From: Pelagibacteraceae bacterium AG-325-E23
Lineage (GTDB): Bacteria > Pseudomonadota > Alphaproteobacteria > Pelagibacterales > Pelagibacteraceae
DNA length: 64,000 nt
NCBI GenBank assembly: GCA_003282945.1
Contig: QBYG01000003.1
Span: 1 to 64,000, forward strand
Direction: 5' to 3'
The notes under the pieces are model-generated. The model saw only the letters and a list, made by a program, of their open reading frames with translations, did no database searches and was not told where the DNA came from. The position numbers were made by a program, and so were the translations under genes. Below, piece by piece: positions 1 through 64,000 of this stretch; position 1 is the first letter of the stretch; every line of letters starts with the position of its first letter.

Positions 1-1
1 T

Positions 2-547
2 AAATTTTTTTATAAGGAAAAGTATGATTTCAAAGATATCTTGATTAAAAAAGATGAAGTACAAATAGAAAATTGGAGTAAAAAGATTGACAACTCCAAA
101 CCTAAAGTTGGATTAGTTTGGTCGGGTTCTTTTCATGGTCCTAATCAGCCTTTTAGATCAGTACCTTTAAAAAGTTTAGACAAGATTTTATCTTTAAATA
201 TAAACTTTTATGGATTGCAAAATGAAATATGGGAAAGAGATAAGTATTATTTTGAAAATTATAATATATTAGATTTTGGAAAATATAATCTAGCAGAAAT
301 TGCTTCTATTATAGAAAATTTGGATTTAGTTATATCAGCAGACACGTCTATACTTCATCTTTCTTGTTCTCTTGATAAAGAAACCTGGGGTATTTTTAAT
401 ATATATCCAGATTGGAGATGGGGTGAGTTTGATAAAATAAACCCTTATCCTTCCTTACAAATGATTAAACAAAAAAAATTCAATCAATGGGATGATGTTG
501 CTGATGAAATATTAAAAAAATTACAACTCAAATTTAATTTAGCTTAA
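2..547 (+). CDS. C-terminal part of a TPR/glycosyltransferase-family-9-like protein (5' truncated by window edge)
   Basis: Frame is open to the left window edge; motifs KVGLVWSGSFHGPNQPFRSVPL and DLVISADTSILHLSCSLDKETWGIF resemble the C-terminal GT domain of TPR-glycosyltransferase proteins. Confidence 0.7.
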   Translation, partial: KFFYKEKYDFKDILIKKDEVQIENWSKKIDNSKPKVGLVWSGSFHGPNQPFRSVPLKSLDKILSLNINFYGLQNEIWERDKYYFENYNILDFGKYNLAEIASIIENLDLVISADTSILHLSCSLDKETWGIFNIYPDWRWGEFDKINPYPSLQMIKQKKFNQWDDVADEILKKLQLKFNLA

Positions 548-1338
548 TATTTAACAACCATACCCCATAGAGATTGTGATGGTCCATACCCTATTCGAGC
601 ATCTTCCATTTTGAGAACTCTACTATGATCAACCATCATATTTATGCCTGGACCATATATCTCTATGTATTTTGACAATACATCCTGGTCATCAGCCTCA
701 ACCATAAATTGCTTCAGCTCAAGTGGACTTATAATTTTATCAATTGTATTCCATCTATAATTTTTCTTATCAAGATTTTCTGTCAAACCCTCTGACTCTA
801 GTAAAATTTTCCATGAACCTGCCTCAAGAAATCTTTTAGATTGCATTTTAATTCTCTCAATAAATATTTCTTCCTCAATAACCTTGGAATGTGCAAACGC
901 AACACCAACCTCATTGATAACTTTTATCCCCTTGCTTGAGGCGTTTTCAATTAATCTACACATTTCGTCATCATCTAATGAACGAGCTATGCTTGAGATT
1001 TCAATAATATCAATGCCCAAACTAACAACGGTATCTAGATAATCATCAACCACTTCTTTACCACCAGATAATGCAACGTCCATAATTGGATTTCCTAGCG
1101 CAACTTGAACACTATGTTTTTTGCACGTTTCAATAAATCTTAAAAGAGATTTTTTACTCATCATTGCGCCTTGTTTTCCAGAAATCTTAAAGATATCAAC
1201 TAGGTCAGCATATGCTTCTAAGTAATCATCAATACAATTTCCCACCATTACAGGTGCTCTAACATAATTTATACCTATCTCTCGAGGTTTTTTCTTTCTT
1301 TTTATGAAAGGTAAATTTGGAAATGTAACATCAGTCAT
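544..1338 (-). CDS. Phosphosulfolactate synthase (ComA)-family protein, paralog 1
   Basis: TIM-barrel-like sequence with ComA-like segments (DDYLEAYADLVDIFKISGKQGAMM, GIDIIEISSIARSL, GIKVINEVG, WKILLESEGLTEN). ORF can extend to 1368, but Met at 1338 (MTDVTFPN) avoids overlap with the upstream gene. Confidence 0.65.
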   Translation of the reverse strand: MTDVTFPNLPFIKRKKKPREIGINYVRAPVMVGNCIDDYLEAYADLVDIFKISGKQGAMMSKKSLLRFIETCKKHSVQVALGNPIMDVALSGGKEVVDDYLDTVVSLGIDIIEISSIARSLDDDEMCRLIENASSKGIKVINEVGVAFAHSKVIEEEIFIERIKMQSKRFLEAGSWKILLESEGLTENLDKKNYRWNTIDKIISPLELKQFMVEADDQDVLSKYIEIYGPGINMMVDHSRVLKMEDARIGYGPSQSLWGMVVKY

Positions 1339-1351
1339 TATAAATTTTTTT

Positions 1352-3337
1352 TTAATTAAGCTGTCCACCTAGCCACCAGGGTAAATCGACAAATAATCCT
1401 ATCAATCCATTTGGAAACTGTAAGGTTAGCAAGGACGATAACGACCAGAGTATTACCATCAATGCAACAGAAATGCAAATTGATGACACATAAGCTTTCC
1501 TATTATGAAATAAAATAAATATATTAATAAAAAGTGCTGCAGCAATTGGAAAACCAAATATAAAATTCATTAACAAGAAACCAATAAAACTTAAATAATA
1601 AAAAAGTTGATTATTAAAGTTCCCACTAATTTCAAAAATATTTGACCGAGCAAACTTCATCAATGTATTATTTAAAAATGGTAAATTTTTTAAGTCTGCA
1701 ATTTTTACAATAAGTATAAAAACCAAGAGTGATAAAGCTATTATACTTAGGCTTATTGGAAACAAATTAGCACGATAATCTAAACTACTAGTAAACCAAA
1801 TCATTGATAGCGGAAGACAGAGTAAGATAAGTATGTAATAAATTTGAGTAAGCTTACCTTTAATAAGATCAGATCTATAGTTGTTATCAAATTTTTGTTT
1901 TGTCAATAAAACGATGGTAGCAAGACACAATATTATAAGAACTACTGAAACTGGACGAGATAAAAAACTTAAACCATACACTGCTTGAGTTTGATAGCTT
2001 AGAAGTTCAACTTTGCTTGATAAAAAGAACCCTATTAATAGTGCTGGTCTTGACCAACCAAAATTTTTAAATGTAATACCAATTATACCGAATGATAATA
2101 ATCCAATAAAATCATACCAGTCCCTATTAATATTAAATGTTGCAAAAAATATTAAACAAACCATCACAGGTGCAAGTATATAATATGGAACTAAAGTGAA
2201 TTTCGAAATTTGAGATGAAAAACCCATACAAATCCCAGCGCCCAAAATATTTGCAATAGCTAATGACCAAATCATTAGATAAGTAAGATCTAGGTTTGTC
2301 GTTACCATATCTAAACCAGGTTCAATTCCAATTAGAACAAAACCTCCAAGTAATAAAACTTTATTACCAGAACCAGGTATTCCAAAAATTAATGTTGGAA
2401 TTAATGCTCCACCCTCTTTTGCATTATTAGCAGACTCAGGTGCTATAACTCCTCGAATATCACCTTTACCAAATTGTGAAGTATCTTTTGTTGTTTGCTT
2501 TAAGTGACTATATGCAATCCAATCAACGACGGTTCCTCCTAAACCAGGTAAAGCTCCAACAAGACAACCAAGGGTAGAACATCGTAATACTAAAAACCAA
2601 TTTTTTACTACGTCCTTTAAACCTGTAAACCAACCCTTTTTGGAATTAAGTGATTTTGCAATCGATCCTTTAGAATCGAGAAGTCCTACAATTTCAGGAA
2701 TTGCAAACAATCCTAGTCCAACAACGACAAGAGGAACACCTTCTAAAAGATATAATGTATCAAATGTGTATCTTGGATCTCCTGTAATTGGAGCAGTTCC
2801 AATTGATCCAATAATTAATCCCAGAAAACAAGAGGCAATACCTTTAAATAAATTATCACCTGTAAGAGCTCCAACCATTAATAAAGCAAGCACAACTAAT
2901 AGGAACTGTTCTCCAAATCCAAAAGCCATTATTATTGGAATGGCGTAATAAATAGATATTGATAATATAAATGCCCCAAAGATACCCCCAAGCAATGAAG
3001 CGCTAAAAGCAGCGCTCAAAGCTCTTGCTGCCATACCTTTTTTAGAAAGTGGAAAACCATCCATCACTGTTGCTTGAGATCCTGCAGTGCCAGGTACTCC
3101 CATAAGCACAGCAGGAAAAGTATCTGAAGTTGTCGTAGGTGCCAGAACTCCAATCATCATTGCAAGAGCATGTGATGGCTCCATTGTAAAAACAAAAGGT
3201 AAAACAAGGGCTAAACCTGATGTTCCACCCATACCTGGAAGGATACCAACAATTAAACCAAGTAAAGTACCTGCAAATAGAAATGCTAAATGAGTAGGCT
3301 CAAAAAGTTGAAAAAGTGCAGCTAATAATTGTTCCAT
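1352..3337 (-). CDS. Tripartite tricarboxylate transporter permease, TctA-TctB fusion
   Basis: 661 aa; TctA signatures (GLIVGILPGMGGTSGLALVLPF, GVPGTAGSQATVMDGFPLSKKGMAARAL, PGLGGTVVDWIAY, ESANNAKEGGALIPTLIFGIPGSG), followed by ~150 aa of TctB-like TM segments. Confidence 0.88.
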   Translation of the reverse strand: MEQLLAALFQLFEPTHLAFLFAGTLLGLIVGILPGMGGTSGLALVLPFVFTMEPSHALAMMIGVLAPTTTSDTFPAVLMGVPGTAGSQATVMDGFPLSKKGMAARALSAAFSASLLGGIFGAFILSISIYYAIPIIMAFGFGEQFLLVVLALLMVGALTGDNLFKGIASCFLGLIIGSIGTAPITGDPRYTFDTLYLLEGVPLVVVGLGLFAIPEIVGLLDSKGSIAKSLNSKKGWFTGLKDVVKNWFLVLRCSTLGCLVGALPGLGGTVVDWIAYSHLKQTTKDTSQFGKGDIRGVIAPESANNAKEGGALIPTLIFGIPGSGNKVLLLGGFVLIGIEPGLDMVTTNLDLTYLMIWSLAIANILGAGICMGFSSQISKFTLVPYYILAPVMVCLIFFATFNINRDWYDFIGLLSFGIIGITFKNFGWSRPALLIGFFLSSKVELLSYQTQAVYGLSFLSRPVSVVLIILCLATIVLLTKQKFDNNYRSDLIKGKLTQIYYILILLCLPLSMIWFTSSLDYRANLFPISLSIIALSLLVFILIVKIADLKNLPFLNNTLMKFARSNIFEISGNFNNQLFYYLSFIGFLLMNFIFGFPIAAALFINIFILFHNRKAYVSSICISVALMVILWSLSSLLTLQFPNGLIGLFVDLPWWLGGQLN

Positions 3338-3367
3338 AAAAAAAGCTGCTAGCTAATAGCTAGCAGC
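3338..3367 (-). terminator. Intrinsic-terminator-like hairpin between tctC and tctAB
   Basis: Perfect 10-bp inverted repeat GCTGCTAGCT-aat-AGCTAGCAGC (3345-3367), followed on the minus strand by U7 (3344-3338) and then directly by ATG of the permease ORF at 3337. Confidence 0.8.
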
Positions 3368-3383
3368 ACTTTTTTTATTTGTT

Positions 3384-4457
3384 CTATTGAACTCTATATG
3401 TGAATTTATGTTTCTTTAAAGCTGCATTTAATTGCTTTTTAGTAGTATCTGAAAATACTGCAGCCTTTTTAATAATTTCACCAGCTTCTTCTCCTATGAT
3501 TAATGGAAATGGTCCAAGAGCTTTTACAGCTTTAGCCTTAAACTCTGGGTCATTTGTCATTTTAATAGCTGCATCTCTGTATGCTTTTACTATTTCATCC
3601 GATGCATCTGCTGGGAGCATCATTGCTTTAGATGCTTGAGACCAGGCAGCACCTATTGCATAGTATGCTTCTAGGTCATCACCCTCAAGTTTTTTACCAT
3701 TTACCTTCTCATACATTTCAGGAAATGTAGGTGCATTTGGTGCTAAAGGATTTCTAGAAACTGAACCATCAGCTCCAATAATTCCTAATGTCATTAAATC
3801 TACAACTTTTCCTTTTTCTATTTCAGGCTTAACTTTTTTTACATAATTAGCTGCACCATGTGAACTTAGATGAATTTCACCTCTTAGGAATGCTTGATAA
3901 CCTCCTGAAGATGAAAGACCAGGTATAGGTTTAGCTCCTTTGATACCAAGTTTCTCATATATCCATATGTGAAATAAATCTGCAGATGCAGGAGTTTTCA
4001 ATGCATAGAGAACCAATTTTCTTTCTTTAATTTTTGATAGATCGTGAGGCTCAGCTAAATCTGAACGTGTGAACCAATGAGTATTTTGCGGTAGCAAAAC
4101 TACTGGTCGGTATTCACTAAGATTATATTTAACAAGTGGATTTCCAGTCGCAACATTAACTATAACTGAAGTTGAGCATCCAAAAATAAAAGTTCCATCT
4201 GCTTTTGCATTTTTTTCAAAATAATTTGAACCTTTAATAGCTCCTCCTCCTGGTATGTGCATGATTTGGACATCAGGATTTCCAGGTAAATATTTTTTTA
4301 AGAAAGGTTGAATAAATCTTGCAAATCTACTCGTACCACCACCTTCTTTAAATGGCACAACCCATGTAACTGTTTTGCCTGCGAAATTCACATCTGCATT
4401 TCCAATGGATGCAAACGAGAATAACGACATTAATATTAATATTAGAATTTTACGCAT
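3384..4457 (-). CDS. Tripartite tricarboxylate transporter substrate-binding protein (TctC family)
   Basis: Signal peptide MRKILILILMSLFSFASIGNA; TctC-like GKTVTWVVPFKEGGGTSRFARF; strong SD AAGGGGGGAAATT before ATG; followed by the permease gene. Confidence 0.88.
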   Translation of the reverse strand: MRKILILILMSLFSFASIGNADVNFAGKTVTWVVPFKEGGGTSRFARFIQPFLKKYLPGNPDVQIMHIPGGGAIKGSNYFEKNAKADGTFIFGCSTSVIVNVATGNPLVKYNLSEYRPVVLLPQNTHWFTRSDLAEPHDLSKIKERKLVLYALKTPASADLFHIWIYEKLGIKGAKPIPGLSSSGGYQAFLRGEIHLSSHGAANYVKKVKPEIEKGKVVDLMTLGIIGADGSVSRNPLAPNAPTFPEMYEKVNGKKLEGDDLEAYYAIGAAWSQASKAMMLPADASDEIVKAYRDAAIKMTNDPEFKAKAVKALGPFPLIIGEEAGEIIKKAAVFSDTTKKQLNAALKKHKFTYRVQ

Positions 4458-4608
4458 AATTTCCCCCCTTGAGAATATTGTTAGAGGTAGTATAACTTGT
4501 TCATTATGGGTCTTTCAACTAATTATATTTTTTTATATCTCCAAGAAAACTATGAAAATGAGTATTTAGTTAGAAATTTATCTATTTGACTAATATAAAA
4601 GCAAAAAC

Positions 4609-5472
4609 ATGTTTAAAACAAAAAATTCGATATCAAAAGTATTTGATTTAAATGCTATAGAACCCAAGCCCAGAACTAAATCACAACTATGGTTGAAAGA
4701 TGTGGGTTTTGATGAAGGCCCTTGGTACCACGAAAGAATGGGACTTCGTGAATTAGAAGACTTTCTAGAGGTTGCTGGTAACAGGATTGACCATGTTAAA
4801 ATTGCTACAATGCAAGTTCTTGGACATCCAAAGGAATGGTTGGAACGTAAAAATGATCTTTACAAAAAACACTCGATAGAGCCTTACTTGGATCATGGTT
4901 ATTTTATAAAAGCTTTTAAAAAGGGAAAAGTAAATGAAGCAATTGATGTTGCGGCAGATTTAGGATTTTCTGCAATGGAATTCATGAATACATTTGGAGA
5001 CATCCCTGAAAATCAAATTAAAGCTTGGTGCAATCATGCGATTAAAAATGGAATGAATATAATTTATGAACATCATCCAGAAAGTGGATGGGATAAAACA
5101 AAAAAAAATACTCCTGCAACATTAAAACAAATTGTTGAAAGTGCTGAACCATTTTTTGAATATGGAGCATTTTCAATGCTTATTGATCATGAAGAAATTG
5201 AACTTCATGATAGTAAATCAGATGTACTAACTGGAGTGCTCGAACACTTTGGTAAAAATAAAGTTGCATTTGAAGTTACTTCACCAAAGGAAGCTGAAGT
5301 AAGGTGGTATTCAGATATACTTAATTATTTTGAACTCTTTGGTACAGATTGCAATTTAACTAATATTATGCCTAGCCAAGTAATGCTGATTGATCCATTA
5401 AGGTCTGGAGAGAGACCTGCTGAAATTTTATTTGATAAGTATCCAGAATTAGTTTCAGTTAAAGATAAATAA
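4609..5472 (+). CDS. Phosphosulfolactate synthase (ComA)-family protein, paralog 2
   Basis: Closer ComA-like pattern: ELEDFLEVAGNRIDHVKIATMQVL, GFSAMEFMNTFGDIPENQIKAWCNHAIKNGMNIIYEH, NKVAFEVTSPKEAEVRWYSDILNYFELFGTDCNLTNIMPSQVMLIDPLRSG. Confidence 0.75.
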   Translation: MFKTKNSISKVFDLNAIEPKPRTKSQLWLKDVGFDEGPWYHERMGLRELEDFLEVAGNRIDHVKIATMQVLGHPKEWLERKNDLYKKHSIEPYLDHGYFIKAFKKGKVNEAIDVAADLGFSAMEFMNTFGDIPENQIKAWCNHAIKNGMNIIYEHHPESGWDKTKKNTPATLKQIVESAEPFFEYGAFSMLIDHEEIELHDSKSDVLTGVLEHFGKNKVAFEVTSPKEAEVRWYSDILNYFELFGTDCNLTNIMPSQVMLIDPLRSGERPAEILFDKYPELVSVKDK

Positions 5473-5496
5473 ACTAATTAATTCTTAAAATTTTAT

Positions 5497-6504
5497 TTAA
5501 CTCTTTGAATTATACTGAGGATGTTTTGATTGAGGTCTATTTTTATGATTTACAACGATTGATCCATCAATAACTTTAATATCATAACCCCAATTATCCC
5601 ATCCTTTCAATGATAATGGTTCACCAAGTTTGTCCTCGAGTGTTCGTGGGTAAACATAACAGCCTTCACTATCTCCATATTGAGCTCTCGCTTCTTCCAT
5701 TTTTTTTTTAACTTCCATATGCAAGTCTAATGGAACATTTAAATGTTGCCCAAGTAAGTAACTTAAATTCATATCTTTGCATGCTAAATCCATTGTAAAT
5801 CCAGCTTCATATTTTTGATTAAAAATGTGAGGCACAACTGTTTCCCACGCAAAGGAGTTTCCGGCTGAAACTCTAATAGCATCAAAAAAACTCTCCAAGT
5901 CTAATCCTGCTCTTTTAGCAATCATCATACACTCAGATGCTGCAACCATATTAGTAAATGCAAGCATGTTTGAAACAACTTTTGCAATAGCTCCTGCTCC
6001 TATTTCTCCACATAAAACAACAACCTCACCAATTGCATCCTGCAAAACTTCTTTCCAAATATTAAATATTTCTTTATCTCCACCGGCTAAACAAACCATA
6101 TTATTATTTTTTAAAGCATGAACACCTCCTGTTAGAGTAGCTTCCAACATGGAAACACCATAATTTTTTGCTTTATTTGACAATTCTTGTGTTTGTTTAA
6201 AATCAGTTGTGGATGTGTCTATCCAAATCGTGCCCGAAGATGCATTTTGTAATAAGCCATCCTCAGCATCAACAGCTTGCAAAACATGTTCTGGCTTAGG
6301 TAAACAAGTTATAACTGCACTACATTTGCCAGCAAGATCTTTGATGGAATCCGCTTTAATAATATCCTTATGAACATCATTTAGTTTGTTCTTATCAATA
6401 TCAAAGGCTACAAGGTTATACTTCTTTGATTTGTATAAATTATTTAAAATTGGTGTACCGGCGTTTCCTAAGCCAATCACCCCTATTGTTATGATATCGC
6501 TCAT
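5497..6504 (-). CDS. 3-hydroxyisobutyrate dehydrogenase-family (beta-hydroxyacid) NAD(P)-dependent oxidoreductase
   Basis: IGVIGLGNAGTPILNNL Rossmann motif; IWIDTSTTDFKQTQEL; GAGAIAKVVSNMLAFTNM. Confidence 0.85.
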   Translation of the reverse strand: MSDIITIGVIGLGNAGTPILNNLYKSKKYNLVAFDIDKNKLNDVHKDIIKADSIKDLAGKCSAVITCLPKPEHVLQAVDAEDGLLQNASSGTIWIDTSTTDFKQTQELSNKAKNYGVSMLEATLTGGVHALKNNNMVCLAGGDKEIFNIWKEVLQDAIGEVVVLCGEIGAGAIAKVVSNMLAFTNMVAASECMMIAKRAGLDLESFFDAIRVSAGNSFAWETVVPHIFNQKYEAGFTMDLACKDMNLSYLLGQHLNVPLDLHMEVKKKMEEARAQYGDSEGCYVYPRTLEDKLGEPLSLKGWDNWGYDIKVIDGSIVVNHKNRPQSKHPQYNSKS

Positions 6505-6522
6505 GATCTCTCCTTTCGTAAT

Positions 6523-7302
6523 TTAAATGAATGTTGAAGATACATCTCCAAAGGCTGATGAGGTAACTTCGATTAATTTCTTTTCATTAATAGGAACAGG
6601 AAATCCATAAGCTCCTGTTAAAATTAAATCATTTTTTTTTAAGATATTATTTGTTTTTGCTTTATCTTTCACTAACCACTCTATTTCTCCAAGCATATCA
6701 AAAGGCCATTTTTTATCTATCCATTTATCGACTGCTTCATTGTCATAAACTAATTTAAGATCTGTGATTTCATTGTTGTTTGGAACCTTGTTTTCTGAAC
6801 CTAGAATAACACCAGCGTGAATTGCATTATTTGCTAAAAGTTCTGCACCATTTGGAGGATCTCCGTTAAAAACTAGATTATGTATTTCAATTAAGGGATA
6901 AATCGATTGAATAGACTCTAATATATAATCAAATGAAACTAATTCTGGATTGATATCTCTATTAAGTGTAACGCCAAATTCTGCTTCCATAGCTGGATTA
7001 GAATAATCTTTTTTGTTAAGTTCCACTCCACTTTGATGCAGTTCATTTTTCCAAAGAAATCCACTTGCTGGATGAGTAAATCCCATTTTTTTTTGAGTAT
7101 CTTTAGATAAACACCCTATTTTATAACCAATAATTTCTTCCCCTCTTTTAATTCTTAAATCAGTAACCTTAGATTGGATTATCAAAGCATCTTGGTTGCT
7201 TACTTTTGCTTTATTTTTAAATATTTGGCTAGGATTTTTTGCATCATAATCTTCAAGTATTTTAAATGAATATGTATCTAATTCCTGTTTAGATAACGGC
7301 AT
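6523..7302 (-). CDS. 2-keto-4-pentenoate hydratase / 2-oxo-acid hydratase-decarboxylase family (MhpD-like)
   Basis: GYKIGCLSKDTQKKMGFTHPASGFLWKNEL, AMEAEFGVTLNRDI, NNAIHAGVILGS. Confidence 0.75.
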   Translation of the reverse strand: MPLSKQELDTYSFKILEDYDAKNPSQIFKNKAKVSNQDALIIQSKVTDLRIKRGEEIIGYKIGCLSKDTQKKMGFTHPASGFLWKNELHQSGVELNKKDYSNPAMEAEFGVTLNRDINPELVSFDYILESIQSIYPLIEIHNLVFNGDPPNGAELLANNAIHAGVILGSENKVPNNNEITDLKLVYDNEAVDKWIDKKWPFDMLGEIEWLVKDKAKTNNILKKNDLILTGAYGFPVPINEKKLIEVTSSAFGDVSSTFI

Positions 7303-7902
7303 TTAATTGCAAGGCTCTCTGTAGACTTGAAGTATTTTTTCACTCAAAAATTTATTCTTTAAATTTTGTAAATCATTATCATTTAAAAGATAACAATAAG
7401 TTCTTGAATTTAGCTTCATTAAATCCTCTAAATTCTTATTATTTTTTATTGGTAAAAATGTTCCTGCATACCAACTTTCTTGTGATAAAGTTGCAAATGA
7501 AAAAGGTTTATTTCTAGTAAGATATCCTTCGATTTCTTGAGTTGCCTGTGGAGAATAAAATGTCATATAATGATTTTGATTTAATACCTCAAATTCATAC
7601 CTCATAGTATCAATTTCATATCTCTCAAGCATCCAAGATTGCATATCGCCACTTTTTCCATAATGGGCAGGCTGAACGAAAGAAACAGTTTTGTCATCAG
7701 GATTTGAAAAGGTTTTTTTAAACCATTTATATCCTCCATATTGAATGATTTGGCCAAAAATTTTATCTTCATCATAAAAAATGATCATTGATGCTTTTGC
7801 ATCTTTTTCATAAAAAAATGAGTAACTACTAATCTCTGCAAACAAAAAATTTGGGAATAATAATAAAATATATAATTTTATTAAGAATCTTTTCATTACC
7901 AA
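7303..7902 (-). CDS. Hypothetical secreted protein
   Basis: ORF with N-terminal signal-like segment FLIKLYILLLFPNFLFA; tightly packed with neighbours. Confidence 0.6.
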   Translation of the reverse strand: MVMKRFLIKLYILLLFPNFLFAEISSYSFFYEKDAKASMIIFYDEDKIFGQIIQYGGYKWFKKTFSNPDDKTVSFVQPAHYGKSGDMQSWMLERYEIDTMRYEFEVLNQNHYMTFYSPQATQEIEGYLTRNKPFSFATLSQESWYAGTFLPIKNNKNLEDLMKLNSRTYCYLLNDNDLQNLKNKFLSEKILQVYREPCN

Positions 7903-8480
7903 TAAAGATTATTGATAATATCGTTAATTATTTTATCTAACTTTTTACAATTTTGCTCAAGACAGGAGCCTGTAACATTTATTGTATTTTTTCCAAGGTC
8001 AAATGAATATTGTATTGCTATATAATTTACAAAATACGAGTCATACATAATCCTTAATCCATCAGTAAATCTATCAAAATTAACTTGTTCACAAAGATAT
8101 GTTTGAACTTCTATGTGAGTGTAAAGTTCATTCATTAATGAAGTAATTTCATTACAATCAGTTTTTAAAGTATCTGGTGTAGTATCAAAATCATCAGGTG
8201 CTGTTGTTATATTTATTGCAGACTTATCAGGACTTAGATCACGTCTATTAAAAACATATGTAATATATTGATCTGAATATTCTAATAGCTCTTTACTTAA
8301 ATTTTTATCTAAACTTATTTTATCTTCAGCCTCACCGTATAATTCTTTAAAATCTCTCTCTAAAACTTCGTAACCTTTTGGAATTTTAAACGTATATCCG
8401 TTTTTGCTTTTAAAATTTTTAGCGAAAGCTGAATTAAAAAATATTGAAAAAAACAATAAAAGAAAAAAATATTTTCTCAT
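7896..8480 (-). CDS. Hypothetical secreted protein
   Basis: ORF with signal peptide MRKYFFLLLFFSIFFNSAFA; overlaps neighbouring ORFs by a few bp (operon-like). Confidence 0.6.
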   Translation of the reverse strand: MRKYFFLLLFFSIFFNSAFAKNFKSKNGYTFKIPKGYEVLERDFKELYGEAEDKISLDKNLSKELLEYSDQYITYVFNRRDLSPDKSAINITTAPDDFDTTPDTLKTDCNEITSLMNELYTHIEVQTYLCEQVNFDRFTDGLRIMYDSYFVNYIAIQYSFDLGKNTINVTGSCLEQNCKKLDKIINDIINNLYW

Positions 8481-10210
8481 TATTCTTTGTATTCACCATA
8501 AACTGCTTTTCTATTTTGTTTTTCTTGTTCTAAAATCTTTTCTATTTTTGCCATTGTCATTTGACACTCTAAAAATACTGTTGCTTCTGTAATTAGCTTT
8601 CCTAGTTCAACATTGTCTAAAACTTTATTATTTGGAGTGCTAAATCTCACATTATTAGAATTAGCAAATGCTCTTAATGTTGAAGATTTAATTCCAAAAT
8701 TAAAACTTTCAATTCCCTCTTTTTTGCCATAGTTGGCTACAGCCACTCCAATAACATTGCCTTTTTTATTAATTATTGGTCCACCACTATTTCCTTGATT
8801 TAAGGCAGCATCTGTTTGAAAATTAGAATAATTATCTCCCCAACCAGCTAGAGACGATACGCTTCCCTTTGAGATTTTAATAGCTGCACTCACTTCTTTT
8901 CCCAAAGGATACCCAGCAATAATTACATCTTCTAATAATTGCACATCTTCGTTCGAGACAGAATATATTTTTGAACTAATTAAATTTGCTTTTAAAATGG
9001 CAAGATCGTTGATTTGATCAATGGCTAACACCTTGCTGTTAATTCTATTTCCTTTATGTGAAATAATAACATTATCACAACCTTCTACCACATGATAATT
9101 AGTAATAATATTAGCATTATTTCCTGATGATGTAATAAAACCTGACCCCGAACTAAAAGCATATAACTTTTTCTGTTCTTCTTTTTGCAGTTTTTCTTTT
9201 GCTAATTTTTCCTTTTCTTGTTCTAGCTTTTTCTTTTCTTTAGCTATTTTTTCTTTTTCTTTTTGTAATTTTCTTTTTTCTTCAGCTAAAAGTTTTTTTT
9301 CTTTCTCAAGTTCAGAAGGTCCACTTTTATTTTTATCTTTTTTAACAATTTGATTTGAAGTCCCCTCATTTATAACTTGAGCAAGAAAGTCATTTTGAAG
9401 ATTTTTTATAAAATAATATCTACTTTCTGCTGCGTTAGAATATTGTTTTGCTTCTCTAAAAAGTTGTTTTTTTAATGATAAACTTAAATTTTTTCCAGAA
9501 ACCATTCCTTTGCAGTTTTCTGCATTTAAATCATTTATATTGGTTGCCCAAACTAACCAACAATCGTCCTCTTCTTTTTCTGCAAGTATGTATACTCCAT
9601 ATAACCATTCATCAGACTCTTTATCTAGCCATTTACCATACATTGCATTACCTAAATTATAGGCATCTTTCTTGAAGTAATAATGTCTTTCTTTAAACCA
9701 AAGATCATTATTTGTTGAAATAGTTACGTCCCATGTGTTTTTACTTGAATCTTTTGGATCCTCCAATTCTTGATATTCAATCCTATTATCATGATAAATT
9801 ATATAAAATTGCCTTTTTAAATTATCATTTTTATCATAATTCAAAAAACTAATATAATTTCTCTCTTTACCTCCTATGCCACCAAAATCTCTTTTGGTGT
9901 ACACATAAAAATTTTCATTCTCAAAATTTATTTCCCCTGCTTTTTCGTGTTCAGATGTAAAGTTTAAAACATCTTTAAGAGAGCCAGTATTTTTTTTAAC
10001 TACTTCTTTTTGATCTAGATTATCACAAGAATAAGAACTATCGGGGAAAAATTCTTTCCAAACATCATATTTTAATTGCTCACATTCAGATTTTGTAATG
10101 TAACCATTAACGTACATTTCATTTATTTTTTTTATTTCATCTGTTTTTGATGCATGTACAAATGATGTAAAAAAAAGAAAAATAATAAAAGTGTAAAAAA
10201 ATTTTTTCAT
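8480..10210 (-). CDS. Secreted S1C-type trypsin-like serine protease with SHOCT-like N-terminus and coiled coil
   Basis: Signal peptide; YVNGYITKSECEQLK (SHOCT-like); KEKKLLAEEKRKLQKEKEKIAKEKKKLEQEKEKL coiled coil; triad-like NYHVV / NDLAIL / ALNQGNSGGP. Confidence 0.8.
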   Translation of the reverse strand: MKKFFYTFIIFLFFTSFVHASKTDEIKKINEMYVNGYITKSECEQLKYDVWKEFFPDSSYSCDNLDQKEVVKKNTGSLKDVLNFTSEHEKAGEINFENENFYVYTKRDFGGIGGKERNYISFLNYDKNDNLKRQFYIIYHDNRIEYQELEDPKDSSKNTWDVTISTNNDLWFKERHYYFKKDAYNLGNAMYGKWLDKESDEWLYGVYILAEKEEDDCWLVWATNINDLNAENCKGMVSGKNLSLSLKKQLFREAKQYSNAAESRYYFIKNLQNDFLAQVINEGTSNQIVKKDKNKSGPSELEKEKKLLAEEKRKLQKEKEKIAKEKKKLEQEKEKLAKEKLQKEEQKKLYAFSSGSGFITSSGNNANIITNYHVVEGCDNVIISHKGNRINSKVLAIDQINDLAILKANLISSKIYSVSNEDVQLLEDVIIAGYPLGKEVSAAIKISKGSVSSLAGWGDNYSNFQTDAALNQGNSGGPIINKKGNVIGVAVANYGKKEGIESFNFGIKSSTLRAFANSNNVRFSTPNNKVLDNVELGKLITEATVFLECQMTMAKIEKILEQEKQNRKAVYGEYKE

Positions 10211-10213
10211 TTA

Positions 10214-10741
10214 TTAGTTATTTAATAGTTCCTTTTTCTTTTTATTGAACTCTTCCCTAGATATAATGCCACTCTCAAAGTTTTTAATCAATACCTGTAA
10301 CTTATTGATTTTTTCAGTGGTTTTAGGTTGCGAAATTTTAGGTAATGCTTTTTTTTTCTTTTTCTGGATTACTTTTTTTTTCTTTCCATAAGTTTCATCA
10401 ATGTATTTCCTGGCGGCAGCAATTGAGACATGCCATGAATCATAGTAACCATTTCCTAGGTCACATGCCCAGTTTCCACACTTCATTGGTTTAAAAACAT
10501 TAGTAAAAACATAAAAATAAGATTTTGATGACGGATATACAATTTCAGTTTTTGTATTGCTGAAATACAGTCTGCCTCCATCTGGTAAAAAAGGATCTTC
10601 ACTTAATGTTGAGCTCATGAATTTACCCCTCATGTCTTTTTTACTAAGGCCTTTTTGAATTTTGCCAGAAGAAATTAATTTTTCACCTGTCGTACATGAA
10701 AATGAAAATAATAAAGAAAATATTAATAAAACATTTCTCAC
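10214..10741 (-). CDS. Putative lipoprotein with C-terminal SHOCT-like motif
   Basis: MRNVLLIFSLLFSFSCTTG lipobox-like; C-term LQVLIKNFESGIISREEFNKKKKELL. Confidence 0.6.
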   Translation of the reverse strand: MRNVLLIFSLLFSFSCTTGEKLISSGKIQKGLSKKDMRGKFMSSTLSEDPFLPDGGRLYFSNTKTEIVYPSSKSYFYVFTNVFKPMKCGNWACDLGNGYYDSWHVSIAAARKYIDETYGKKKKVIQKKKKKALPKISQPKTTEKINKLQVLIKNFESGIISREEFNKKKKELLNN

Positions 10742-10789
10742 TCTTTACACTAACAAAAATTAGCTGAAATTGTTATACAACTTTTGGTT

Positions 10790-11179
10790 TTATAATAATA
10801 TTAAGATAAGCGCTATTATCTGAATAAAGTTAATCACAACAGATATAAAGTGTGAATATTTAAATTTTTTATCCTGCTTTTCATCTCTATATTTATTTAT
10901 TAAAGGCATTAATAAATAATTTGAAGTTGCAAATAAAAGCGTAATTGCAAGTATTAAGTAAAAATCTATTCCTAATTTACTTAAGAATAAAAAAGTCAAT
11001 AGAACAACTAAACTTAAACCTAAATTTACATTATAGTAAAAAGGGAATATTCTTCTTATAAACTTTCGAGCATTCTCTTCATCTAAAGTAGTAAATACTA
11101 CTGGAGCAATAACAAATGAAAAGAATAACATAATTCCTAAAATCATTGCTGTTAAATAAATACTAATCTGCTCAATCAT
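10790..11179 (-). CDS. DUF4149/TMEM205-like membrane protein
   Basis: Four predicted TM segments; MILGIMLFFSFVIAPVVFTTLDEENARKFIRRIFPFYY pattern. Confidence 0.65.
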   Translation of the reverse strand: MIEQISIYLTAMILGIMLFFSFVIAPVVFTTLDEENARKFIRRIFPFYYNVNLGLSLVVLLTFLFLSKLGIDFYLILAITLLFATSNYLLMPLINKYRDEKQDKKFKYSHFISVVINFIQIIALILILL

Positions 11180-11182
11180 AAT

Positions 11183-11368
11183 TTAGTTTTCTATTGAGTT
11201 TTCCTCTTTCATTAATATTGGTCTACCATCATGTGCAGTGTTAAGAGGTATAATTTTGCCTTTATATTTAGCACATAAAGTTGGTGCACTTCTAACCTCT
11301 TCTCCTAATCTAACTTCCAGATCAACAATTACTAATTTTGCGTCTTCTAATTCTTTTAATATTCTCAT
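11183..11368 (-). CDS. Small conserved protein of unknown function (copy 1)
   Basis: 61 aa; ~90% identical to the ORF at 40088..40276. Confidence 0.8.
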   Translation of the reverse strand: MRILKELEDAKLVIVDLEVRLGEEVRSAPTLCAKYKGKIIPLNTAHDGRPILMKEENSIEN

Positions 11369-11395
11369 TTTGGTCCTTTGGTTAATTAAATTAAT

Positions 11396-11839
11396 TTAAT
11401 GACAAGCCTGATTGTGTTTTTTAAGTCTCCAATAATTGTAAGGCCAAGGAGTAACAAATCCAACTGCTAACATTATTGGCACAACCCACCAGGTAAGCAT
11501 TGCGCCACCTGTTAATACATAATCTGTAATATTCATTGCTACTTCCATGCTAATCATTGAGATAAAGCTCATTCCTAATGCAGTCTTTAAAGCTTTTTGA
11601 AAATTAAAATTTTGTTTAATTAAAATAAATGTCTCTAAAATTACACTTGTAATTAAACCATTAATTATTGCCAAAATCATAATACTTAATACAGGAAATG
11701 GAATTTTAGTTAATTGAAAAAATAATATGGTTCCAAAATCTCCAATAGCACAACCTAACAAGCACCAGGCTGTGTTCTTGGCACTTCTTCTCCAAGTATG
11801 TTTGCATTTCCAGTTAAAACTTATTACTTCAGCACTCAT
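11396..11839 (-). CDS. DUF4396-like membrane protein
   Basis: KHTWRRSAKNTAWCLLGCAIGDFGTILFF...GMSFISMISMEVAMNITDY...MLTWWVVPIMLAVGFVTPWPYNYWRL pattern. Confidence 0.75.
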   Translation of the reverse strand: MSAEVISFNWKCKHTWRRSAKNTAWCLLGCAIGDFGTILFFQLTKIPFPVLSIMILAIINGLITSVILETFILIKQNFNFQKALKTALGMSFISMISMEVAMNITDYVLTGGAMLTWWVVPIMLAVGFVTPWPYNYWRLKKHNQACH

Positions 11840-11852
11840 TTATTTCAACTTT

Positions 11853-11921
11853 TTAAAGGATGTATTTATCACCAAGGTACATTGCAAAAGCAATCTCAGC
11901 GCCTAATAAAATATATTTCAT
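11853..11921 (-). CDS. Possible 22-aa small ORF upstream of the DUF4396-like gene
   Basis: ATG..TAA encoding MKYILLGAEIAFAMYLGDKYIL; 13 bp before the next start; not in ORF track because of its size. Confidence 0.3.
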   Translation of the reverse strand: MKYILLGAEIAFAMYLGDKYIL

Positions 11922-12030
11922 ATACTAATCTTATACCTAAAATAATCTATGTTTAAAATGTGATATTTTTTCATAATCACAACGAAATTAGAACCTAATT
12001 AAAACAAATCATTATTTTAAAAATAGAATC

Positions 12031-12606
12031 GTGAGATTATCATTATTCTTTTTTCTTCATTTAGTTGCTTTAGGAATCCTCTTACTCGTTCATCCTCATG
12101 CTAAAGCTGAGGGTGACGAGTGGTATATAAATGATTTTGGTGATTACGTTGTTGCAGCAGTCCCTGGTGAAGTAATTCATGGGGATAAATTAAGATTTTT
12201 TATTAAAAAGTCTGACTGTTTTGAGGTTGGTATGCTCTTTTCCTTTTCGACAACAAAAGATGTAAAAAATATAGAAGATTTACAGAACACAGATTTGCCA
12301 ATTAAGATTAATCAGTGGAAAGATTTAAGAGCAGCAAGAGTAATAACAGTTCATCCAATGTATGGAATGACCATTGTAATGATGCAGACTAAAGGTTTTT
12401 ATGATCTTGACGAATTTATAGATAATTTAATGAAAATGTATAATCATGAAAAAGAGTTTAGTATCAAACTTGCTAGTAATGATAAGTACAATCCAGATGA
12501 GCACTTTGATATATTAGATAACAGTTGGAAACTAGATCTACTACCTCATAAAATTAAAGAAGCCCAAAGAATGTGTTTTGGACCAGGAGAAATAATAAAA
12601 AGCTAA
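12031..12606 (+). CDS. Hypothetical secreted protein
   Basis: GTG start, signal peptide SLFFFLHLVALGILLLVHPHAKA; free-standing ORF. Confidence 0.6.
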   Translation: MRLSLFFFLHLVALGILLLVHPHAKAEGDEWYINDFGDYVVAAVPGEVIHGDKLRFFIKKSDCFEVGMLFSFSTTKDVKNIEDLQNTDLPIKINQWKDLRAARVITVHPMYGMTIVMMQTKGFYDLDEFIDNLMKMYNHEKEFSIKLASNDKYNPDEHFDILDNSWKLDLLPHKIKEAQRMCFGPGEIIKS

Positions 12607-12672
12607 TTATGTTTATTGGAATGGAAGCATTGTTAATACTAAGTCTGTTAGGAATTATTTTTTAGTTAAATT

Positions 12673-14421
12673 TTATTGTCCTAGTGACTGTTTTGCTTCT
12701 TCAACAGAATAGCTAGTTCCATGTTGTTGATTATAAGCAGCTACCGCATCAGCAAAACTTCCATAGCCAAGACCTTGTGCTGTTGCTTCTAAATCTACTG
12801 AAACACCTGCGCTTGTTGCAGCTCTGATTGTGTCAGCAACTTCTTGTAAACCACTATTTGCTGCAGCAGCTATTCTTCCTGCATCAAACGAACTTAAAGA
12901 TCCTGACTGAAGTGCATTTATCATATCAACATTATCTTGGTATGCAGCTGCATATTCCTCTACAGACCAATTAGCATTGTGTTGTGCATTTGCTAGATCT
13001 GTTAGATCAGCATAATTGTTTATATCCAAACTGTAAGTATCACCAAATGATCTGGCAAAGTCATCTAATGTAAATGAAAACTTAAAGTTATTAGAATTAA
13101 TATCTAAATTTTTTGCAATATCATTAAAATTATTAGCTTCATTTTGTATCAAACTACTAAACGAGTCTAGATCTAATAATTCTTTAAAATTTTTCATCGC
13201 TAATTGAGCTTTAATTGATTCAATTTCTTCAGGTGAAAGGGAAACCTCAATACCTGCATCATCAACTATAATTTCAGGAATTGGATTTTTCCAAGCATTT
13301 GCCCAATCACTTAAAGTCCAATCTTTCATTTTAGATGCTGATGCAACTTGAAGATTTATATCATCAAGTCTCACATTTAATTCATCTCGATAAACTTCTA
13401 GAAATCTATTTACGGGTATACCTCCATTTTCAAGGTTCATTATTTGTAATTGAATATCATTAGACTTCTCATTTTTAGTAAATTTCATTGATTTTGTAAT
13501 ATCACCTAAAATTGACAATTCATTTTGAGAGAATATTTCAAATTTGGCATTTGAAAGATCTTGCTCATACTTTTTTATAATTTTATCATTCTTAATTTTT
13601 TGAAGAATATATTCTGCAATTTTATATCCACTTAATAATCCTGAATTATTTGTATTTTTATATTTATCTATTTCAATAATAAAAGACGTTAAAAGCTCAT
13701 AATCTTTGATTGATACTGATTTTTTTAAATTTTTAGAAAGTTTTTTAAAATTTTTTTTATACTCACTATTAAATTTTTTTTCTGTTAATCTATTACTTAA
13801 TTTATCATCTGTTATATTTTTTAACTGAGATATATTTTTGGAAATCTTAGTATGTAATTTTGAATTATTTGTTTCTTCTTGCGTTAAGTTAATTGTTTTT
13901 ATTTCAGCTTGATTTAATAGTTTATATAGAACGTAATATCTTTCTATAGCCTCCTCGGGGGTGTCTTCTAAAGATAAGCCTAGAGCTTCTCTCATTGATT
14001 TTCTAGCTTTATTCAATCCATAAATTTTTTGAATATTTTTCTTAGTAGCGGCATTAATTTTAGGATATTTTTTCTTAAATGTTTCTAAAGACTTTTTGTT
14101 ATCTTTTAATTGTTGCATATAAAAAAACTCAAAGTATGCCATTCCAAGGATAACTTGGTCCGTATTTTTTTCCATCTGCCCTTTTTTGGTAATAAATGTA
14201 TCAATGAACTTTTTCTGTGCAATTACCTGGTTTTGATGAAAAGAATTTTCAATATTAAGAAACATGCCAGGTGGTGTATCATTTATTTTTTCAAATTTAC
14301 CAAATTGCTCAAAATCTTCTAAGAATACGCCAATTTTAATTTCCTTTTTTGTTCTTTCAATAGAGTTGGCTGATCCAATAAGAATTAAAAAAAAAGATAT
14401 TATAAGGATAAATCTATTCAC
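12673..14421 (-). CDS. Hypothetical secreted two-part protein (Lys-rich N-part, Ala/Ser-rich repeat-like C-part)
   Basis: 582 aa, signal peptide MNRFILIISFFLILIGSANS; recurring motif TLSDWANAW / TLDDFARSF / SVEEYAAAY / SFADAVAAY. Confidence 0.65.
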   Translation of the reverse strand: MNRFILIISFFLILIGSANSIERTKKEIKIGVFLEDFEQFGKFEKINDTPPGMFLNIENSFHQNQVIAQKKFIDTFITKKGQMEKNTDQVILGMAYFEFFYMQQLKDNKKSLETFKKKYPKINAATKKNIQKIYGLNKARKSMREALGLSLEDTPEEAIERYYVLYKLLNQAEIKTINLTQEETNNSKLHTKISKNISQLKNITDDKLSNRLTEKKFNSEYKKNFKKLSKNLKKSVSIKDYELLTSFIIEIDKYKNTNNSGLLSGYKIAEYILQKIKNDKIIKKYEQDLSNAKFEIFSQNELSILGDITKSMKFTKNEKSNDIQLQIMNLENGGIPVNRFLEVYRDELNVRLDDINLQVASASKMKDWTLSDWANAWKNPIPEIIVDDAGIEVSLSPEEIESIKAQLAMKNFKELLDLDSFSSLIQNEANNFNDIAKNLDINSNNFKFSFTLDDFARSFGDTYSLDINNYADLTDLANAQHNANWSVEEYAAAYQDNVDMINALQSGSLSSFDAGRIAAAANSGLQEVADTIRAATSAGVSVDLEATAQGLGYGSFADAVAAYNQQHGTSYSVEEAKQSLGQ

Positions 14422-14477
14422 TTTTTTATATACATTCTCAAACTGATTATCATAAATCTATTTTACTTTTAAACAAA

Positions 14478-15764
14478 TTAGTTCCAATATTTACCATTAT
14501 TGAAGTCAAACTCTTTTAAAGAGCTTTCTTTAATCCTTACTGAATAACCAGGTTCTGTAGGAGTAACATAACCTCCATTTTTAATAATTGCTGGATTTTC
14601 AAAATGTTCTGCGCAGCTTTCTGCATACTCGCTTAAAGATAAATCGTTATTTGTAATTATAAATTTATTAATCAAATTTAAATGTTGAACATACTCACAC
14701 AAACCAACTCCACCAGCATGAGGAATAACCGGCACATTAAATTTACTTGCAATCAATAGTACAGGAATAATTTCATTAATACTTGCAATCCTGCAACTAT
14801 CTATTTGACAGTAATCTAAAGATTTATTTTCAATAAATTGTTTAAACATTACTTTATTGTGTATCATTTCACCTGTTGCTAATTTTATATCTGGATGTGC
14901 GTCTTTTATTTTTTTAAAACCTAAAATATCATCTGGATTTGTTGGTTCTTCATAAAACATAATATCAAAATGTTTTAATTTACCTATATATTCTATTGTT
15001 TCGTTCACACTCCATATTTGATTAGAGTCGACCATCAATTTATTTTCATGACCAATTATACTTCTAATTAATTTGCATCTGTGAATATCTCTTTCTATAT
15101 CTTGGCCAACTTTCATTTTAAAATGTGTCCATCCCTTTTTAAGATTTTCTTCTGCGAGGACAGTCATTTTCTCATCCGAATAACCAAGCCAGCCTACTGC
15201 CGTTGTGTAAGCGGGAAAAATGGTTGAGTTTAATGATGAGGTATCTTTTGGTAAATTTTTCTTATTTTTATTAATAATATCTCCTGCCTCAGATTTTGTT
15301 ATTACATCATCTAAATAGGTGAATGAAAGTTTATCAACTAATTCTGTAGCATCTAAGTCAATGATATACTGCCATAATGGTTTTTTATGATATTTTGCAA
15401 TTAAGTCCCAAATAGCATTAAAAAAAGCTGCTGCTGCAATATGAGTTACTCCTTTTTGTGGTCCAACCCATCTTAATTGGCTGTGATTGGTAACTTTTTC
15501 CCAAATTGAAGAAATATTTTTTTCAATATAAATTATACTTTTGCCTTCAATAAATTCTTTAAAATAGTCAATTGATTTACAGCATAAATCGTTCCCTTTA
15601 CCAATTGTAAATGTTAAGCCAATACCAGAAAGTTTTTTATCTTCTGTTTCAATTTTAACATAGGCTGCAGAATAATCACAATCTACGTGTACAGCATCTG
15701 TGCCAACATTTTCTTTAGAGGTTGGAAAGCGGATATCTTGAGTAGTAACTTTTACAACATTCAT
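14478..15764 (-). CDS. Enolase-superfamily dehydratase, L-fuconate dehydratase-like
   Basis: MNVVKVTTQDIRFPTSKENVGTDAVHVDCDYSAAYVKIET; GWTHFKMKVGQDIERDIHRCKLIRSIIGHENKLMVDSNQIW; FYEEPTNPDD; PHAGGVGLCEYVQHL. Confidence 0.82.
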   Translation of the reverse strand: MNVVKVTTQDIRFPTSKENVGTDAVHVDCDYSAAYVKIETEDKKLSGIGLTFTIGKGNDLCCKSIDYFKEFIEGKSIIYIEKNISSIWEKVTNHSQLRWVGPQKGVTHIAAAAFFNAIWDLIAKYHKKPLWQYIIDLDATELVDKLSFTYLDDVITKSEAGDIINKNKKNLPKDTSSLNSTIFPAYTTAVGWLGYSDEKMTVLAEENLKKGWTHFKMKVGQDIERDIHRCKLIRSIIGHENKLMVDSNQIWSVNETIEYIGKLKHFDIMFYEEPTNPDDILGFKKIKDAHPDIKLATGEMIHNKVMFKQFIENKSLDYCQIDSCRIASINEIIPVLLIASKFNVPVIPHAGGVGLCEYVQHLNLINKFIITNNDLSLSEYAESCAEHFENPAIIKNGGYVTPTEPGYSVRIKESSLKEFDFNNGKYWN

Positions 15765-15774
15765 TAAAACAAAA

Positions 15775-16086
15775 TTATAATAAAAATATTATAATCCAAT
15801 ATGAAAATAATCCAGATATTATTGTGGCTATTACATTTCTTGAAAAATAACCAACTAGTATAGCCACTATTGCACCAAAAATTTTGGGATCATTCATTTC
15901 TATAAAAGTTCCGTAATCATTAATAAATATTCCTGGAAATATTATTGCTGGAAACACAGCTGATGGTACATAAGCTAAAACCGCTTTTACTCTTTCTCCT
16001 AATAGATGCCTATCTACTAAAGCAACCATAGTCATTCTCATAAAGTAAGTGATTATCCCTGCAATTATAATTGTAAGCCAACTCAC
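15775..16086 (-). CDS. AzlD-family branched-chain amino acid exporter small subunit
   Basis: ~103 aa, TM segments, adjacent to AzlC; YFMRMTMVALVDRHLLGERVKAVLAYVPSAVFPAIIFPGIF. Confidence 0.8.
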   Translation of the reverse strand: MSWLTIIIAGIITYFMRMTMVALVDRHLLGERVKAVLAYVPSAVFPAIIFPGIFINDYGTFIEMNDPKIFGAIVAILVGYFSRNVIATIISGLFSYWIIIFLL

Positions 16087-16769
16087 TTTTTCAACCTCAA
16101 AACTAATGCGGCAACAAACAATGCAATTATAGGTGAAATGATTATGTAGGATTTAAAAGGTGCATCAAAAAATAACAAAGAACTTAATCCACATGTAATC
16201 ATAACTATTACATGATCTAATTTTTTTATATCTTGAACAACAATTGCGATAAAAGTTAAAGGAACTGCAAATTTTAGTCCCAATTCCTCTGGGACAAATG
16301 AACCAAGAATTATTCCAGCTAAGGTTGATATTTGCCAACAAATCCATAACGTTCCACCACTTCCTAATAAATGATAATGGAGATGCGTTTCATTTTTATT
16401 TTTTTGAAAAAACTTATTAGATTCTGCGAAACCTTGGTCTACGACTAAATAAGATATCAAAAGTTTTTTGATAAATGATAATTTTTCTAAGTATTCAGAT
16501 AACACAGCCCCATATAATAAGTGTCTAGAATTAATTACCCCAACTGATGTAACTGCGATTAATGCAGAAGCTCCCCCAGAAAGAAGTTGTAAAAAGACAA
16601 TTTGAGAAGCTCCACCAAATATAATTATAGACATTGCATAAACTAAGATAGGACTAAAGCCTAATTCAATACCAATTGCTCCACATACAATTCCAAAAGG
16701 AATTACTGAAAACATGTGCGGTGCAACAGCCAATATTCCTTTTGTAAATATTTGTTTTTTTGATAGCAT
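16083..16769 (-). CDS. AzlC-family branched-chain amino acid exporter
   Basis: GILAVAPHMFSVIPFGIVCGAIGIELGFSPI...FGGASQIVFLQLLSGGASALIAVTSVGVINSRHLLYGAVLSEYL. Confidence 0.88.
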   Translation of the reverse strand: MLSKKQIFTKGILAVAPHMFSVIPFGIVCGAIGIELGFSPILVYAMSIIIFGGASQIVFLQLLSGGASALIAVTSVGVINSRHLLYGAVLSEYLEKLSFIKKLLISYLVVDQGFAESNKFFQKNKNETHLHYHLLGSGGTLWICWQISTLAGIILGSFVPEELGLKFAVPLTFIAIVVQDIKKLDHVIVMITCGLSSLLFFDAPFKSYIIISPIIALFVAALVLRLKK

Positions 16770-17177
16770 TTATTTAACTGGTTGAAGAGCAACTTTTAAG
16801 TATTTAGTATCTAATTTACAATCTTTGTAACCTCGTTTAACAACATTCAAATATCTTTCAGTTGGATATCTAAACTTTGTTTTATTAACCATGATATAAG
16901 TCATCACTGTTTTATTGTAATAAGTGAAATAAAGTTTTTTATAAAGAATTGGATAATCTTCATAGACATCTAGTTTTTTTTCATCACTTTTTGATATTTC
17001 AAATAAAGCACCAGGAACTAAAGAATTTTTGCCCTGTTCTATGTCAGCAGCTCTATATTTGCTTCTAAAGTTTAATCTGTAGCCTTTAAGTTCGTATTTT
17101 TTTATGAAAACCGAGTCTTTACATCTACGCTTCATTTGAAAAAGATTAAGATTACTTCCGTAAGCAAAATATAACAT
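16770..17177 (-). CDS. Gamma-glutamylcyclotransferase-like (AIG2/BtrG fold) protein
   Basis: MLYFAYGSNLNLFQMKRRC; LVPGALFEISKSDEKKLDVYEDYPILYKK. Confidence 0.8.
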   Translation of the reverse strand: MLYFAYGSNLNLFQMKRRCKDSVFIKKYELKGYRLNFRSKYRAADIEQGKNSLVPGALFEISKSDEKKLDVYEDYPILYKKLYFTYYNKTVMTYIMVNKTKFRYPTERYLNVVKRGYKDCKLDTKYLKVALQPVK

Positions 17178-17929
17178 TACTCTAGTTCAACAATTTTAAT
17201 ATTTTTTGCTTTTACAAAGTCAAGGATTAGTGAATTACATAAGTTTATTTTATCTTGATCTTTTGATCTTAATACGATTGATACACCTAATTTACCTTGT
17301 CTAAAAAAAGGATAACTACCAATTTCTACATCTTTATTATTATCTTGAACATCAGTTAATGAACTTGCTATTTCACTTTCATAAGTCATCAAATTTATTG
17401 TCTTACTAAGAATTGGATCACCACCAACTAATACATTACCAAGACCACCAATCATTGCTTTTAATATTGAGGGAACACCTGGAAGAGAAAAAACATTTTC
17501 TACATAAAATCCTGGAGCACCGCTAGTTGGATTTAAAATAAGATTAGCTGTAACTGGCATCTTTGCCATTTTTTGTCTACCATCATTAAAGTTGCCAGGT
17601 TCGTAATATTTTTCTAGAATTGCAAATGCTTCTTTGTGAAATCCATATTCAATATTAAATGCTTTTGATATAGATTCTGCAGTTATGTCATCATGAGTAG
17701 GACCAATACCACCCGTAGTAAACACATAGTTGTATTTAACTCTTAACTCATGAACTGTATCAATTATAGTTTTTTCCACATCAGGAATTACTCTTACCTC
17801 TCCAACAGAAATTCCCAGAGAATTAAGCCAAGTAGCTAATGCGCTTGTATTTAGATCTTTTGTTCTACCAGATAATACTTCATTACCTATAATGATAATT
17901 GCTGCAGATATTTCTTTTTTATTAGTCAT
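17177..17929 (-). CDS. CinA-like / MoaB-Mog domain molybdopterin-binding protein
   Basis: AIIIIGNEVLSGRTKDLNTSALATWLNSLGISVGEVRVIPD, YVFTTGGIGPTHDDITAESISKAF; ORF extends to 18013 but Met at 17929 fits the family. Confidence 0.82.
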   Translation of the reverse strand: MTNKKEISAAIIIIGNEVLSGRTKDLNTSALATWLNSLGISVGEVRVIPDVEKTIIDTVHELRVKYNYVFTTGGIGPTHDDITAESISKAFNIEYGFHKEAFAILEKYYEPGNFNDGRQKMAKMPVTANLILNPTSGAPGFYVENVFSLPGVPSILKAMIGGLGNVLVGGDPILSKTINLMTYESEIASSLTDVQDNNKDVEIGSYPFFRQGKLGVSIVLRSKDQDKINLCNSLILDFVKAKNIKIVELE

Positions 17930-17951
17930 TTCTAAATATAAATAAAATTCT

Positions 17952-18638
17952 ATGAAATTTACCAACACTTTATTAAAAGGCAAATTACAACGGAGATATA
18001 AGAGATTTTTCACAGATATAGAAGTAAATAATAAAATTGTTGTAGCACATTGTCCAAATACGGGCTCTATGATGGGTTTATTAGATCAAGGAAATGAAGC
18101 TTGGATAAGCGAACACAATGATCCAAAGCGTAAATTAAAATTTACTCTAGAGATGATAAAAGTAAAAAAAAGAATAATTGGAGTAAATACTCATAGAGCA
18201 AATAGAATTGTGGAACATGCATTAGAAAATAAATTAATAAAAGAATTTAGTACAATTAAAAATATACGAGCTGAATTTAAGTATTCTGATGATACTAGAT
18301 TTGACTTTTTGTGTGATAAGAAAATATTAGAAGTAAAGAATACTACGTTAATCAGAGAAGATGATATTGCAGAATTTCCAGATGCAGTTACATCAAGGGG
18401 CACAAAACACCTTCAAAAGTTAAAGGAATCAATTAAAAAAGGATATAAGCCTTATGTCTTATTTTTAACTCAAATTCAGGGTATAAATAATTTTAGAATA
18501 GCAAAAGATATAGACTCTAATTATTATAAAGAATATTTAGATGCTAAAAAATCTGGTGTAGGCTTTCTTGCTTACAGATGCACTTTAAATTCTAAAGAAA
18601 TTAAAATTGAAAAAAAAATAAAAATTGTAGATGAGTAA
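17952..18638 (+). CDS. sfsA: DNA/RNA nuclease SfsA
   Basis: LLKGKLQRRYKRFFTDI, VAHCPNTGSMMGLL, RFDFLCDKKILEVKNTTL, FPDAVTSRGTKHLQKL. Confidence 0.92.
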   Translation: MKFTNTLLKGKLQRRYKRFFTDIEVNNKIVVAHCPNTGSMMGLLDQGNEAWISEHNDPKRKLKFTLEMIKVKKRIIGVNTHRANRIVEHALENKLIKEFSTIKNIRAEFKYSDDTRFDFLCDKKILEVKNTTLIREDDIAEFPDAVTSRGTKHLQKLKESIKKGYKPYVLFLTQIQGINNFRIAKDIDSNYYKEYLDAKKSGVGFLAYRCTLNSKEIKIEKKIKIVDE

Positions 18639-19401
18639 TTATTCAGAAAAATTTGAGAAAATGAGAATTGCTGGGAAACTTGCATCTAAAACTCTGGATA
18701 TGTTAACAGATGAAGTAAAGGCAGGTGTTACAACTGATAGAATTGATCAACTCGGCTATGAGTTTATAAGAGACAACGGCGGTCACTCTGCTCCACTATA
18801 CTATAGAGGTTTTAAAAAATCTTTATGCACATCTTTAAACCATGTAGTTTGTCATGGCATTCCTTCTGATAGAGTTTTAAATGACGGAGATGCAGTTAAT
18901 ATTGATGTCACAGCAATAGTTAATGAGTACTACGGTGACACCAGCAGAATGTTTACTATTGGAGATATTCCTGTAAAAGCTAAAAACTTAATTGAAACAA
19001 CTTACGAATCTATGATGAAAGGAATTAAAATTCTAAAACCAGGAGTAAAATTGGGAGATATTGGATTTGAAATTCAATCCTTTGTTGAAGAAAGAGGTTT
19101 TTCTGTGGTTAGAGATTTTTGTGGTCATGGCATTAGTAATACTTTTCATGAGCAACCTAATATTCTTCATTATGGTAAGAAAAATACTGGTCATGAACTA
19201 ACACCAGGTATGACCTTTACAATAGAGCCTATGATAAATGTAGGTAAATTAGATGTAAAAGTACTTAATGATGGATGGACAGCAGTTACAAAGGATAAGT
19301 CTTTATCTGCACAATTTGAGCATACAATAGGAATTACAGAAGACTCTTATGAAATTTTTACAGAATCTGTTAAAGATTATAAGAGGCCTCCATATAATTA
19401 A
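18631..19401 (+). CDS. map: Type I methionine aminopeptidase
   Basis: MRIAGKLASKTLDML, SLNHVVCHGIPSD, NIDVTAIVNEYYGDTSRMF, CGHGISNTFHEQPNILHY, FTIEPMINVG. Confidence 0.95.
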   Translation: MSNYSEKFEKMRIAGKLASKTLDMLTDEVKAGVTTDRIDQLGYEFIRDNGGHSAPLYYRGFKKSLCTSLNHVVCHGIPSDRVLNDGDAVNIDVTAIVNEYYGDTSRMFTIGDIPVKAKNLIETTYESMMKGIKILKPGVKLGDIGFEIQSFVEERGFSVVRDFCGHGISNTFHEQPNILHYGKKNTGHELTPGMTFTIEPMINVGKLDVKVLNDGWTAVTKDKSLSAQFEHTIGITEDSYEIFTESVKDYKRPPYN

Positions 19402-20693
19402 TGATAACAAGATACTCTAGAAAAGAACTTACGGATATTTGGTCCGAATATAACAAATATAAAATCTGGCTAGATGTAGAAATTGCTGCAGCTGAAGGAA
19501 TGGAAAAATTAGGAACTATTCCAAAAGGTGTAGCAAGTGCTGTTAGAAAAAAAGCTAAAATTAATGTTAAAAGAATTCGTACTATTGAAGCGAAAGTAAA
19601 ACATGATGTTATAGCTTTCTTAACCTCAGTTACCGAAAAAGTAGGTATTAAAGCAAGATATTTACACCAAGGAATGACCTCATCAGATGTAGTAGATACA
19701 AGTTTTAATATTCAATTAATTCAATCTGGTAAGATTTTGTTAAAAGATATAGATCAAATTTTAAAAGTTTTAAAGTCTAAAGCTAAAAAATATAAATTCA
19801 CACCATGCATGGGTAGAAGTCATGGTATTCATGCTGAACCAATTACATTTGGACTTAAATTAGCTTCATATTATGAGGAATTTAAAAGAAATAGAAAAAG
19901 ATTAATTAGTGCAATAGATGAAATATCAACTTGCGCAATATCTGGTGCTGTTGGTACTTTTGCAAATATTAACCCTAACGTCGAAAAATACGTTGCTAAA
20001 AAACTAGGATTAAAGGCTGAACCAATTTCTACTCAAGTTATCCCAAGGGACCGACACGCTTATTATTTTTCAATTTTAGGAATTATAGCGGGATCAATTG
20101 AGAGAGTTTCAACTGAAATTAGACATTTACAAAGAACAGAAGTTTATGAATTGCAGGAATTTTTTTCAAAAAAACAAAAAGGCTCAAGTGCAATGCCTCA
20201 TAAAAAAAATCCGATATTAAGTGAAAACTTAACAGGATTGGCAAGAATGGTTAGAAGTTATACTATTCCAGCACTAGAAAATATTGCACTTTGGCATGAA
20301 AGAGATATTTCACATTCAAGTGTTGAAAGAAATATTGGTCCAGATGCTAATATAACTTTAGATTTTGCATTAGTTAGGTTAGCAAACTTATTAGATAAGT
20401 TGATCGTCTATCCAAAAAAAATGCTTAACAACCTTAATATTACTAAAGGGACCATTTTCTCCCAAGAGTTGATGTTAGAACTTACAAAATCAGGTTTGAC
20501 TAGAGAAATCTCATATAGATTAGTTCAAGCACATGCCAAAAAATGCATAGCAGATAATCTTAATCTTTTAGATGTTGTGATGGGTGATAAAAACATTACA
20601 TCTAGAATATCAAGCAAGAAAATGAAAAAAATATTTGATTATTCTTCACACTTTAAGAATGTTAACTTAATTTTTAATAGGGTCTTTAAATAA
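19401..20693 (+). CDS. purB: Adenylosuccinate lyase
   Basis: YLHQGMTSSDVVDT, GRSHGIHAEPITFGLK, SSAMPHKKNPILSENLTGLARM; followed by purC. Confidence 0.96.
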   Translation: MITRYSRKELTDIWSEYNKYKIWLDVEIAAAEGMEKLGTIPKGVASAVRKKAKINVKRIRTIEAKVKHDVIAFLTSVTEKVGIKARYLHQGMTSSDVVDTSFNIQLIQSGKILLKDIDQILKVLKSKAKKYKFTPCMGRSHGIHAEPITFGLKLASYYEEFKRNRKRLISAIDEISTCAISGAVGTFANINPNVEKYVAKKLGLKAEPISTQVIPRDRHAYYFSILGIIAGSIERVSTEIRHLQRTEVYELQEFFSKKQKGSSAMPHKKNPILSENLTGLARMVRSYTIPALENIALWHERDISHSSVERNIGPDANITLDFALVRLANLLDKLIVYPKKMLNNLNITKGTIFSQELMLELTKSGLTREISYRLVQAHAKKCIADNLNLLDVVMGDKNITSRISSKKMKKIFDYSSHFKNVNLIFNRVFK

Positions 20694-21478
20694 TGAAAAA
20701 AGGTAAAAAGTTATACGAAGGTAAAGCTAAAATAATCTATGCTAGCAACGATAAAAATTTAGTAATTCAACATTTTAAAGATGATGCAACCGCTTTTAAT
20801 AATCAAAAAAAAGATGTCATTGAAGGTAAAGGAATCTTAAATAATAGAATTTCAGAACATATTCTTACTCAATTAAGCAATGTTGGAATAAAAAATCATT
20901 TAGTAAAAAGACTTAATATGAGAGAACAACTTGTTAAATTAGTGGAAATTATTCCAATAGAATTTGTTGTTAGAAATATTGCAACAGGTTCTTTAACGAA
21001 AAGATTGGGAATAGAGGATGGAACAGTGCTTGATTATCCACTAGTTGAATATTGCTTAAAAAATGATGATCTGGGAGATCCCCTTGTAGGCAGAGAACAT
21101 ATTTTAGCATTTAAATGGATGGATGTTTTCGAATTAGATTTTATTTATGAAGAGGTAAAAAGAATAAATGATTTTCTTCAAGGTATGTTCAGAGGTGTTG
21201 GAATTAAATTAGTGGATTTTAAAGTTGAATTTGGAAGATTTGAAGCTGATGGTAAAAGAGAAATTATGTTAGCCGATGAAATTAGTCCCGATACTTGCAG
21301 ACTTTGGGACATGAGAACAGATAAAAAACTAGACAAAGATAGATTTAGAAATAACCTTGGAAACTTGATTGAAGCTTATCAAGAGGTGGCAATTAGGCTT
21401 AATATATTACACGAACAATCTAATATCAGACCACTAACTTATCCGAAACCAAAAGCTGTAAAAATTAAGAAAAAATGA
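20693..21478 (+). CDS. purC: Phosphoribosylaminoimidazole-succinocarboxamide synthase
   Basis: LYEGKAKIIYASND, FKDDATAFNNQKKDVIEGKGILNN, EFGRF...LADEISPDTCRLWD. Confidence 0.96.
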   Translation: MKKGKKLYEGKAKIIYASNDKNLVIQHFKDDATAFNNQKKDVIEGKGILNNRISEHILTQLSNVGIKNHLVKRLNMREQLVKLVEIIPIEFVVRNIATGSLTKRLGIEDGTVLDYPLVEYCLKNDDLGDPLVGREHILAFKWMDVFELDFIYEEVKRINDFLQGMFRGVGIKLVDFKVEFGRFEADGKREIMLADEISPDTCRLWDMRTDKKLDKDRFRNNLGNLIEAYQEVAIRLNILHEQSNIRPLTYPKPKAVKIKKK

Positions 21479-21708
21479 AAGTAAAAGTAATAGTCACTTT
21501 AAAAAATGGAGTACTTGATCCTCAAGGTAAGGCAATACAGCAAACTCTAAATGGTATGACATTTGAAAATGTATCAGAAGTTAGACAAGGAAAATATTTT
21601 GATATTGAAGTTAATGAAAGTGATGAGAGTAAGGCTAAAACTCAAGTCGGAGAGATGTGTAAAAAGCTTTTAGCTAACTTAGTAATAGAGGATTATAAAA
21701 TAATTTAA
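21475..21708 (+). CDS. purS: Phosphoribosylformylglycinamidine synthase subunit PurS
   Basis: KVIVTLKNGVLDPQGKAIQQTL; between purC and purQL. Confidence 0.93.
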   Translation: MKVKVIVTLKNGVLDPQGKAIQQTLNGMTFENVSEVRQGKYFDIEVNESDESKAKTQVGEMCKKLLANLVIEDYKII

Positions 21709-21966
21709 ATGTTAATGAAAAAAATATTAATTTCTATAGCATCGATTTTTTTTTTCACAAATTCATATGCCGAAGAACCTAACCACTCAAACAACTTGAA
21801 TGAAAATATAATTAAATATTATTGGTTTATTGAAGAAAGCAAAATTGTTGCAAATGATAGATTCACAACTGAGATAGTAACATTAAGTTATGGAGATTGG
21901 ATATTAAAATGTTCAATTGTTTATTACCCAGGGGAATTTGAGAGAACAAAATGTCAATTACCATAA
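21709..21966 (+). CDS. Small hypothetical secreted protein
   Basis: 85 aa, signal peptide KKILISIASIFFFTNSYA; directly abuts purS. Confidence 0.65.
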   Translation: MLMKKILISIASIFFFTNSYAEEPNHSNNLNENIIKYYWFIEESKIVANDRFTTEIVTLSYGDWILKCSIVYYPGEFERTKCQLP

Positions 21967-21982
21967 TGTTTTTTATTAAATA

Positions 21983-22663
21983 GTGAGATCTTCAGTAATA
22001 ATATTTCCTGGTTCAAATTGCGATAGAGACATGGATGTGGCTCTAAAAAAATTTGGCTTTAAAAACCAGATGGTTTGGCATAACGACGCCGATATTCCAA
22101 AAAGTGATTTAATTGTTCTGCCAGGTGGTTTTTCTTATGGTGATTATCTTAGATGTGGAAGCATAGCTGGAAAGTCAAAAATTATCAAATCAGTTATAGA
22201 TTTTGCGAAATCAGGTGGATTAGTACTTGGTATTTGCAATGGTTTTCAAATTCTAACTGAAACAGGTTTGTTGCCAGGAATACTTCAACAAAATAAATAT
22301 CTAAATTTTATTTGTAAGAATGTTTTTGTAAAAATTAAAAATAAAGAAAATAAATATTTTAAAAACATTAAAAAAGAAGTTTTAGAACTTCATATTGCTC
22401 ATAACGAAGGAAATTACTTTTGTTCAAATGATGAATTAAAATCAATAGCAGATAATGGACAAATAGCGGTTACCTATTGTGACGATAAAGGAAATGATAA
22501 CGAACATAATAATCCTAATGGGGCTATTAAAAATATAGCTGGGATATTCAATAAAGATAAAAATATTTTGGGAATGATGCCTCATCCAGAAAGGATGATT
22601 GATCCTTTTCTTTCGGGTGAAGACGGATCACTATTTTTTGAAAATTTAATAGGTAATGTGTAA
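21983..22663 (+). CDS. purQ: Phosphoribosylformylglycinamidine synthase subunit PurQ
   Basis: [55 protein letters not shown] start. Confidence 0.95.
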
Positions 22664-24858
22664 TGAATGAAGTTAATGAGCAAATAGCAATCGATCATGG
22701 ACTGAAGAAAGATGAATATAAAAAAATTTGTGATTTATTAAAGAGAACTCCAAATATAACAGAACTAGGTGTTTTTTCAGCAATGTGGAATGAACATTGC
22801 TCTTACAAATCATCCAGAAGACATCTTAAAAAATTACATACTAAAGGTGATCAAGTTATCCAAGGCCCAGGGGAAAATGCTGGCGTTGTTGATATTGAAG
22901 ATGATGATGCAATTGTATTTAAGATAGAAAGTCATAACCATCCTTCATTTATTGAGCCCTATCAAGGCGCAGCAACAGGCGTTGGTGGAATTATGCGAGA
23001 TGTATTTACTATGGGAGCAAGACCTATTGCTAATTTAAACTCAATTCACTTTGGTTCAATTGATCATGAAAAAACTAGAAATCTATTAAGAGGTGTTGTT
23101 AAAGGAATTGGTGGATATGGCAATTGCATTGGTGTTCCAACTATTGCTGGCCAAACATGCTTTGACGAGTGTTATAATGGAAACATTCTAGTCAATGCAA
23201 TGACTTTGGGTTTGGTAAATAAGAATAAAATATTTTACTCTAAAGCCGCTGGGGTTGATAAGCCTGTTATATATGTAGGGTCAAAAACAGGAAGAGACGG
23301 AATTCATGGTGCAAGTATGGCATCAGCTATTTTCGATGATAAAATAGAGGAAAAGAAACCAACAGTTCAAGTTGGGGATCCATTTACAGAAAAACTACTT
23401 TTAGAGGCTTGTTTGGAATTAATGGCAGGTAAATCAATAATATCAATTCAGGACATGGGTGCGGCTGGACTAACTTCATCAAGTATTGAAATGGCATCAA
23501 AAGGTGATTTGGGTATTGAGATTGATTTAACAAAAGTACCTTGTAGAGAAGAAAATATGACACCATATGAGATAATGCTCTCAGAAAGTCAAGAGCGAAT
23601 GTTAATTGTGTTAGAGGCAGGGAAAGAAAATGAGGCAAAAAAAATATTTGATAAGTGGAACTTAGATTTTGCTGTTATTGGAAAAACAACAGATAGTAAA
23701 AATATAGAATTATTTTTTGAAAATAAAAAAGTTGCTGAAATTCCAATAGATTTTTTAGCTGAAAATGCTCCTATGTACGATCGTAAATGGATAAAAGCTA
23801 AATTACCTAAAGAAAACAATTTTTCAAAAGATGATTTTAAGTCTTTGAAATTAAGTGATTGTTTGAATAAAATCTTAACTGACCCAAACATTGCAGATAA
23901 AGAATGGATATGGAACCAATATGATCATACAGTTATGGGTGATACTATACAAAAACCAGGCGGTAATGCAGGTGTAGTAAGAGTACATGGAACCAATAAA
24001 GCTATTGCTGCAGCAGTGGATTCATCGGCAACTTATTGTCATGCTCATCCATTAACAGGAGGAAAACAAGTGGTTTGTGAAAGTTGGAGAAATATGATTT
24101 CTGTTGGAGCTAATCCAATAGCAATTACAAATTGCCTTAATTTTGGCAATCCAGAAAAAGAAAAAAATATGGGAGAGTTTGTTGAATGTGTTGAAGGAAT
24201 TACAGAAGCTTCAAAATATTTAAATTACCCTGTGGTTTCAGGAAATGTCTCTTTCTATAATGAGACAAAAGATAAAGGAATTAAACCAACCCCATCTATT
24301 GGAGGTATTGGTCTATTATCTGATTATAAAAAGATGGTTACAATGGAATTAAAAAATGAAGGAAACTATCTACTAATAATTGGTAAGACAGAAGGTCATT
24401 TAGATCAATCTATATTTGCAAAAAATATTTTATCTAATCACGATGGACCGCCTCCAGAAATTAATTTATTTAATGAAAAACAAAATGGGTTGAGTATTTT
24501 AAATTTAAAAAATAAGAATTTAATAGAGACTTGTCATGATGTATCTTTAGGAGGAATTTTAACAGCTGTTTCAAAAATGAGTATAAAAGGAAATAAAGGA
24601 GTAAAATTATTTCCAATTGAGAGTTTAGTAAATAAATTTGAATATTTTTTTGGAGAAGACCAAGGAAGATATATAATAGAAATAAAGCCAGAAAATTTAG
24701 AAATTGTTGAAAAAATACTTAAAAATGATTCAATCCATTTTGATAAATTGGGTATAGTAGAAAGTGATAAGATTACTTATGGAAATGAGCTGAAAATATC
24801 AATTGGAGATATTAAAGAAGGCTATAAAAGATGGCTAAAAGAATATATGATTAACTAA
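22663..24858 (+). CDS. purL: Phosphoribosylformylglycinamidine synthase subunit PurL (small type)
   Basis: [44 protein letters not shown], 731 aa. Confidence 0.96.
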
Positions 24859-25088
24859 TGGCAATGGATTTAAAAGAAATAGAAAGCTTAATAAAAGAAG
24901 CACTCCCTGATGCAAAAATAGAAATTCAAGATCTTGCAGGTGATGGTAATCATTATTCAGCGACAGTAATTTCGTCGCAATTTGCAGGAAAAAGTAAAAT
25001 TCAGCAGCACAAAATGGTATATAATTCACTTAAAGGCAAAATGGGAAATGAGTTGCACGCATTAGCTGTTAAAACAAAGGAGAACTAA
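24858..25088 (+). CDS. BolA family protein
   Basis: IKEALPDAKIEIQDLAGDGNHYSATVISSQFAGKSKIQQHKMVYNSL; next to monothiol glutaredoxin. Confidence 0.92.
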   Translation: MAMDLKEIESLIKEALPDAKIEIQDLAGDGNHYSATVISSQFAGKSKIQQHKMVYNSLKGKMGNELHALAVKTKEN

Positions 25089-25427
25089 ATGGACAATCAA
25101 ACTAATGAATTAATTAACAATGAAATTAAAAGCAATGAAGTATGTTTGTTTATGAAAGGGACGCCTGATGCTCCTCAGTGTGGATTTTCTATGGTTGTTA
25201 TAAACATTTTAAAAGTGCTAGAAGTTAATTTCAAAGGTGTAAACGTTTTAGCAGATCAAAATCTAAGAGAAGGTATTAAAGTTTTTAGTGATTGGCCAAC
25301 AATTCCTCAATTATATGTTAAGAATGAGTTCATAGGTGGTTGTGATATAATTAAGGAAATGTACGAAAGTGGTGAACTAGCCAAACTTTTTGAAGATAAT
25401 GGAATTGAATTTAAAAAGAAGAACTAA
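25089..25427 (+). CDS. grxD: Monothiol glutaredoxin, Grx4 family
   Basis: VCLFMKGTPDAPQCGFSMVV, FSDWPTIPQLYVKNEFIGGCDI. Confidence 0.95.
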   Translation: MDNQTNELINNEIKSNEVCLFMKGTPDAPQCGFSMVVINILKVLEVNFKGVNVLADQNLREGIKVFSDWPTIPQLYVKNEFIGGCDIIKEMYESGELAKLFEDNGIEFKKKN

Positions 25428-25429
25428 TC

Positions 25430-26062
25430 TTATTTAATTAACAACCTAATTTTTTTTGATAAATACTTTTTAAGCAAGTTTAAAATTGATATTTTAACTG
25501 GAGTTTTTAAATTATCTTCAACCATTTTAAAATTAATACTATCTTCCCAACTTAATTCGATTACTAAACTCTCACGAAAATATTCATTTAATTTTTTTAT
25601 TGTTCCTACAGTTAAAACTGGTTCAAAATATTGTTGTTTTTTTGAGATATTAATTTGACTATTAACATCATCAAATACTAAGTGCCAAATATGAGCTTTT
25701 TTATTTTCAAAAACCAAATTATCTTCAAGTCTTGTAGGTACTTCAATGTATCCTTTTTTTCCTATTCTAGATAATTCATTTAAAAAATAAGAAACATCCT
25801 CAACATGTTCAGCTACATGGGAGGCAATAACAAAGTCAAACTCCCTATCTTTAAATGGCAATTTTTTTTCAGTAATCTTTACAAATGACTTATCTTTGTA
25901 GTGATTTGATAGATCTAGTATATCACTAACTGTTGTTGCATGTTTATTAGCACCATATCCACAACCAATATCCAAAACTTTCCAGTCTGGATTTTCTGAG
26001 AGGGTTTTTTCTATGTAGGTTTTTGATGTTCTTTTGATCAGAAAAATTATCTTGAATAATAT
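25430..26062 (-). CDS. SAM-dependent methyltransferase (class I); 5' boundary uncertain
   Basis: Motif I VLDIGCGYGANKH and FDFVIASHVAEHVED. Coding-like frame continues upstream of the tracked start (25975, TTG inside motif I) to an in-frame stop at 26063-26065 with no ATG/GTG/TTG. Confidence 0.7.
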   Translation of the reverse strand: MLFKIIFLIKRTSKTYIEKTLSENPDWKVLDIGCGYGANKHATTVSDILDLSNHYKDKSFVKITEKKLPFKDREFDFVIASHVAEHVEDVSYFLNELSRIGKKGYIEVPTRLEDNLVFENKKAHIWHLVFDDVNSQINISKKQQYFEPVLTVGTIKKLNEYFRESLVIELSWEDSINFKMVEDNLKTPVKISILNLLKKYLSKKIRLLIK

Positions 26063-26664
26063 TCAATTACTAAATTAGGTTCCATAACGACTGGATAAGG
26101 AACTTCTTCAAATTTCGGAATTCTAACAAATTTAACTTTTTTATTTTTTTCATCTAATTGTAAATATTCTGGGACTTCTCTTTCCTTGTTTGCGAGTGCT
26201 ATATCAATTAAAGCTAATTGTTTTGATTTATCTCTTATTTCAATACTATCTTCTTCTTTTACTTGGTAACTTGATATGTTAACTTTTTTTCCATTTACTC
26301 TTACATGTCCATGATTAATTAATTGTCTTGAGGAAAAAATAGTATTTGATAGTTTTGATCTATAGATCACAGCATCAAGTCTTCTTTCTAATAATCCAAT
26401 TAAATTTTCAGCAGTATCACCTTTTTTCATTATTGCTCTTTTATACATGTTTCTAAACTGTCTTTCGTTCATGTTACCATAGTAACACTTTAATTTTTGT
26501 TTAGCTTGAAGCTGAATTCCATAATCAGATGGTTTGGATGATTTTGACTGACCGTGTTGTCCTGGGGGATATGCTCTAGTATTAAATGGACTTTTAGGTC
26601 TACCCCATAAATTTACTTTAAGTCTTCTATCGACTTTATGTTTTGAGTTTAATCGTTTTGTCAT
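26047..26664 (-). CDS. rpsD: 30S ribosomal protein S4
   Basis: GRPKSPFNTRAYPPGQHGQSK, ENLIGLLERRLDAVIYRSKL, INHGHVRVNGKKVNISSY. Confidence 0.97.
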   Translation of the reverse strand: MTKRLNSKHKVDRRLKVNLWGRPKSPFNTRAYPPGQHGQSKSSKPSDYGIQLQAKQKLKCYYGNMNERQFRNMYKRAIMKKGDTAENLIGLLERRLDAVIYRSKLSNTIFSSRQLINHGHVRVNGKKVNISSYQVKEEDSIEIRDKSKQLALIDIALANKEREVPEYLQLDEKNKKVKFVRIPKFEEVPYPVVMEPNLVIEYYSR

Positions 26665-26707
26665 ATTAAAGTTATTGGGTTTATAGACATCAATATATTT
26701 TTGTCAA

Positions 26708-27421
26708 TCAAGGTTTTTTTATTAAACCAGCAAATACACTTGATAAAATGCGTATTTCTTTTTGAGAAAGTTCCATTTTATAAAAAATACTTCTTAAATT
26801 TTCAAGCATTATGGGTTTTTTCACTTTTTGTTTAAAAAAATTTTTATTTTCAAGGTTTGTTAAACAAAAATTTAACATTGCGTATATCTCTTTCTTAGTT
26901 GCTTTTTGTATTTTTTTTGATTTTTGAAAATCAAACTTTTCTTTTGAAATTAAGTTTGAAACAGTTTGAGCTACAATTACTAGACTGTGTGAAAGATTTA
27001 AAGACCTGAACTTAGCATTACTTGGGATCTGTAAAGTATAGTCAGCATAACTCACTTCATTATTTGTTAAACCTGAAGCTTCAGAACCAAACAAAAAACT
27101 TATCTTTTTTGAAAAATCAATTTTTTTTAATTCTTGTAACGAAATATGTTTAATATTTTTATTTCTAAATCTTGCTGATGTTGCAATAAGAATGTCAGTT
27201 TTGTTTAAAGATTTTTCTAAATTAGGATAAATATTTGCTTTTTCTATTATATCTTTAGCTCCAACTGAAGTTGCTTTGATTTTGTCATTTGGAAATGTTG
27301 GCTTTGGTTCTATCAATGATAAATTTTTAAAGCCAAAGTTCTTCATTCCTCTTGCACATAATCCTATATTTTCAGATAGCTGAGGTTTGTGTAAAATAAA
27401 TGATATATTATTAAAATTCAT
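26708..27421 (-). CDS. TrmJ/SpoU-family RNA methyltransferase
   Basis: FILHKPQLSENIGLCARGMKNFGF, FLFGSEASGLTNNEVSYADYTLQIPSNAKFRSLNLSHS. Confidence 0.9.
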   Translation of the reverse strand: MNFNNISFILHKPQLSENIGLCARGMKNFGFKNLSLIEPKPTFPNDKIKATSVGAKDIIEKANIYPNLEKSLNKTDILIATSARFRNKNIKHISLQELKKIDFSKKISFLFGSEASGLTNNEVSYADYTLQIPSNAKFRSLNLSHSLVIVAQTVSNLISKEKFDFQKSKKIQKATKKEIYAMLNFCLTNLENKNFFKQKVKKPIMLENLRSIFYKMELSQKEIRILSSVFAGLIKKP

Positions 27422-29019
27422 TAAGCACTTGCTGGTGCATTATCTTTGAATAATTTATAATCAAGACTATCTATTAATGCTTTAAAAGATGCATCTATAA
27501 TGTTTGGAGAAACTCCAATTGTAAACCAGTTTTTTCCTTTAGAGTCTGTGCTTTCAATTGAAACTCTTGTTACAGCCTCTGTTCCTGTATTTAATATTCG
27601 TACTTTATAATCAACTAATCTAAGATCTTTAAGATAATCAGAGTATTTTGAAATTTTTTTTATATTGTTTCTAATTGCATTATCCAGGGCATTTACTGGC
27701 CCATTACCCTCACCTTCACAGATAATTGTTTCGCCATCTACTTCTAGCTCTGCTTTAGCAGATGAAATAATTTCTCCGGAGGAATTTTTTTTAACAGAGA
27801 CATCGTATGCCTTAATAATTAAGTATCTAGGTATTTCACCAACTATTCTTCTTGCTAATAATTCAAACGATGCGTCTGCACCATCGTAGCTATAGCCAAT
27901 AAATTCTCTTCCTTTAACTTCATCTAAAAGTTCTTTAATTTTTGGGTCATTTTTTTTGATATCAATTCCAATGGTTCCTAATCTAGATAATATATTTGAT
28001 TGTCCAGCTTGATCTGAAATAACTATATTTCTTACATTGCCAACTTCTTTTGGATCAATGTGTTCATAAGTTTTTGGGTTTTTTTGAACTGCCGAAACAT
28101 GCATTCCACCTTTATGTGAAAAAGCTGCAGCACCTACATAAGGCAAATGTTTGTTAGGTTTTCTGTTTAGAATTTCATCCAATAATCTAGAGCATTGTGT
28201 TAGATGTTTAATATTCTTGTCTTTTATATTTATTTCAAAATTGTTAGAAAACTCAGTTTTTAAATATAATGATGGTATGAGAGACATTAAGTTGGCGTTA
28301 CCACATCTTTCACCTAATCCATTAATCGTTCCCTGCACCTGTCTTACACCTGCTTGGATTGCAACTAAAGAATTTGCAACTGCATTTTCTGTATCATTGT
28401 GTGCATGAATTCCTAAATTTTTACCTGGAATATGTTTTGCTACATCCGTAACTATTTTTGATATTTCGTGAGGTAAGGTGCCGCCGTTGGTATCACACAA
28501 TATAATCCATCTAGCACCTTGATCATATGCAGATTTAATGCAACTTAAAGCGTATTCTTTATTTGATTTATAACCATCAAAAAAGTGCTCAGCATCAAAC
28601 ATGAATTCTTTTCCAGAATTGATTATATGTTTTGCGCTTTCACTAATATTTTTTAAATTTTGATCTTTGGATATGCCTAAAGCAATATCCACATGAAAAT
28701 CCCAAGACTTTCCAAATAAACAAATTGAATTTGCTTTAGAATTTATTAAAGATGAAATCATTGGATCATTCTCGGCGCTATGATCAGATTTTTTTGTCAT
28801 ACCAAAAGCTGTTAATATTGAATGATTAAAAGAATGTTGCTTGTTAAAAAACTCTGTATCCGTGGGATTAGCTCCAGGCCATCCTCCTTCTATGTAATCG
28901 ACACCAAGATTATCCAATGCTACAGAGATTTTTTCTTTGTCATCTAAAGAAAAATCTACTCCCTGTGTTTGTGCACCATCACGTAAAGTTGTGTCAAATA
29001 TGTATATTTTGTCCAACAT
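27421..29019 (-). CDS. cimA: Citramalate synthase
   Basis: IYIFDTTLRDGAQTQGVDFSLDDKEKI, GGWPGANPTDTEFF, LGIHAHNDTENAVANSLVAIQAGVRQVQGTINGLGERCGNANL. Confidence 0.93.
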   Translation of the reverse strand: MLDKIYIFDTTLRDGAQTQGVDFSLDDKEKISVALDNLGVDYIEGGWPGANPTDTEFFNKQHSFNHSILTAFGMTKKSDHSAENDPMISSLINSKANSICLFGKSWDFHVDIALGISKDQNLKNISESAKHIINSGKEFMFDAEHFFDGYKSNKEYALSCIKSAYDQGARWIILCDTNGGTLPHEISKIVTDVAKHIPGKNLGIHAHNDTENAVANSLVAIQAGVRQVQGTINGLGERCGNANLMSLIPSLYLKTEFSNNFEINIKDKNIKHLTQCSRLLDEILNRKPNKHLPYVGAAAFSHKGGMHVSAVQKNPKTYEHIDPKEVGNVRNIVISDQAGQSNILSRLGTIGIDIKKNDPKIKELLDEVKGREFIGYSYDGADASFELLARRIVGEIPRYLIIKAYDVSVKKNSSGEIISSAKAELEVDGETIICEGEGNGPVNALDNAIRNNIKKISKYSDYLKDLRLVDYKVRILNTGTEAVTRVSIESTDSKGKNWFTIGVSPNIIDASFKALIDSLDYKLFKDNAPASA

Positions 29020-30380
29020 TATTTAAATTTCCACGAGGTTTTACCATCTTTATCCTCTATTTGAACTCCTTTTTCCAAAAGCTCATTTCGAATTTTATCA
29101 GCTAATTCGTAATTTTTATCATCTCTAGCCTGATTTCTTTCTTTAATTTTTGTTTCAATTATCTCATCGCTTAAATCAGATTTATTTTTTTTAAATTTAT
29201 CCCATTCATCTTTAGTCTCCATTAACAATCCTACAAAATTACATGCAGATACAAATTCTTGTTTATCTTCCAAATTACCTGCTTGAGATTTTTCATATAG
29301 CTTATGGAGGTTGGCTATATATTTTGGTGTATTTAAATCGTCATACAAAGGATAAAGATCATCATCTGAGATAAGTTTGGGCTTATCCAGTTCTACATGG
29401 CTTTTATACCATTTATCGATTGTTTTTTGACTTTCCTCTAAAAGTTTGTCATTCCAATCTAAAGGCTGTCTATAGTGTGCGCTAATTAAAGCTAGTCTTA
29501 GAGCTTGACCATTCACATTATTTTTAAAATCACTTATTTTTAAAATATTACCTTGTGATTTAGCCATTTTTTCATTTGATAAGGTTATAAATCCATTATG
29601 TACCCAATAATTTGAAAAAACTTCAGTATCATTAGCACAACGTGATTGTGCAATTTCATTTTCATGATGTGGAAATATCAAATCTCTGCCTCCCCCGTGA
29701 ATATCAAACTTATCACCAAGATATTTTTTGGACATAACTGAACATTCTAAATGCCAGCCTGGCCTTCCCTTTCCCCACGGTGATGGCCAGCTTGGCTCAT
29801 CTTCACTTGAGGGTTTCCATAATACAAAGTCTTCAGCATTTTTCTTATTAGTTGATACTTCTACTCTGGACCCAGATATTAAATCTTTTATTTTTTTATT
29901 TGATAATTTTCCATAATCCTTAAATTTTTTAACCTCAAAATAAATATGTTTCTTGCTCTCATAAGCAAAATCTTTCTCTATTAAACTACTGATCATATCG
30001 ATCATTTCATTTATATTTTCTGTTGCTTTGGGTTGAAAGTTAGGTTCCTCACAATTAAGATAATTACAATCTTCTTGGAAATTTATGTTTATCTTATTAG
30101 TTAATTCAGAGATTGAAATTTTTTTATCTTTTGCAGATTGAATTATTTTATCATCAATATCTGTAATATTCCTGACATACGTAACATTGTCTTTACCGTA
30201 TTTACATTTTAAAACTTTAAAAAGAATATCAAATACAACTAGTGGCCTTGCATTACCTATATGTGGATCATCATAAACTGTAGGACCACAAACATACATT
30301 TTAACTTTATTTTTATCTATTGGCTGAAACTTTTCTTTTTTTCCACCATAGCTATTTGTTAAAAAAATATCTTTATTCAT
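29019..30380 (-). CDS. cysS: Cysteinyl-tRNA synthetase
   Basis: MYVCGPTVYDDPHIGNARPLVVFD, GRPGWHLECSVMSKKYLG, HGGGRDLIFPHHENEIAQS, EKMAKSQGN. Confidence 0.97.
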   Translation of the reverse strand: MNKDIFLTNSYGGKKEKFQPIDKNKVKMYVCGPTVYDDPHIGNARPLVVFDILFKVLKCKYGKDNVTYVRNITDIDDKIIQSAKDKKISISELTNKININFQEDCNYLNCEEPNFQPKATENINEMIDMISSLIEKDFAYESKKHIYFEVKKFKDYGKLSNKKIKDLISGSRVEVSTNKKNAEDFVLWKPSSEDEPSWPSPWGKGRPGWHLECSVMSKKYLGDKFDIHGGGRDLIFPHHENEIAQSRCANDTEVFSNYWVHNGFITLSNEKMAKSQGNILKISDFKNNVNGQALRLALISAHYRQPLDWNDKLLEESQKTIDKWYKSHVELDKPKLISDDDLYPLYDDLNTPKYIANLHKLYEKSQAGNLEDKQEFVSACNFVGLLMETKDEWDKFKKNKSDLSDEIIETKIKERNQARDDKNYELADKIRNELLEKGVQIEDKDGKTSWKFK

Positions 30381-30425
30381 TATTCAAGGAATATACTTTA
30401 ATTATAGATTTGTGAATCTATTTGA

Positions 30426-31163
30426 TTAGCTTGGAATCTTGCAAACTGGAATTGGATCCATTTTATGCAAATTTGCGTTTCTTATTTGGATATATTTTTC
30501 TCTATTTTTTGAATTTTCATTTTCCATTGCTTCTTCAAGTTCTTTATAACTTAAGCCAAGCTGACCTTCATCAGTCCTGCCATCATCCCATAAACCATCT
30601 GTTGGGGGTGCATCTATAATCTCTTGTAAAATTTTTAATTCTTTTCCTAATTCCCAAACTTCTGTTTTATTACAGTCAGCTATTGGAGATATATCAACTC
30701 CACCATCTCCATACTTTGTATAAAAACCTACTCCAAAATCTTCAACTTTATTTCCAGTGCCAACTACTATTCCTTTATTGGCTGCTGCAACTTGATACAA
30801 AGTTGTCATTCTTAATCTGGCTCTAGAGTTTGCCATACCATGCAAACTATTAAAATCTTTTAAAGTGTTTTCAAATGTAGAAAATAGACTGTCCAGCTCA
30901 ACAGTAATACCTTCAACATTTTTAAAATTTTGTTTTAGCCATTCCTGATGCTTTACACTTAAATCATGTTGTGCGCTATTTTGTTTTATTGGCATAGACA
31001 AGACGATTGTTTTAAGTCCTGTCATTGCACTTAAGGTGCTCGAAACAGAAGAATCAATTCCTCCAGAAATTCCAATTACTAGAGACTCGGCTTTTTTTGG
31101 CATCAAATTAACGTAATTCAATATCCAGTCTTTAATAAATTTAACTTTTTGGTTAGGTTTCAT
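30426..31163 (-). CDS. nadE: NAD(+) synthetase
   Basis: VIGISGGIDSSVSSTL, NSRARLRMTTLYQVAA, GTGNKVEDFGVGFYTKYGDGGVDISPIAD. Confidence 0.95.
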   Translation of the reverse strand: MKPNQKVKFIKDWILNYVNLMPKKAESLVIGISGGIDSSVSSTLSAMTGLKTIVLSMPIKQNSAQHDLSVKHQEWLKQNFKNVEGITVELDSLFSTFENTLKDFNSLHGMANSRARLRMTTLYQVAAANKGIVVGTGNKVEDFGVGFYTKYGDGGVDISPIADCNKTEVWELGKELKILQEIIDAPPTDGLWDDGRTDEGQLGLSYKELEEAMENENSKNREKYIQIRNANLHKMDPIPVCKIPS

Positions 31164-31200
31164 ACGTAAAATATAATAATTAATTTAAAAAATTAAATGA

Positions 31201-32580
31201 TTAAGATGCCGCTCTAATACCGTTTTTAGCATACAAGGTATTCTTTTTAATCTCATCTGAAATTAAAAAAGCTAACTCTAGGGCTTGGTTAGCATTAAGT
31301 CTTGGATCACATTGAGTGTGATATCTACTTGATAAATCTGTATCTGATATTTTTTGTGCTCCACCAGTACATTCTGTCACATTTTGACCAGTCATTTCAA
31401 TATGAAGTCCTCCTGCATATGATCCTTCGCTTTGATGTACGCCAAATACATTTTTAACTTCATTTAAAACGTTGTTAAAAGGTCTTGTTTTAAATCCTGT
31501 AGTTGATTTAATCGTATTTCCATGCATCGGGTCACATGACCAGATAACGTTAAGTCCCTCTTTTTTAATTCCTCGTATAAGTTTTGGTAAATATTTTTCT
31601 ACTTGATCATGGCCAAATCTAGAAATTAATGTAATTTTACCTTTTTCATTTTTAGGATTTATCAGCTCACAAATTTTAGCTATCTCTTCAGGTTTAGAAG
31701 TTGGACCACATTTAATTCCAATTGGATTTTCAATACCTCTGCAAAATTCGACATGACCACCATCAATTTGCCTTGTTCTGTCACCTATCCATACAAAATG
31801 TGCTGAAGTATCATGATATTCTCCAGTAGTAGAATCTATTCTTGTCATAGTTTCCTCAAATGGTAAATGCAAAGCTTCGTGCGATGTCCAGAAATTAACA
31901 GTGTATAATCTTCTGTTAAAATCTGATGTAATTCCACAAGCTTCCATAAAAGCTAGAGCATCTGCAATTTTATCTTCTAATTCCTTAAATTTTTTAGCTT
32001 GTGCAGCAGATTTGATATAACCTAGATTCCATAGATGGACTTTTTTTAAATCAGCAAATCCACCATTAGAAAATGCTCTTATTAAATTTAATGTAGAGGC
32101 TGATTGAGAGTATGCTCTAAATAATCTTTTTGGATCTGGAACTCTCGCTGCTTCAGTAAATTCCATACCATTAATATTGTCTCCTAGATAACTTGGTAGC
32201 TCTACATCCCCTTGCTTTTCTATAGGAGCACTTCTAGGTTTTGAAAACTGACCAGCAATTCTTCCTAGTTTTACTACTGGCAAAGATGCTGAATAAGTTA
32301 ATACTAATGACATTTGAAGCATTAGTTTAAAATAATCTCTAATATTATCTGGATTAAATTCTGCAAAGCTCTCAGCACAATCTCCACCTTGTAATAAGAA
32401 AGCCTTACCATCAACAACGTTTGCGAGTTGATCTTTAAGATGTCTAGTTTCACCCGCGAATACTAAAGGAGGGAAATTTTTTAATTTATTTAAGACTGAA
32501 TTTAATTCCTCTTCATCCTTATACTCAGGGATGTGCTTAACTGGATGGTTTCTCCAACTATTTGCTTTCCATTTTTTCAT
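31201..32580 (-). CDS. 3-deoxy-7-phosphoheptulonate synthase, class II
   Basis: AFLLQGGDCAESF, RIAGQFSKPRSAP, WIGDRTRQIDGGHVEFCRGIENPIGIKCGP, GLHIEMTGQNVTECTGG. Confidence 0.95.
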   Translation of the reverse strand: MKKWKANSWRNHPVKHIPEYKDEEELNSVLNKLKNFPPLVFAGETRHLKDQLANVVDGKAFLLQGGDCAESFAEFNPDNIRDYFKLMLQMSLVLTYSASLPVVKLGRIAGQFSKPRSAPIEKQGDVELPSYLGDNINGMEFTEAARVPDPKRLFRAYSQSASTLNLIRAFSNGGFADLKKVHLWNLGYIKSAAQAKKFKELEDKIADALAFMEACGITSDFNRRLYTVNFWTSHEALHLPFEETMTRIDSTTGEYHDTSAHFVWIGDRTRQIDGGHVEFCRGIENPIGIKCGPTSKPEEIAKICELINPKNEKGKITLISRFGHDQVEKYLPKLIRGIKKEGLNVIWSCDPMHGNTIKSTTGFKTRPFNNVLNEVKNVFGVHQSEGSYAGGLHIEMTGQNVTECTGGAQKISDTDLSSRYHTQCDPRLNANQALELAFLISDEIKKNTLYAKNGIRAAS

Positions 32581-32633
32581 AATACAATCAGGAAGTGTAT
32601 ATACACATGAATTAAAAAAGTAAATTATTTAAA

Positions 32634-33359
32634 TTATGAAGATAATTTAAAAACAATAATACCAATAATTTCCCTAAAAAATAAGTTAAAATTAGCTAAA
32701 TTACTACTTATGTTAAAATCTTGGTAAATATTTATCAATGAACTTTGACGATTTGTTTTTGGATCAACAACATAAGGTATTAACTTTAAGCCAAAATCTT
32801 TTGCAATGATTACAGATCTCTTCATATGGTAAGCAGATGTAATTAAAACTGTTTTTGAATCATTAAGGTTTAATTTTTCAATTTCTTTAAAATTTTCTAT
32901 TGTATTTCTTGATTTACCGACAAATTTAACTCTTGTCATATCAAAATTCAACTCCTCATAAATTTTTTTAGCTTTATTAATTTCATCATTCATATTGCTC
33001 TTTATTAAATATGCATTTCCACCAACATAATAGATTTCTGTATTTTTATATTTATTTCCTAATTTGATTGAAGCTAACAACCTGTAATCAGAACCTGATA
33101 ATACTACAATATTATCCATATTTTGATAACTCTCTTTGTTTAAAAAATCTTTTTCAAGATACTTTAATCCAAAATTTCCAATAGGTAGAAAGGAAATAAT
33201 TGATAATAAAAAGATAGTGATAGTCAATAATTTAAAAATAATCTTTTTTTTATTTTTATAATAAATAATAAATAAAATTATTAGTGCTAAAAATAATAAA
33301 TTAGTTGGATTTAATAATGGTGCTAAAATTTTTGATAAGTAAAAGTACAAATTATTCAA
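32634..33359 (-). CDS. YdcF/ElyC-family DUF218 membrane protein
   Basis: NIVVLSGSDYRLLASIKLGNKYKNTEIYYVGG, SRNTIENFKEIEKL, VLITSAYHMKRSVIIAKDFGL. Confidence 0.85.
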   Translation of the reverse strand: MNNLYFYLSKILAPLLNPTNLLFLALIILFIIYYKNKKKIIFKLLTITIFLLSIISFLPIGNFGLKYLEKDFLNKESYQNMDNIVVLSGSDYRLLASIKLGNKYKNTEIYYVGGNAYLIKSNMNDEINKAKKIYEELNFDMTRVKFVGKSRNTIENFKEIEKLNLNDSKTVLITSAYHMKRSVIIAKDFGLKLIPYVVDPKTNRQSSLINIYQDFNISSNLANFNLFFREIIGIIVFKLSS

Positions 33360-35172
33360 CTGTTACAGATTTTGCTAAATTTCTTGGTTTATCAATATCA
33401 TAACCTTTTTCAAGTGCTGAATAAAAAGCGAGTTTTTGTAGAGGTATAGTTACTAGAAACGGAATTAATTCATCATTTAATTTATCAACTTCTATTTGTT
33501 CCCAGATATTTTCAGAAACAACCTCATCTTTATTTTTATTTGTTATCAGTAAAACCTTTGCCCCTCTTGCAATAACTTCCTGCATATTTGACATTGTTTT
33601 TTTATAATGATCGTCTCTAGGTGCTATAACGACTACCGGCATACCTTCTTCTATCAAAGCTAATGGTCCATGCTTCATTTCACCCGCAGGATAACCCTCG
33701 GCATGAACATAGGCTAATTCTTTTAACTTCAAGGCGCCCTCTAAAGCAATTGGAAAAGAGTAACCTCTGCCTAAAAACATACATCCTTTAGCATGCGCAA
33801 AAACTTTACCAATATTTAAAAGTTTATGATCTAATTTAAGTGTTTTTTTTGCTGAATTAGACAATGATAGTAAATTTTTAATTTTAGATTGATATTCTTT
33901 CTTTGTAATAAATTTTTGATCAAATGAAATTTTTATAGATAGAATATATAGCACTAACATTTGTCCAAGAAATGCTTTTGTAGATGCAACACCAATTTCT
34001 TGGCCACAATAAATAGGTAAAACTAAATCAGCATCTCTCGCTATTGAACTTTCAACTACGTTTACAACTGCACAAGTTTTCATTTTATTTTTTTTACATA
34101 ATTCTAAAGCTGCATAAGTATCTGCAGTTTCGCCAGATTGTGAAACAAAAACATACAAGCAATCTTTTTTAAACCTAACCTTTCGATATCTAAATTCTGA
34201 AGCTATATCGATACTAACATCGAGACTTGTATTTTGTTCCAGCCAATACTTTGCTACTAAACATGAGTGGTAGGCTGTACCACAACCAATGAGTACAATT
34301 GATTGAAATGAATTTGTCTTCCAAGGAAAATTATAAATATTAATCTGATTGTTATATTTATCAACATACTCATTTATGCAATCATTAATAGTAGACGGCT
34401 GCTCGTCTATTTCTTTTTCCATGAAATATTTATAGTCTCCTTTGTCATAATGAATATCTGCTTTAGAGAGATTCATTACTTTTTTATTTATTTTTACTCC
34501 ATTACCCTCAAAAAACTCTATTTGATCTTTTTTAATAATACAAAATTCTCCATCCTCTAAGTAAGAAATTTTGTTTGTCATAGATTTTAGTGCGTATGAG
34601 TCTGACCCTAGATAATTTTCATTTGGCCCATATCCCACAGCCAAAGGTGATCCTCTCCTAGCACCAACCATCAAATCATTTCGATCTTTAAAAATTATAC
34701 CTAGAGCAAAACTACCGTGAAGTTTTTTTAAAACCTTAATGATAGTATTTTTCAAAGAATTTTTTTTTAAGTAATCTGTAACAAGGTGAGCTATTACCTC
34801 AGTGTCAGTTTGTGATTTAAATACATATCCCTTTTTCTCTAAAAGTTTTTTTAAAATTGTTGAATTTTCTATAATGCCATTATGTACAACTGAAACCTGT
34901 TCTGATGAATGTGGATGTGCATTAATTTTGCTTGGTTTCCCGTGAGTTGCCCATCTTACATGACCTATACCAATATCTCCTTGAAGATTAAATTTTGATA
35001 TGTCTTTTTCTAATACATCAACTCTACCTTCGCACTTTACCTCATTAATAATTCCATCAACTAGAGTTGCAATTCCTGCAGAGTCATATCCTCTATATTC
35101 TAGTTTTTTTAAAGAATTGACTATTCTACTAGAAACTTCTTTTGTACTTATTATCCCTATTATTCCGCACAT
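33352..35172 (-). CDS. glmS: Glutamine--fructose-6-phosphate aminotransferase (isomerizing)
   Basis: MCGIIGIISTKE, RGYDSAGIA, GHVRWATHGKPS, SQSGETADTYAAL, LKELAYVHAEGYPAGEMKHGPLALI, C-term KPRNLAKSVTVE. Confidence 0.97.
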   Translation of the reverse strand: MCGIIGIISTKEVSSRIVNSLKKLEYRGYDSAGIATLVDGIINEVKCEGRVDVLEKDISKFNLQGDIGIGHVRWATHGKPSKINAHPHSSEQVSVVHNGIIENSTILKKLLEKKGYVFKSQTDTEVIAHLVTDYLKKNSLKNTIIKVLKKLHGSFALGIIFKDRNDLMVGARRGSPLAVGYGPNENYLGSDSYALKSMTNKISYLEDGEFCIIKKDQIEFFEGNGVKINKKVMNLSKADIHYDKGDYKYFMEKEIDEQPSTINDCINEYVDKYNNQINIYNFPWKTNSFQSIVLIGCGTAYHSCLVAKYWLEQNTSLDVSIDIASEFRYRKVRFKKDCLYVFVSQSGETADTYAALELCKKNKMKTCAVVNVVESSIARDADLVLPIYCGQEIGVASTKAFLGQMLVLYILSIKISFDQKFITKKEYQSKIKNLLSLSNSAKKTLKLDHKLLNIGKVFAHAKGCMFLGRGYSFPIALEGALKLKELAYVHAEGYPAGEMKHGPLALIEEGMPVVVIAPRDDHYKKTMSNMQEVIARGAKVLLITNKNKDEVVSENIWEQIEVDKLNDELIPFLVTIPLQKLAFYSALEKGYDIDKPRNLAKSVTVE

Positions 35173-35793
35173 TTATTTTTTCTTTTTATAATTTTTTATT
35201 TCAATTTGCTCAGCTCTTGTTAAAGCTAGTGCATTTTTTGAAACTTTTTTTGTTATAACTGATCCTGCACCAATTGTACTTTTTTTTTCAATCTTAATTG
35301 GAGCAACAAGTGATGAATTTGAGCCAACAAAAACACCGTCATTAATTATTGTTTTGCTTTTTTTAACTCCATCATAATTACATGTAATTGTTCCAGCGCC
35401 AATGTTTACTTTTTTTCCTAAATTTGAGTCACCAATATATGAAAGGTGATTTAATTTAGTGTCTTTACCAATAATACTTTTTTTTACCTCGACAAAGTTT
35501 CCAACTTTAGATCCTGATTTAAGAATTGTTCCTGGTCTTATTCTTGCATATGGTCCAATGTTCACATTATTTTCAATTTTTACACCTTCTAAATGAGAAA
35601 AAGATAAAATTCTTACATTATTTCCAACTGATACTTTTTCAGAAATAACTACATACGGTTCAATAGTTACATTTTTACCAATTTTTGTATCTTTAGAAAA
35701 AAATACTGTTTCTGGTGCAATCATTTTCACATCTTTTTTTAAAAATTTGTTTCTTAACTTTGTTTGAATATTTGTTATTTTTTTTGGTTTCAT
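35173..35793 (-). CDS. Stand-alone left-handed beta-helix acetyltransferase equivalent to the GlmU C-terminal domain
   Basis: GPYARIRPGTILKSGSKVGNFVEVKKSIIGKDTKLNHLSYIGD, VNIGAGTITCNYDGVKKSKTIINDGVFVGSNSSLVAPI; no N-terminal nucleotidyltransferase domain. Confidence 0.88.
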   Translation of the reverse strand: MKPKKITNIQTKLRNKFLKKDVKMIAPETVFFSKDTKIGKNVTIEPYVVISEKVSVGNNVRILSFSHLEGVKIENNVNIGPYARIRPGTILKSGSKVGNFVEVKKSIIGKDTKLNHLSYIGDSNLGKKVNIGAGTITCNYDGVKKSKTIINDGVFVGSNSSLVAPIKIEKKSTIGAGSVITKKVSKNALALTRAEQIEIKNYKKKK

Positions 35794-35861
35794 TTGATAT
35801 TTTTATATATTTGGGTATTAGTTTAATTAATTCACAATATATTTCTTAATAATACTTTTAA

Positions 35862-36548
35862 ATGACTCATAAATTTACAATTCTCTTTGATTTAGATGGA
35901 ACTTTAATAGACACAGCTCCTGATTTAATGAATGCCCATAATCATGTTATGAAAAAATTTGGTTATGAGACTAGGTCAACTGATGAAATCAGAAATTTAG
36001 TTGGAAAAGGCGCTGAGTCAATGATTGGTCGATCAATGTGGAATCAGGCAAAAAAAGAGTTAAAAAAAATTGATGATAAAGAAATTAAATCTCAAATGGT
36101 TAAAGAATTTATAGATTATTATGGAAAAAATATTGCCAATGAAAGTAAACTAATCAGGGGGGTAGAAGAATTCCTAGTTTGGTGCAAAAAAAATAAAATT
36201 TCTATGGCTGTATGTACTAATAAAACAGAACATTTGGCAGTTGACCTTCTTAAGAAAATAAAAATTTATGATTATTTTGAATATGTTGCTGGTTATAATA
36301 CATTTGAATACTGCAAACCTGATCCAAGACATTTGACAAGTGTAATAGAAATTTTACAAGGAGATATTAAAAAAACGATTATGGTTGGTGATAGCGAAAC
36401 AGATGCAGAGTCAGCAAAAGCTGCGAATATGCCATTTATTTTAGTTGAAGGTGGTTATACTGATCAAAATCCTGATGAGATTTATCACAATTATCTTGTT
36501 AAAGATTTTATTAATTTGGAAAAATTAGTGTTGCCGTATATTAATTAA
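35862..36548 (+). CDS. gph: HAD-superfamily phosphoglycolate phosphatase-like
   Basis: FTILFDLDGTLIDTAPDLMNAHN, MAVCTNKTEHLAVDLLKKI, KPDPRHL, MVGDSETDAESAKAA. Confidence 0.88.
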   Translation: MTHKFTILFDLDGTLIDTAPDLMNAHNHVMKKFGYETRSTDEIRNLVGKGAESMIGRSMWNQAKKELKKIDDKEIKSQMVKEFIDYYGKNIANESKLIRGVEEFLVWCKKNKISMAVCTNKTEHLAVDLLKKIKIYDYFEYVAGYNTFEYCKPDPRHLTSVIEILQGDIKKTIMVGDSETDAESAKAANMPFILVEGGYTDQNPDEIYHNYLVKDFINLEKLVLPYIN

Positions 36549-36563
36549 AAAAAAGGAAACATT

Positions 36564-38066
36564 TTGATATTACATAAAGTAAAAGTTTATCCATCAAAAA
36601 TTGCTCTACCAAAGAAAAAGCAATTAGCTTGGAAAATTGCAGAGATAGCATCTGATAATGCTAAATTAAATAATGATGCAATTGAAATGTCAATTAACAG
36701 AATTATTGATAATGCTTCTGTTGCAATAGCTTCATTAAATAGAAATCCAGTTATATCAGCACGTGAAATGGCTAAAGCACATTTAAGAAATAGTGGATCA
36801 ACATTATTTGGGGTTAATTCAAAAATAAAATTTGATGCTGAATGGGCAGCTTGGGCAAATGGAACAGCTGTTAGAGAATTAGATTTTCACGATACTTTTT
36901 TAGCTGCGGACTATAGCCACCCAGGAGATAATATTCCTCCAATTTTAGCCGTTGCTCAAAAACTCAAAAAAAATGGAATAGACCTTTTAAGGGGAATTAT
37001 TACCGCTTACGAAGTTCAAGTAAATTTAGTGAAAGGAGTTTGTCTTCATAAACACAAAATAGACCATATTGCACATCTAGGACCAAGTGTAGCTGCTGGG
37101 ATTGGTTCTATGTTAAAATTAAATACTGAAACTATTTATCAAGCTGTTCAGCAAGCCCTTCACGTTACAATTTCGACTCGTCAATCTAGAAAAGGCGCAA
37201 TTTCAAGTTGGAAAGCGTATGCACCAGCACATGCAGGTAAATTAGCCATAGAAGCTGTTGATAGAGCAATGAGAGGAGAAGGTGCACCTAGTCCTATCTA
37301 TGAGGGAGAAGACAGTGTTATTGCTAGAATATTAGATGGAAAAAATGCAAAGTATAACGTTCCATTGCCTAAAAAGAATGAACCTAAAAAAGCAATTCTT
37401 GAAACATATACAAAAGAATATTCAGCAGAATACCAAGCTCAAGCACTAATAGATATTGGCAAAAAATTAAATAAGAGAATTCAAGATTTAAAAAGTATAA
37501 AAAAAATTGATATTTACACTAGTCACCATACTCATTTTGTGATCGGGACAGGTGCAAATGATCCTCAAAAAATGGATCCAAACGCTTCAAGAGAAACTTT
37601 AGATCACTCAATAATGTATATTTTTGCTGTAGCTTTAGAAGATGCAGATTGGCATCATGAAAAATCTTATACAAAAGCAAGGGCAAACAAGAAAAGTACT
37701 ATTAAATTATGGAAATCTATAACAACTCATGAAGATAAAAAATGGACAAAAAAATATCATCATCCTGATCCAAAAAAGAAATCATTTGGTGCAAGAATTG
37801 TTGTAACTTTAAATAATGATAAAAAGATATCTGAAGAATTAGAAAGAGCTGATGCACATCCATATGGCGCAAGACCTTTTAAAAGAAAAGACTATATTAA
37901 AAAATTTTTAACACTAACTGAAAATATTATATCCAAAAAAGAAAGCGATAGGTTTTTGAAATCTGTTCAAAATTTAAAAAAATTGAAAAAAGGCAATCTT
38001 GACAAATTAAATATTGAAACAAGTAAAAAATATTTAAAAAATAATAAAAAAAAGGGAATCTTTTAA
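36564..38066 (+). CDS. prpD: 2-methylcitrate dehydratase PrpD
   Basis: MmgE/PrpD family features ([36 protein letters not shown]); followed by prpB and prpC. Confidence 0.93.
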
Positions 38067-38963
38067 ATGCATTTTGTTGAAAAAGATTTAACACAAAAAA
38101 GAATTGATTTAGATACTAAACTAAAGTCTAATAAAATTCTTAGAGTGCCTGGCGCTTACAATCCATTAACAGCTAAATTAATAGAAGAGATTGGTTACGA
38201 TGCAGTTTATGTTTCTGGTGGTGTTATGGCGAACGATTTAGGATTTCCTGATATTGGCCTAACAACACTTCAGGATGTAAGTACAAGATCTTATTTAATT
38301 TCTAGAGTAACAAATTTACCAACAATTGTTGATATAGATACTGGATTTAAATCATGCAAAGAGACTATTGAGACATTTGAAGAGTTTGGTGTTGCTGCTG
38401 TTCATTTAGAAGATCAAATTGAGCAGAAAAGATGTGGTCATCTAGATAATAAAGAACTTATATCCAAAGATAAAATGGTCTCAAAAATAAAAGAATGTGT
38501 GAGTGCCAAAAAAGACAAAAATTTTAAAATTATAGCTAGATCAGATGCAAAAAGTGTGGAAGGAATAGACAACATGATCGATAGATGTAAAGCATATGTT
38601 GATGCTGGTGCAGAGGTGATATTTCCAGAAGCTTTAAAAGATGAAAGTGAATTTGAATTAGTTAGAAAGTCTTTAGATTGTTATCTTTTAGCTAACATGA
38701 CAGAATTTGGTAAATCAAAATTACTTAATTATACTCAATTACAGGACCTCGGATATAATATCGTCATATATCCTGTTTCTACACAAAGATTAGCAATGAA
38801 AAATGTAGAGGATGGTTTACGTGCCATTTTTGCTGATGGACACCAAAACAATATTATTGATAAAATGCAAACGCGGAAAAGGTTATATGATCTTGTAGAA
38901 TATGAGAAATACAATTCTTTAGATGAAAAAATTTATAATTTTAAAACAGATGGACATGAATAA
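38067..38963 (+). CDS. prpB: Methylisocitrate lyase PrpB
   Basis: RVPGAYNPLTAKLIEEIGYDAVYVSGGVMAND, VDIDTGFK, AVHLEDQIEQKRCGHLDNKELIS. Confidence 0.94.
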   Translation: MHFVEKDLTQKRIDLDTKLKSNKILRVPGAYNPLTAKLIEEIGYDAVYVSGGVMANDLGFPDIGLTTLQDVSTRSYLISRVTNLPTIVDIDTGFKSCKETIETFEEFGVAAVHLEDQIEQKRCGHLDNKELISKDKMVSKIKECVSAKKDKNFKIIARSDAKSVEGIDNMIDRCKAYVDAGAEVIFPEALKDESEFELVRKSLDCYLLANMTEFGKSKLLNYTQLQDLGYNIVIYPVSTQRLAMKNVEDGLRAIFADGHQNNIIDKMQTRKRLYDLVEYEKYNSLDEKIYNFKTDGHE

Positions 38964-40087
38964 TGAGTGATGAAATCAAAAAAGGGCTGTTAGGTATTGT
39001 CGTTGATGAAACAGAAGTTTCCAAAGTTATGCCTGAAATCAACTCATTAACTTACAGAGGTTATGCTGCTCAAGATCTATGTGCAAAATGTAAATTCGAA
39101 GAAGTTGCGTATCTAATTTTAAATGGTGAACTTCCAAGTAAGAAACAATTAAAAAAATTTGAAAAAGAAGAGAGAAAAGAAAGAAAATTATCTAAAACAT
39201 TATTAGATGATATCAAAAAATTTCCAAAAAAAGCTCACCCGATGGATGCTGCGAGAACAGCTGTAAGTATTATGGGTCTTGAAGATAAAGAGACAAAAGA
39301 TAATTCACCAGCAGCTAATATGAGAAAAGTAATGAGAATTTTTGCAAAAACGCCAGTTGCTTTAGCTGCTTTTTATAGAGCTAGAAAAGGAAAAAAAATT
39401 ATTGCACCAAAAAAGAACCTTTCATTTTCTGAAAACTTTTTTCATATGTGTTTTGGTAAAGTACCAAACAAAGATATAGTTAAGGCCTTTGATGTATCTT
39501 TAATCTTATATGCAGAACATAGTTTTAATGTTTCAACTTTTACAGCTAGAACCATAACAAGTAGTTTGTCTGACATTCATGGAGCAATTACTGGTGCTAT
39601 AGCGAGCTTGAAAGGCCCTCTTCACGGAGGAGCAAATGAAGAAGTCATGCATATGATGAATAAAATCAAAAAACCAGAGAATGCTCTTAAATGGATCAAC
39701 AAAGCACTAGATAATAAAGATGTTGTAATGGGATTTGGTCACAGAGTTTATAAAAGTGGAGATTCAAGAGTTCCGACAATGAGAGAATATTTTGGAAAAG
39801 TTGCTAAAATCAAAAAAGATAAAAAGTTTGAAAAAATTTATGATATTGTTGAGAAGGTCATGATAGATCGAAAAAATATCCATCCAAATGTAGATTACCC
39901 TACTGGACCAACTTACCATTTGATGGGGTTTGATACTGATTTCTTCACACCAATTTTTGTAATTTCAAGAATTACAGGTTGGTCAGCTCATATAATAGAA
40001 CAACATGCTGCAAATAAATTAATTAGACCTTTGGCTAGTTACAAAGGTAGCAAACACCGTAAAGTTCTTCAATTAAATCAAAGATAA
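38963..40087 (+). CDS. prpC: 2-methylcitrate synthase / citrate synthase family PrpC
   Basis: LTYRGYAAQDLCAKCKFEEVAYLILNGELP, GPLHGGANEEVMHMM, GFGHRVYKSGDSR. Confidence 0.94.
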   Translation: MSDEIKKGLLGIVVDETEVSKVMPEINSLTYRGYAAQDLCAKCKFEEVAYLILNGELPSKKQLKKFEKEERKERKLSKTLLDDIKKFPKKAHPMDAARTAVSIMGLEDKETKDNSPAANMRKVMRIFAKTPVALAAFYRARKGKKIIAPKKNLSFSENFFHMCFGKVPNKDIVKAFDVSLILYAEHSFNVSTFTARTITSSLSDIHGAITGAIASLKGPLHGGANEEVMHMMNKIKKPENALKWINKALDNKDVVMGFGHRVYKSGDSRVPTMREYFGKVAKIKKDKKFEKIYDIVEKVMIDRKNIHPNVDYPTGPTYHLMGFDTDFFTPIFVISRITGWSAHIIEQHAANKLIRPLASYKGSKHRKVLQLNQR

Positions 40088-40276
40088 TTATTCTATTGAG
40101 TTTTCTTCTCTCATCAGGATTGGTCTGCCATCATGTGCGGTGTTAAGAGGTATAATCTTTCCTTTATACTTTGCACACAATGTAGGTGCACTCCTAGTTT
40201 CATTCCCTAAATTAACCTCTAAATCAACAATAACTAACTTTGCATCATCTAGTTCTTTTAATATTTTCATTTTCAA
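40088..40276 (-). CDS. Small conserved protein of unknown function (copy 2)
   Basis: 62 aa, nearly identical to the protein at 11183..11368. Confidence 0.8.
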   Translation of the reverse strand: MKMKILKELDDAKLVIVDLEVNLGNETRSAPTLCAKYKGKIIPLNTAHDGRPILMREENSIE

Positions 40277-40424
40277 CTCCTTTAATTTACCATTGTATTT
40301 TATTAATATAATTTAATTACTTAATAAATTATTTCATTTACAGATTGTCGCATTGTTATAATAACTAAAAAAGTAATCTATAGCTTAAAATTAGATCTCT
40401 TAAAATATTGCAAATAATAACTAT

Positions 40425-41096
40425 ATGATAATTATGGAAAACTTATTAAGACATCATAAACCCCAAAATTTTAGTGATCGTGTAGCTTTAACTTTTACAA
40501 AATTTTTAAGACTTTTAGCGGACACTTTTTTTAAAAAAAAATATGGTCATCGAGCAGTAGTTTTGGAGACAGTTGCTGCAGTACCTGGAATGGTTGCAGG
40601 GATGTTGTTACATTTAAAATCTTTAAGAAAAATGCAAGATGATAAAGGGTGGATAAAAATACTTTTAGATGAAGCTGCAAATGAAAGAATGCATCTTATG
40701 ACTTTTATAAAAATTGCTAAACCCACTTTTCTTGAGAGAATAATAATAATGATGGCCCAATTTGTATTTATTTTGATGTATTTGGTTATCTATTTAATTT
40801 CACAAAGAACTGCTCACAGAATTGTAGGATATTTCGAGGAAGAGGCAGTTATAAGCTATACTGAATATCTAAAAGAAATTGAAGAGGGAAAAATTGAAAA
40901 TATTAAAGCTCCAGAGATTGCTATTAATTATTGGAACTTACCTTTAAATTCTAGACTAAAAGATGTAGTTGAGGTCATAAGAGACGATGAAGCCGGCCAT
41001 AGAGATGTAAACCATAGTTTTGCAAATATTTTAAATGAAAAAAAATCTTATGATAATATTGATGCGGAGGATAAAAAGGAAAAGGAAAAGGTTTAA
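40425..41096 (+). CDS. Alternative oxidase (AOX), di-iron ubiquinol oxidase
   Basis: Di-iron motifs in order: VLETVAAVPGMVAGM, DEAANERMHLMTF, YFEEEAVISYTEYL, VIRDDEAGHRDVNH; hydrophobic interfacial helix between them. Confidence 0.92.
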   Translation: MIIMENLLRHHKPQNFSDRVALTFTKFLRLLADTFFKKKYGHRAVVLETVAAVPGMVAGMLLHLKSLRKMQDDKGWIKILLDEAANERMHLMTFIKIAKPTFLERIIIMMAQFVFILMYLVIYLISQRTAHRIVGYFEEEAVISYTEYLKEIEEGKIENIKAPEIAINYWNLPLNSRLKDVVEVIRDDEAGHRDVNHSFANILNEKKSYDNIDAEDKKEKEKV

Positions 41097-41111
41097 TATA
41101 TTACCTTTATA

Positions 41112-41720
41112 ATGAAAAAAATATTTATTGCCTACGGGCATCACAACACTTCAAACTCTTTTAATTCAGCTATAAGAGATACATTTATCGATGAAGCTAA
41201 AAAGATTGGACATCAAATTGATTTGATAAATTTATTTGAGGAAAAAGAACAACTTCCTTTTTATAATCAAAACGTGAATCCACCTCCTCAACTTGTATTA
41301 GATTATAGAAAAAGATTGGAAGATAGCGATGTAATGATGTTAATTGGATCTTGTCACAATTTAAGACTTAATGCAATTTTAGAAAATTGGGTTGATTGGG
41401 TATTACATCCAAAATGGTTTTTTTCATACAAATCATTAATTCCAGGTAATAAATATTTTAAAAATTATGGCTATCCTGTTCCTGGTGCAATGAAAGGTAA
41501 GCTTGGGATTGTATCAATCACATATGGTGGACCAATGATTAGTTATCAAAATTTTTCAATTTTTGATAATATTCCCTTTAGAAGAATAAAAAAAATTGTC
41601 TTTAAACTGGGCGGACTAAAAACAAAATATATTAGATTTTATTCTGTATTACCTGATATGGACAAAAAGATTTTTGAGAAACACATGGATAGAGTTAAAA
41701 AGTTGGCTAGGAGCTTATAG
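41112..41720 (+). CDS. NAD(P)H:quinone oxidoreductase-like flavodoxin-fold protein
   Basis: KKIFIAYGHHNTSNSFNSAIRDTFIDEAKKIGHQIDLINLFEE..., LPFYNQNVNPPPQLVLDYRKRLEDSDVMMLIG, GKLGIVSITYGGP. Confidence 0.75.
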   Translation: MKKIFIAYGHHNTSNSFNSAIRDTFIDEAKKIGHQIDLINLFEEKEQLPFYNQNVNPPPQLVLDYRKRLEDSDVMMLIGSCHNLRLNAILENWVDWVLHPKWFFSYKSLIPGNKYFKNYGYPVPGAMKGKLGIVSITYGGPMISYQNFSIFDNIPFRRIKKIVFKLGGLKTKYIRFYSVLPDMDKKIFEKHMDRVKKLARSL

Positions 41721-42017
41721 AACTCCTTCAAAACCTTCGAATTCTGGTGCTCCTAAATATAGATCTTTATGTTGACCTGCATTTTTATGAGCTAATCTAA
41801 AAGCTTCAGATTTTGTCCAATTAAGAAAATCTTCTTGAGATTTCCATACGCTATGAGAAGCATATAAAGAAAATTCATCAGTTTTTTTTCCTTTCACTAA
41901 ATGAAATTCTTCAAAACCTGGAACATTGTTTAGATGGGTATCTCTTTCTCTCCATACTTTTTCAAACTCCTTTTCCTTTCCGGGGACAATTTTAAATCTA
42001 TTCATTGCAATAAACAT
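41715..42017 (-). CDS. ABM/IsdG-like antibiotic biosynthesis monooxygenase-domain protein
   Basis: MFIAMNRFKIVPGKEKEFEKVWRERDTHLNNVPGFEEFHLVKG; dimeric alpha-beta barrel pattern. Confidence 0.8.
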   Translation of the reverse strand: MFIAMNRFKIVPGKEKEFEKVWRERDTHLNNVPGFEEFHLVKGKKTDEFSLYASHSVWKSQEDFLNWTKSEAFRLAHKNAGQHKDLYLGAPEFEGFEGVL

Positions 42018-42020
42018 AAA

Positions 42021-42584
42021 CTATAAGTATGTCACTACTTTTTGAGGTTCAGGTCTTCTTCTTTCTTTTGGTTCCTCGACTTTATGACCAATGTAAATAA
42101 AACCTGAAATTCTGTCTATACCACTTCTTCCTCCCAAGTATTCTAACATTTTAGCATTGTAAGCATACCACTCTGTCAACCATTGAGCTGCATAACCCAA
42201 AGATTGGGCACATGATAATATATTCATACATACGGCTCCTGAAGATAATACCATTTCCCAGTTTGGAATTTTCGGATGCTCAACAGGTGTCGATATAACT
42301 GCCAGTACTACAGAAGCTCTTTGAAGTCTTTTTGACTCAATTTCTATACTTTCAATACTGGCCTCAGGGTTTTCCTTCTTAAATTCTGTTAATATCACAT
42401 CTTCATCAATAACTTTTAATTTATTATCTTTTATAACTTTTATTTTCCAAGGATTTAAGGCTCCATGGTCTGGAACTCTTATTCCTGCATTTATTATTGT
42501 TTGAAGATCATCCTCTTTAATTGGATGATTTCTCATTTTTTTTGCTAAAACTGATCTTCTTTTCAAATAAAAATTATCACTCAT
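42021..42584 (-). CDS. Nitroreductase-family protein
   Basis: YLKRRSVLAKKMRNHPIKEDDLQTIINAGIRVPDHGALNPWKI, GAVCMNILSCAQSLGYAAQWLT, GFIYIGH. Confidence 0.87.
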   Translation of the reverse strand: MSDNFYLKRRSVLAKKMRNHPIKEDDLQTIINAGIRVPDHGALNPWKIKVIKDNKLKVIDEDVILTEFKKENPEASIESIEIESKRLQRASVVLAVISTPVEHPKIPNWEMVLSSGAVCMNILSCAQSLGYAAQWLTEWYAYNAKMLEYLGGRSGIDRISGFIYIGHKVEEPKERRRPEPQKVVTYL

Positions 42585-42622
42585 GCTTATTCAGCTACTT
42601 TCTTCCGCACGTGTGGTTTTTT

Positions 42623-43639
42623 TTAACTAAACGCTTCTGTCCAAGATCCCCTTGTAGATGCTTTAGAATATTCGGTTGCTCTACCTTCAAAGAAGTTCAT
42701 ATGTTCTACAGCATTCAACATAGTATCTAGCCAGGTTAGTGGATTCTTTTTAACATCATAAATTGGCTCTAAACCTAGTTGGTCCAATCTTCTGTTAGCT
42801 ATAAATCTTATGTAACCTTTTACTTCTGCAGCAGTTAATCCTTCTAATGGGCCCATCTCAAAAGCTAGATCGATAAAAGAATCCTCATGCGCAACAATTG
42901 TTCTGCAAGCCTCATAAAGCTCCTTCTTAAGTTGTGGCGTCCAGATTTCAGGATTTTCTTTAATAAATTCCTTAAAGATTCTGATCATTGAATTACAATG
43001 AAGTGTTTCATCTCTTACTGACCAAGTCACAATCTGACCCATTCCCTTCATTTTGTTGTGTCTTGGAAAATTAAGTAAAATAGCAAAACTAGCAAATAAC
43101 TGTAAACCTTCAGTAAAAGCACTAAATACTGCAACTGTTTTTGCAATATCTTCTTTTGAATTTACATTGAAGTTTTGCATATAATCGTACTTATCTTTCA
43201 TTTCTTTATACTTCATAAAAGCTGAGTATTCTGATTCAGGCATTCCAATTGTATCTAAGAGATGTGAATAAGCTGCAACATGGACAGTTTCCATAGATGC
43301 AAATGCAGTCATCATCATTAAAACTTCAGTTGGCTTAAATACAGTCGTGTAATGTCTTAAGTAACAATTATTTACTTCAACATCTGCTTGTGTAAAAAAT
43401 CTAAAAATCTGAGTTAATAAATTTTTCTCAGCTTGAGATAAATTTTTTTGCCAATCTCTTACATCATCTCCTAATGGAACTTCCTCTGGTAACCAATGAA
43501 TTCTTTGTTGTGTTAACCATGCATCATAACACCATGGATATCTAAAAGGTTTGTAAACTGGGTTCTCAACTAATAGACCCATTTTTTTTGGTTGAATTAT
43601 TTCTTTATTAATTTTTTCTGCTACTGACACGATAAACAC
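42623..43639 (-). CDS. nrdB: Ribonucleotide reductase class I, beta subunit
   Basis: FFTQADVEVNN, ASMETVHVAAYSHLLD (ExxH...Y), AFTEGLQLFASFA, VRDETLHCNSM ligand pattern. Confidence 0.95.
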   Translation of the reverse strand: MFIVSVAEKINKEIIQPKKMGLLVENPVYKPFRYPWCYDAWLTQQRIHWLPEEVPLGDDVRDWQKNLSQAEKNLLTQIFRFFTQADVEVNNCYLRHYTTVFKPTEVLMMMTAFASMETVHVAAYSHLLDTIGMPESEYSAFMKYKEMKDKYDYMQNFNVNSKEDIAKTVAVFSAFTEGLQLFASFAILLNFPRHNKMKGMGQIVTWSVRDETLHCNSMIRIFKEFIKENPEIWTPQLKKELYEACRTIVAHEDSFIDLAFEMGPLEGLTAAEVKGYIRFIANRRLDQLGLEPIYDVKKNPLTWLDTMLNAVEHMNFFEGRATEYSKASTRGSWTEAFS

Positions 43640-45558
43640 TCCTCATAATCTTGTTGGTTATTATTTTCATCTTTTGATTTATAAACGTTTGCTGCAATGT
43701 CAGTTGAATTTGCATCATTAACATTTTCAGCACGTTGTATTGATTTAGACCTACAATAGTAAAGACTCTTCAATCCTTTCTTCCATGCTTGGAAGTGAAT
43801 TTGATGTAAATCTTTTTTATGTACATCTGCAGGTAAAAATAAATTAATAGATTGCGCTTGTGAAATATGTGGAGTTCTATCTGCACTTAAATCTACAAGC
43901 CATCTTTGATCTAACTCAAAAGCTGTTTTAAAAACGTCTTTTTCTTCTTGAGTTAAAAAATCTAAATGTGAAACAGATCCTTGGTTTGTTGTAATACTTG
44001 ACCATACTTCATCTGTATCTTTGCCATGTTTTTCTAATAGTTGTCTTAAATATTTATTTCGAACATTAAATGAACCTGACAATGTTTTGTGGGTAAAGCT
44101 ATTAGCTGCAATTGGTTCAACACCAGGAGATGTTCCACCACATATAATTGAGATAGAAGCCGTGGGTGCTATTGCAGTTTTGTTCGAAAATCTTTCCATT
44201 ATTCCATAATCAGCTGCATCCGGGCATGCTCCCCTTTCCTCAGCTAAATCTTTTGATGCCTTATCAACGTGTTTTTGAATATGTTCGAACATTTTTTTAT
44301 TCCAAACTTTACTCATAACAGACTCAATTGGGATCATTTTCTTTTGATAATAAGAATGAAGACCCATAACACCTAAGCCAACACTTCTTTCTCTTAATGC
44401 TGAGTAGGTAGCATCACTGAATTGCTCTGGTGCGTTTTCAATGAAATCTGTCATCACATTGTCTAAAAATCTCATGACATCTCCAATAAAATTCTCATCG
44501 TCTTTCCAGTCATCATATTTTTCAATATTCAAAGATGATAAGCAACATACTGCTGTTCTATCTCTTCCATCTTTGTCAATTCCAGTTGGTAAAGTTATCT
44601 CACTACATAAATTTGAGGTTTTCACAGTCAAGCCTGCAAGCTTATGATGTTGTGGAATTTGTCTGTTAACAGTGTCAATAAATATAATATATGGTTCTCC
44701 TGTTTCTATTCTTGCTGTAAGCAATCTTATCCATAAGTTTCTCGCAGATACTGTTGCTTGAACAGCACCATCTTTTGGACTTTTAAGACCCCATTGTTCA
44801 TCTAATTCAACAGCTCTCATGAAAGCATCTGAAACCAAAACACCGTGGTGTAAATTTAAAGATTTTCTATTTGGATCTCCTCCTGTAGGTCTTCTCATTT
44901 CAATAAACTCTTCAATTTCTGGATGATCTATTGGAATATAACAAGCAGCCGAACCTCTTCTTAGTGAACCTTGGCTAATTGCCATTGTTAAAGAGTCCAT
45001 TACCTTTATAAATGGAATTATTCCTGAAGTTTTGCCAACTCTTCCAATTTTCTCACCTATTGATCTAAGGTTTCCCCAATAGCTTCCAATACCTCCGCCA
45101 CGTGCTGCAAGCCAAACATTTTCACTCCATAGATCGAGAATACCATTAAGGCTATCGCTAGCTTCATTTAGAAAACAAGAAATTGGCAATCCTCTTGTTG
45201 TTCCACCATTTGATAAAACTGGTGTTGCTGGCATGAACCAAAGATTGCTAATGTAATTATATAATCTTTGAGCATGTAGATTGTCGTCAGCATAATGACT
45301 TGCAACTCTAGCAAATAAATCTTGAAAAGACTCGTTAGCACCCAAATATCTATCTGTAAGAGTAGCTTTTCCGAAGTCAGTTAGATTATCATCTCTGCTT
45401 CTATCAATTTTAATTGTTATGCCTTTTGAATTTTGAAATAGTTCTGTTTCGCTATTAAGAGAAAATAAATCTAATCTTTTATCCTTTGGATCTTGATTAA
45501 CTTCTGGTGTATAATCAGAGACAGCTTTCCTAATAGCTTGTGATAAAATCTTGTTCAT
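43621..45558 (-). CDS. nrdA: Ribonucleotide reductase class I, alpha subunit
   Basis: MPATPVLSNGGTTRGLPISCFL, NLCSEITLPTG, VGLGVMGLHSYYQ, C-term EECLSCQ. Confidence 0.95.
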   Translation of the reverse strand: MNKILSQAIRKAVSDYTPEVNQDPKDKRLDLFSLNSETELFQNSKGITIKIDRSRDDNLTDFGKATLTDRYLGANESFQDLFARVASHYADDNLHAQRLYNYISNLWFMPATPVLSNGGTTRGLPISCFLNEASDSLNGILDLWSENVWLAARGGGIGSYWGNLRSIGEKIGRVGKTSGIIPFIKVMDSLTMAISQGSLRRGSAACYIPIDHPEIEEFIEMRRPTGGDPNRKSLNLHHGVLVSDAFMRAVELDEQWGLKSPKDGAVQATVSARNLWIRLLTARIETGEPYIIFIDTVNRQIPQHHKLAGLTVKTSNLCSEITLPTGIDKDGRDRTAVCCLSSLNIEKYDDWKDDENFIGDVMRFLDNVMTDFIENAPEQFSDATYSALRERSVGLGVMGLHSYYQKKMIPIESVMSKVWNKKMFEHIQKHVDKASKDLAEERGACPDAADYGIMERFSNKTAIAPTASISIICGGTSPGVEPIAANSFTHKTLSGSFNVRNKYLRQLLEKHGKDTDEVWSSITTNQGSVSHLDFLTQEEKDVFKTAFELDQRWLVDLSADRTPHISQAQSINLFLPADVHKKDLHQIHFQAWKKGLKSLYYCRSKSIQRAENVNDANSTDIAANVYKSKDENNNQQDYEECLSCQ

Positions 45559-45595
45559 TTAGCTCCTTTTTTGTATTATACTTAATTTAGTAAAA

Positions 45596-45642
45596 CAACT
45601 AGATGTTGTATGATGGTTTGGTAATTACACTATATAACCAAC
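45596..45642 (-). promoter_or_regulatory. Candidate tandem NrdR boxes upstream of nrdA
   Basis: Core CTAGATGTTG (45599-45608) fits CwAtATaTwG at all strongly conserved positions; second weaker core CTATATAACC (45630-45639) starts 31 bp away, about three helical turns; 40-80 bp upstream of the nrdA start. Confidence 0.5.
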
Positions 45643-45716
45643 AAATCAATAGAACATTTATAGAACTTGAAAAAAAATTATCAATAAAAAAATAAAAAAA
45701 ATATAAGAATATCAAC

Positions 45717-47171
45717 ATGAAAAATTCAATAAAAATTGATCCTTTTGGCTTTAGAGAATACGACGCGCGATGGTTGTACCCTGATAATATCAATTTAGAA
45801 GGTGTGACACATTTGGGTAAAGGTTTAGGAACTCAAATTAAATCTCATACAAACAAAGAAAATCCAAGAATCATTGTTGGACATGATTACAGATCTTACA
45901 GTGAAGATATAAAATCAGCATTAAAGAAAGGTCTACTTTCAACTGGATGTTTTATTGAGGATATAGGTTTATCGTTATCTCCAATGGTATATTTTGCACA
46001 ATTTAATTTAGATGCTGATGCAGTTGCCATGGTTACAGCAAGTCATAATGAAAATGGTTGGACAGGTGTAAAGATGGGTATCAAAAAAGGATTAACTCAC
46101 GCCCCTGAGGAAATGGCTGAATTAAAAGAAATAACTTTAAATGAAAAATTTACAATTGGTTCAGGTAATGAAAAAAAGATTAATAATTTTCAGGAAATAT
46201 ATAAAAATGATTTAATTAAAAATAATAAAGTTGAGAAAAAAATAAAAGCTGTTGTTGCATGTGGAAATGGAACAGCTGGAATTTTTGCCCCAGATATACT
46301 TAGAAGTATAGGTTGTGATGTAATAGAGTTAGATTGTAATTTAGATTATACATTTCCAAAATATAATCCAAATCCAGAAGATCTTGAAATGCTTCGTGCT
46401 ATAAGTAAACATGTAATTGAAAATAATGCTGATATTGGATTTGGTTTCGATGGAGATGGAGATAGAGTTGGAGTTATAGATAATAAAGGAAATGAAATAT
46501 TTGCTGATAAAATAGGATTGTTAATTGCAAGAAATTTATCTGATAATCATAGAAATTCTAAATTTGTAGTAGACGTAAAATCAACTGGTCTTTATACTAA
46601 AGATAAAATTTTATTAAATAATTTATGTCAGACCATATATTGGAAAACTGGTCATTCCCACATCAAAAGAAAAGTAAACGAAGAAAAAGCACTAGCAGGC
46701 TTTGAAAAAAGTGGTCATTTCTTTTTTAACCAACCTTTGGGCTATGGATATGATGATGGGATAAATTCTGCAATTCAAGTTTGTCATTTATTAAATAATA
46801 ACAATAAACTCATGAGTGAAATTATTGATGATTTACCAAAAACTTTTCAGTCACCAACAATGGCTCCATTCTGCGAGGATAATGAAAAGTATAAAGTTGT
46901 CGATGAATTAGTAAGCAAAATAGAGGAAATTAAGAAAAATAAAGATAAAATTGATGGGCAAGAAATTGAAGACGTTCTAACTGTAAATGGTGTTAGGTTT
47001 TCATTTAAAGATGGATCTTGGGGCTTAATCAGAGCCTCTTCAAATAAACCTTCTCTAGTTGTCGTTACTGAAAGCCCTACTTCAGATGATAGAAAGAAAA
47101 AGATCTTTGATTTTATTGACCAATTGCTACAAAAAACTGGAAAAATTGGTGAATATGATCAAAAGATTTAA
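45717..47171 (+). CDS. Phosphomannomutase/phosphoglucomutase (AlgC/ManB type)
   Basis: FGFREYDARWLYPDNIN, AMVTASHNENGWTGVKMG, GFGFDGDGDRVGVID, KSGHFFFN. Confidence 0.93.
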   Translation: MKNSIKIDPFGFREYDARWLYPDNINLEGVTHLGKGLGTQIKSHTNKENPRIIVGHDYRSYSEDIKSALKKGLLSTGCFIEDIGLSLSPMVYFAQFNLDADAVAMVTASHNENGWTGVKMGIKKGLTHAPEEMAELKEITLNEKFTIGSGNEKKINNFQEIYKNDLIKNNKVEKKIKAVVACGNGTAGIFAPDILRSIGCDVIELDCNLDYTFPKYNPNPEDLEMLRAISKHVIENNADIGFGFDGDGDRVGVIDNKGNEIFADKIGLLIARNLSDNHRNSKFVVDVKSTGLYTKDKILLNNLCQTIYWKTGHSHIKRKVNEEKALAGFEKSGHFFFNQPLGYGYDDGINSAIQVCHLLNNNNKLMSEIIDDLPKTFQSPTMAPFCEDNEKYKVVDELVSKIEEIKKNKDKIDGQEIEDVLTVNGVRFSFKDGSWGLIRASSNKPSLVVVTESPTSDDRKKKIFDFIDQLLQKTGKIGEYDQKI

Positions 47172-48059
47172 TTAAAGATCTAAAAACCTAATCAAAAAAA
47201 GAGTTCCTATAACATACAAGAATACACCGAACATTCTTTGAGTTTTATTTTTATCTGAATTGTGAACCATATTTGCTCCAACCTGAGCCATGAAAGATGT
47301 AATTGGGATAAATATTAAAAAAGCAGGAATATTTACAAAACCTAAACTCATAGGAAGATTTGCATTTAATATGAAACCAGATGTCAAAAAACCAATTGAG
47401 CCAATAGATGCTATTACAAAACCTATTGCGGCAGAACTACCAATCGCTCTACTAATTGGGTACCCAAAATATCTTAGAATAGGAACATTCATCATAGCTC
47501 CAGTTATTCCCATAGGAGCAGATATAAAGCCTGACAAAAAACCAAACATAGCTCTTGGAAAAAATTTAAATTTTTTACTTTTCTTTAATTCTTGATTTAC
47601 TATTAACAAATATCCTCCAAAAAAATAGACAACAACAGCAAAAAATAAAACTAAAGATTTTGTATTTAACAATGCAGCCATATAAGTTCCAAGCAAAACA
47701 CCTAATATTACAAAAACCCCAAAAGTTTTTAAAATATTTGTATCTACAGCTTTATGTTTTCTATGAGTCATAACCGAAACAAAGGCGGTAAATATTGTAA
47801 TAGAAAAAGCCGTGCCCACTGAAAGATGCATTAAATAAGATTTATCAACATTTGATGTTTCAAAAATAAAAAAAAGTACAGGTACAGAAATTAGTCCTCC
47901 GCCTATCCCAAAATAGCCTGCAAAAAATCCTACTGGAAATGCAGTAATAATCATTAATAAAATTAAAAGATAATACTGATTAGAGAGAATAGTATTAATC
48001 AATTCGACCTGCCGAATGTAATTTAGAAGAAATTCTAACTTTATCCATAATATGATCAA
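47172..48059 (-). CDS. TauE/SafE-family sulfite/anion exporter-like membrane protein (start uncertain; probably downstream of 48059)
   Basis: FFAGYFGIGGGLISVPVLFF, HLSVGTAFSITIFTAFVSVMTHRKHKAVD, SGFISAPMGITGAMMNVPIL. Confidence 0.88.
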   Translation of the reverse strand: MIILWIKLEFLLNYIRQVELINTILSNQYYLLILLMIITAFPVGFFAGYFGIGGGLISVPVLFFIFETSNVDKSYLMHLSVGTAFSITIFTAFVSVMTHRKHKAVDTNILKTFGVFVILGVLLGTYMAALLNTKSLVLFFAVVVYFFGGYLLIVNQELKKSKKFKFFPRAMFGFLSGFISAPMGITGAMMNVPILRYFGYPISRAIGSSAAIGFVIASIGSIGFLTSGFILNANLPMSLGFVNIPAFLIFIPITSFMAQVGANMVHNSDKNKTQRMFGVFLYVIGTLFLIRFLDL

Positions 48060-48996
48060 TTTTTTTTACATCCGCATCTCTTACACACATATTTTCACTT
48101 AAATATCTTTTCCAATGGCTTGAACCTGTTTGTCCATGGAATAAACCAAGAGTATGTCTCATAACTTGATTTACTCTTGTACCCATTTTCACTTGGGCTT
48201 TAACGTAATCTATTAATTCCTCAACAATTTCTTCTCGTTCTTTAATATCATGATTGTTAAATATCTCCTTTTCAATATCAGCCAAAATATAAGGAGAATG
48301 ATAAACAGACCTTCCAATCATTGCTCCATCCACTTTATCTAAATGATCTTTTAGTTCTTCCACTGAAGTGACACCTCCATTAATAATTATTTCAAGGTCT
48401 TTAAAATCTTGCTTTAGTTTGTACACATAATCATATTTTAAAGGAGGTATATTAAGATTTTGCTTAGGGGTAAATTTGCCAAGCATTGCTTTTCTTGCGT
48501 GAATTATAAAAGTTTTAACTCCCGTCTCCTTTAAAGTTTTTATGAAATTATAAAAATGTTCATAATCCTCAATATCGTCATAACCAATTCTCGTTTTAAC
48601 TGTAACTGGCAAAGATGTTGAATTAATCATCTCTGATAAACAATCAGCCACTAAATTTGGTTCCTTGATTAAACACGCGCCAAATCTATTTTTTTGAACT
48701 TTTTTACTCGGACAACCTAAGTTTAAATTAATTTCATCATAACCATAATCTTCACCAATTTTTGCAGCATTTGCTAATAATTTTGGCGTAGACCCACCTA
48801 ATTGTAAAGCAACTGGTTTTTCTCTTAAATCAAATGATAATAGTTTATCTTTATCCCCCCTATCAATTGCTTCAGAAACTACCATTTCTGTGTAAAGAAG
48901 TACATGTTTGCTTATCAATCTTAAAAAGTATCTTTCGTGCCTATCAGTGCAATCCATCATAGGGGCAACTGACACCAATCTATTAATCTTAGACAT
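47995..48996 (-). CDS. dusA: tRNA-dihydrouridine synthase A
   Basis: VAPMMDCTDRHERYFLRLISKHVLLYTEMV, LQLGGSTPKLL, EINLNLGCPSKKVQKNRFGACL, INGGVTSVEE. Confidence 0.94.
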   Translation of the reverse strand: MSKINRLVSVAPMMDCTDRHERYFLRLISKHVLLYTEMVVSEAIDRGDKDKLLSFDLREKPVALQLGGSTPKLLANAAKIGEDYGYDEINLNLGCPSKKVQKNRFGACLIKEPNLVADCLSEMINSTSLPVTVKTRIGYDDIEDYEHFYNFIKTLKETGVKTFIIHARKAMLGKFTPKQNLNIPPLKYDYVYKLKQDFKDLEIIINGGVTSVEELKDHLDKVDGAMIGRSVYHSPYILADIEKEIFNNHDIKEREEIVEELIDYVKAQVKMGTRVNQVMRHTLGLFHGQTGSSHWKRYLSENMCVRDADVKKIDHIMDKVRISSKLHSAGRID

Positions 48997-50296
48997 ATTT
49001 TTTAACTTTATTGGATATATTAACTTTCTTCTCGTTTACATATTCTTGGTGATTTTTCTCAATTTTTGCTAATTCATATCTATAATTAACCATTACCCCA
49101 AAAGACCTTTTAAAACCTACCTCTGAAACGTTTGCATTTATGGCAATATCATCGATATCAGCTCCGTTTTTAAGATGAAACCTACAAACATCATTAATTG
49201 GAAACCCAAAATCATTTTTCTGTTTTACTAAATAATTTACAGCAAGTTTGCTTATCATAGGCTTATTATCAGCTATTCGTTTATCTCCTATTTTTAAATC
49301 AGATGATTTTAAAAAATCTAAACTGTTTTTATTAGCTTCACCTAAAATCTCTGCTGCTTGATTACTATCCATTTTTTTAAACCAATTGGCAAATCCAACC
49401 ATTGGTGACAAAGTTCCAAAATATTTTATATCTGTAAGTTCTTCTTGAAGCTCGTAAACAACTCTTTTGATTAAGAAGTTTCCAAGTGTTACTCTTGATA
49501 ATCCTTCTTGGCAGTTACTAATTGAGTAGAAAGTTGCTGTATCATATTTTTTTAGGTTTTCATCTGAAGGTCTTGTTAATTCTTGTATAGATTGACTTAA
49601 TCCTTTGGTTAAAGCTATCTCAACAAATATTATAGGCTCGTCTTCTAAAGCGGGATGAAAATATGCAAAGAATCTTCTATCTTTTCCAAGTCTTCTTTTT
49701 AATTCATTCATATCTTTCATTGAATGAACTTTTTCATATTTTAATAATTTTTCTAAAATATTTGCTTTGGTGTCCCATGTTATTTTTCTTAGCTTTAAGA
49801 AGCCAGGGTTAAACCAATTTTTAAATATATCGATTAGATCATAATCCAAACTTTTTAATTCTGGCTTATCCCTCATTAATTTTACTAAATCTTCTCTTAA
49901 TGAAACAATCTCAGATGTACCATTAGGAGCCATATTTAATCTAACAAATAGTTCTTTTCTAATGCCAGAGGTAACTTTTGATAAATTTAGAATTGAGTAA
50001 TCATCTTGAGCAACGCTGTATTTCTTAATAGCCTCATCAATTTTTAATGGATCTGGTTTATACTTTTCATTAACGTCAACTAAAAATTTATTTTTTTCTT
50101 CATTAGATAAATTTTGATATCTAAATAATATATCTCTTGCTAATGTAATTCCAAAAGCTGCTCCTTTAGTAGACAACAGGTCATCACAAAGATCTAATAG
50201 ATCTCTTTTTTTTGCAATACTTTTAAAGGATTTTTTTTCTAAAATCTTTTGTCCAGCATCAGCTATGGTCTCAAAAATTCTTTTTATATTTAACAT
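48989..50296 (-). CDS. Malonyl-CoA decarboxylase
   Basis: MCD-family pattern: LRKITWDTKANILEKLLKYEKVHSMKDMNELKRRLGKDRRFFAYFHPALEDEPIIFVEIALT, TATFYSISNCQEGLSRVTLGNFLIKRV, LSPMVGFANWF. Confidence 0.93.
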   Translation of the reverse strand: MLNIKRIFETIADAGQKILEKKSFKSIAKKRDLLDLCDDLLSTKGAAFGITLARDILFRYQNLSNEEKNKFLVDVNEKYKPDPLKIDEAIKKYSVAQDDYSILNLSKVTSGIRKELFVRLNMAPNGTSEIVSLREDLVKLMRDKPELKSLDYDLIDIFKNWFNPGFLKLRKITWDTKANILEKLLKYEKVHSMKDMNELKRRLGKDRRFFAYFHPALEDEPIIFVEIALTKGLSQSIQELTRPSDENLKKYDTATFYSISNCQEGLSRVTLGNFLIKRVVYELQEELTDIKYFGTLSPMVGFANWFKKMDSNQAAEILGEANKNSLDFLKSSDLKIGDKRIADNKPMISKLAVNYLVKQKNDFGFPINDVCRFHLKNGADIDDIAINANVSEVGFKRSFGVMVNYRYELAKIEKNHQEYVNEKKVNISNKVKKYV

Positions 50297-50311
50297 GATG
50301 TTTTTTATATA

Positions 50312-51643
50312 TTAAAAACCTAAACTTTTGCCCATTATTTTATCAGGAAGCCAAGTTACAATTTCAGGAAAAATACACAAAATTAATATAGCTAAAGCCA
50401 TAATTATCATAAAAGGTATAGATCCTTTTAATATTTCAGACAAACTAACGTCTGGCGTAATACCCTTGATAATATAAAGGTTTAGTCCAACGGGTGGAGT
50501 AATAAGACCAATTTCCATATTTATCGTAAATACAATTGCAAACCAATACGGATCAAATCCCAAAGTAGTTATAACTGGTAACAATATTGCAGAGGTCATT
50601 ACTATAACGGCAACTGGTGGTAAGAAGAAACCAGCTATAAGTAAAAAAATATTAATTAAAATAAATACTACCCATTTGTTAGAGCTTAACTCGACCATGC
50701 TCTGGGCTAAAGATTGTGTTACGTAAAGTTGTGATAAGGTAAATGCAAAAAGGTAAGATGCAGCAATAATAAACATTATCATCACACTTTCTTTCATTGA
50801 AACTTTAACAATATTCCATATTTTTTTTGGTTGATAAATTTTGTAAACAACAGCGATCAATACAAAAACTAAAAAAGCACCAACACCTGAAGCTTCTGAA
50901 GGTGTCGCAACTCCACCATATAACACGTATAGGACACCAGCAATGATAGCTAAGAAAGGAAGTATTCTTGGTAACACTTCAATTTTTTCTTTTAATGTTG
51001 GGGGTGTTCTATTCTTTAAAGCTCTCGCAGAATCTTTGTCAATAAAATAACTATGTATAAGAGCCCATATTGCAAACATACCTGCCAACATAAACCCTGG
51101 TATCAAACCACATAAAAACAATCTTCCTATTGATGTTCCGGTTGCAATTCCATAAACAATTAAAACAATACTTGGAGGGATTAAAACTCCTAAAGTTCCA
51201 CCGGCTGCTATTGTTCCTGTTGCTATTTGATCTGAGTACCCTCTTTTTCTCATCTCAGGTATACCCATGGTTCCAATTGCTGCACAAGTTGCAGGACTTG
51301 ATCCACTTAGGGCAGCGAAAACTGAACAAGCCCCAATATTAGAAATTACTAGTCCACCTGGAACCCTCCAAAGCCATCTATCTAACCCAGTATATAAATC
51401 TTTTCCAGCTGGAGAGTTAGCAACAGCCATTCCCATTAAAATAAACATTGGTATTGAAAGTAAAACAAAAGAATTTAATCCAGCATAAAATGTTTCTGCA
51501 AAAACATCTAACATTTGAAAGCCTTCAAATGTAACTAAAAGTGCTATTGAGACAAAACTCAGACCAAATGCAATTGGTATTCCAGAAAATAAAACTATCA
51601 ACGTGAAAACTGCAACTATTATTGCTATTAATAAAGGATCCAT
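50312..51643 (-). CDS. TRAP transporter large permease (DctM)
   Basis: LFSGIPIAFGLSFVSI, FVLLSIPMFILMGMAVANS, GTIAAGGTLGVLIPPSIVLIVYG, NMEIGLITPPVGLNLYII. Confidence 0.95.
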   Translation of the reverse strand: MDPLLIAIIVAVFTLIVLFSGIPIAFGLSFVSIALLVTFEGFQMLDVFAETFYAGLNSFVLLSIPMFILMGMAVANSPAGKDLYTGLDRWLWRVPGGLVISNIGACSVFAALSGSSPATCAAIGTMGIPEMRKRGYSDQIATGTIAAGGTLGVLIPPSIVLIVYGIATGTSIGRLFLCGLIPGFMLAGMFAIWALIHSYFIDKDSARALKNRTPPTLKEKIEVLPRILPFLAIIAGVLYVLYGGVATPSEASGVGAFLVFVLIAVVYKIYQPKKIWNIVKVSMKESVMIMFIIAASYLFAFTLSQLYVTQSLAQSMVELSSNKWVVFILINIFLLIAGFFLPPVAVIVMTSAILLPVITTLGFDPYWFAIVFTINMEIGLITPPVGLNLYIIKGITPDVSLSEILKGSIPFMIIMALAILILCIFPEIVTWLPDKIMGKSLGF

Positions 51644-52137
51644 TATTTACCATCCTCCTCATCAACAAGCTTAATAATTTCTGCTACATATTGAAGTATC
51701 ATTAGTACAGCTCCAATCATCATAGATGAATAAGGAATCCATAAAGGCGGGTCCCAAACTGTTCCTGTTGAATAATTTTTAGTAAAAGCTTCTTCAACCA
51801 TTAAATAACCAAAATAGAATAAAATTATAAAAAATAATAAGCTAATTAATGAGGTAAATATTTTAAGTCTTAGAATATTTTTTTTTGATAAAAAATCATA
51901 AATCCACTCCATGCTAACATGCGCTTTCTCACTTAAGACATAAGCACTACCAATAAATGTTGAAGCAACTAAAAGCATTGTAACTAGCTCTGTTTGCCAT
52001 GTGATTGCTCTTTGAAAAAAGTATCTTTCAAATACTAATTCAACGATTACCAAAATTGATAATATTAAGGCTAGAACTGCAAAAGCACCACATGCCTTTG
52101 AGGAAAAACTACAAAATTTTAAATATTGTTCTTTCAT
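51643..52137 (-). CDS. TRAP transporter small permease (DctQ)
   Basis: 164 aa, 4 TM; WQTELVTMLLVASTFIGSAYVLSEKAHVSMEWIYDFL; between DctP and DctM. Confidence 0.93.
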   Translation of the reverse strand: MKEQYLKFCSFSSKACGAFAVLALILSILVIVELVFERYFFQRAITWQTELVTMLLVASTFIGSAYVLSEKAHVSMEWIYDFLSKKNILRLKIFTSLISLLFFIILFYFGYLMVEEAFTKNYSTGTVWDPPLWIPYSSMMIGAVLMILQYVAEIIKLVDEEDGK

Positions 52138-52172
52138 AAAAAAACCCCCACTTAATATTCTAAGTAGGGGTT
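52138..52172 (-). terminator. Intrinsic-terminator-like hairpin between dctP and dctQ
   Basis: AACCCCCACTTA (52143-52154), loop ATATTC, TAAGTAGGGGTT (52161-52172): 12-bp stem with one mismatch (G-U wobble on minus-strand RNA), then U7 immediately before the dctQ ATG. Confidence 0.8.
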
Positions 52173-52184
52173 CTTTATATTGTT

Positions 52185-53195
52185 TTACTTAACTGCTAAA
52201 GCCATTTCCATAAGTTTGTCTCCACCTGGTACTTTTTTGGCGAACTCTTTATGCGAAGTTTGTTTTGCAATTTCAATCCATGCAGCATGGTCTTCTGCCG
52301 TCATGTAAGCTAATTTAACACCTGCAGCTTTATAAGCATCTTCAAATTTCTTATCTAAATTTGCTACTTGAGCTGTCATATATTTCTCTGCAACTTTTCC
52401 TGCTTTCATTAAAGCATCTTGTTGTTTTGCATTAAGTTTATCAAAACTCATTTTTGACATTAAAATTGGCTCATACATAAACCATAGACCATATTCTCCT
52501 GGAGGAGTTGCACAAGTAACTTGTTCGTAAATTTTGTAACTTACAAAGCTTCCAGAACTTGTGTTTGCACCAGTTAATACACCAGTTTGTAGACCAGTAT
52601 AAATCTCAGAAGATGGCATACTTTGTATTCCAGCACCTGCACCAGCTAACATTTGGTTAAATGCTTTACCAGCAGCTCTCATAACTTGTCCTTTAACATC
52701 AGATGGATTTGTTATGCAGTTAGTTTTAGAGGCAAAACCCCCACCTAACCAGGCGTCAGATAAAACAACTACACCTGCATTATTAATAATTTTTTTAATT
52801 TCTACCATCATAGGTGATTTATTAAAACGTAATGCATGGTCATGATTTTTTACAGTGCCAGGCATAAGAGTTGCATCAAATTCAGGATGGAATTTTGCAG
52901 CGTATCCTAACGGAAAAGCAGATATATCTAGCTGACCTGTAGTCATTGGTTTCCACTGTTCTTTTGGTTTGTAAAGTGATTTTGCAGGATAAATTCTGAT
53001 ATCTATATCAACACCTGCTTTTTTAACTTCATCAGCAATTATTTGAACCATCTCGTGTCTTGGATCATATGAACCATCTGCTCTAGGCGTTCCTGGCCAT
53101 TGGTGACTTGCTTTTAATGTCACAGCATATGCTGATCCGATCAATGAGAAAGCTAAAAATAATGTTGTGAAATAAAAACTAATTTTTTTAAACAT
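52185..53195 (-). CDS. TRAP transporter substrate-binding protein (DctP)
   Basis: Signal peptide; LKASHQWPGTPRADGSYDPRHEMVQIIADEVKKAGVDIDIRIYPAKSLYKPKEQWKPMTTGQLDISAFPLGY; strong SD GAAGAGGGGAAATAAT before ATG. Confidence 0.93.
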   Translation of the reverse strand: MFKKISFYFTTLFLAFSLIGSAYAVTLKASHQWPGTPRADGSYDPRHEMVQIIADEVKKAGVDIDIRIYPAKSLYKPKEQWKPMTTGQLDISAFPLGYAAKFHPEFDATLMPGTVKNHDHALRFNKSPMMVEIKKIINNAGVVVLSDAWLGGGFASKTNCITNPSDVKGQVMRAAGKAFNQMLAGAGAGIQSMPSSEIYTGLQTGVLTGANTSSGSFVSYKIYEQVTCATPPGEYGLWFMYEPILMSKMSFDKLNAKQQDALMKAGKVAEKYMTAQVANLDKKFEDAYKAAGVKLAYMTAEDHAAWIEIAKQTSHKEFAKKVPGGDKLMEMALAVK

Positions 53196-53288
53196 ATTAT
53201 TTCCCCTCTTTAGATTAATTTAATAAGTTATATTAAATTGAACTTAAGACTAAGAGTCAATATAAGTAATTGTCATATAATTGAAGTT

Positions 53289-54431
53289 ATGGATGGACCA
53301 TTAAAAAATTTATTAGTTGTTGATTTAACAAGGGTTTTAGTTGGACCTTATTGTACAATGATACTCTCCGATTTAGGTGCGAGAGTTATTAAAATTGAAG
53401 CTCCAGAAATAGGTGATGACTCGAGAAAATTTGGTCCTTTTGTTAAAGATTATTCTGCATACTTTATGTCCCTAAATAGAGGAAAAGAAAGTATTGCTTT
53501 AAATTTAAAGAATGAAGATGACAAAAAAATATTTGAAAAAATATTATCTAAGGCTGATATCTTAGTTGAAAATTTTAAGCCTGGCACATTGGATAAATGG
53601 GGTTTTGGTTGGAAAGATGTAAGTAAAAAATACCCTAAATTAATTTATGCATCTGCATCCGGTTTTGGACAAACTGGACCTTTAAAGGAATTACCTGCAT
53701 ACGATATGGTGGTTCAAGGAATGGGTGGTTTAATGAGTGTAACAGGCCATCCAAATTCTGAACCTACCAGAGTTGGAACATCTATTGGGGACATCACTGC
53801 TGGATTGTTTACTGCAATAGGAATAAATGCAGCTTTGTATGATAGACAGAAAACGGGTAAAGGTGCTTTTATTGATGTATCTATGCTAGATTGTCAGATT
53901 GCAATTTTAGAAAATGCAATTGCAAGATATCTCTCTAAAAAAGAAATTCCTGGTCCGATGGGTTCAAGACATCCCTCTATCGCTCCATTTGAAGCATTCA
54001 AAACAAAAGATAGTTACATAATCATTGCAGCTGGGAATGATAAACTTTTTTCAAAACTTTGCGATGTATTAAAAATTTCTGAAATAACAAACGATGAAAG
54101 ATTTAATTCTAATTCATTAAGATGTGAAAATATGAATCAATTAAAAGAAATTTTTGAAAAAAAATTAAGTTTAAGAACTACAGATGAATGGGTCAAAGAA
54201 ATGGAGGAATTAAAAATTCCTTGTGGGCCAATTTTTAACATTAAACAGGCTGTCGAAAATCCTCAAATCAAAGAGAGGAATATGATTATAAAATCTTATC
54301 ATAAAGTAATTGGAGAATTTAAATCAGCAGGAAATCCTATAAAAATGTCTACTTACAAAGACGAAGAAACTAGAGGGGATATACCCGATTTAGATGAACA
54401 CAGAGAAAAGATAATAAAAGAATTTGGTTAA
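53289..54431 (+). CDS. CaiB/BaiF type III CoA-transferase
   Basis: GPLKNLLVVDLTRVLVGPYCTMILSDLGARVIKIEAPEIGDDSR, NRGKESIALNLKNEDD, ADILVENFKPG, YASASGFGQTGP; ORF extends to 53238 but Met at 53289 fits the family. Confidence 0.94.
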   Translation: MDGPLKNLLVVDLTRVLVGPYCTMILSDLGARVIKIEAPEIGDDSRKFGPFVKDYSAYFMSLNRGKESIALNLKNEDDKKIFEKILSKADILVENFKPGTLDKWGFGWKDVSKKYPKLIYASASGFGQTGPLKELPAYDMVVQGMGGLMSVTGHPNSEPTRVGTSIGDITAGLFTAIGINAALYDRQKTGKGAFIDVSMLDCQIAILENAIARYLSKKEIPGPMGSRHPSIAPFEAFKTKDSYIIIAAGNDKLFSKLCDVLKISEITNDERFNSNSLRCENMNQLKEIFEKKLSLRTTDEWVKEMEELKIPCGPIFNIKQAVENPQIKERNMIIKSYHKVIGEFKSAGNPIKMSTYKDEETRGDIPDLDEHREKIIKEFG

Positions 54432-54956
54432 CTATTCTTGATTTTCTGTTTCTGAAGCCTCAGATACAGTTTCCTCTTGATCTTTCATTTCGTCTAAAGA
54501 AACATCAACTTCATCTTCTTGTGCTTCTTCAACCGGATCAGAACTATGTTGCTCAGTAGTATTTTGTAATTCGGCTAAATCATCTTTTGATACTTGAATT
54601 TTTTCTGGAATTTTTCTTGCTCTTTTAGATGGGAGTATTGGAACACCACTCTTTGAAATTTCACCTTTATAAAGATTTTCAAAATCATCGCCTATATCAT
54701 CTTCATCTTCAGATGTATCATCAACTTGCTCAACATGTTTTCTTAATTTATAAACTGCTGCATCAGTTAAATCTGGAACTTTAATTGTTTCTTCAGCTAT
54801 CTCTCTTAATGCTATAACGGTGTTTTTATCGTTATCTCTATCTAATGTTGGCTCTAATCCTGAATTAAGTTGTGTTGCTCTTTCTTTTGCAACCAATACT
54901 AATTCGTAAGGACTATCAACTTTATCTATACAATCTTCAACTGTTACTCTTGCCAT
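54432..54956 (-). CDS. rpoZ: DNA-directed RNA polymerase omega subunit with long acidic C-terminal extension
   Basis: [33 protein letters not shown]...[17 protein letters not shown], followed by a ~95-aa acidic tail. Confidence 0.93.
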
Positions 54957-54998
54957 GGACGATTTGATACACCTCGATTATAAAAAAATCAAGCAGTA

Positions 54999-56207
54999 TT
55001 AGAGATAAACTGGATTTAATTTTTTTCGTATAGTGAAAAGTAAGGCTATAGAGCATGCTATAGCAATTGCTGCAATAAATGCGATTTTTTCAATTGAAAA
55101 TCCAGCATCTATAAAAAAGCCAAACAATGCTGTACCAAAAGCAGTTGCAAATACCATCAAAGCTGTAGTCAAAGCTTTAATAGATCCAATATATTTTACA
55201 CCGTAAATTTCTGCCCATGTTGATGATCCTAATAAGTTAGCTAGACCGTTTGATATTCCAACCAATCCAAGAAATAAAAAAGCAGTTAGTTGAGCATCAA
55301 AATATATGATCACTAAAGTTCCTAAGAATAATGGAATATTCATATAGATAAGTAATTTTCTACTTGTAAACTTATCAATTAAATATCCAGCAACAATTAA
55401 AGTAATTACAGAAAAAATTGAGTAAGACATAAAAGATTGAGCAATTGTATATTCACCCCACCCTTTTGAATTTGTGACAAATGATTGATACACAAATACT
55501 CCTGTTGCTATCCAGGGCATTGCCAACATATTTAATGAGACAATGTAAAATCTATAATCTCCAAGAACCTCTATTCTTTTCCAGTTTTTAATATTGTCCT
55601 CTTTTAATTTTTCATTTTGAGTGCTCTCTCTGGTATCTAATTTGACATCTTTAACTAAAATATAAGATGCCAACGGTAGGCAAATTAAAACTATTAAAGA
55701 AAAGATTACCCATAAATTCTGCCAAACAATTAGAGTTAAAAGATAAACAATTAATACAGGCATTATGAACTCTGCTGAAGATAGACCAAACCAAATAATG
55801 CTTAAGGCTTTACCTCTAGATTTTGTAAAATATCTTGAAATAGTAGTTGAAGCTGTGTGAGACATTAATCCTTGCCCAGAGAACCTCATTAAAAAAATCG
55901 CAACAAATAAGAAAGCTACTGATGATGTTTTGGAAAAGAAAAAAGAGGAAAAAGATAAAAGTATCGTAACAAAGATTGCAAATTTTATCACATTTACATC
56001 ATCAATTTTTTTTCCAATCCAAATAAGAAGCAAACTACTAAATAGAGTTGCAGATGCATAAATCGTGCCAAATTGTCCATGTGTTATAGAAAGAGTTTCT
56101 CTTATACTAGAATTAAACAGTCCTATAAAAAAACTCTGTCCAAAACACGAAAAAAATGTAAAAATAAAACCAAAAATAATTACTTTTAAACTTAAACTTT
56201 TAAACAT
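54999..56207 (-). CDS. MFS transporter
   Basis: 12-TM-type MFS; GFIFTFFSCFGQSFFIGLFNSSIRETLSITHGQFGTIYASATLFSSLLLIWIGKKIDD. Confidence 0.88.
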   Translation of the reverse strand: MFKSLSLKVIIFGFIFTFFSCFGQSFFIGLFNSSIRETLSITHGQFGTIYASATLFSSLLLIWIGKKIDDVNVIKFAIFVTILLSFSSFFFSKTSSVAFLFVAIFLMRFSGQGLMSHTASTTISRYFTKSRGKALSIIWFGLSSAEFIMPVLIVYLLTLIVWQNLWVIFSLIVLICLPLASYILVKDVKLDTRESTQNEKLKEDNIKNWKRIEVLGDYRFYIVSLNMLAMPWIATGVFVYQSFVTNSKGWGEYTIAQSFMSYSIFSVITLIVAGYLIDKFTSRKLLIYMNIPLFLGTLVIIYFDAQLTAFLFLGLVGISNGLANLLGSSTWAEIYGVKYIGSIKALTTALMVFATAFGTALFGFFIDAGFSIEKIAFIAAIAIACSIALLFTIRKKLNPVYL

Positions 56208-56218
56208 ATAAATAATTT

Positions 56219-57094
56219 ATGACATGTAATGTTGCTTTCATAGGTCTCGGGGTAATGGGTTATCCAATGGCTGGTTATATATCAAAAGCTGGACATAATG
56301 TAAGTGTTTTTAATAGAACAACTGCTAAAGCAGAAAGATGGATTTCTGAATATAAAGGTAAAATGGCTTCAACACCAAAAGAAGCTGCAGAAGGTGCTGA
56401 TTTTATTTTTACTTGTGTAGGTAACGATGAGGATTTGAAACAAGTTACTTTGGGTGAAAATGGATTATTTCATAGTGCTAAAGAGGGTTCGATATATGTA
56501 GATAATTCAACTGTGTCTGCAGAAGTATCTAGAGAACTGTATAATAAAGCAAAAGAAAAAGGATTTGCTTTTTTAGATGCACCAATTTCTGGAGGCCAAT
56601 CTGGAGCTGAAGGTGGAATTTTAACAGTAATGGTTGGTGGTGATGAAGAAGCTTTTAAAAAAGCAGAACCAGTTATTGATTGCTATAGCAAAAAAGTAAA
56701 ATTAATTGGTCAATCAGGAAGTGGTCAGCTTACAAAAATGATGAATCAAATGTGTATTGCGGGAGTTGTTCAAGGTTTATCAGAAGCTATTAATTTTGGA
56801 ATAAATGCTGGATTAGATATTGATAAAGTAATGGAAACTATATCAAAAGGTGCAGCACAATCTTGGCAAATGGAAAATAGATATAAAACTATGGTTGAGG
56901 ATAAATTTGATTATGGTTTTGCAGTTGATTGGATGAGAAAAGATCTAAAAATTGTGATTGAGGAAGCAAAGAGAAATGGTTCACCTGTTCCAATTACTGA
57001 AATAGTTGATGAATATTATGCAGATGTTCAAAAAATGGGTGGAAATCGTTGGGATAGTTCTAGTCTAATCGCTAGACTTAAAAAAAAGAAATAA
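56219..57094 (+). CDS. 3-hydroxyisobutyrate dehydrogenase / 2-hydroxy-3-oxopropionate reductase family
   Basis: VAFIGLGVMGYPMAGYISKAGHNVSVFNRT, FLDAPISGGQSGAEGGILTVMVGG, GSGQLTKMMNQMC. Confidence 0.92.
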   Translation: MTCNVAFIGLGVMGYPMAGYISKAGHNVSVFNRTTAKAERWISEYKGKMASTPKEAAEGADFIFTCVGNDEDLKQVTLGENGLFHSAKEGSIYVDNSTVSAEVSRELYNKAKEKGFAFLDAPISGGQSGAEGGILTVMVGGDEEAFKKAEPVIDCYSKKVKLIGQSGSGQLTKMMNQMCIAGVVQGLSEAINFGINAGLDIDKVMETISKGAAQSWQMENRYKTMVEDKFDYGFAVDWMRKDLKIVIEEAKRNGSPVPITEIVDEYYADVQKMGGNRWDSSSLIARLKKKK

Positions 57095-57098
57095 ACCA

Positions 57099-57704
57099 AT
57101 GACAAATACTGTCCCATACTATGAGGACTTTTCCGAAATAAAAAAAAAAATTTGGTTAATGCTTGATGATGCTGTAACGAATAGATCGTCACCATTTCGA
57201 ATTCCAGTTTTTGTTTGTGGTGATCAGTCAGACTTTGATGGAAGAATTGTTGTTCTTAGAAAATCAGACCAATCTAGTAATATACTTCAATTCCATAGCG
57301 ACATTAGATCAGACAAAATTTCAAAATTAAAAAAAAATAAAAATGCTGCACTTATATTTTACGATAAAGAAGAAAAAATTCAGCTTCGAGTTAAAGTTAA
57401 TTGCATAGTCAATCATGAAAATGAAATAACTGAGCAATCATGGTCAAAAACTGCACACGTGAGTCGAAAATGTTATTTAGTAAACAATGGACCAGGAACA
57501 GAAACGGATGAACCAAGTTCAGGTTTAAGTGAAGACATTGAAAAATCAGGCTTTACCATGGAACAAAGTGAAGAGGGTTATAAAAACTTTACTGTAATTC
57601 AATGTAATATTGAAAGTATTGAGTGGCTTTATCTTGCAGCAAAAGGTCATAGAAGAGCAAGGTTTGATATTTCAAATAATAAACAAAACTGGCTAGTTCC
57701 ATAA
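57099..57704 (+). CDS. Pyridoxamine 5'-phosphate oxidase-family FMN-binding protein
   Basis: GRIVVLRKSDQSSNILQFHSDIRSDKISKLKKNKNAALIFYDKEEKIQLRVKV. Confidence 0.82.
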   Translation: MTNTVPYYEDFSEIKKKIWLMLDDAVTNRSSPFRIPVFVCGDQSDFDGRIVVLRKSDQSSNILQFHSDIRSDKISKLKKNKNAALIFYDKEEKIQLRVKVNCIVNHENEITEQSWSKTAHVSRKCYLVNNGPGTETDEPSSGLSEDIEKSGFTMEQSEEGYKNFTVIQCNIESIEWLYLAAKGHRRARFDISNNKQNWLVP

Positions 57705-57706
57705 AA

Positions 57707-57907
57707 ATGCTAAGTGGATTTATTATTGCTATAGCGCTTGTTTTAGGGGGATTGGCAGTAATGAGATTTGGCATTTTTCAAATCAGAAAATTTAAAAAGG
57801 GAGAGACTAAAGTCACAAAAAAAGTTAGTGAGCAACTAGCTTTTATAATATTTTTTTTAATTATTTTAGGTTTAATAATTTATTCTGTTAATGATTTATT
57901 ATTTTAA
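57707..57907 (+). CDS. Small membrane protein (two TM segments)
   Basis: 66-aa ORF, 2 bp after previous stop. Confidence 0.55.
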   Translation: MLSGFIIAIALVLGGLAVMRFGIFQIRKFKKGETKVTKKVSEQLAFIIFFLIILGLIIYSVNDLLF

Positions 57908-58416
57908 AAAACTGATTTAGAGTATTTTTTCCAATTTTCTTGATATCTAATTGCATTTTGCTTTACCGCCTTAATTTCATCTTTCGTTAACTGGCGAATT
58001 ACTTTTCCAGGTGATCCTATTACTAAAGAATTATCTGGAATTTCCTTACTTTCTGTAATTAATGATTTAGCGCCAATAATGCAATTTTTTCCAATTTTAG
58101 CTTTATTAAGAATTACAGCCCCAATACCAATTAAAGAATTGTCACCAATTGTACAGCCATGAAGCATAACCAAGTGACCTATGGTTACATTCTTTCCAAT
58201 TTTTAAAGGGTAACCTGGGTCAGTGTGCAAAACACTCCCGTCTTGAACATTTGACCCCTCTCCTAAATGAATATTTTCTATATCACCTCTTAGTGTTGCA
58301 TTAAACCAGACGCTAGAGTTTTTCTCTAATGTTACGTCGCCTATTATGACAGCATTAGGTGCTACCCAATTTTCGCCAAGGTTTTTTGGTTTTTTATCTT
58401 TTAAATCGTAAAACAT
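57904..58416 (-). CDS. Gamma-carbonic anhydrase-like (YrdA/PaaY) left-handed beta-helix protein
   Basis: VAPNAVIIGDVTLEKNSSVWFNATLRGDIENIHLGEGSNVQDGSVLHTDPGYPLKIGKNVTIGHLVMLHGCTIGDNSLIGIGAVIL. Confidence 0.93.
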   Translation of the reverse strand: MFYDLKDKKPKNLGENWVAPNAVIIGDVTLEKNSSVWFNATLRGDIENIHLGEGSNVQDGSVLHTDPGYPLKIGKNVTIGHLVMLHGCTIGDNSLIGIGAVILNKAKIGKNCIIGAKSLITESKEIPDNSLVIGSPGKVIRQLTKDEIKAVKQNAIRYQENWKKYSKSVF

Positions 58417-58436
58417 AAATTATATAGTCTTTTAAC

Positions 58437-58988
58437 ATGGCATTAACTAAAACACCAATATGTGACTTTGGTAAAAAAGCTGATTACTTTCAACTTAAAT
58501 CAATAGACAACAAAATAATTTCCTTGAATGATGCAAAGGGTGAAAATGGAACACTAATAATGTTTATCTGTAATCACTGTCCATATGTATTAGCTGTCAT
58601 AAATAATGTTGTCGAAGACTGCAAAAAATTAGAAAATGTTGGAATTAAATCTATAGCAATAATGTCAAATGACCCCAATAGATATGCAGAAGATTCATTT
58701 GATAACATGATTAAATTTTCAAAAAATAATGATTTTAATTTTCCATATTTAATAGACGAAACGCAAGAAGTGGCTAAAACTTATGGTGCAGTCTGCACTC
58801 CAGATTTTTTTGGTTATAATAAAAATCTTGAACTTCAATACAGAGGTAGAATTAGAGAATTAAAAAATTTAAAACCAATTGAAAGTGGTGAAAGTGAACT
58901 AAAAATTGCTATGAAAATGATTGCAAAAACTAACAATGGTCCAAAAGAGCAATTTCCAAGCATGGGCTGCAGTATTAAATGGTTTTAA
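58437..58988 (+). CDS. Thioredoxin-fold redoxin/AhpC-TSA family protein
   Basis: TLIMFICNHCPYVLAVINNVVEDC, FNFPYLIDETQEVAKTYGAVCTPDFFGY. Confidence 0.88.
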   Translation: MALTKTPICDFGKKADYFQLKSIDNKIISLNDAKGENGTLIMFICNHCPYVLAVINNVVEDCKKLENVGIKSIAIMSNDPNRYAEDSFDNMIKFSKNNDFNFPYLIDETQEVAKTYGAVCTPDFFGYNKNLELQYRGRIRELKNLKPIESGESELKIAMKMIAKTNNGPKEQFPSMGCSIKWF

Positions 58989-58994
58989 CAACTA

Positions 58995-60077
58995 ATGTAT
59001 TTAATAGTAACTAGAGCTTTTCCTCCTGAATTAGGAGGTATGCAAAATCTCATGTGGGGATTAACAAGATCTCTCTCAAAACTTAATTTAATAAAAGTAT
59101 TTGCAGATTATCATGAAAATCATGAAGAGTTTGATAAATCAGTTTCATTTTCAATAGAAAGAGTAAGTGGAATGAAGCTTATTAGAAAATATAGAAAATC
59201 ATATATGATTAATGATTATCTTGAACAAAATAACAATGTTGAGTGTATTATTGCTGACCATTGGAAAAGTTTGGAGCTTATAAAAACAAATAAAAAAAAA
59301 ATCTGCTTAATTCATTCAAAAGAGATTAATCATCCAAAAGGTTCAAGTTTAAATAAAAAAGTATTATCAGTTCTAAATAATGTTGATTATATTGTAGCAA
59401 ATTCCAACTATACAAAAAATTTAGCCATTGATTTGGGGGTAGAAGAAAAAAAAATAATGATTATTAACCCTGGAATTGATCCAGTAGTTGAAGTTCCACA
59501 AAAATATTTAGATGAGGCAGAGGATATTCTAAAAGGTAAAAAAAAGAGACTAATTACAGTTTCAAGATTTGATAAAAGAAAAAATCATGAAAAAGTAATC
59601 ATGGCTGTTAGAAACTTAAAAGAAATCTACCCTGATATTACTTACACTTGTATTGGGTATGGCGATGAAGAAGATAAATTAAAAAAACTAGTAATTGAAT
59701 TGAAATTAGAAGACCAAGTCACCTTTTTAAAAGATATACCTTCAGATTTAAAAAATGCTCTTGTAGCAAAGTCAGATATTTTTGTAATGCCTTCAATAAT
59801 TTTCAAAAAATCTGTTGAAGGTTTTGGTATTGCTTATGTAGAAGCTGCACAATACGGCGTTCCGTCAATTGGTGGAAAAGATGGAGGTGCTTCAGACGCA
59901 ATTATACATGAAAAAACTGGTTTAATATGTGATGGCAATAAACTTGAGGATATTTATTCAAGTATAGACAACCTTTTTAGAGATAATAAATATATAGAAT
60001 ACGGAAAAGAAGCAAAAAATAATTCTGAAAACTTTCTTTGGGATAAGGTAATTGAAAAATATAAGAGAATCTTATAA
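58995..60077 (+). CDS. Glycosyltransferase family 4/1
   Basis: FPPELGGMQNLMWGLTRSL, LITVSRFDKRKNHEKVIMAV, YTCIGYGDEEDKLKKLV, EGFGIAYVEAAQYGVPSIGGKDGGASDAI. Confidence 0.93.
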   Translation: MYLIVTRAFPPELGGMQNLMWGLTRSLSKLNLIKVFADYHENHEEFDKSVSFSIERVSGMKLIRKYRKSYMINDYLEQNNNVECIIADHWKSLELIKTNKKKICLIHSKEINHPKGSSLNKKVLSVLNNVDYIVANSNYTKNLAIDLGVEEKKIMIINPGIDPVVEVPQKYLDEAEDILKGKKKRLITVSRFDKRKNHEKVIMAVRNLKEIYPDITYTCIGYGDEEDKLKKLVIELKLEDQVTFLKDIPSDLKNALVAKSDIFVMPSIIFKKSVEGFGIAYVEAAQYGVPSIGGKDGGASDAIIHEKTGLICDGNKLEDIYSSIDNLFRDNKYIEYGKEAKNNSENFLWDKVIEKYKRIL

Positions 60078-60086
60078 AATAATCAT

Positions 60087-60506
60087 ATGATTTCTAAATT
60101 TAATAACATTTTCTACTTAATTGTATTTCTTGCACATTTTATAGCGATAACCGCATATTGTTTTCAAACAATTGTTGGAACCAAAAAATTTATGGATAAG
60201 TTTGGTATAGATCATAGTGCAGCTGTTATGGTTAGATTTGTTGGAGCGCTAATGCTTGGTTGGGTAATAATGGCTATTTATATATTGTTTGTTAGACCAA
60301 ATGGAATTGAAGGTACTTGGGCATTTTTTAATTTAATATTTATCATACATGCATGCGTTTTAGGAACAAATTTCTACTCGCTTAAGATTGATAAAACTGG
60401 TCTAAATGAAAAAGTTACAAATGAAGGGATTATAGCGCCAACAGTGTTTCTAATAATGATGGCTATACTTTGTTACGGTTTGTCAGATAAAATTTATATT
60501 ACTTAG
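60087..60506 (+). CDS. Hypothetical membrane protein
   Basis: 139-aa ORF with ~4 TM segments. Confidence 0.6.
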   Translation: MISKFNNIFYLIVFLAHFIAITAYCFQTIVGTKKFMDKFGIDHSAAVMVRFVGALMLGWVIMAIYILFVRPNGIEGTWAFFNLIFIIHACVLGTNFYSLKIDKTGLNEKVTNEGIIAPTVFLIMMAILCYGLSDKIYIT

Positions 60507-62008
60507 CCCTTAGTCTTTTTAAACATAGTTTTATATATATGCCAAACTACAATTAATATTGTGGTTAACAAAATACATGTAGTAAGAGTTCTATCCCATA
60601 AAAATTCCCAAGATCCATTACTTAACAATAAAGATCTTCTTAAATTCTCTTCCATTAATCCACCTAGAACAAATGCAAGAATTAATGGTGGCATCGGAAA
60701 ATCATAAAGCCGCATAAAAGTTGCAACAACTGCAATTCCTATCATTAAGTAAATGTCAAAGTTATTAAATGACATTACATAAATTCCAGTAATAGAAAAA
60801 AATAGGATTAATGGGATTAGATAATTTTTTGGAACAGCTAAAATTCTTGCAATGTAAGGTATGAGAGGTAAGTTTAAAATTAATAATATCACCATCCCAA
60901 TATACATTGACATAATTATGGACCAAAAAATCTCGGGATTTGTCATGTACAATCTTGGTCCAGGCTGAACTCCAAAACCTAATAAAGCCCCTAGCATAAC
61001 TGCAGTGGTTCCACTCCCGGGAATACCTAAAGTAAGCATCGGAACAAATGATCCTGAACATGCTGCATTATTTGCTGTTTCTGGAGCTGATAAACCATTA
61101 ACACTGCCTTTACCAAATTTTTCTTTTTCCTCGTCGTTCACTATATTTCTCTCCATTCCGTAAGCTAAAAAAGAAGCAATAGTCGCTCCTGCTCCCGGTA
61201 AAACTCCAATTAAAAAACCAATTACAGATGATCTAGGGATTGTCTTATACAATTTGGTTCTTTCTTCCTTATTTATTTTAATTGAACCAAGTTCTGTTAA
61301 TGAAACTTGTTTAGCAGCACTAGTAGGATCATTTCTTTTCAAGATTATAGTTAATGCTTCACTCATTGCAAAAGTTGCCATAACAACAAGAACAAAACTG
61401 ATACCATCAGTTAAATTCATATTGTTAAATGTAAATCTTGTAATATCAGATAAGCTATCTTGACCAACGGATGCTAGCATTAATCCTAGAACTACCATCA
61501 TCATAGCTTTTAAAAACTGACCCTTTGAAGAAAAAGCAGCAATAGCTGTCAGGCCTAAAATCATTAACGCAAAATAATCAGGCGATCGAAATGACAAACT
61601 TACTTTCGATAAACTTGGAGCCAAAAATAACAAATAAATTGCTGACAATGTACCACCAGCAAATGAACTCCAAGCAGCAATTGCTAACGCTTTACCTGCC
61701 TTACCTTGTTGTGCCATTGGATAGCCATCAAAAGAAGTTGCAACCGTACCTGGAACACCAGGTGCATTTAATAAAATTGATGAGGTTGAACCTCCAAATA
61801 CCGCTCCATAATAAACACCTGCCATTAAAATTAAACCAGTTGCTGGATCAAAACCATAAGTAATAGGTATCATTAAAGCAATTGCTGTCATTGGACCAAG
61901 TCCTGGTAACATTCCAATTATTGTTCCAAAAAAACATCCCAGCATTACCATTAAAATATTTTGGAGAGTAAGTGCTGTTGTTAAACCAATTAGAATTCCT
62001 TCAATCAT
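60503..62008 (-). CDS. Tripartite tricarboxylate transporter permease TctA
   Basis: GCFFGTIIGMLPGLGPMTAIALMIPITYG, LLNAPGVPGTVATSFDGYPMAQQGKAGKALAIAA, GFLIGVLPGAGATIASFLAYGMER, ESANNA-like ETANNAACSGSFVPMLTLGIPGSGTTAVMLGAL. Confidence 0.96.
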   Translation of the reverse strand: MIEGILIGLTTALTLQNILMVMLGCFFGTIIGMLPGLGPMTAIALMIPITYGFDPATGLILMAGVYYGAVFGGSTSSILLNAPGVPGTVATSFDGYPMAQQGKAGKALAIAAWSSFAGGTLSAIYLLFLAPSLSKVSLSFRSPDYFALMILGLTAIAAFSSKGQFLKAMMMVVLGLMLASVGQDSLSDITRFTFNNMNLTDGISFVLVVMATFAMSEALTIILKRNDPTSAAKQVSLTELGSIKINKEERTKLYKTIPRSSVIGFLIGVLPGAGATIASFLAYGMERNIVNDEEKEKFGKGSVNGLSAPETANNAACSGSFVPMLTLGIPGSGTTAVMLGALLGFGVQPGPRLYMTNPEIFWSIIMSMYIGMVILLILNLPLIPYIARILAVPKNYLIPLILFFSITGIYVMSFNNFDIYLMIGIAVVATFMRLYDFPMPPLILAFVLGGLMEENLRRSLLLSNGSWEFLWDRTLTTCILLTTILIVVWHIYKTMFKKTKG

Positions 62009-62475
62009 CCCATAACTCCAATTGATTGTAAAAATGGATCTCTTAAATAAATATCAAGAACGCCATGAAGCAAATACATAAAAGCTGCTACAAAAGGAAA
62101 AGACAATAGGAACATTAAGACCCATCTTCTCTCTCCTAAAAAATAATATGATGAGAACAAAAATAATGATGTAGTTAAAAAATAACCAACTTCTAAAATT
62201 GTAGCACCATAAATTATCGCAATAACAATAAGTATCGCTGTTTTTTTATATTCTAAAGTTTTATGTTGAACTTTTATTGTATTTGGATCTGGTAAAATTA
62301 GTTTTAATCCTGAAAAAAAAAGGCCTGCATAACCTAGATAAATTGGGAATGTTCTTGCATTAAATGGTGCATTTTCATCAAATGCAAAAACTTGAATTTG
62401 ATATGCTGTATATAAATAAAATGCTGAAAATATAAAAAAGAGCAGTGATATAACTTTTGTAGTATTTATATTCAC
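62005..62475 (-). CDS. Tripartite tricarboxylate transporter small subunit TctB
   Basis: 156 aa, 4 TM; FNARTFPIYLGYAGLFFSGLKLIL; between tctC and tctA; GTG start. Confidence 0.88.
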   Translation of the reverse strand: MNINTTKVISLLFFIFSAFYLYTAYQIQVFAFDENAPFNARTFPIYLGYAGLFFSGLKLILPDPNTIKVQHKTLEYKKTAILIVIAIIYGATILEVGYFLTTSLFLFSSYYFLGERRWVLMFLLSFPFVAAFMYLLHGVLDIYLRDPFLQSIGVMG

Positions 62476-62480
62476 TGCTC
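62434..62480 (-). terminator. Intrinsic-terminator-like hairpin overlapping the tctB start
   Basis: GAGCAGTGA-TATAA (62440-62453) pairs with TTATA-T-TCACTGCTC (62466-62480), one bulged base, 12-nt loop; U6 on minus strand (62439-62434); GTG start codon of tctB (62475-62473) lies within the stem. Confidence 0.75.
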
Positions 62481-62502
62481 TAATATTTAATAATCGTTAA
62501 GA

Positions 62503-63483
62503 TTATATAACTCCTAATTTCTTCATAAGAGCTGTCATTTCTTCAGTTTGTTTTTCTAAGAAAGAGACAAACTTACCTTCTGGATTGTAAATATTAACCC
62601 ATGCATTTCTTGCTCTAACAGTTTCCCATTCAGAAGTTTTTTGTACATCGCCTAACATTTTAGCAATTTTAGCTTTATCAGCACTGCTCATTCCTGGAGG
62701 CCCAAAGAACCCTCTCCAGTTAACAAATTGTACATCATAACCCTGTTCTTTTAGAGTTGGTGCATCTGGAGCATCAGAAACTCTTGAAGGGGCTGTAATA
62801 CCAATAATTCTTACTTGGTCTCGAGCGCCCATAAGTTCACCTAAACCTGTAGAAATAATTTGTGTTTCTCCAGATAAAAGTCCAGCTAAAGCTTTTCCAC
62901 CTGCATCATAAGGAATGTATGCTACATCATTTGGATTAGCACCAGCAGCTTGGAAAGCTAAGGCACCAATTAAATGGTCCATACTTCCTCTTACTGATCC
63001 ACCAGCCATTTTAATAGAGCTTGCATCTTTTTTATATGCATTAACTACATCTTCAAAATTTTTATATGGTGAATTTTTTGCAACTGCTATAGCACCGTAA
63101 TCTCCAATAACACCAGCTATTGGCACAACATCTTTATAAGATAAAGTTCCACTTCCACTTACATAACCTTTGTGTCTTGTAATTGATCTTAATACTAATG
63201 GTGTTGATTGAACTAAGACTGTATTTGCAGGCTTATTATTAATCATGTAAGCTAACGCCTTTCCACCACCACCACCTGACATATTTTCAAATGATGCACT
63301 TTTTAACATACCAGCTTTTGTTAAAGCTTCTCCAGTACCTCTAGCAGTTCCATCCCAACCGCCACCAGCACCACCCCCAATTACAAAATGCAATTTATCA
63401 ATTGCTATTGAACTAGTTGCTGTTGCTGAAAATATAAGGATTGCTGAGAATAAAACTGAAATTATTGATTTAATTAGTTTCAT
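62503..63483 (-). CDS. Tripartite tricarboxylate transporter substrate-binding protein TctC
   Basis: Signal peptide; LHFVIGGGAGGGWDGTARGTGEALTKAGML; SFENMSGGGGGKALAYMI; SD AGGAGAAAAT before ATG. Confidence 0.94.
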   Translation of the reverse strand: MKLIKSIISVLFSAILIFSATATSSIAIDKLHFVIGGGAGGGWDGTARGTGEALTKAGMLKSASFENMSGGGGGKALAYMINNKPANTVLVQSTPLVLRSITRHKGYVSGSGTLSYKDVVPIAGVIGDYGAIAVAKNSPYKNFEDVVNAYKKDASSIKMAGGSVRGSMDHLIGALAFQAAGANPNDVAYIPYDAGGKALAGLLSGETQIISTGLGELMGARDQVRIIGITAPSRVSDAPDAPTLKEQGYDVQFVNWRGFFGPPGMSSADKAKIAKMLGDVQKTSEWETVRARNAWVNIYNPEGKFVSFLEKQTEEMTALMKKLGVI

Positions 63484-63562
63484 TATATTTTCTCCTATTA
63501 TAATTATAATTAGTTATTAAACATAAATTAAGATTCAGTGTCAACGAGGATTTATTCCTTAC

Positions 63563-64000
63563 ATGTTAAATATGATTCTATTTAAACGATTATTAAATGA
63601 GCTCAGAATAAGTTATAAAGCTTTAATCATAGGAGTAATTGGAGGGTATGTTGGAACTCTAATTGGTCTTCCTTTGCCTTGGCTGCTAGGTGCCTTAGCT
63701 TTAAATCTGTGTATTGCTTTTACTAATTTTAAAATTGAATTCTCAACAAAATTACTTAATCCAGTTTTTCTGATGGTAGGAATTATTTTGGGCGGGACGT
63801 TAAATGTATCTTTATTATATAAAATTCATTTATGGATATTCTCGTCTATGGCAATGGTTATTTGTACTGTAGTAAGTACTATTTTGGCAGGATATTATTT
63901 TGTTAAAGTTTGTAAATTTGATAAGTTTATTGCAACACTTGCTGCTTTGCCTGGAGCATTTGTTCCAATAGCTGCAGCACTTTTAGAGTATGGAAAAAAA
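63563..64000 (+). CDS. AbrB-family membrane protein (3' truncated by window edge)
   Basis: Open frame from ATG 63563 to window end: LIGLPLPWLLGALALNLCIAF...LAALPGAFVPIAAALLEYG; absent from ORF track because no stop in window. Confidence 0.82.
   Translation, partial: MLNMILFKRLLNELRISYKALIIGVIGGYVGTLIGLPLPWLLGALALNLCIAFTNFKIEFSTKLLNPVFLMVGIILGGTLNVSLLYKIHLWIFSSMAMVICTVVSTILAGYYFVKVCKFDKFIATLAALPGAFVPIAAALLEYGKK

Follow-up and report, generated by a model that had tools for sequence, protein, structure and literature searches.

Genes and signals of the locus

The window analyzed here is a stretch of 64,000 nucleotides from Pelagibacteraceae bacterium AG-325-E23. It holds a minus-strand operon encoding, in this order, the binding protein (SBP) of a TTT transporter, its permease as a fused TctAB protein, and P1, a member of the phosphosulfolactate synthase (ComA) superfamily, with a second member of that superfamily, P2, transcribed divergently (Table 1).

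Table 1. Positions of the cassette genes, signals, and neighboring genes in the window
Feature	Position	Strand	Remarks
P1, ComA-superfamily TIM barrel, 264 aa	544..1338	-	Ends the transporter operon; lies 13 bp past tctAB
TTT permease, 661 aa, TctA with a fused C-terminal membrane part of TctB length	1352..3337	-	PF01970, 399 bits, residues 17-434
Terminator-like hairpin and T-run, separating the binding-protein gene from tctAB	3338..3383	-	Conserved
TTT periplasmic substrate-binding protein, 357 aa	3384..4457	-	Similarity to annotated TTT binding proteins
Divergent promoter region, binding-protein gene/P2	4458..4608	.	No LacI-type gene here
P2, second ComA-superfamily TIM barrel, 287 aa	4609..5472	+	Divergent transcription
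Beta-hydroxyacid dehydrogenase (tartronate-semialdehyde/threonate dehydrogenase type), beside P2	5497..6504	-	NF008592, 165.6 bits, under cut-off
2-Keto-4-pentenoate hydratase-like protein	6523..7302	-	TIGR02312, 74 bits, under cut-off

The open reading frame of P1 extends from 544 to 1368 with a GTG upstream, and comparison with relatives shows that an internal ATG is the start in all of them. The start of P1 was therefore set at 1338, which rules out a translational overlap with tctAB. In the fusion protein, the part after residue 434 has a TctB-like length and no Pfam TctB match. The binding protein also gave no Pfam match and matched a TctC structure weakly (E = 0.0024), and it shares 33-38% identity over 82-90% of its length with plasmid-borne annotated TTT binding proteins.

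The hairpin that separates the binding-protein gene from tctAB has a predicted folding energy of -19.3 kcal/mol (z = -4.1). In the other genera checked, the position of the hairpin and T-run is kept with a changed stem sequence. This element probably reduces the expression of the permease relative to that of the binding protein. Most other alphaproteobacterial cassettes have a LacI-type gene between the binding-protein gene and P2, but the SAR11 cassettes do not.

The preliminary description of this DNA had named both barrels as strongly diverged ComA-family paralogs on opposite sides of a TTT transporter. The coordinates were correct, and hmmscan confirmed the family assignment, with PF02679 scores of 161.5 bits for P1 and 139.4 bits for P2, both far above the gathering cut-off of 25.2 bits. 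The two proteins share ∼22% identity, and a whole-genome search found no third ComA-family copy in this 82% complete genome. AlphaFold models gave a confident barrel for P1 (pLDDT 83.8; top Foldseek matches 1u83 and 1qwg) as well as for P2 (pLDDT 88.7; top matches 9cm1, 1qwg, and 1u83), and for both proteins there is a wide fall-off from the ComA structures to generic TIM barrels. Profile matches to sugar 3-epimerases (E = 0.002-0.009) and generic TIM-barrel Foldseek matches were also obtained, and homology to these epimerases was dropped as evidence.

Departure of P1 and P2 from ComA

ComA joins sulfite and PEP with Mg2+ via an enolate-type species. If P1 and P2 were ordinary phosphosulfolactate synthases serving the synthesis of sulfolactate or coenzyme M, they would be expected in the Pfam family and fold of ComA, and this is indeed where they are found. 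Both proteins nevertheless scored far under the 280-bit cut-off of the equivalog TIGR03849, with 74 bits for P1 and 62.2 bits for P2. In our alignments, a barrel Lys on strand 2 and Glu residues on strands 4 and 5 are common to true ComA, P1, and P2, and P1 and P2 each additionally have a Glu on strand 7. The W-G-T (W/F-G-T after the barrel Lys), E-x-R, and EAPxK motifs of the ComA-clade sequences, however, are absent from both, the positions being occupied by KISGKQ, ESEG, and EADDQ in P1 and by KIATMQ, DHEE, and EVTSP in P2. The retained Lys and carboxylates, together with the loss of candidate anion-binding residues, would fit barrels that deprotonate next to a carboxylate on a different substrate.

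A tree of 47 sequences places P1 and P2 outside the true ComA clade (99/98), which comprises five rows with the Methanocaldococcus and Bacillus ComA and ComB-linked genes. P1 is nested (100/99) in a clade whose remaining sampled members adjoin MmgE/PrpD genes, and P2 forms a separate long-branch clade (100/100). A recent local duplication that gave rise to both genes is therefore ruled out, and the locus joins two subfamilies. The term paralogs used in the preliminary description holds in the broad family sense but not in the sense of sister sequences.

ComB (PF04029) gave no match in 13 cassette-bearing genomes, the genome of the window itself being 82% complete, which extends the earlier remark that no ComB was visible. 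Given the low equivalog scores, the position outside the ComA clade, the missing ComB, and the link of both genes to an importer, we find it hardly credible that P1 and P2 are ordinary phosphosulfolactate synthases, and the earlier expectation that coenzyme M synthesis plays no part here stands. The same observations, with the lost ComA residues, the separate clades, and the conserved transporter linkage, argue for the earlier proposal that the ComA family has been repurposed alongside a TTT importer.

Distribution and gene partners of the cassette

Full-strength matches were found in 3 of 121 genomes of a genus sample and in 12 of 397 genomes of an order sample, all within one genus. All 12 SAR11 genomes with a spanning contig preserve the order P2 <> SBP-TctAB-P1, and in a 13th the contig stops inside tctAB. 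Identity to the window among the SAR11 cassettes is 97-100% for the binding protein, 94-99% for TctAB, 91-94% for P1, and 83-99% for P2. The median dN/dS values (P1, 0.056; P2, 0.066; SBP, 0.049; TctAB, 0.040) show strong purifying selection on each of the four genes. The flanks of the cassette vary among SAR11 strains in an island-like manner.

Scanning 84,980 genomes with P2 yielded 47 loci, distributed over Pelagibacteraceae, SAR116, unclassified alphaproteobacterial single cells, Rhodobacteraceae, Ruegeria, Rhodobiaceae, and Rhizobium. A LacI-family gene directly precedes P2 in 12 of the 14 non-SAR11 loci, 9 of the 14 have the full set with SBP, TctAB, and P1, and 3 more lie on contigs that end too early. 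TctAB and SBP of a Rhodobacteraceae metagenome-assembled genome are each 85% identical to those of SAR11, and integrase-like genes occur near three non-SAR11 cassette loci; these, like all neighboring genes outside the HMM scans, were named by eye. This identity and the nearby integrase-like genes suggest that the cassette moves horizontally. Scans of IMG/VR found no relative that would indicate viral carriage.

Outside SAR11, genes for acid-sugar metabolism were seen beside the cassette or its barrels at only four independent loci. The most complete arrangement is that of Ruegeria sp. HKCCD8929 (locus L130), where LacI-P2-SBP-TctAB-P1 is followed by the glucuronate isomerase UxaC (572.6 bits; cut-off, 387), a fructuronate-reductase-like (UxuB-like) protein (381 bits, under its cut-off of 603), and the mannonate dehydratase UxuA (460.6 bits; cut-off, 199.55), and where a KdgK-like kinase (252 bits, under its cut-off) lies on the opposite side of the cassette. 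At locus L128, P1 is followed by UxuA, and locus L135 has UxaC close to LacI, a sugar ABC transporter, and P2. In Rhizobium (L136), P2 is found near a sugar ABC transporter, a 3-oxo-tetronate kinase, and a 3-oxo-tetronate-4-phosphate decarboxylase, both enzymes scoring above their cut-offs, and in Allorhizobium ampelinum P2 sits within a sugar ABC operon.

UxaC and UxuA are absent from the SAR11 cassette genomes. Orthologs (at least 84% identity) of the beta-hydroxyacid dehydrogenase beside P2 were found only in cassette genomes, in 5 of 13 plus one remnant compared to 0 of 17 others, and this is probably an accessory gene of the SAR11 version of the cassette. Its dN/dS estimate was set aside, one row of the alignment being out of frame. 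The hydratase-like gene, which lies close to the cassette in some of the SAR11 genomes and is truncated in one, is a weaker candidate for such a role. Away from the cassette, an acid-sugar island with galactarate-dehydratase-like, IlvD-type dehydratase, tartronate-semialdehyde-reductase-like, and TRAP genes is present in 10 of 13 cassette genomes and in 2 of 12 other SAR11 genomes (Fisher test ignoring shared ancestry, p ∼0.005). Counting a fragment, this becomes 11 of 13 compared to 2 of 12 (p ∼0.001 in the same test, which again ignores shared ancestry). Shared ancestry alone may account for this correlation.

Likely substrate and relation to known systems

We propose that the locus is a cassette that moves horizontally and serves the uptake and metabolic entry of a carboxylated sugar. 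This sugar would most likely be an acid of the hexuronate type or closely derived from one, and we give this reading a probability of roughly one half. The cassette adjoins glucuronate-degradation genes in relatives and therefore probably serves an acidic sugar and not a sulfonate. TTT systems are known to carry such compounds, including alginate oligosaccharides in Vibrio C42 (PMC13390454) and galactarate/glucarate in Halomonas (table of PMC5812351).

Under our proposal, the binding protein and fused TctAB would bring the substrate in, and P2 and P1 would act in the cytoplasm as repurposed, divalent-metal-dependent ComA-barrel lyases, epimerases, or isomerases. They would abstract a proton adjacent to a carboxylate and stabilize the resulting enolate, which is the same chemistry as that of ComA on PEP. 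We infer the substrate class, the metal, the type of reaction, and the order of P2 and P1, and the activities of the two barrels may be those of an epimerase, an isomerase, a beta-eliminase, or a retro-aldolase. The product would feed hexuronate catabolism where UxaC, UxuB, UxuA, and KdgK exist, as in Ruegeria, and in SAR11 it would have to join another acid-sugar route, perhaps via the adjacent beta-hydroxyacid dehydrogenase.

A serious rival to an acid sugar is a tricarboxylate substrate, with the TTT system importing a citrate-like acid (of the aconitate, tricarballylate, or citramalate type) and P1 and P2 acting on it as C-C lyases or isomerases. The clade of P1 otherwise adjoins MmgE/PrpD, the 2-methylcitrate dehydratase/cis-aconitate decarboxylase family, which points to di- or tricarboxylates, and other alphaproteobacterial ComA-like genes adjoin PrpF, TcuA, and TTT genes. 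The plasmid relatives of the binding protein include transporters near tricarballylate genes, and such relatives adjoin TcuAB or 4-oxalomesaconate tautomerase. Among 40 mixed ComA-family loci, not a random sample because loci found with P2 are included, a TctA gene is present in 16 and an MmgE/PrpD gene in 13 within the stretch examined. The P1-plus-P2 cassette loci examined outside SAR11, however, have no MmgE, PrpF, or Tcu gene, and the enzymes that recur beside them are UxaC and UxuA. We consider a citrate-like substrate unlikely, while keeping it in view.

The preliminary description suggested a possible C-S lyase acting on a sulfonate, or more loosely an aldolase acting on another C3/C4 acid, supplied by the transporter. 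In the sulfonate form of this idea, the TTT system would import sulfolactate or another C3 sulfonate of its kind, and one of the two barrels would reverse the ComA reaction on the unphosphorylated compound, freeing sulfite. The addition of sulfite to PEP is, after all, ComA chemistry, the host is predicted from its AprA and Xsc genes to be able to use sulfite and sulfoacetaldehyde, and one Natrinema ComA-like gene adjoins a gene for a TauE/SafE exporter. There is also precedent for the import step, since the TTT systems SlcHFG carry sulfolactate (table of PMC5812351).

On the other hand, no ComB, SuyAB, Xsc, or TauE was recognized beside the cassette at the loci examined, and the ComA-wide Arg and Lys (of E-x-R and EAPxK) are missing from both P1 and P2. 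The SAR11 host has a separate SuyAB-like/Xsc/AprA module whether the cassette is present or absent. In the one stretch examined, which in genome G930 lies away from the cassette, the SuyAB-like pair adjoins Xsc (970 bits; cut-off, 676) and AprA (997 bits; cut-off, 642), and cassette-free SAR11 genomes also carry SuyB-type copies. With hexuronate genes as the recurrent cassette partners in other genera and nothing tying P1 or P2 to sulfite, the sulfonate reading is weakened to the point where we regard it as improbable, and a C-S lyase is not favored. The looser version, with an aldolase for a different C3/C4 acid, may still apply.

Returning to the acid-sugar cassette, a bolder and more tentative suggestion is that P1 and P2 represent two new ComA-superfamily activities. 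Together, they would make up a previously undescribed way into the catabolism of hexuronates or related acid sugars, and this route would travel among SAR11, SAR116, and roseobacter lineages along with a TTT importer of its own. Metal-dependent epimerization or beta-elimination of a uronate derivative may be an example of such an activity. In our literature search, no paper was found to connect phosphosulfolactate synthase to TTT, MmgE, or SAR11; the sole joint match with glucuronate was an unrelated barley transcriptome.

Annotations as phosphosulfolactate synthase are widespread in marine and plant-associated bacteria and in haloarchaea, and they readily suggest a role in sulfonate or coenzyme M metabolism. 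The two subfamilies represented by P1 and P2 almost certainly have another function and are tied to an importer in highly abundant ocean bacteria, and the Ruegeria cluster provides culturable material for function tests. If the substrate is indeed an acid sugar, uronate metabolism would gain a new enzyme superfamily, and the known carbon sources of SAR11 would be extended by a new one.

Compared to known systems, P1 and P2 share with the ComA proteins of Methanocaldococcus jannaschii (1QWG) and Bacillus subtilis (1U83) the PF02679 family, the TIM barrel, and the conserved Lys and Glu positions, but they miss the equivalog cut-off, have lost W-G-T, E-x-R, and EAPxK, fall outside the ComA clade, and are linked to a TTT importer instead of occurring with ComB. 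The nearest relatives of P1 are the MmgE/PrpD-linked ComA-like proteins of haloarchaea, Salinibacter, and Methylosinus (31-36% identity; clade at 100/99), which share with it the ESEG and VDxS(Q/R) motifs and differ in having MmgE/PrpD as the partner and not P2 and a TTT system. The UxaC-UxuB-UxuA hexuronate pathway follows the cassette in Ruegeria, and UxuA or UxaC lies near P1 or P2 in two further genomes, although P1 and P2 are not among the known members of this pathway and the SAR11 cassette genomes lack UxaC and UxuA. The acid-sugar TTT transporters (PMC13390454; PMC5812351) likewise import by a TTT system, in their case uronate or aldarate substrates, and the cassette described here differs from those loci, for which no ComA-family enzymes are described, in pairing its importer with two ComA-family barrels.

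Two forms of P1 and the hairpin within the cassette

P1, the ComA-superfamily protein encoded beside the transporter permease gene, occurs in two forms across the cassette loci. The divergent form, represented by L128, shares only 41% identity with P1 of the window, but the fused permease (TctAB) and the binding protein (SBP) of the same locus are 85% identical to their window counterparts. It is this divergent form that co-occurs with the mannonate dehydratase UxuA. A terminator-like hairpin between the binding-protein and permease genes is retained across genera, with a stem sequence that varies by genus.

Genes flanking the cassette in SAR11

Beside P2, the second ComA-superfamily gene, the dehydrogenase gene carries an interrupting stop in one SAR11 genome, and only a remnant of it is left in a second, a pattern suggestive of ongoing loss. 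Six SAR11 genomes have two further genes next to the cassette, named by eye: one glucosyl-3-phosphoglycerate-synthase-like, the other for a phosphatase.

Location of the features (L, database loci; G, genomes; C, contigs)
Feature	Location	Content
P1, two forms	L128 1595-2404; L130 9937-10746; L134 13480-14289	
Terminator-like hairpin	Window 3338-3383; L122, L124, L125, L131, L132	Between SBP and TctAB
Interrupted dehydrogenase gene	L078 6304-7200	
Dehydrogenase remnant	G901:C3:142515-142724	
Cassette with synthase-like and phosphatase genes	L011, L071, L074, L076, L079, L080	
Second TTT system	Window 60503-63483	TctA, TctB, binding-protein-like ORFs (named by eye)
Xsc, AprA, SuyAB-like pair	L148 2802-10170 (G930:C4)	
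ComA-like and MmgE/PrpD pairing	L034, L035, L038, L040, L082, L069, L084, L085	
Plasmid ComA-like gene	L039 24158-36469	

Other transporter, sulfonate and ComA-like loci

At the opposite end of the window from the cassette is a second TTT system, unrelated to the first. Elsewhere in SAR11, Xsc and AprA adjoin a SuyAB-like gene pair, a compact module for sulfonate and sulfite oxidation.

Haloarchaea, Salinibacter, Methylosinus and further alphaproteobacteria carry an MmgE/PrpD-family gene next to or close by a ComA-like gene, a recurrent pair with no apparent explanation. A further ComA-like gene, on a Natrinema halophilum plasmid, is accompanied by a TAXI-TRAP transporter, two LLM flavin oxidoreductases, an aldehyde dehydrogenase, a TauE/SafE exporter and acyl-CoA genes.
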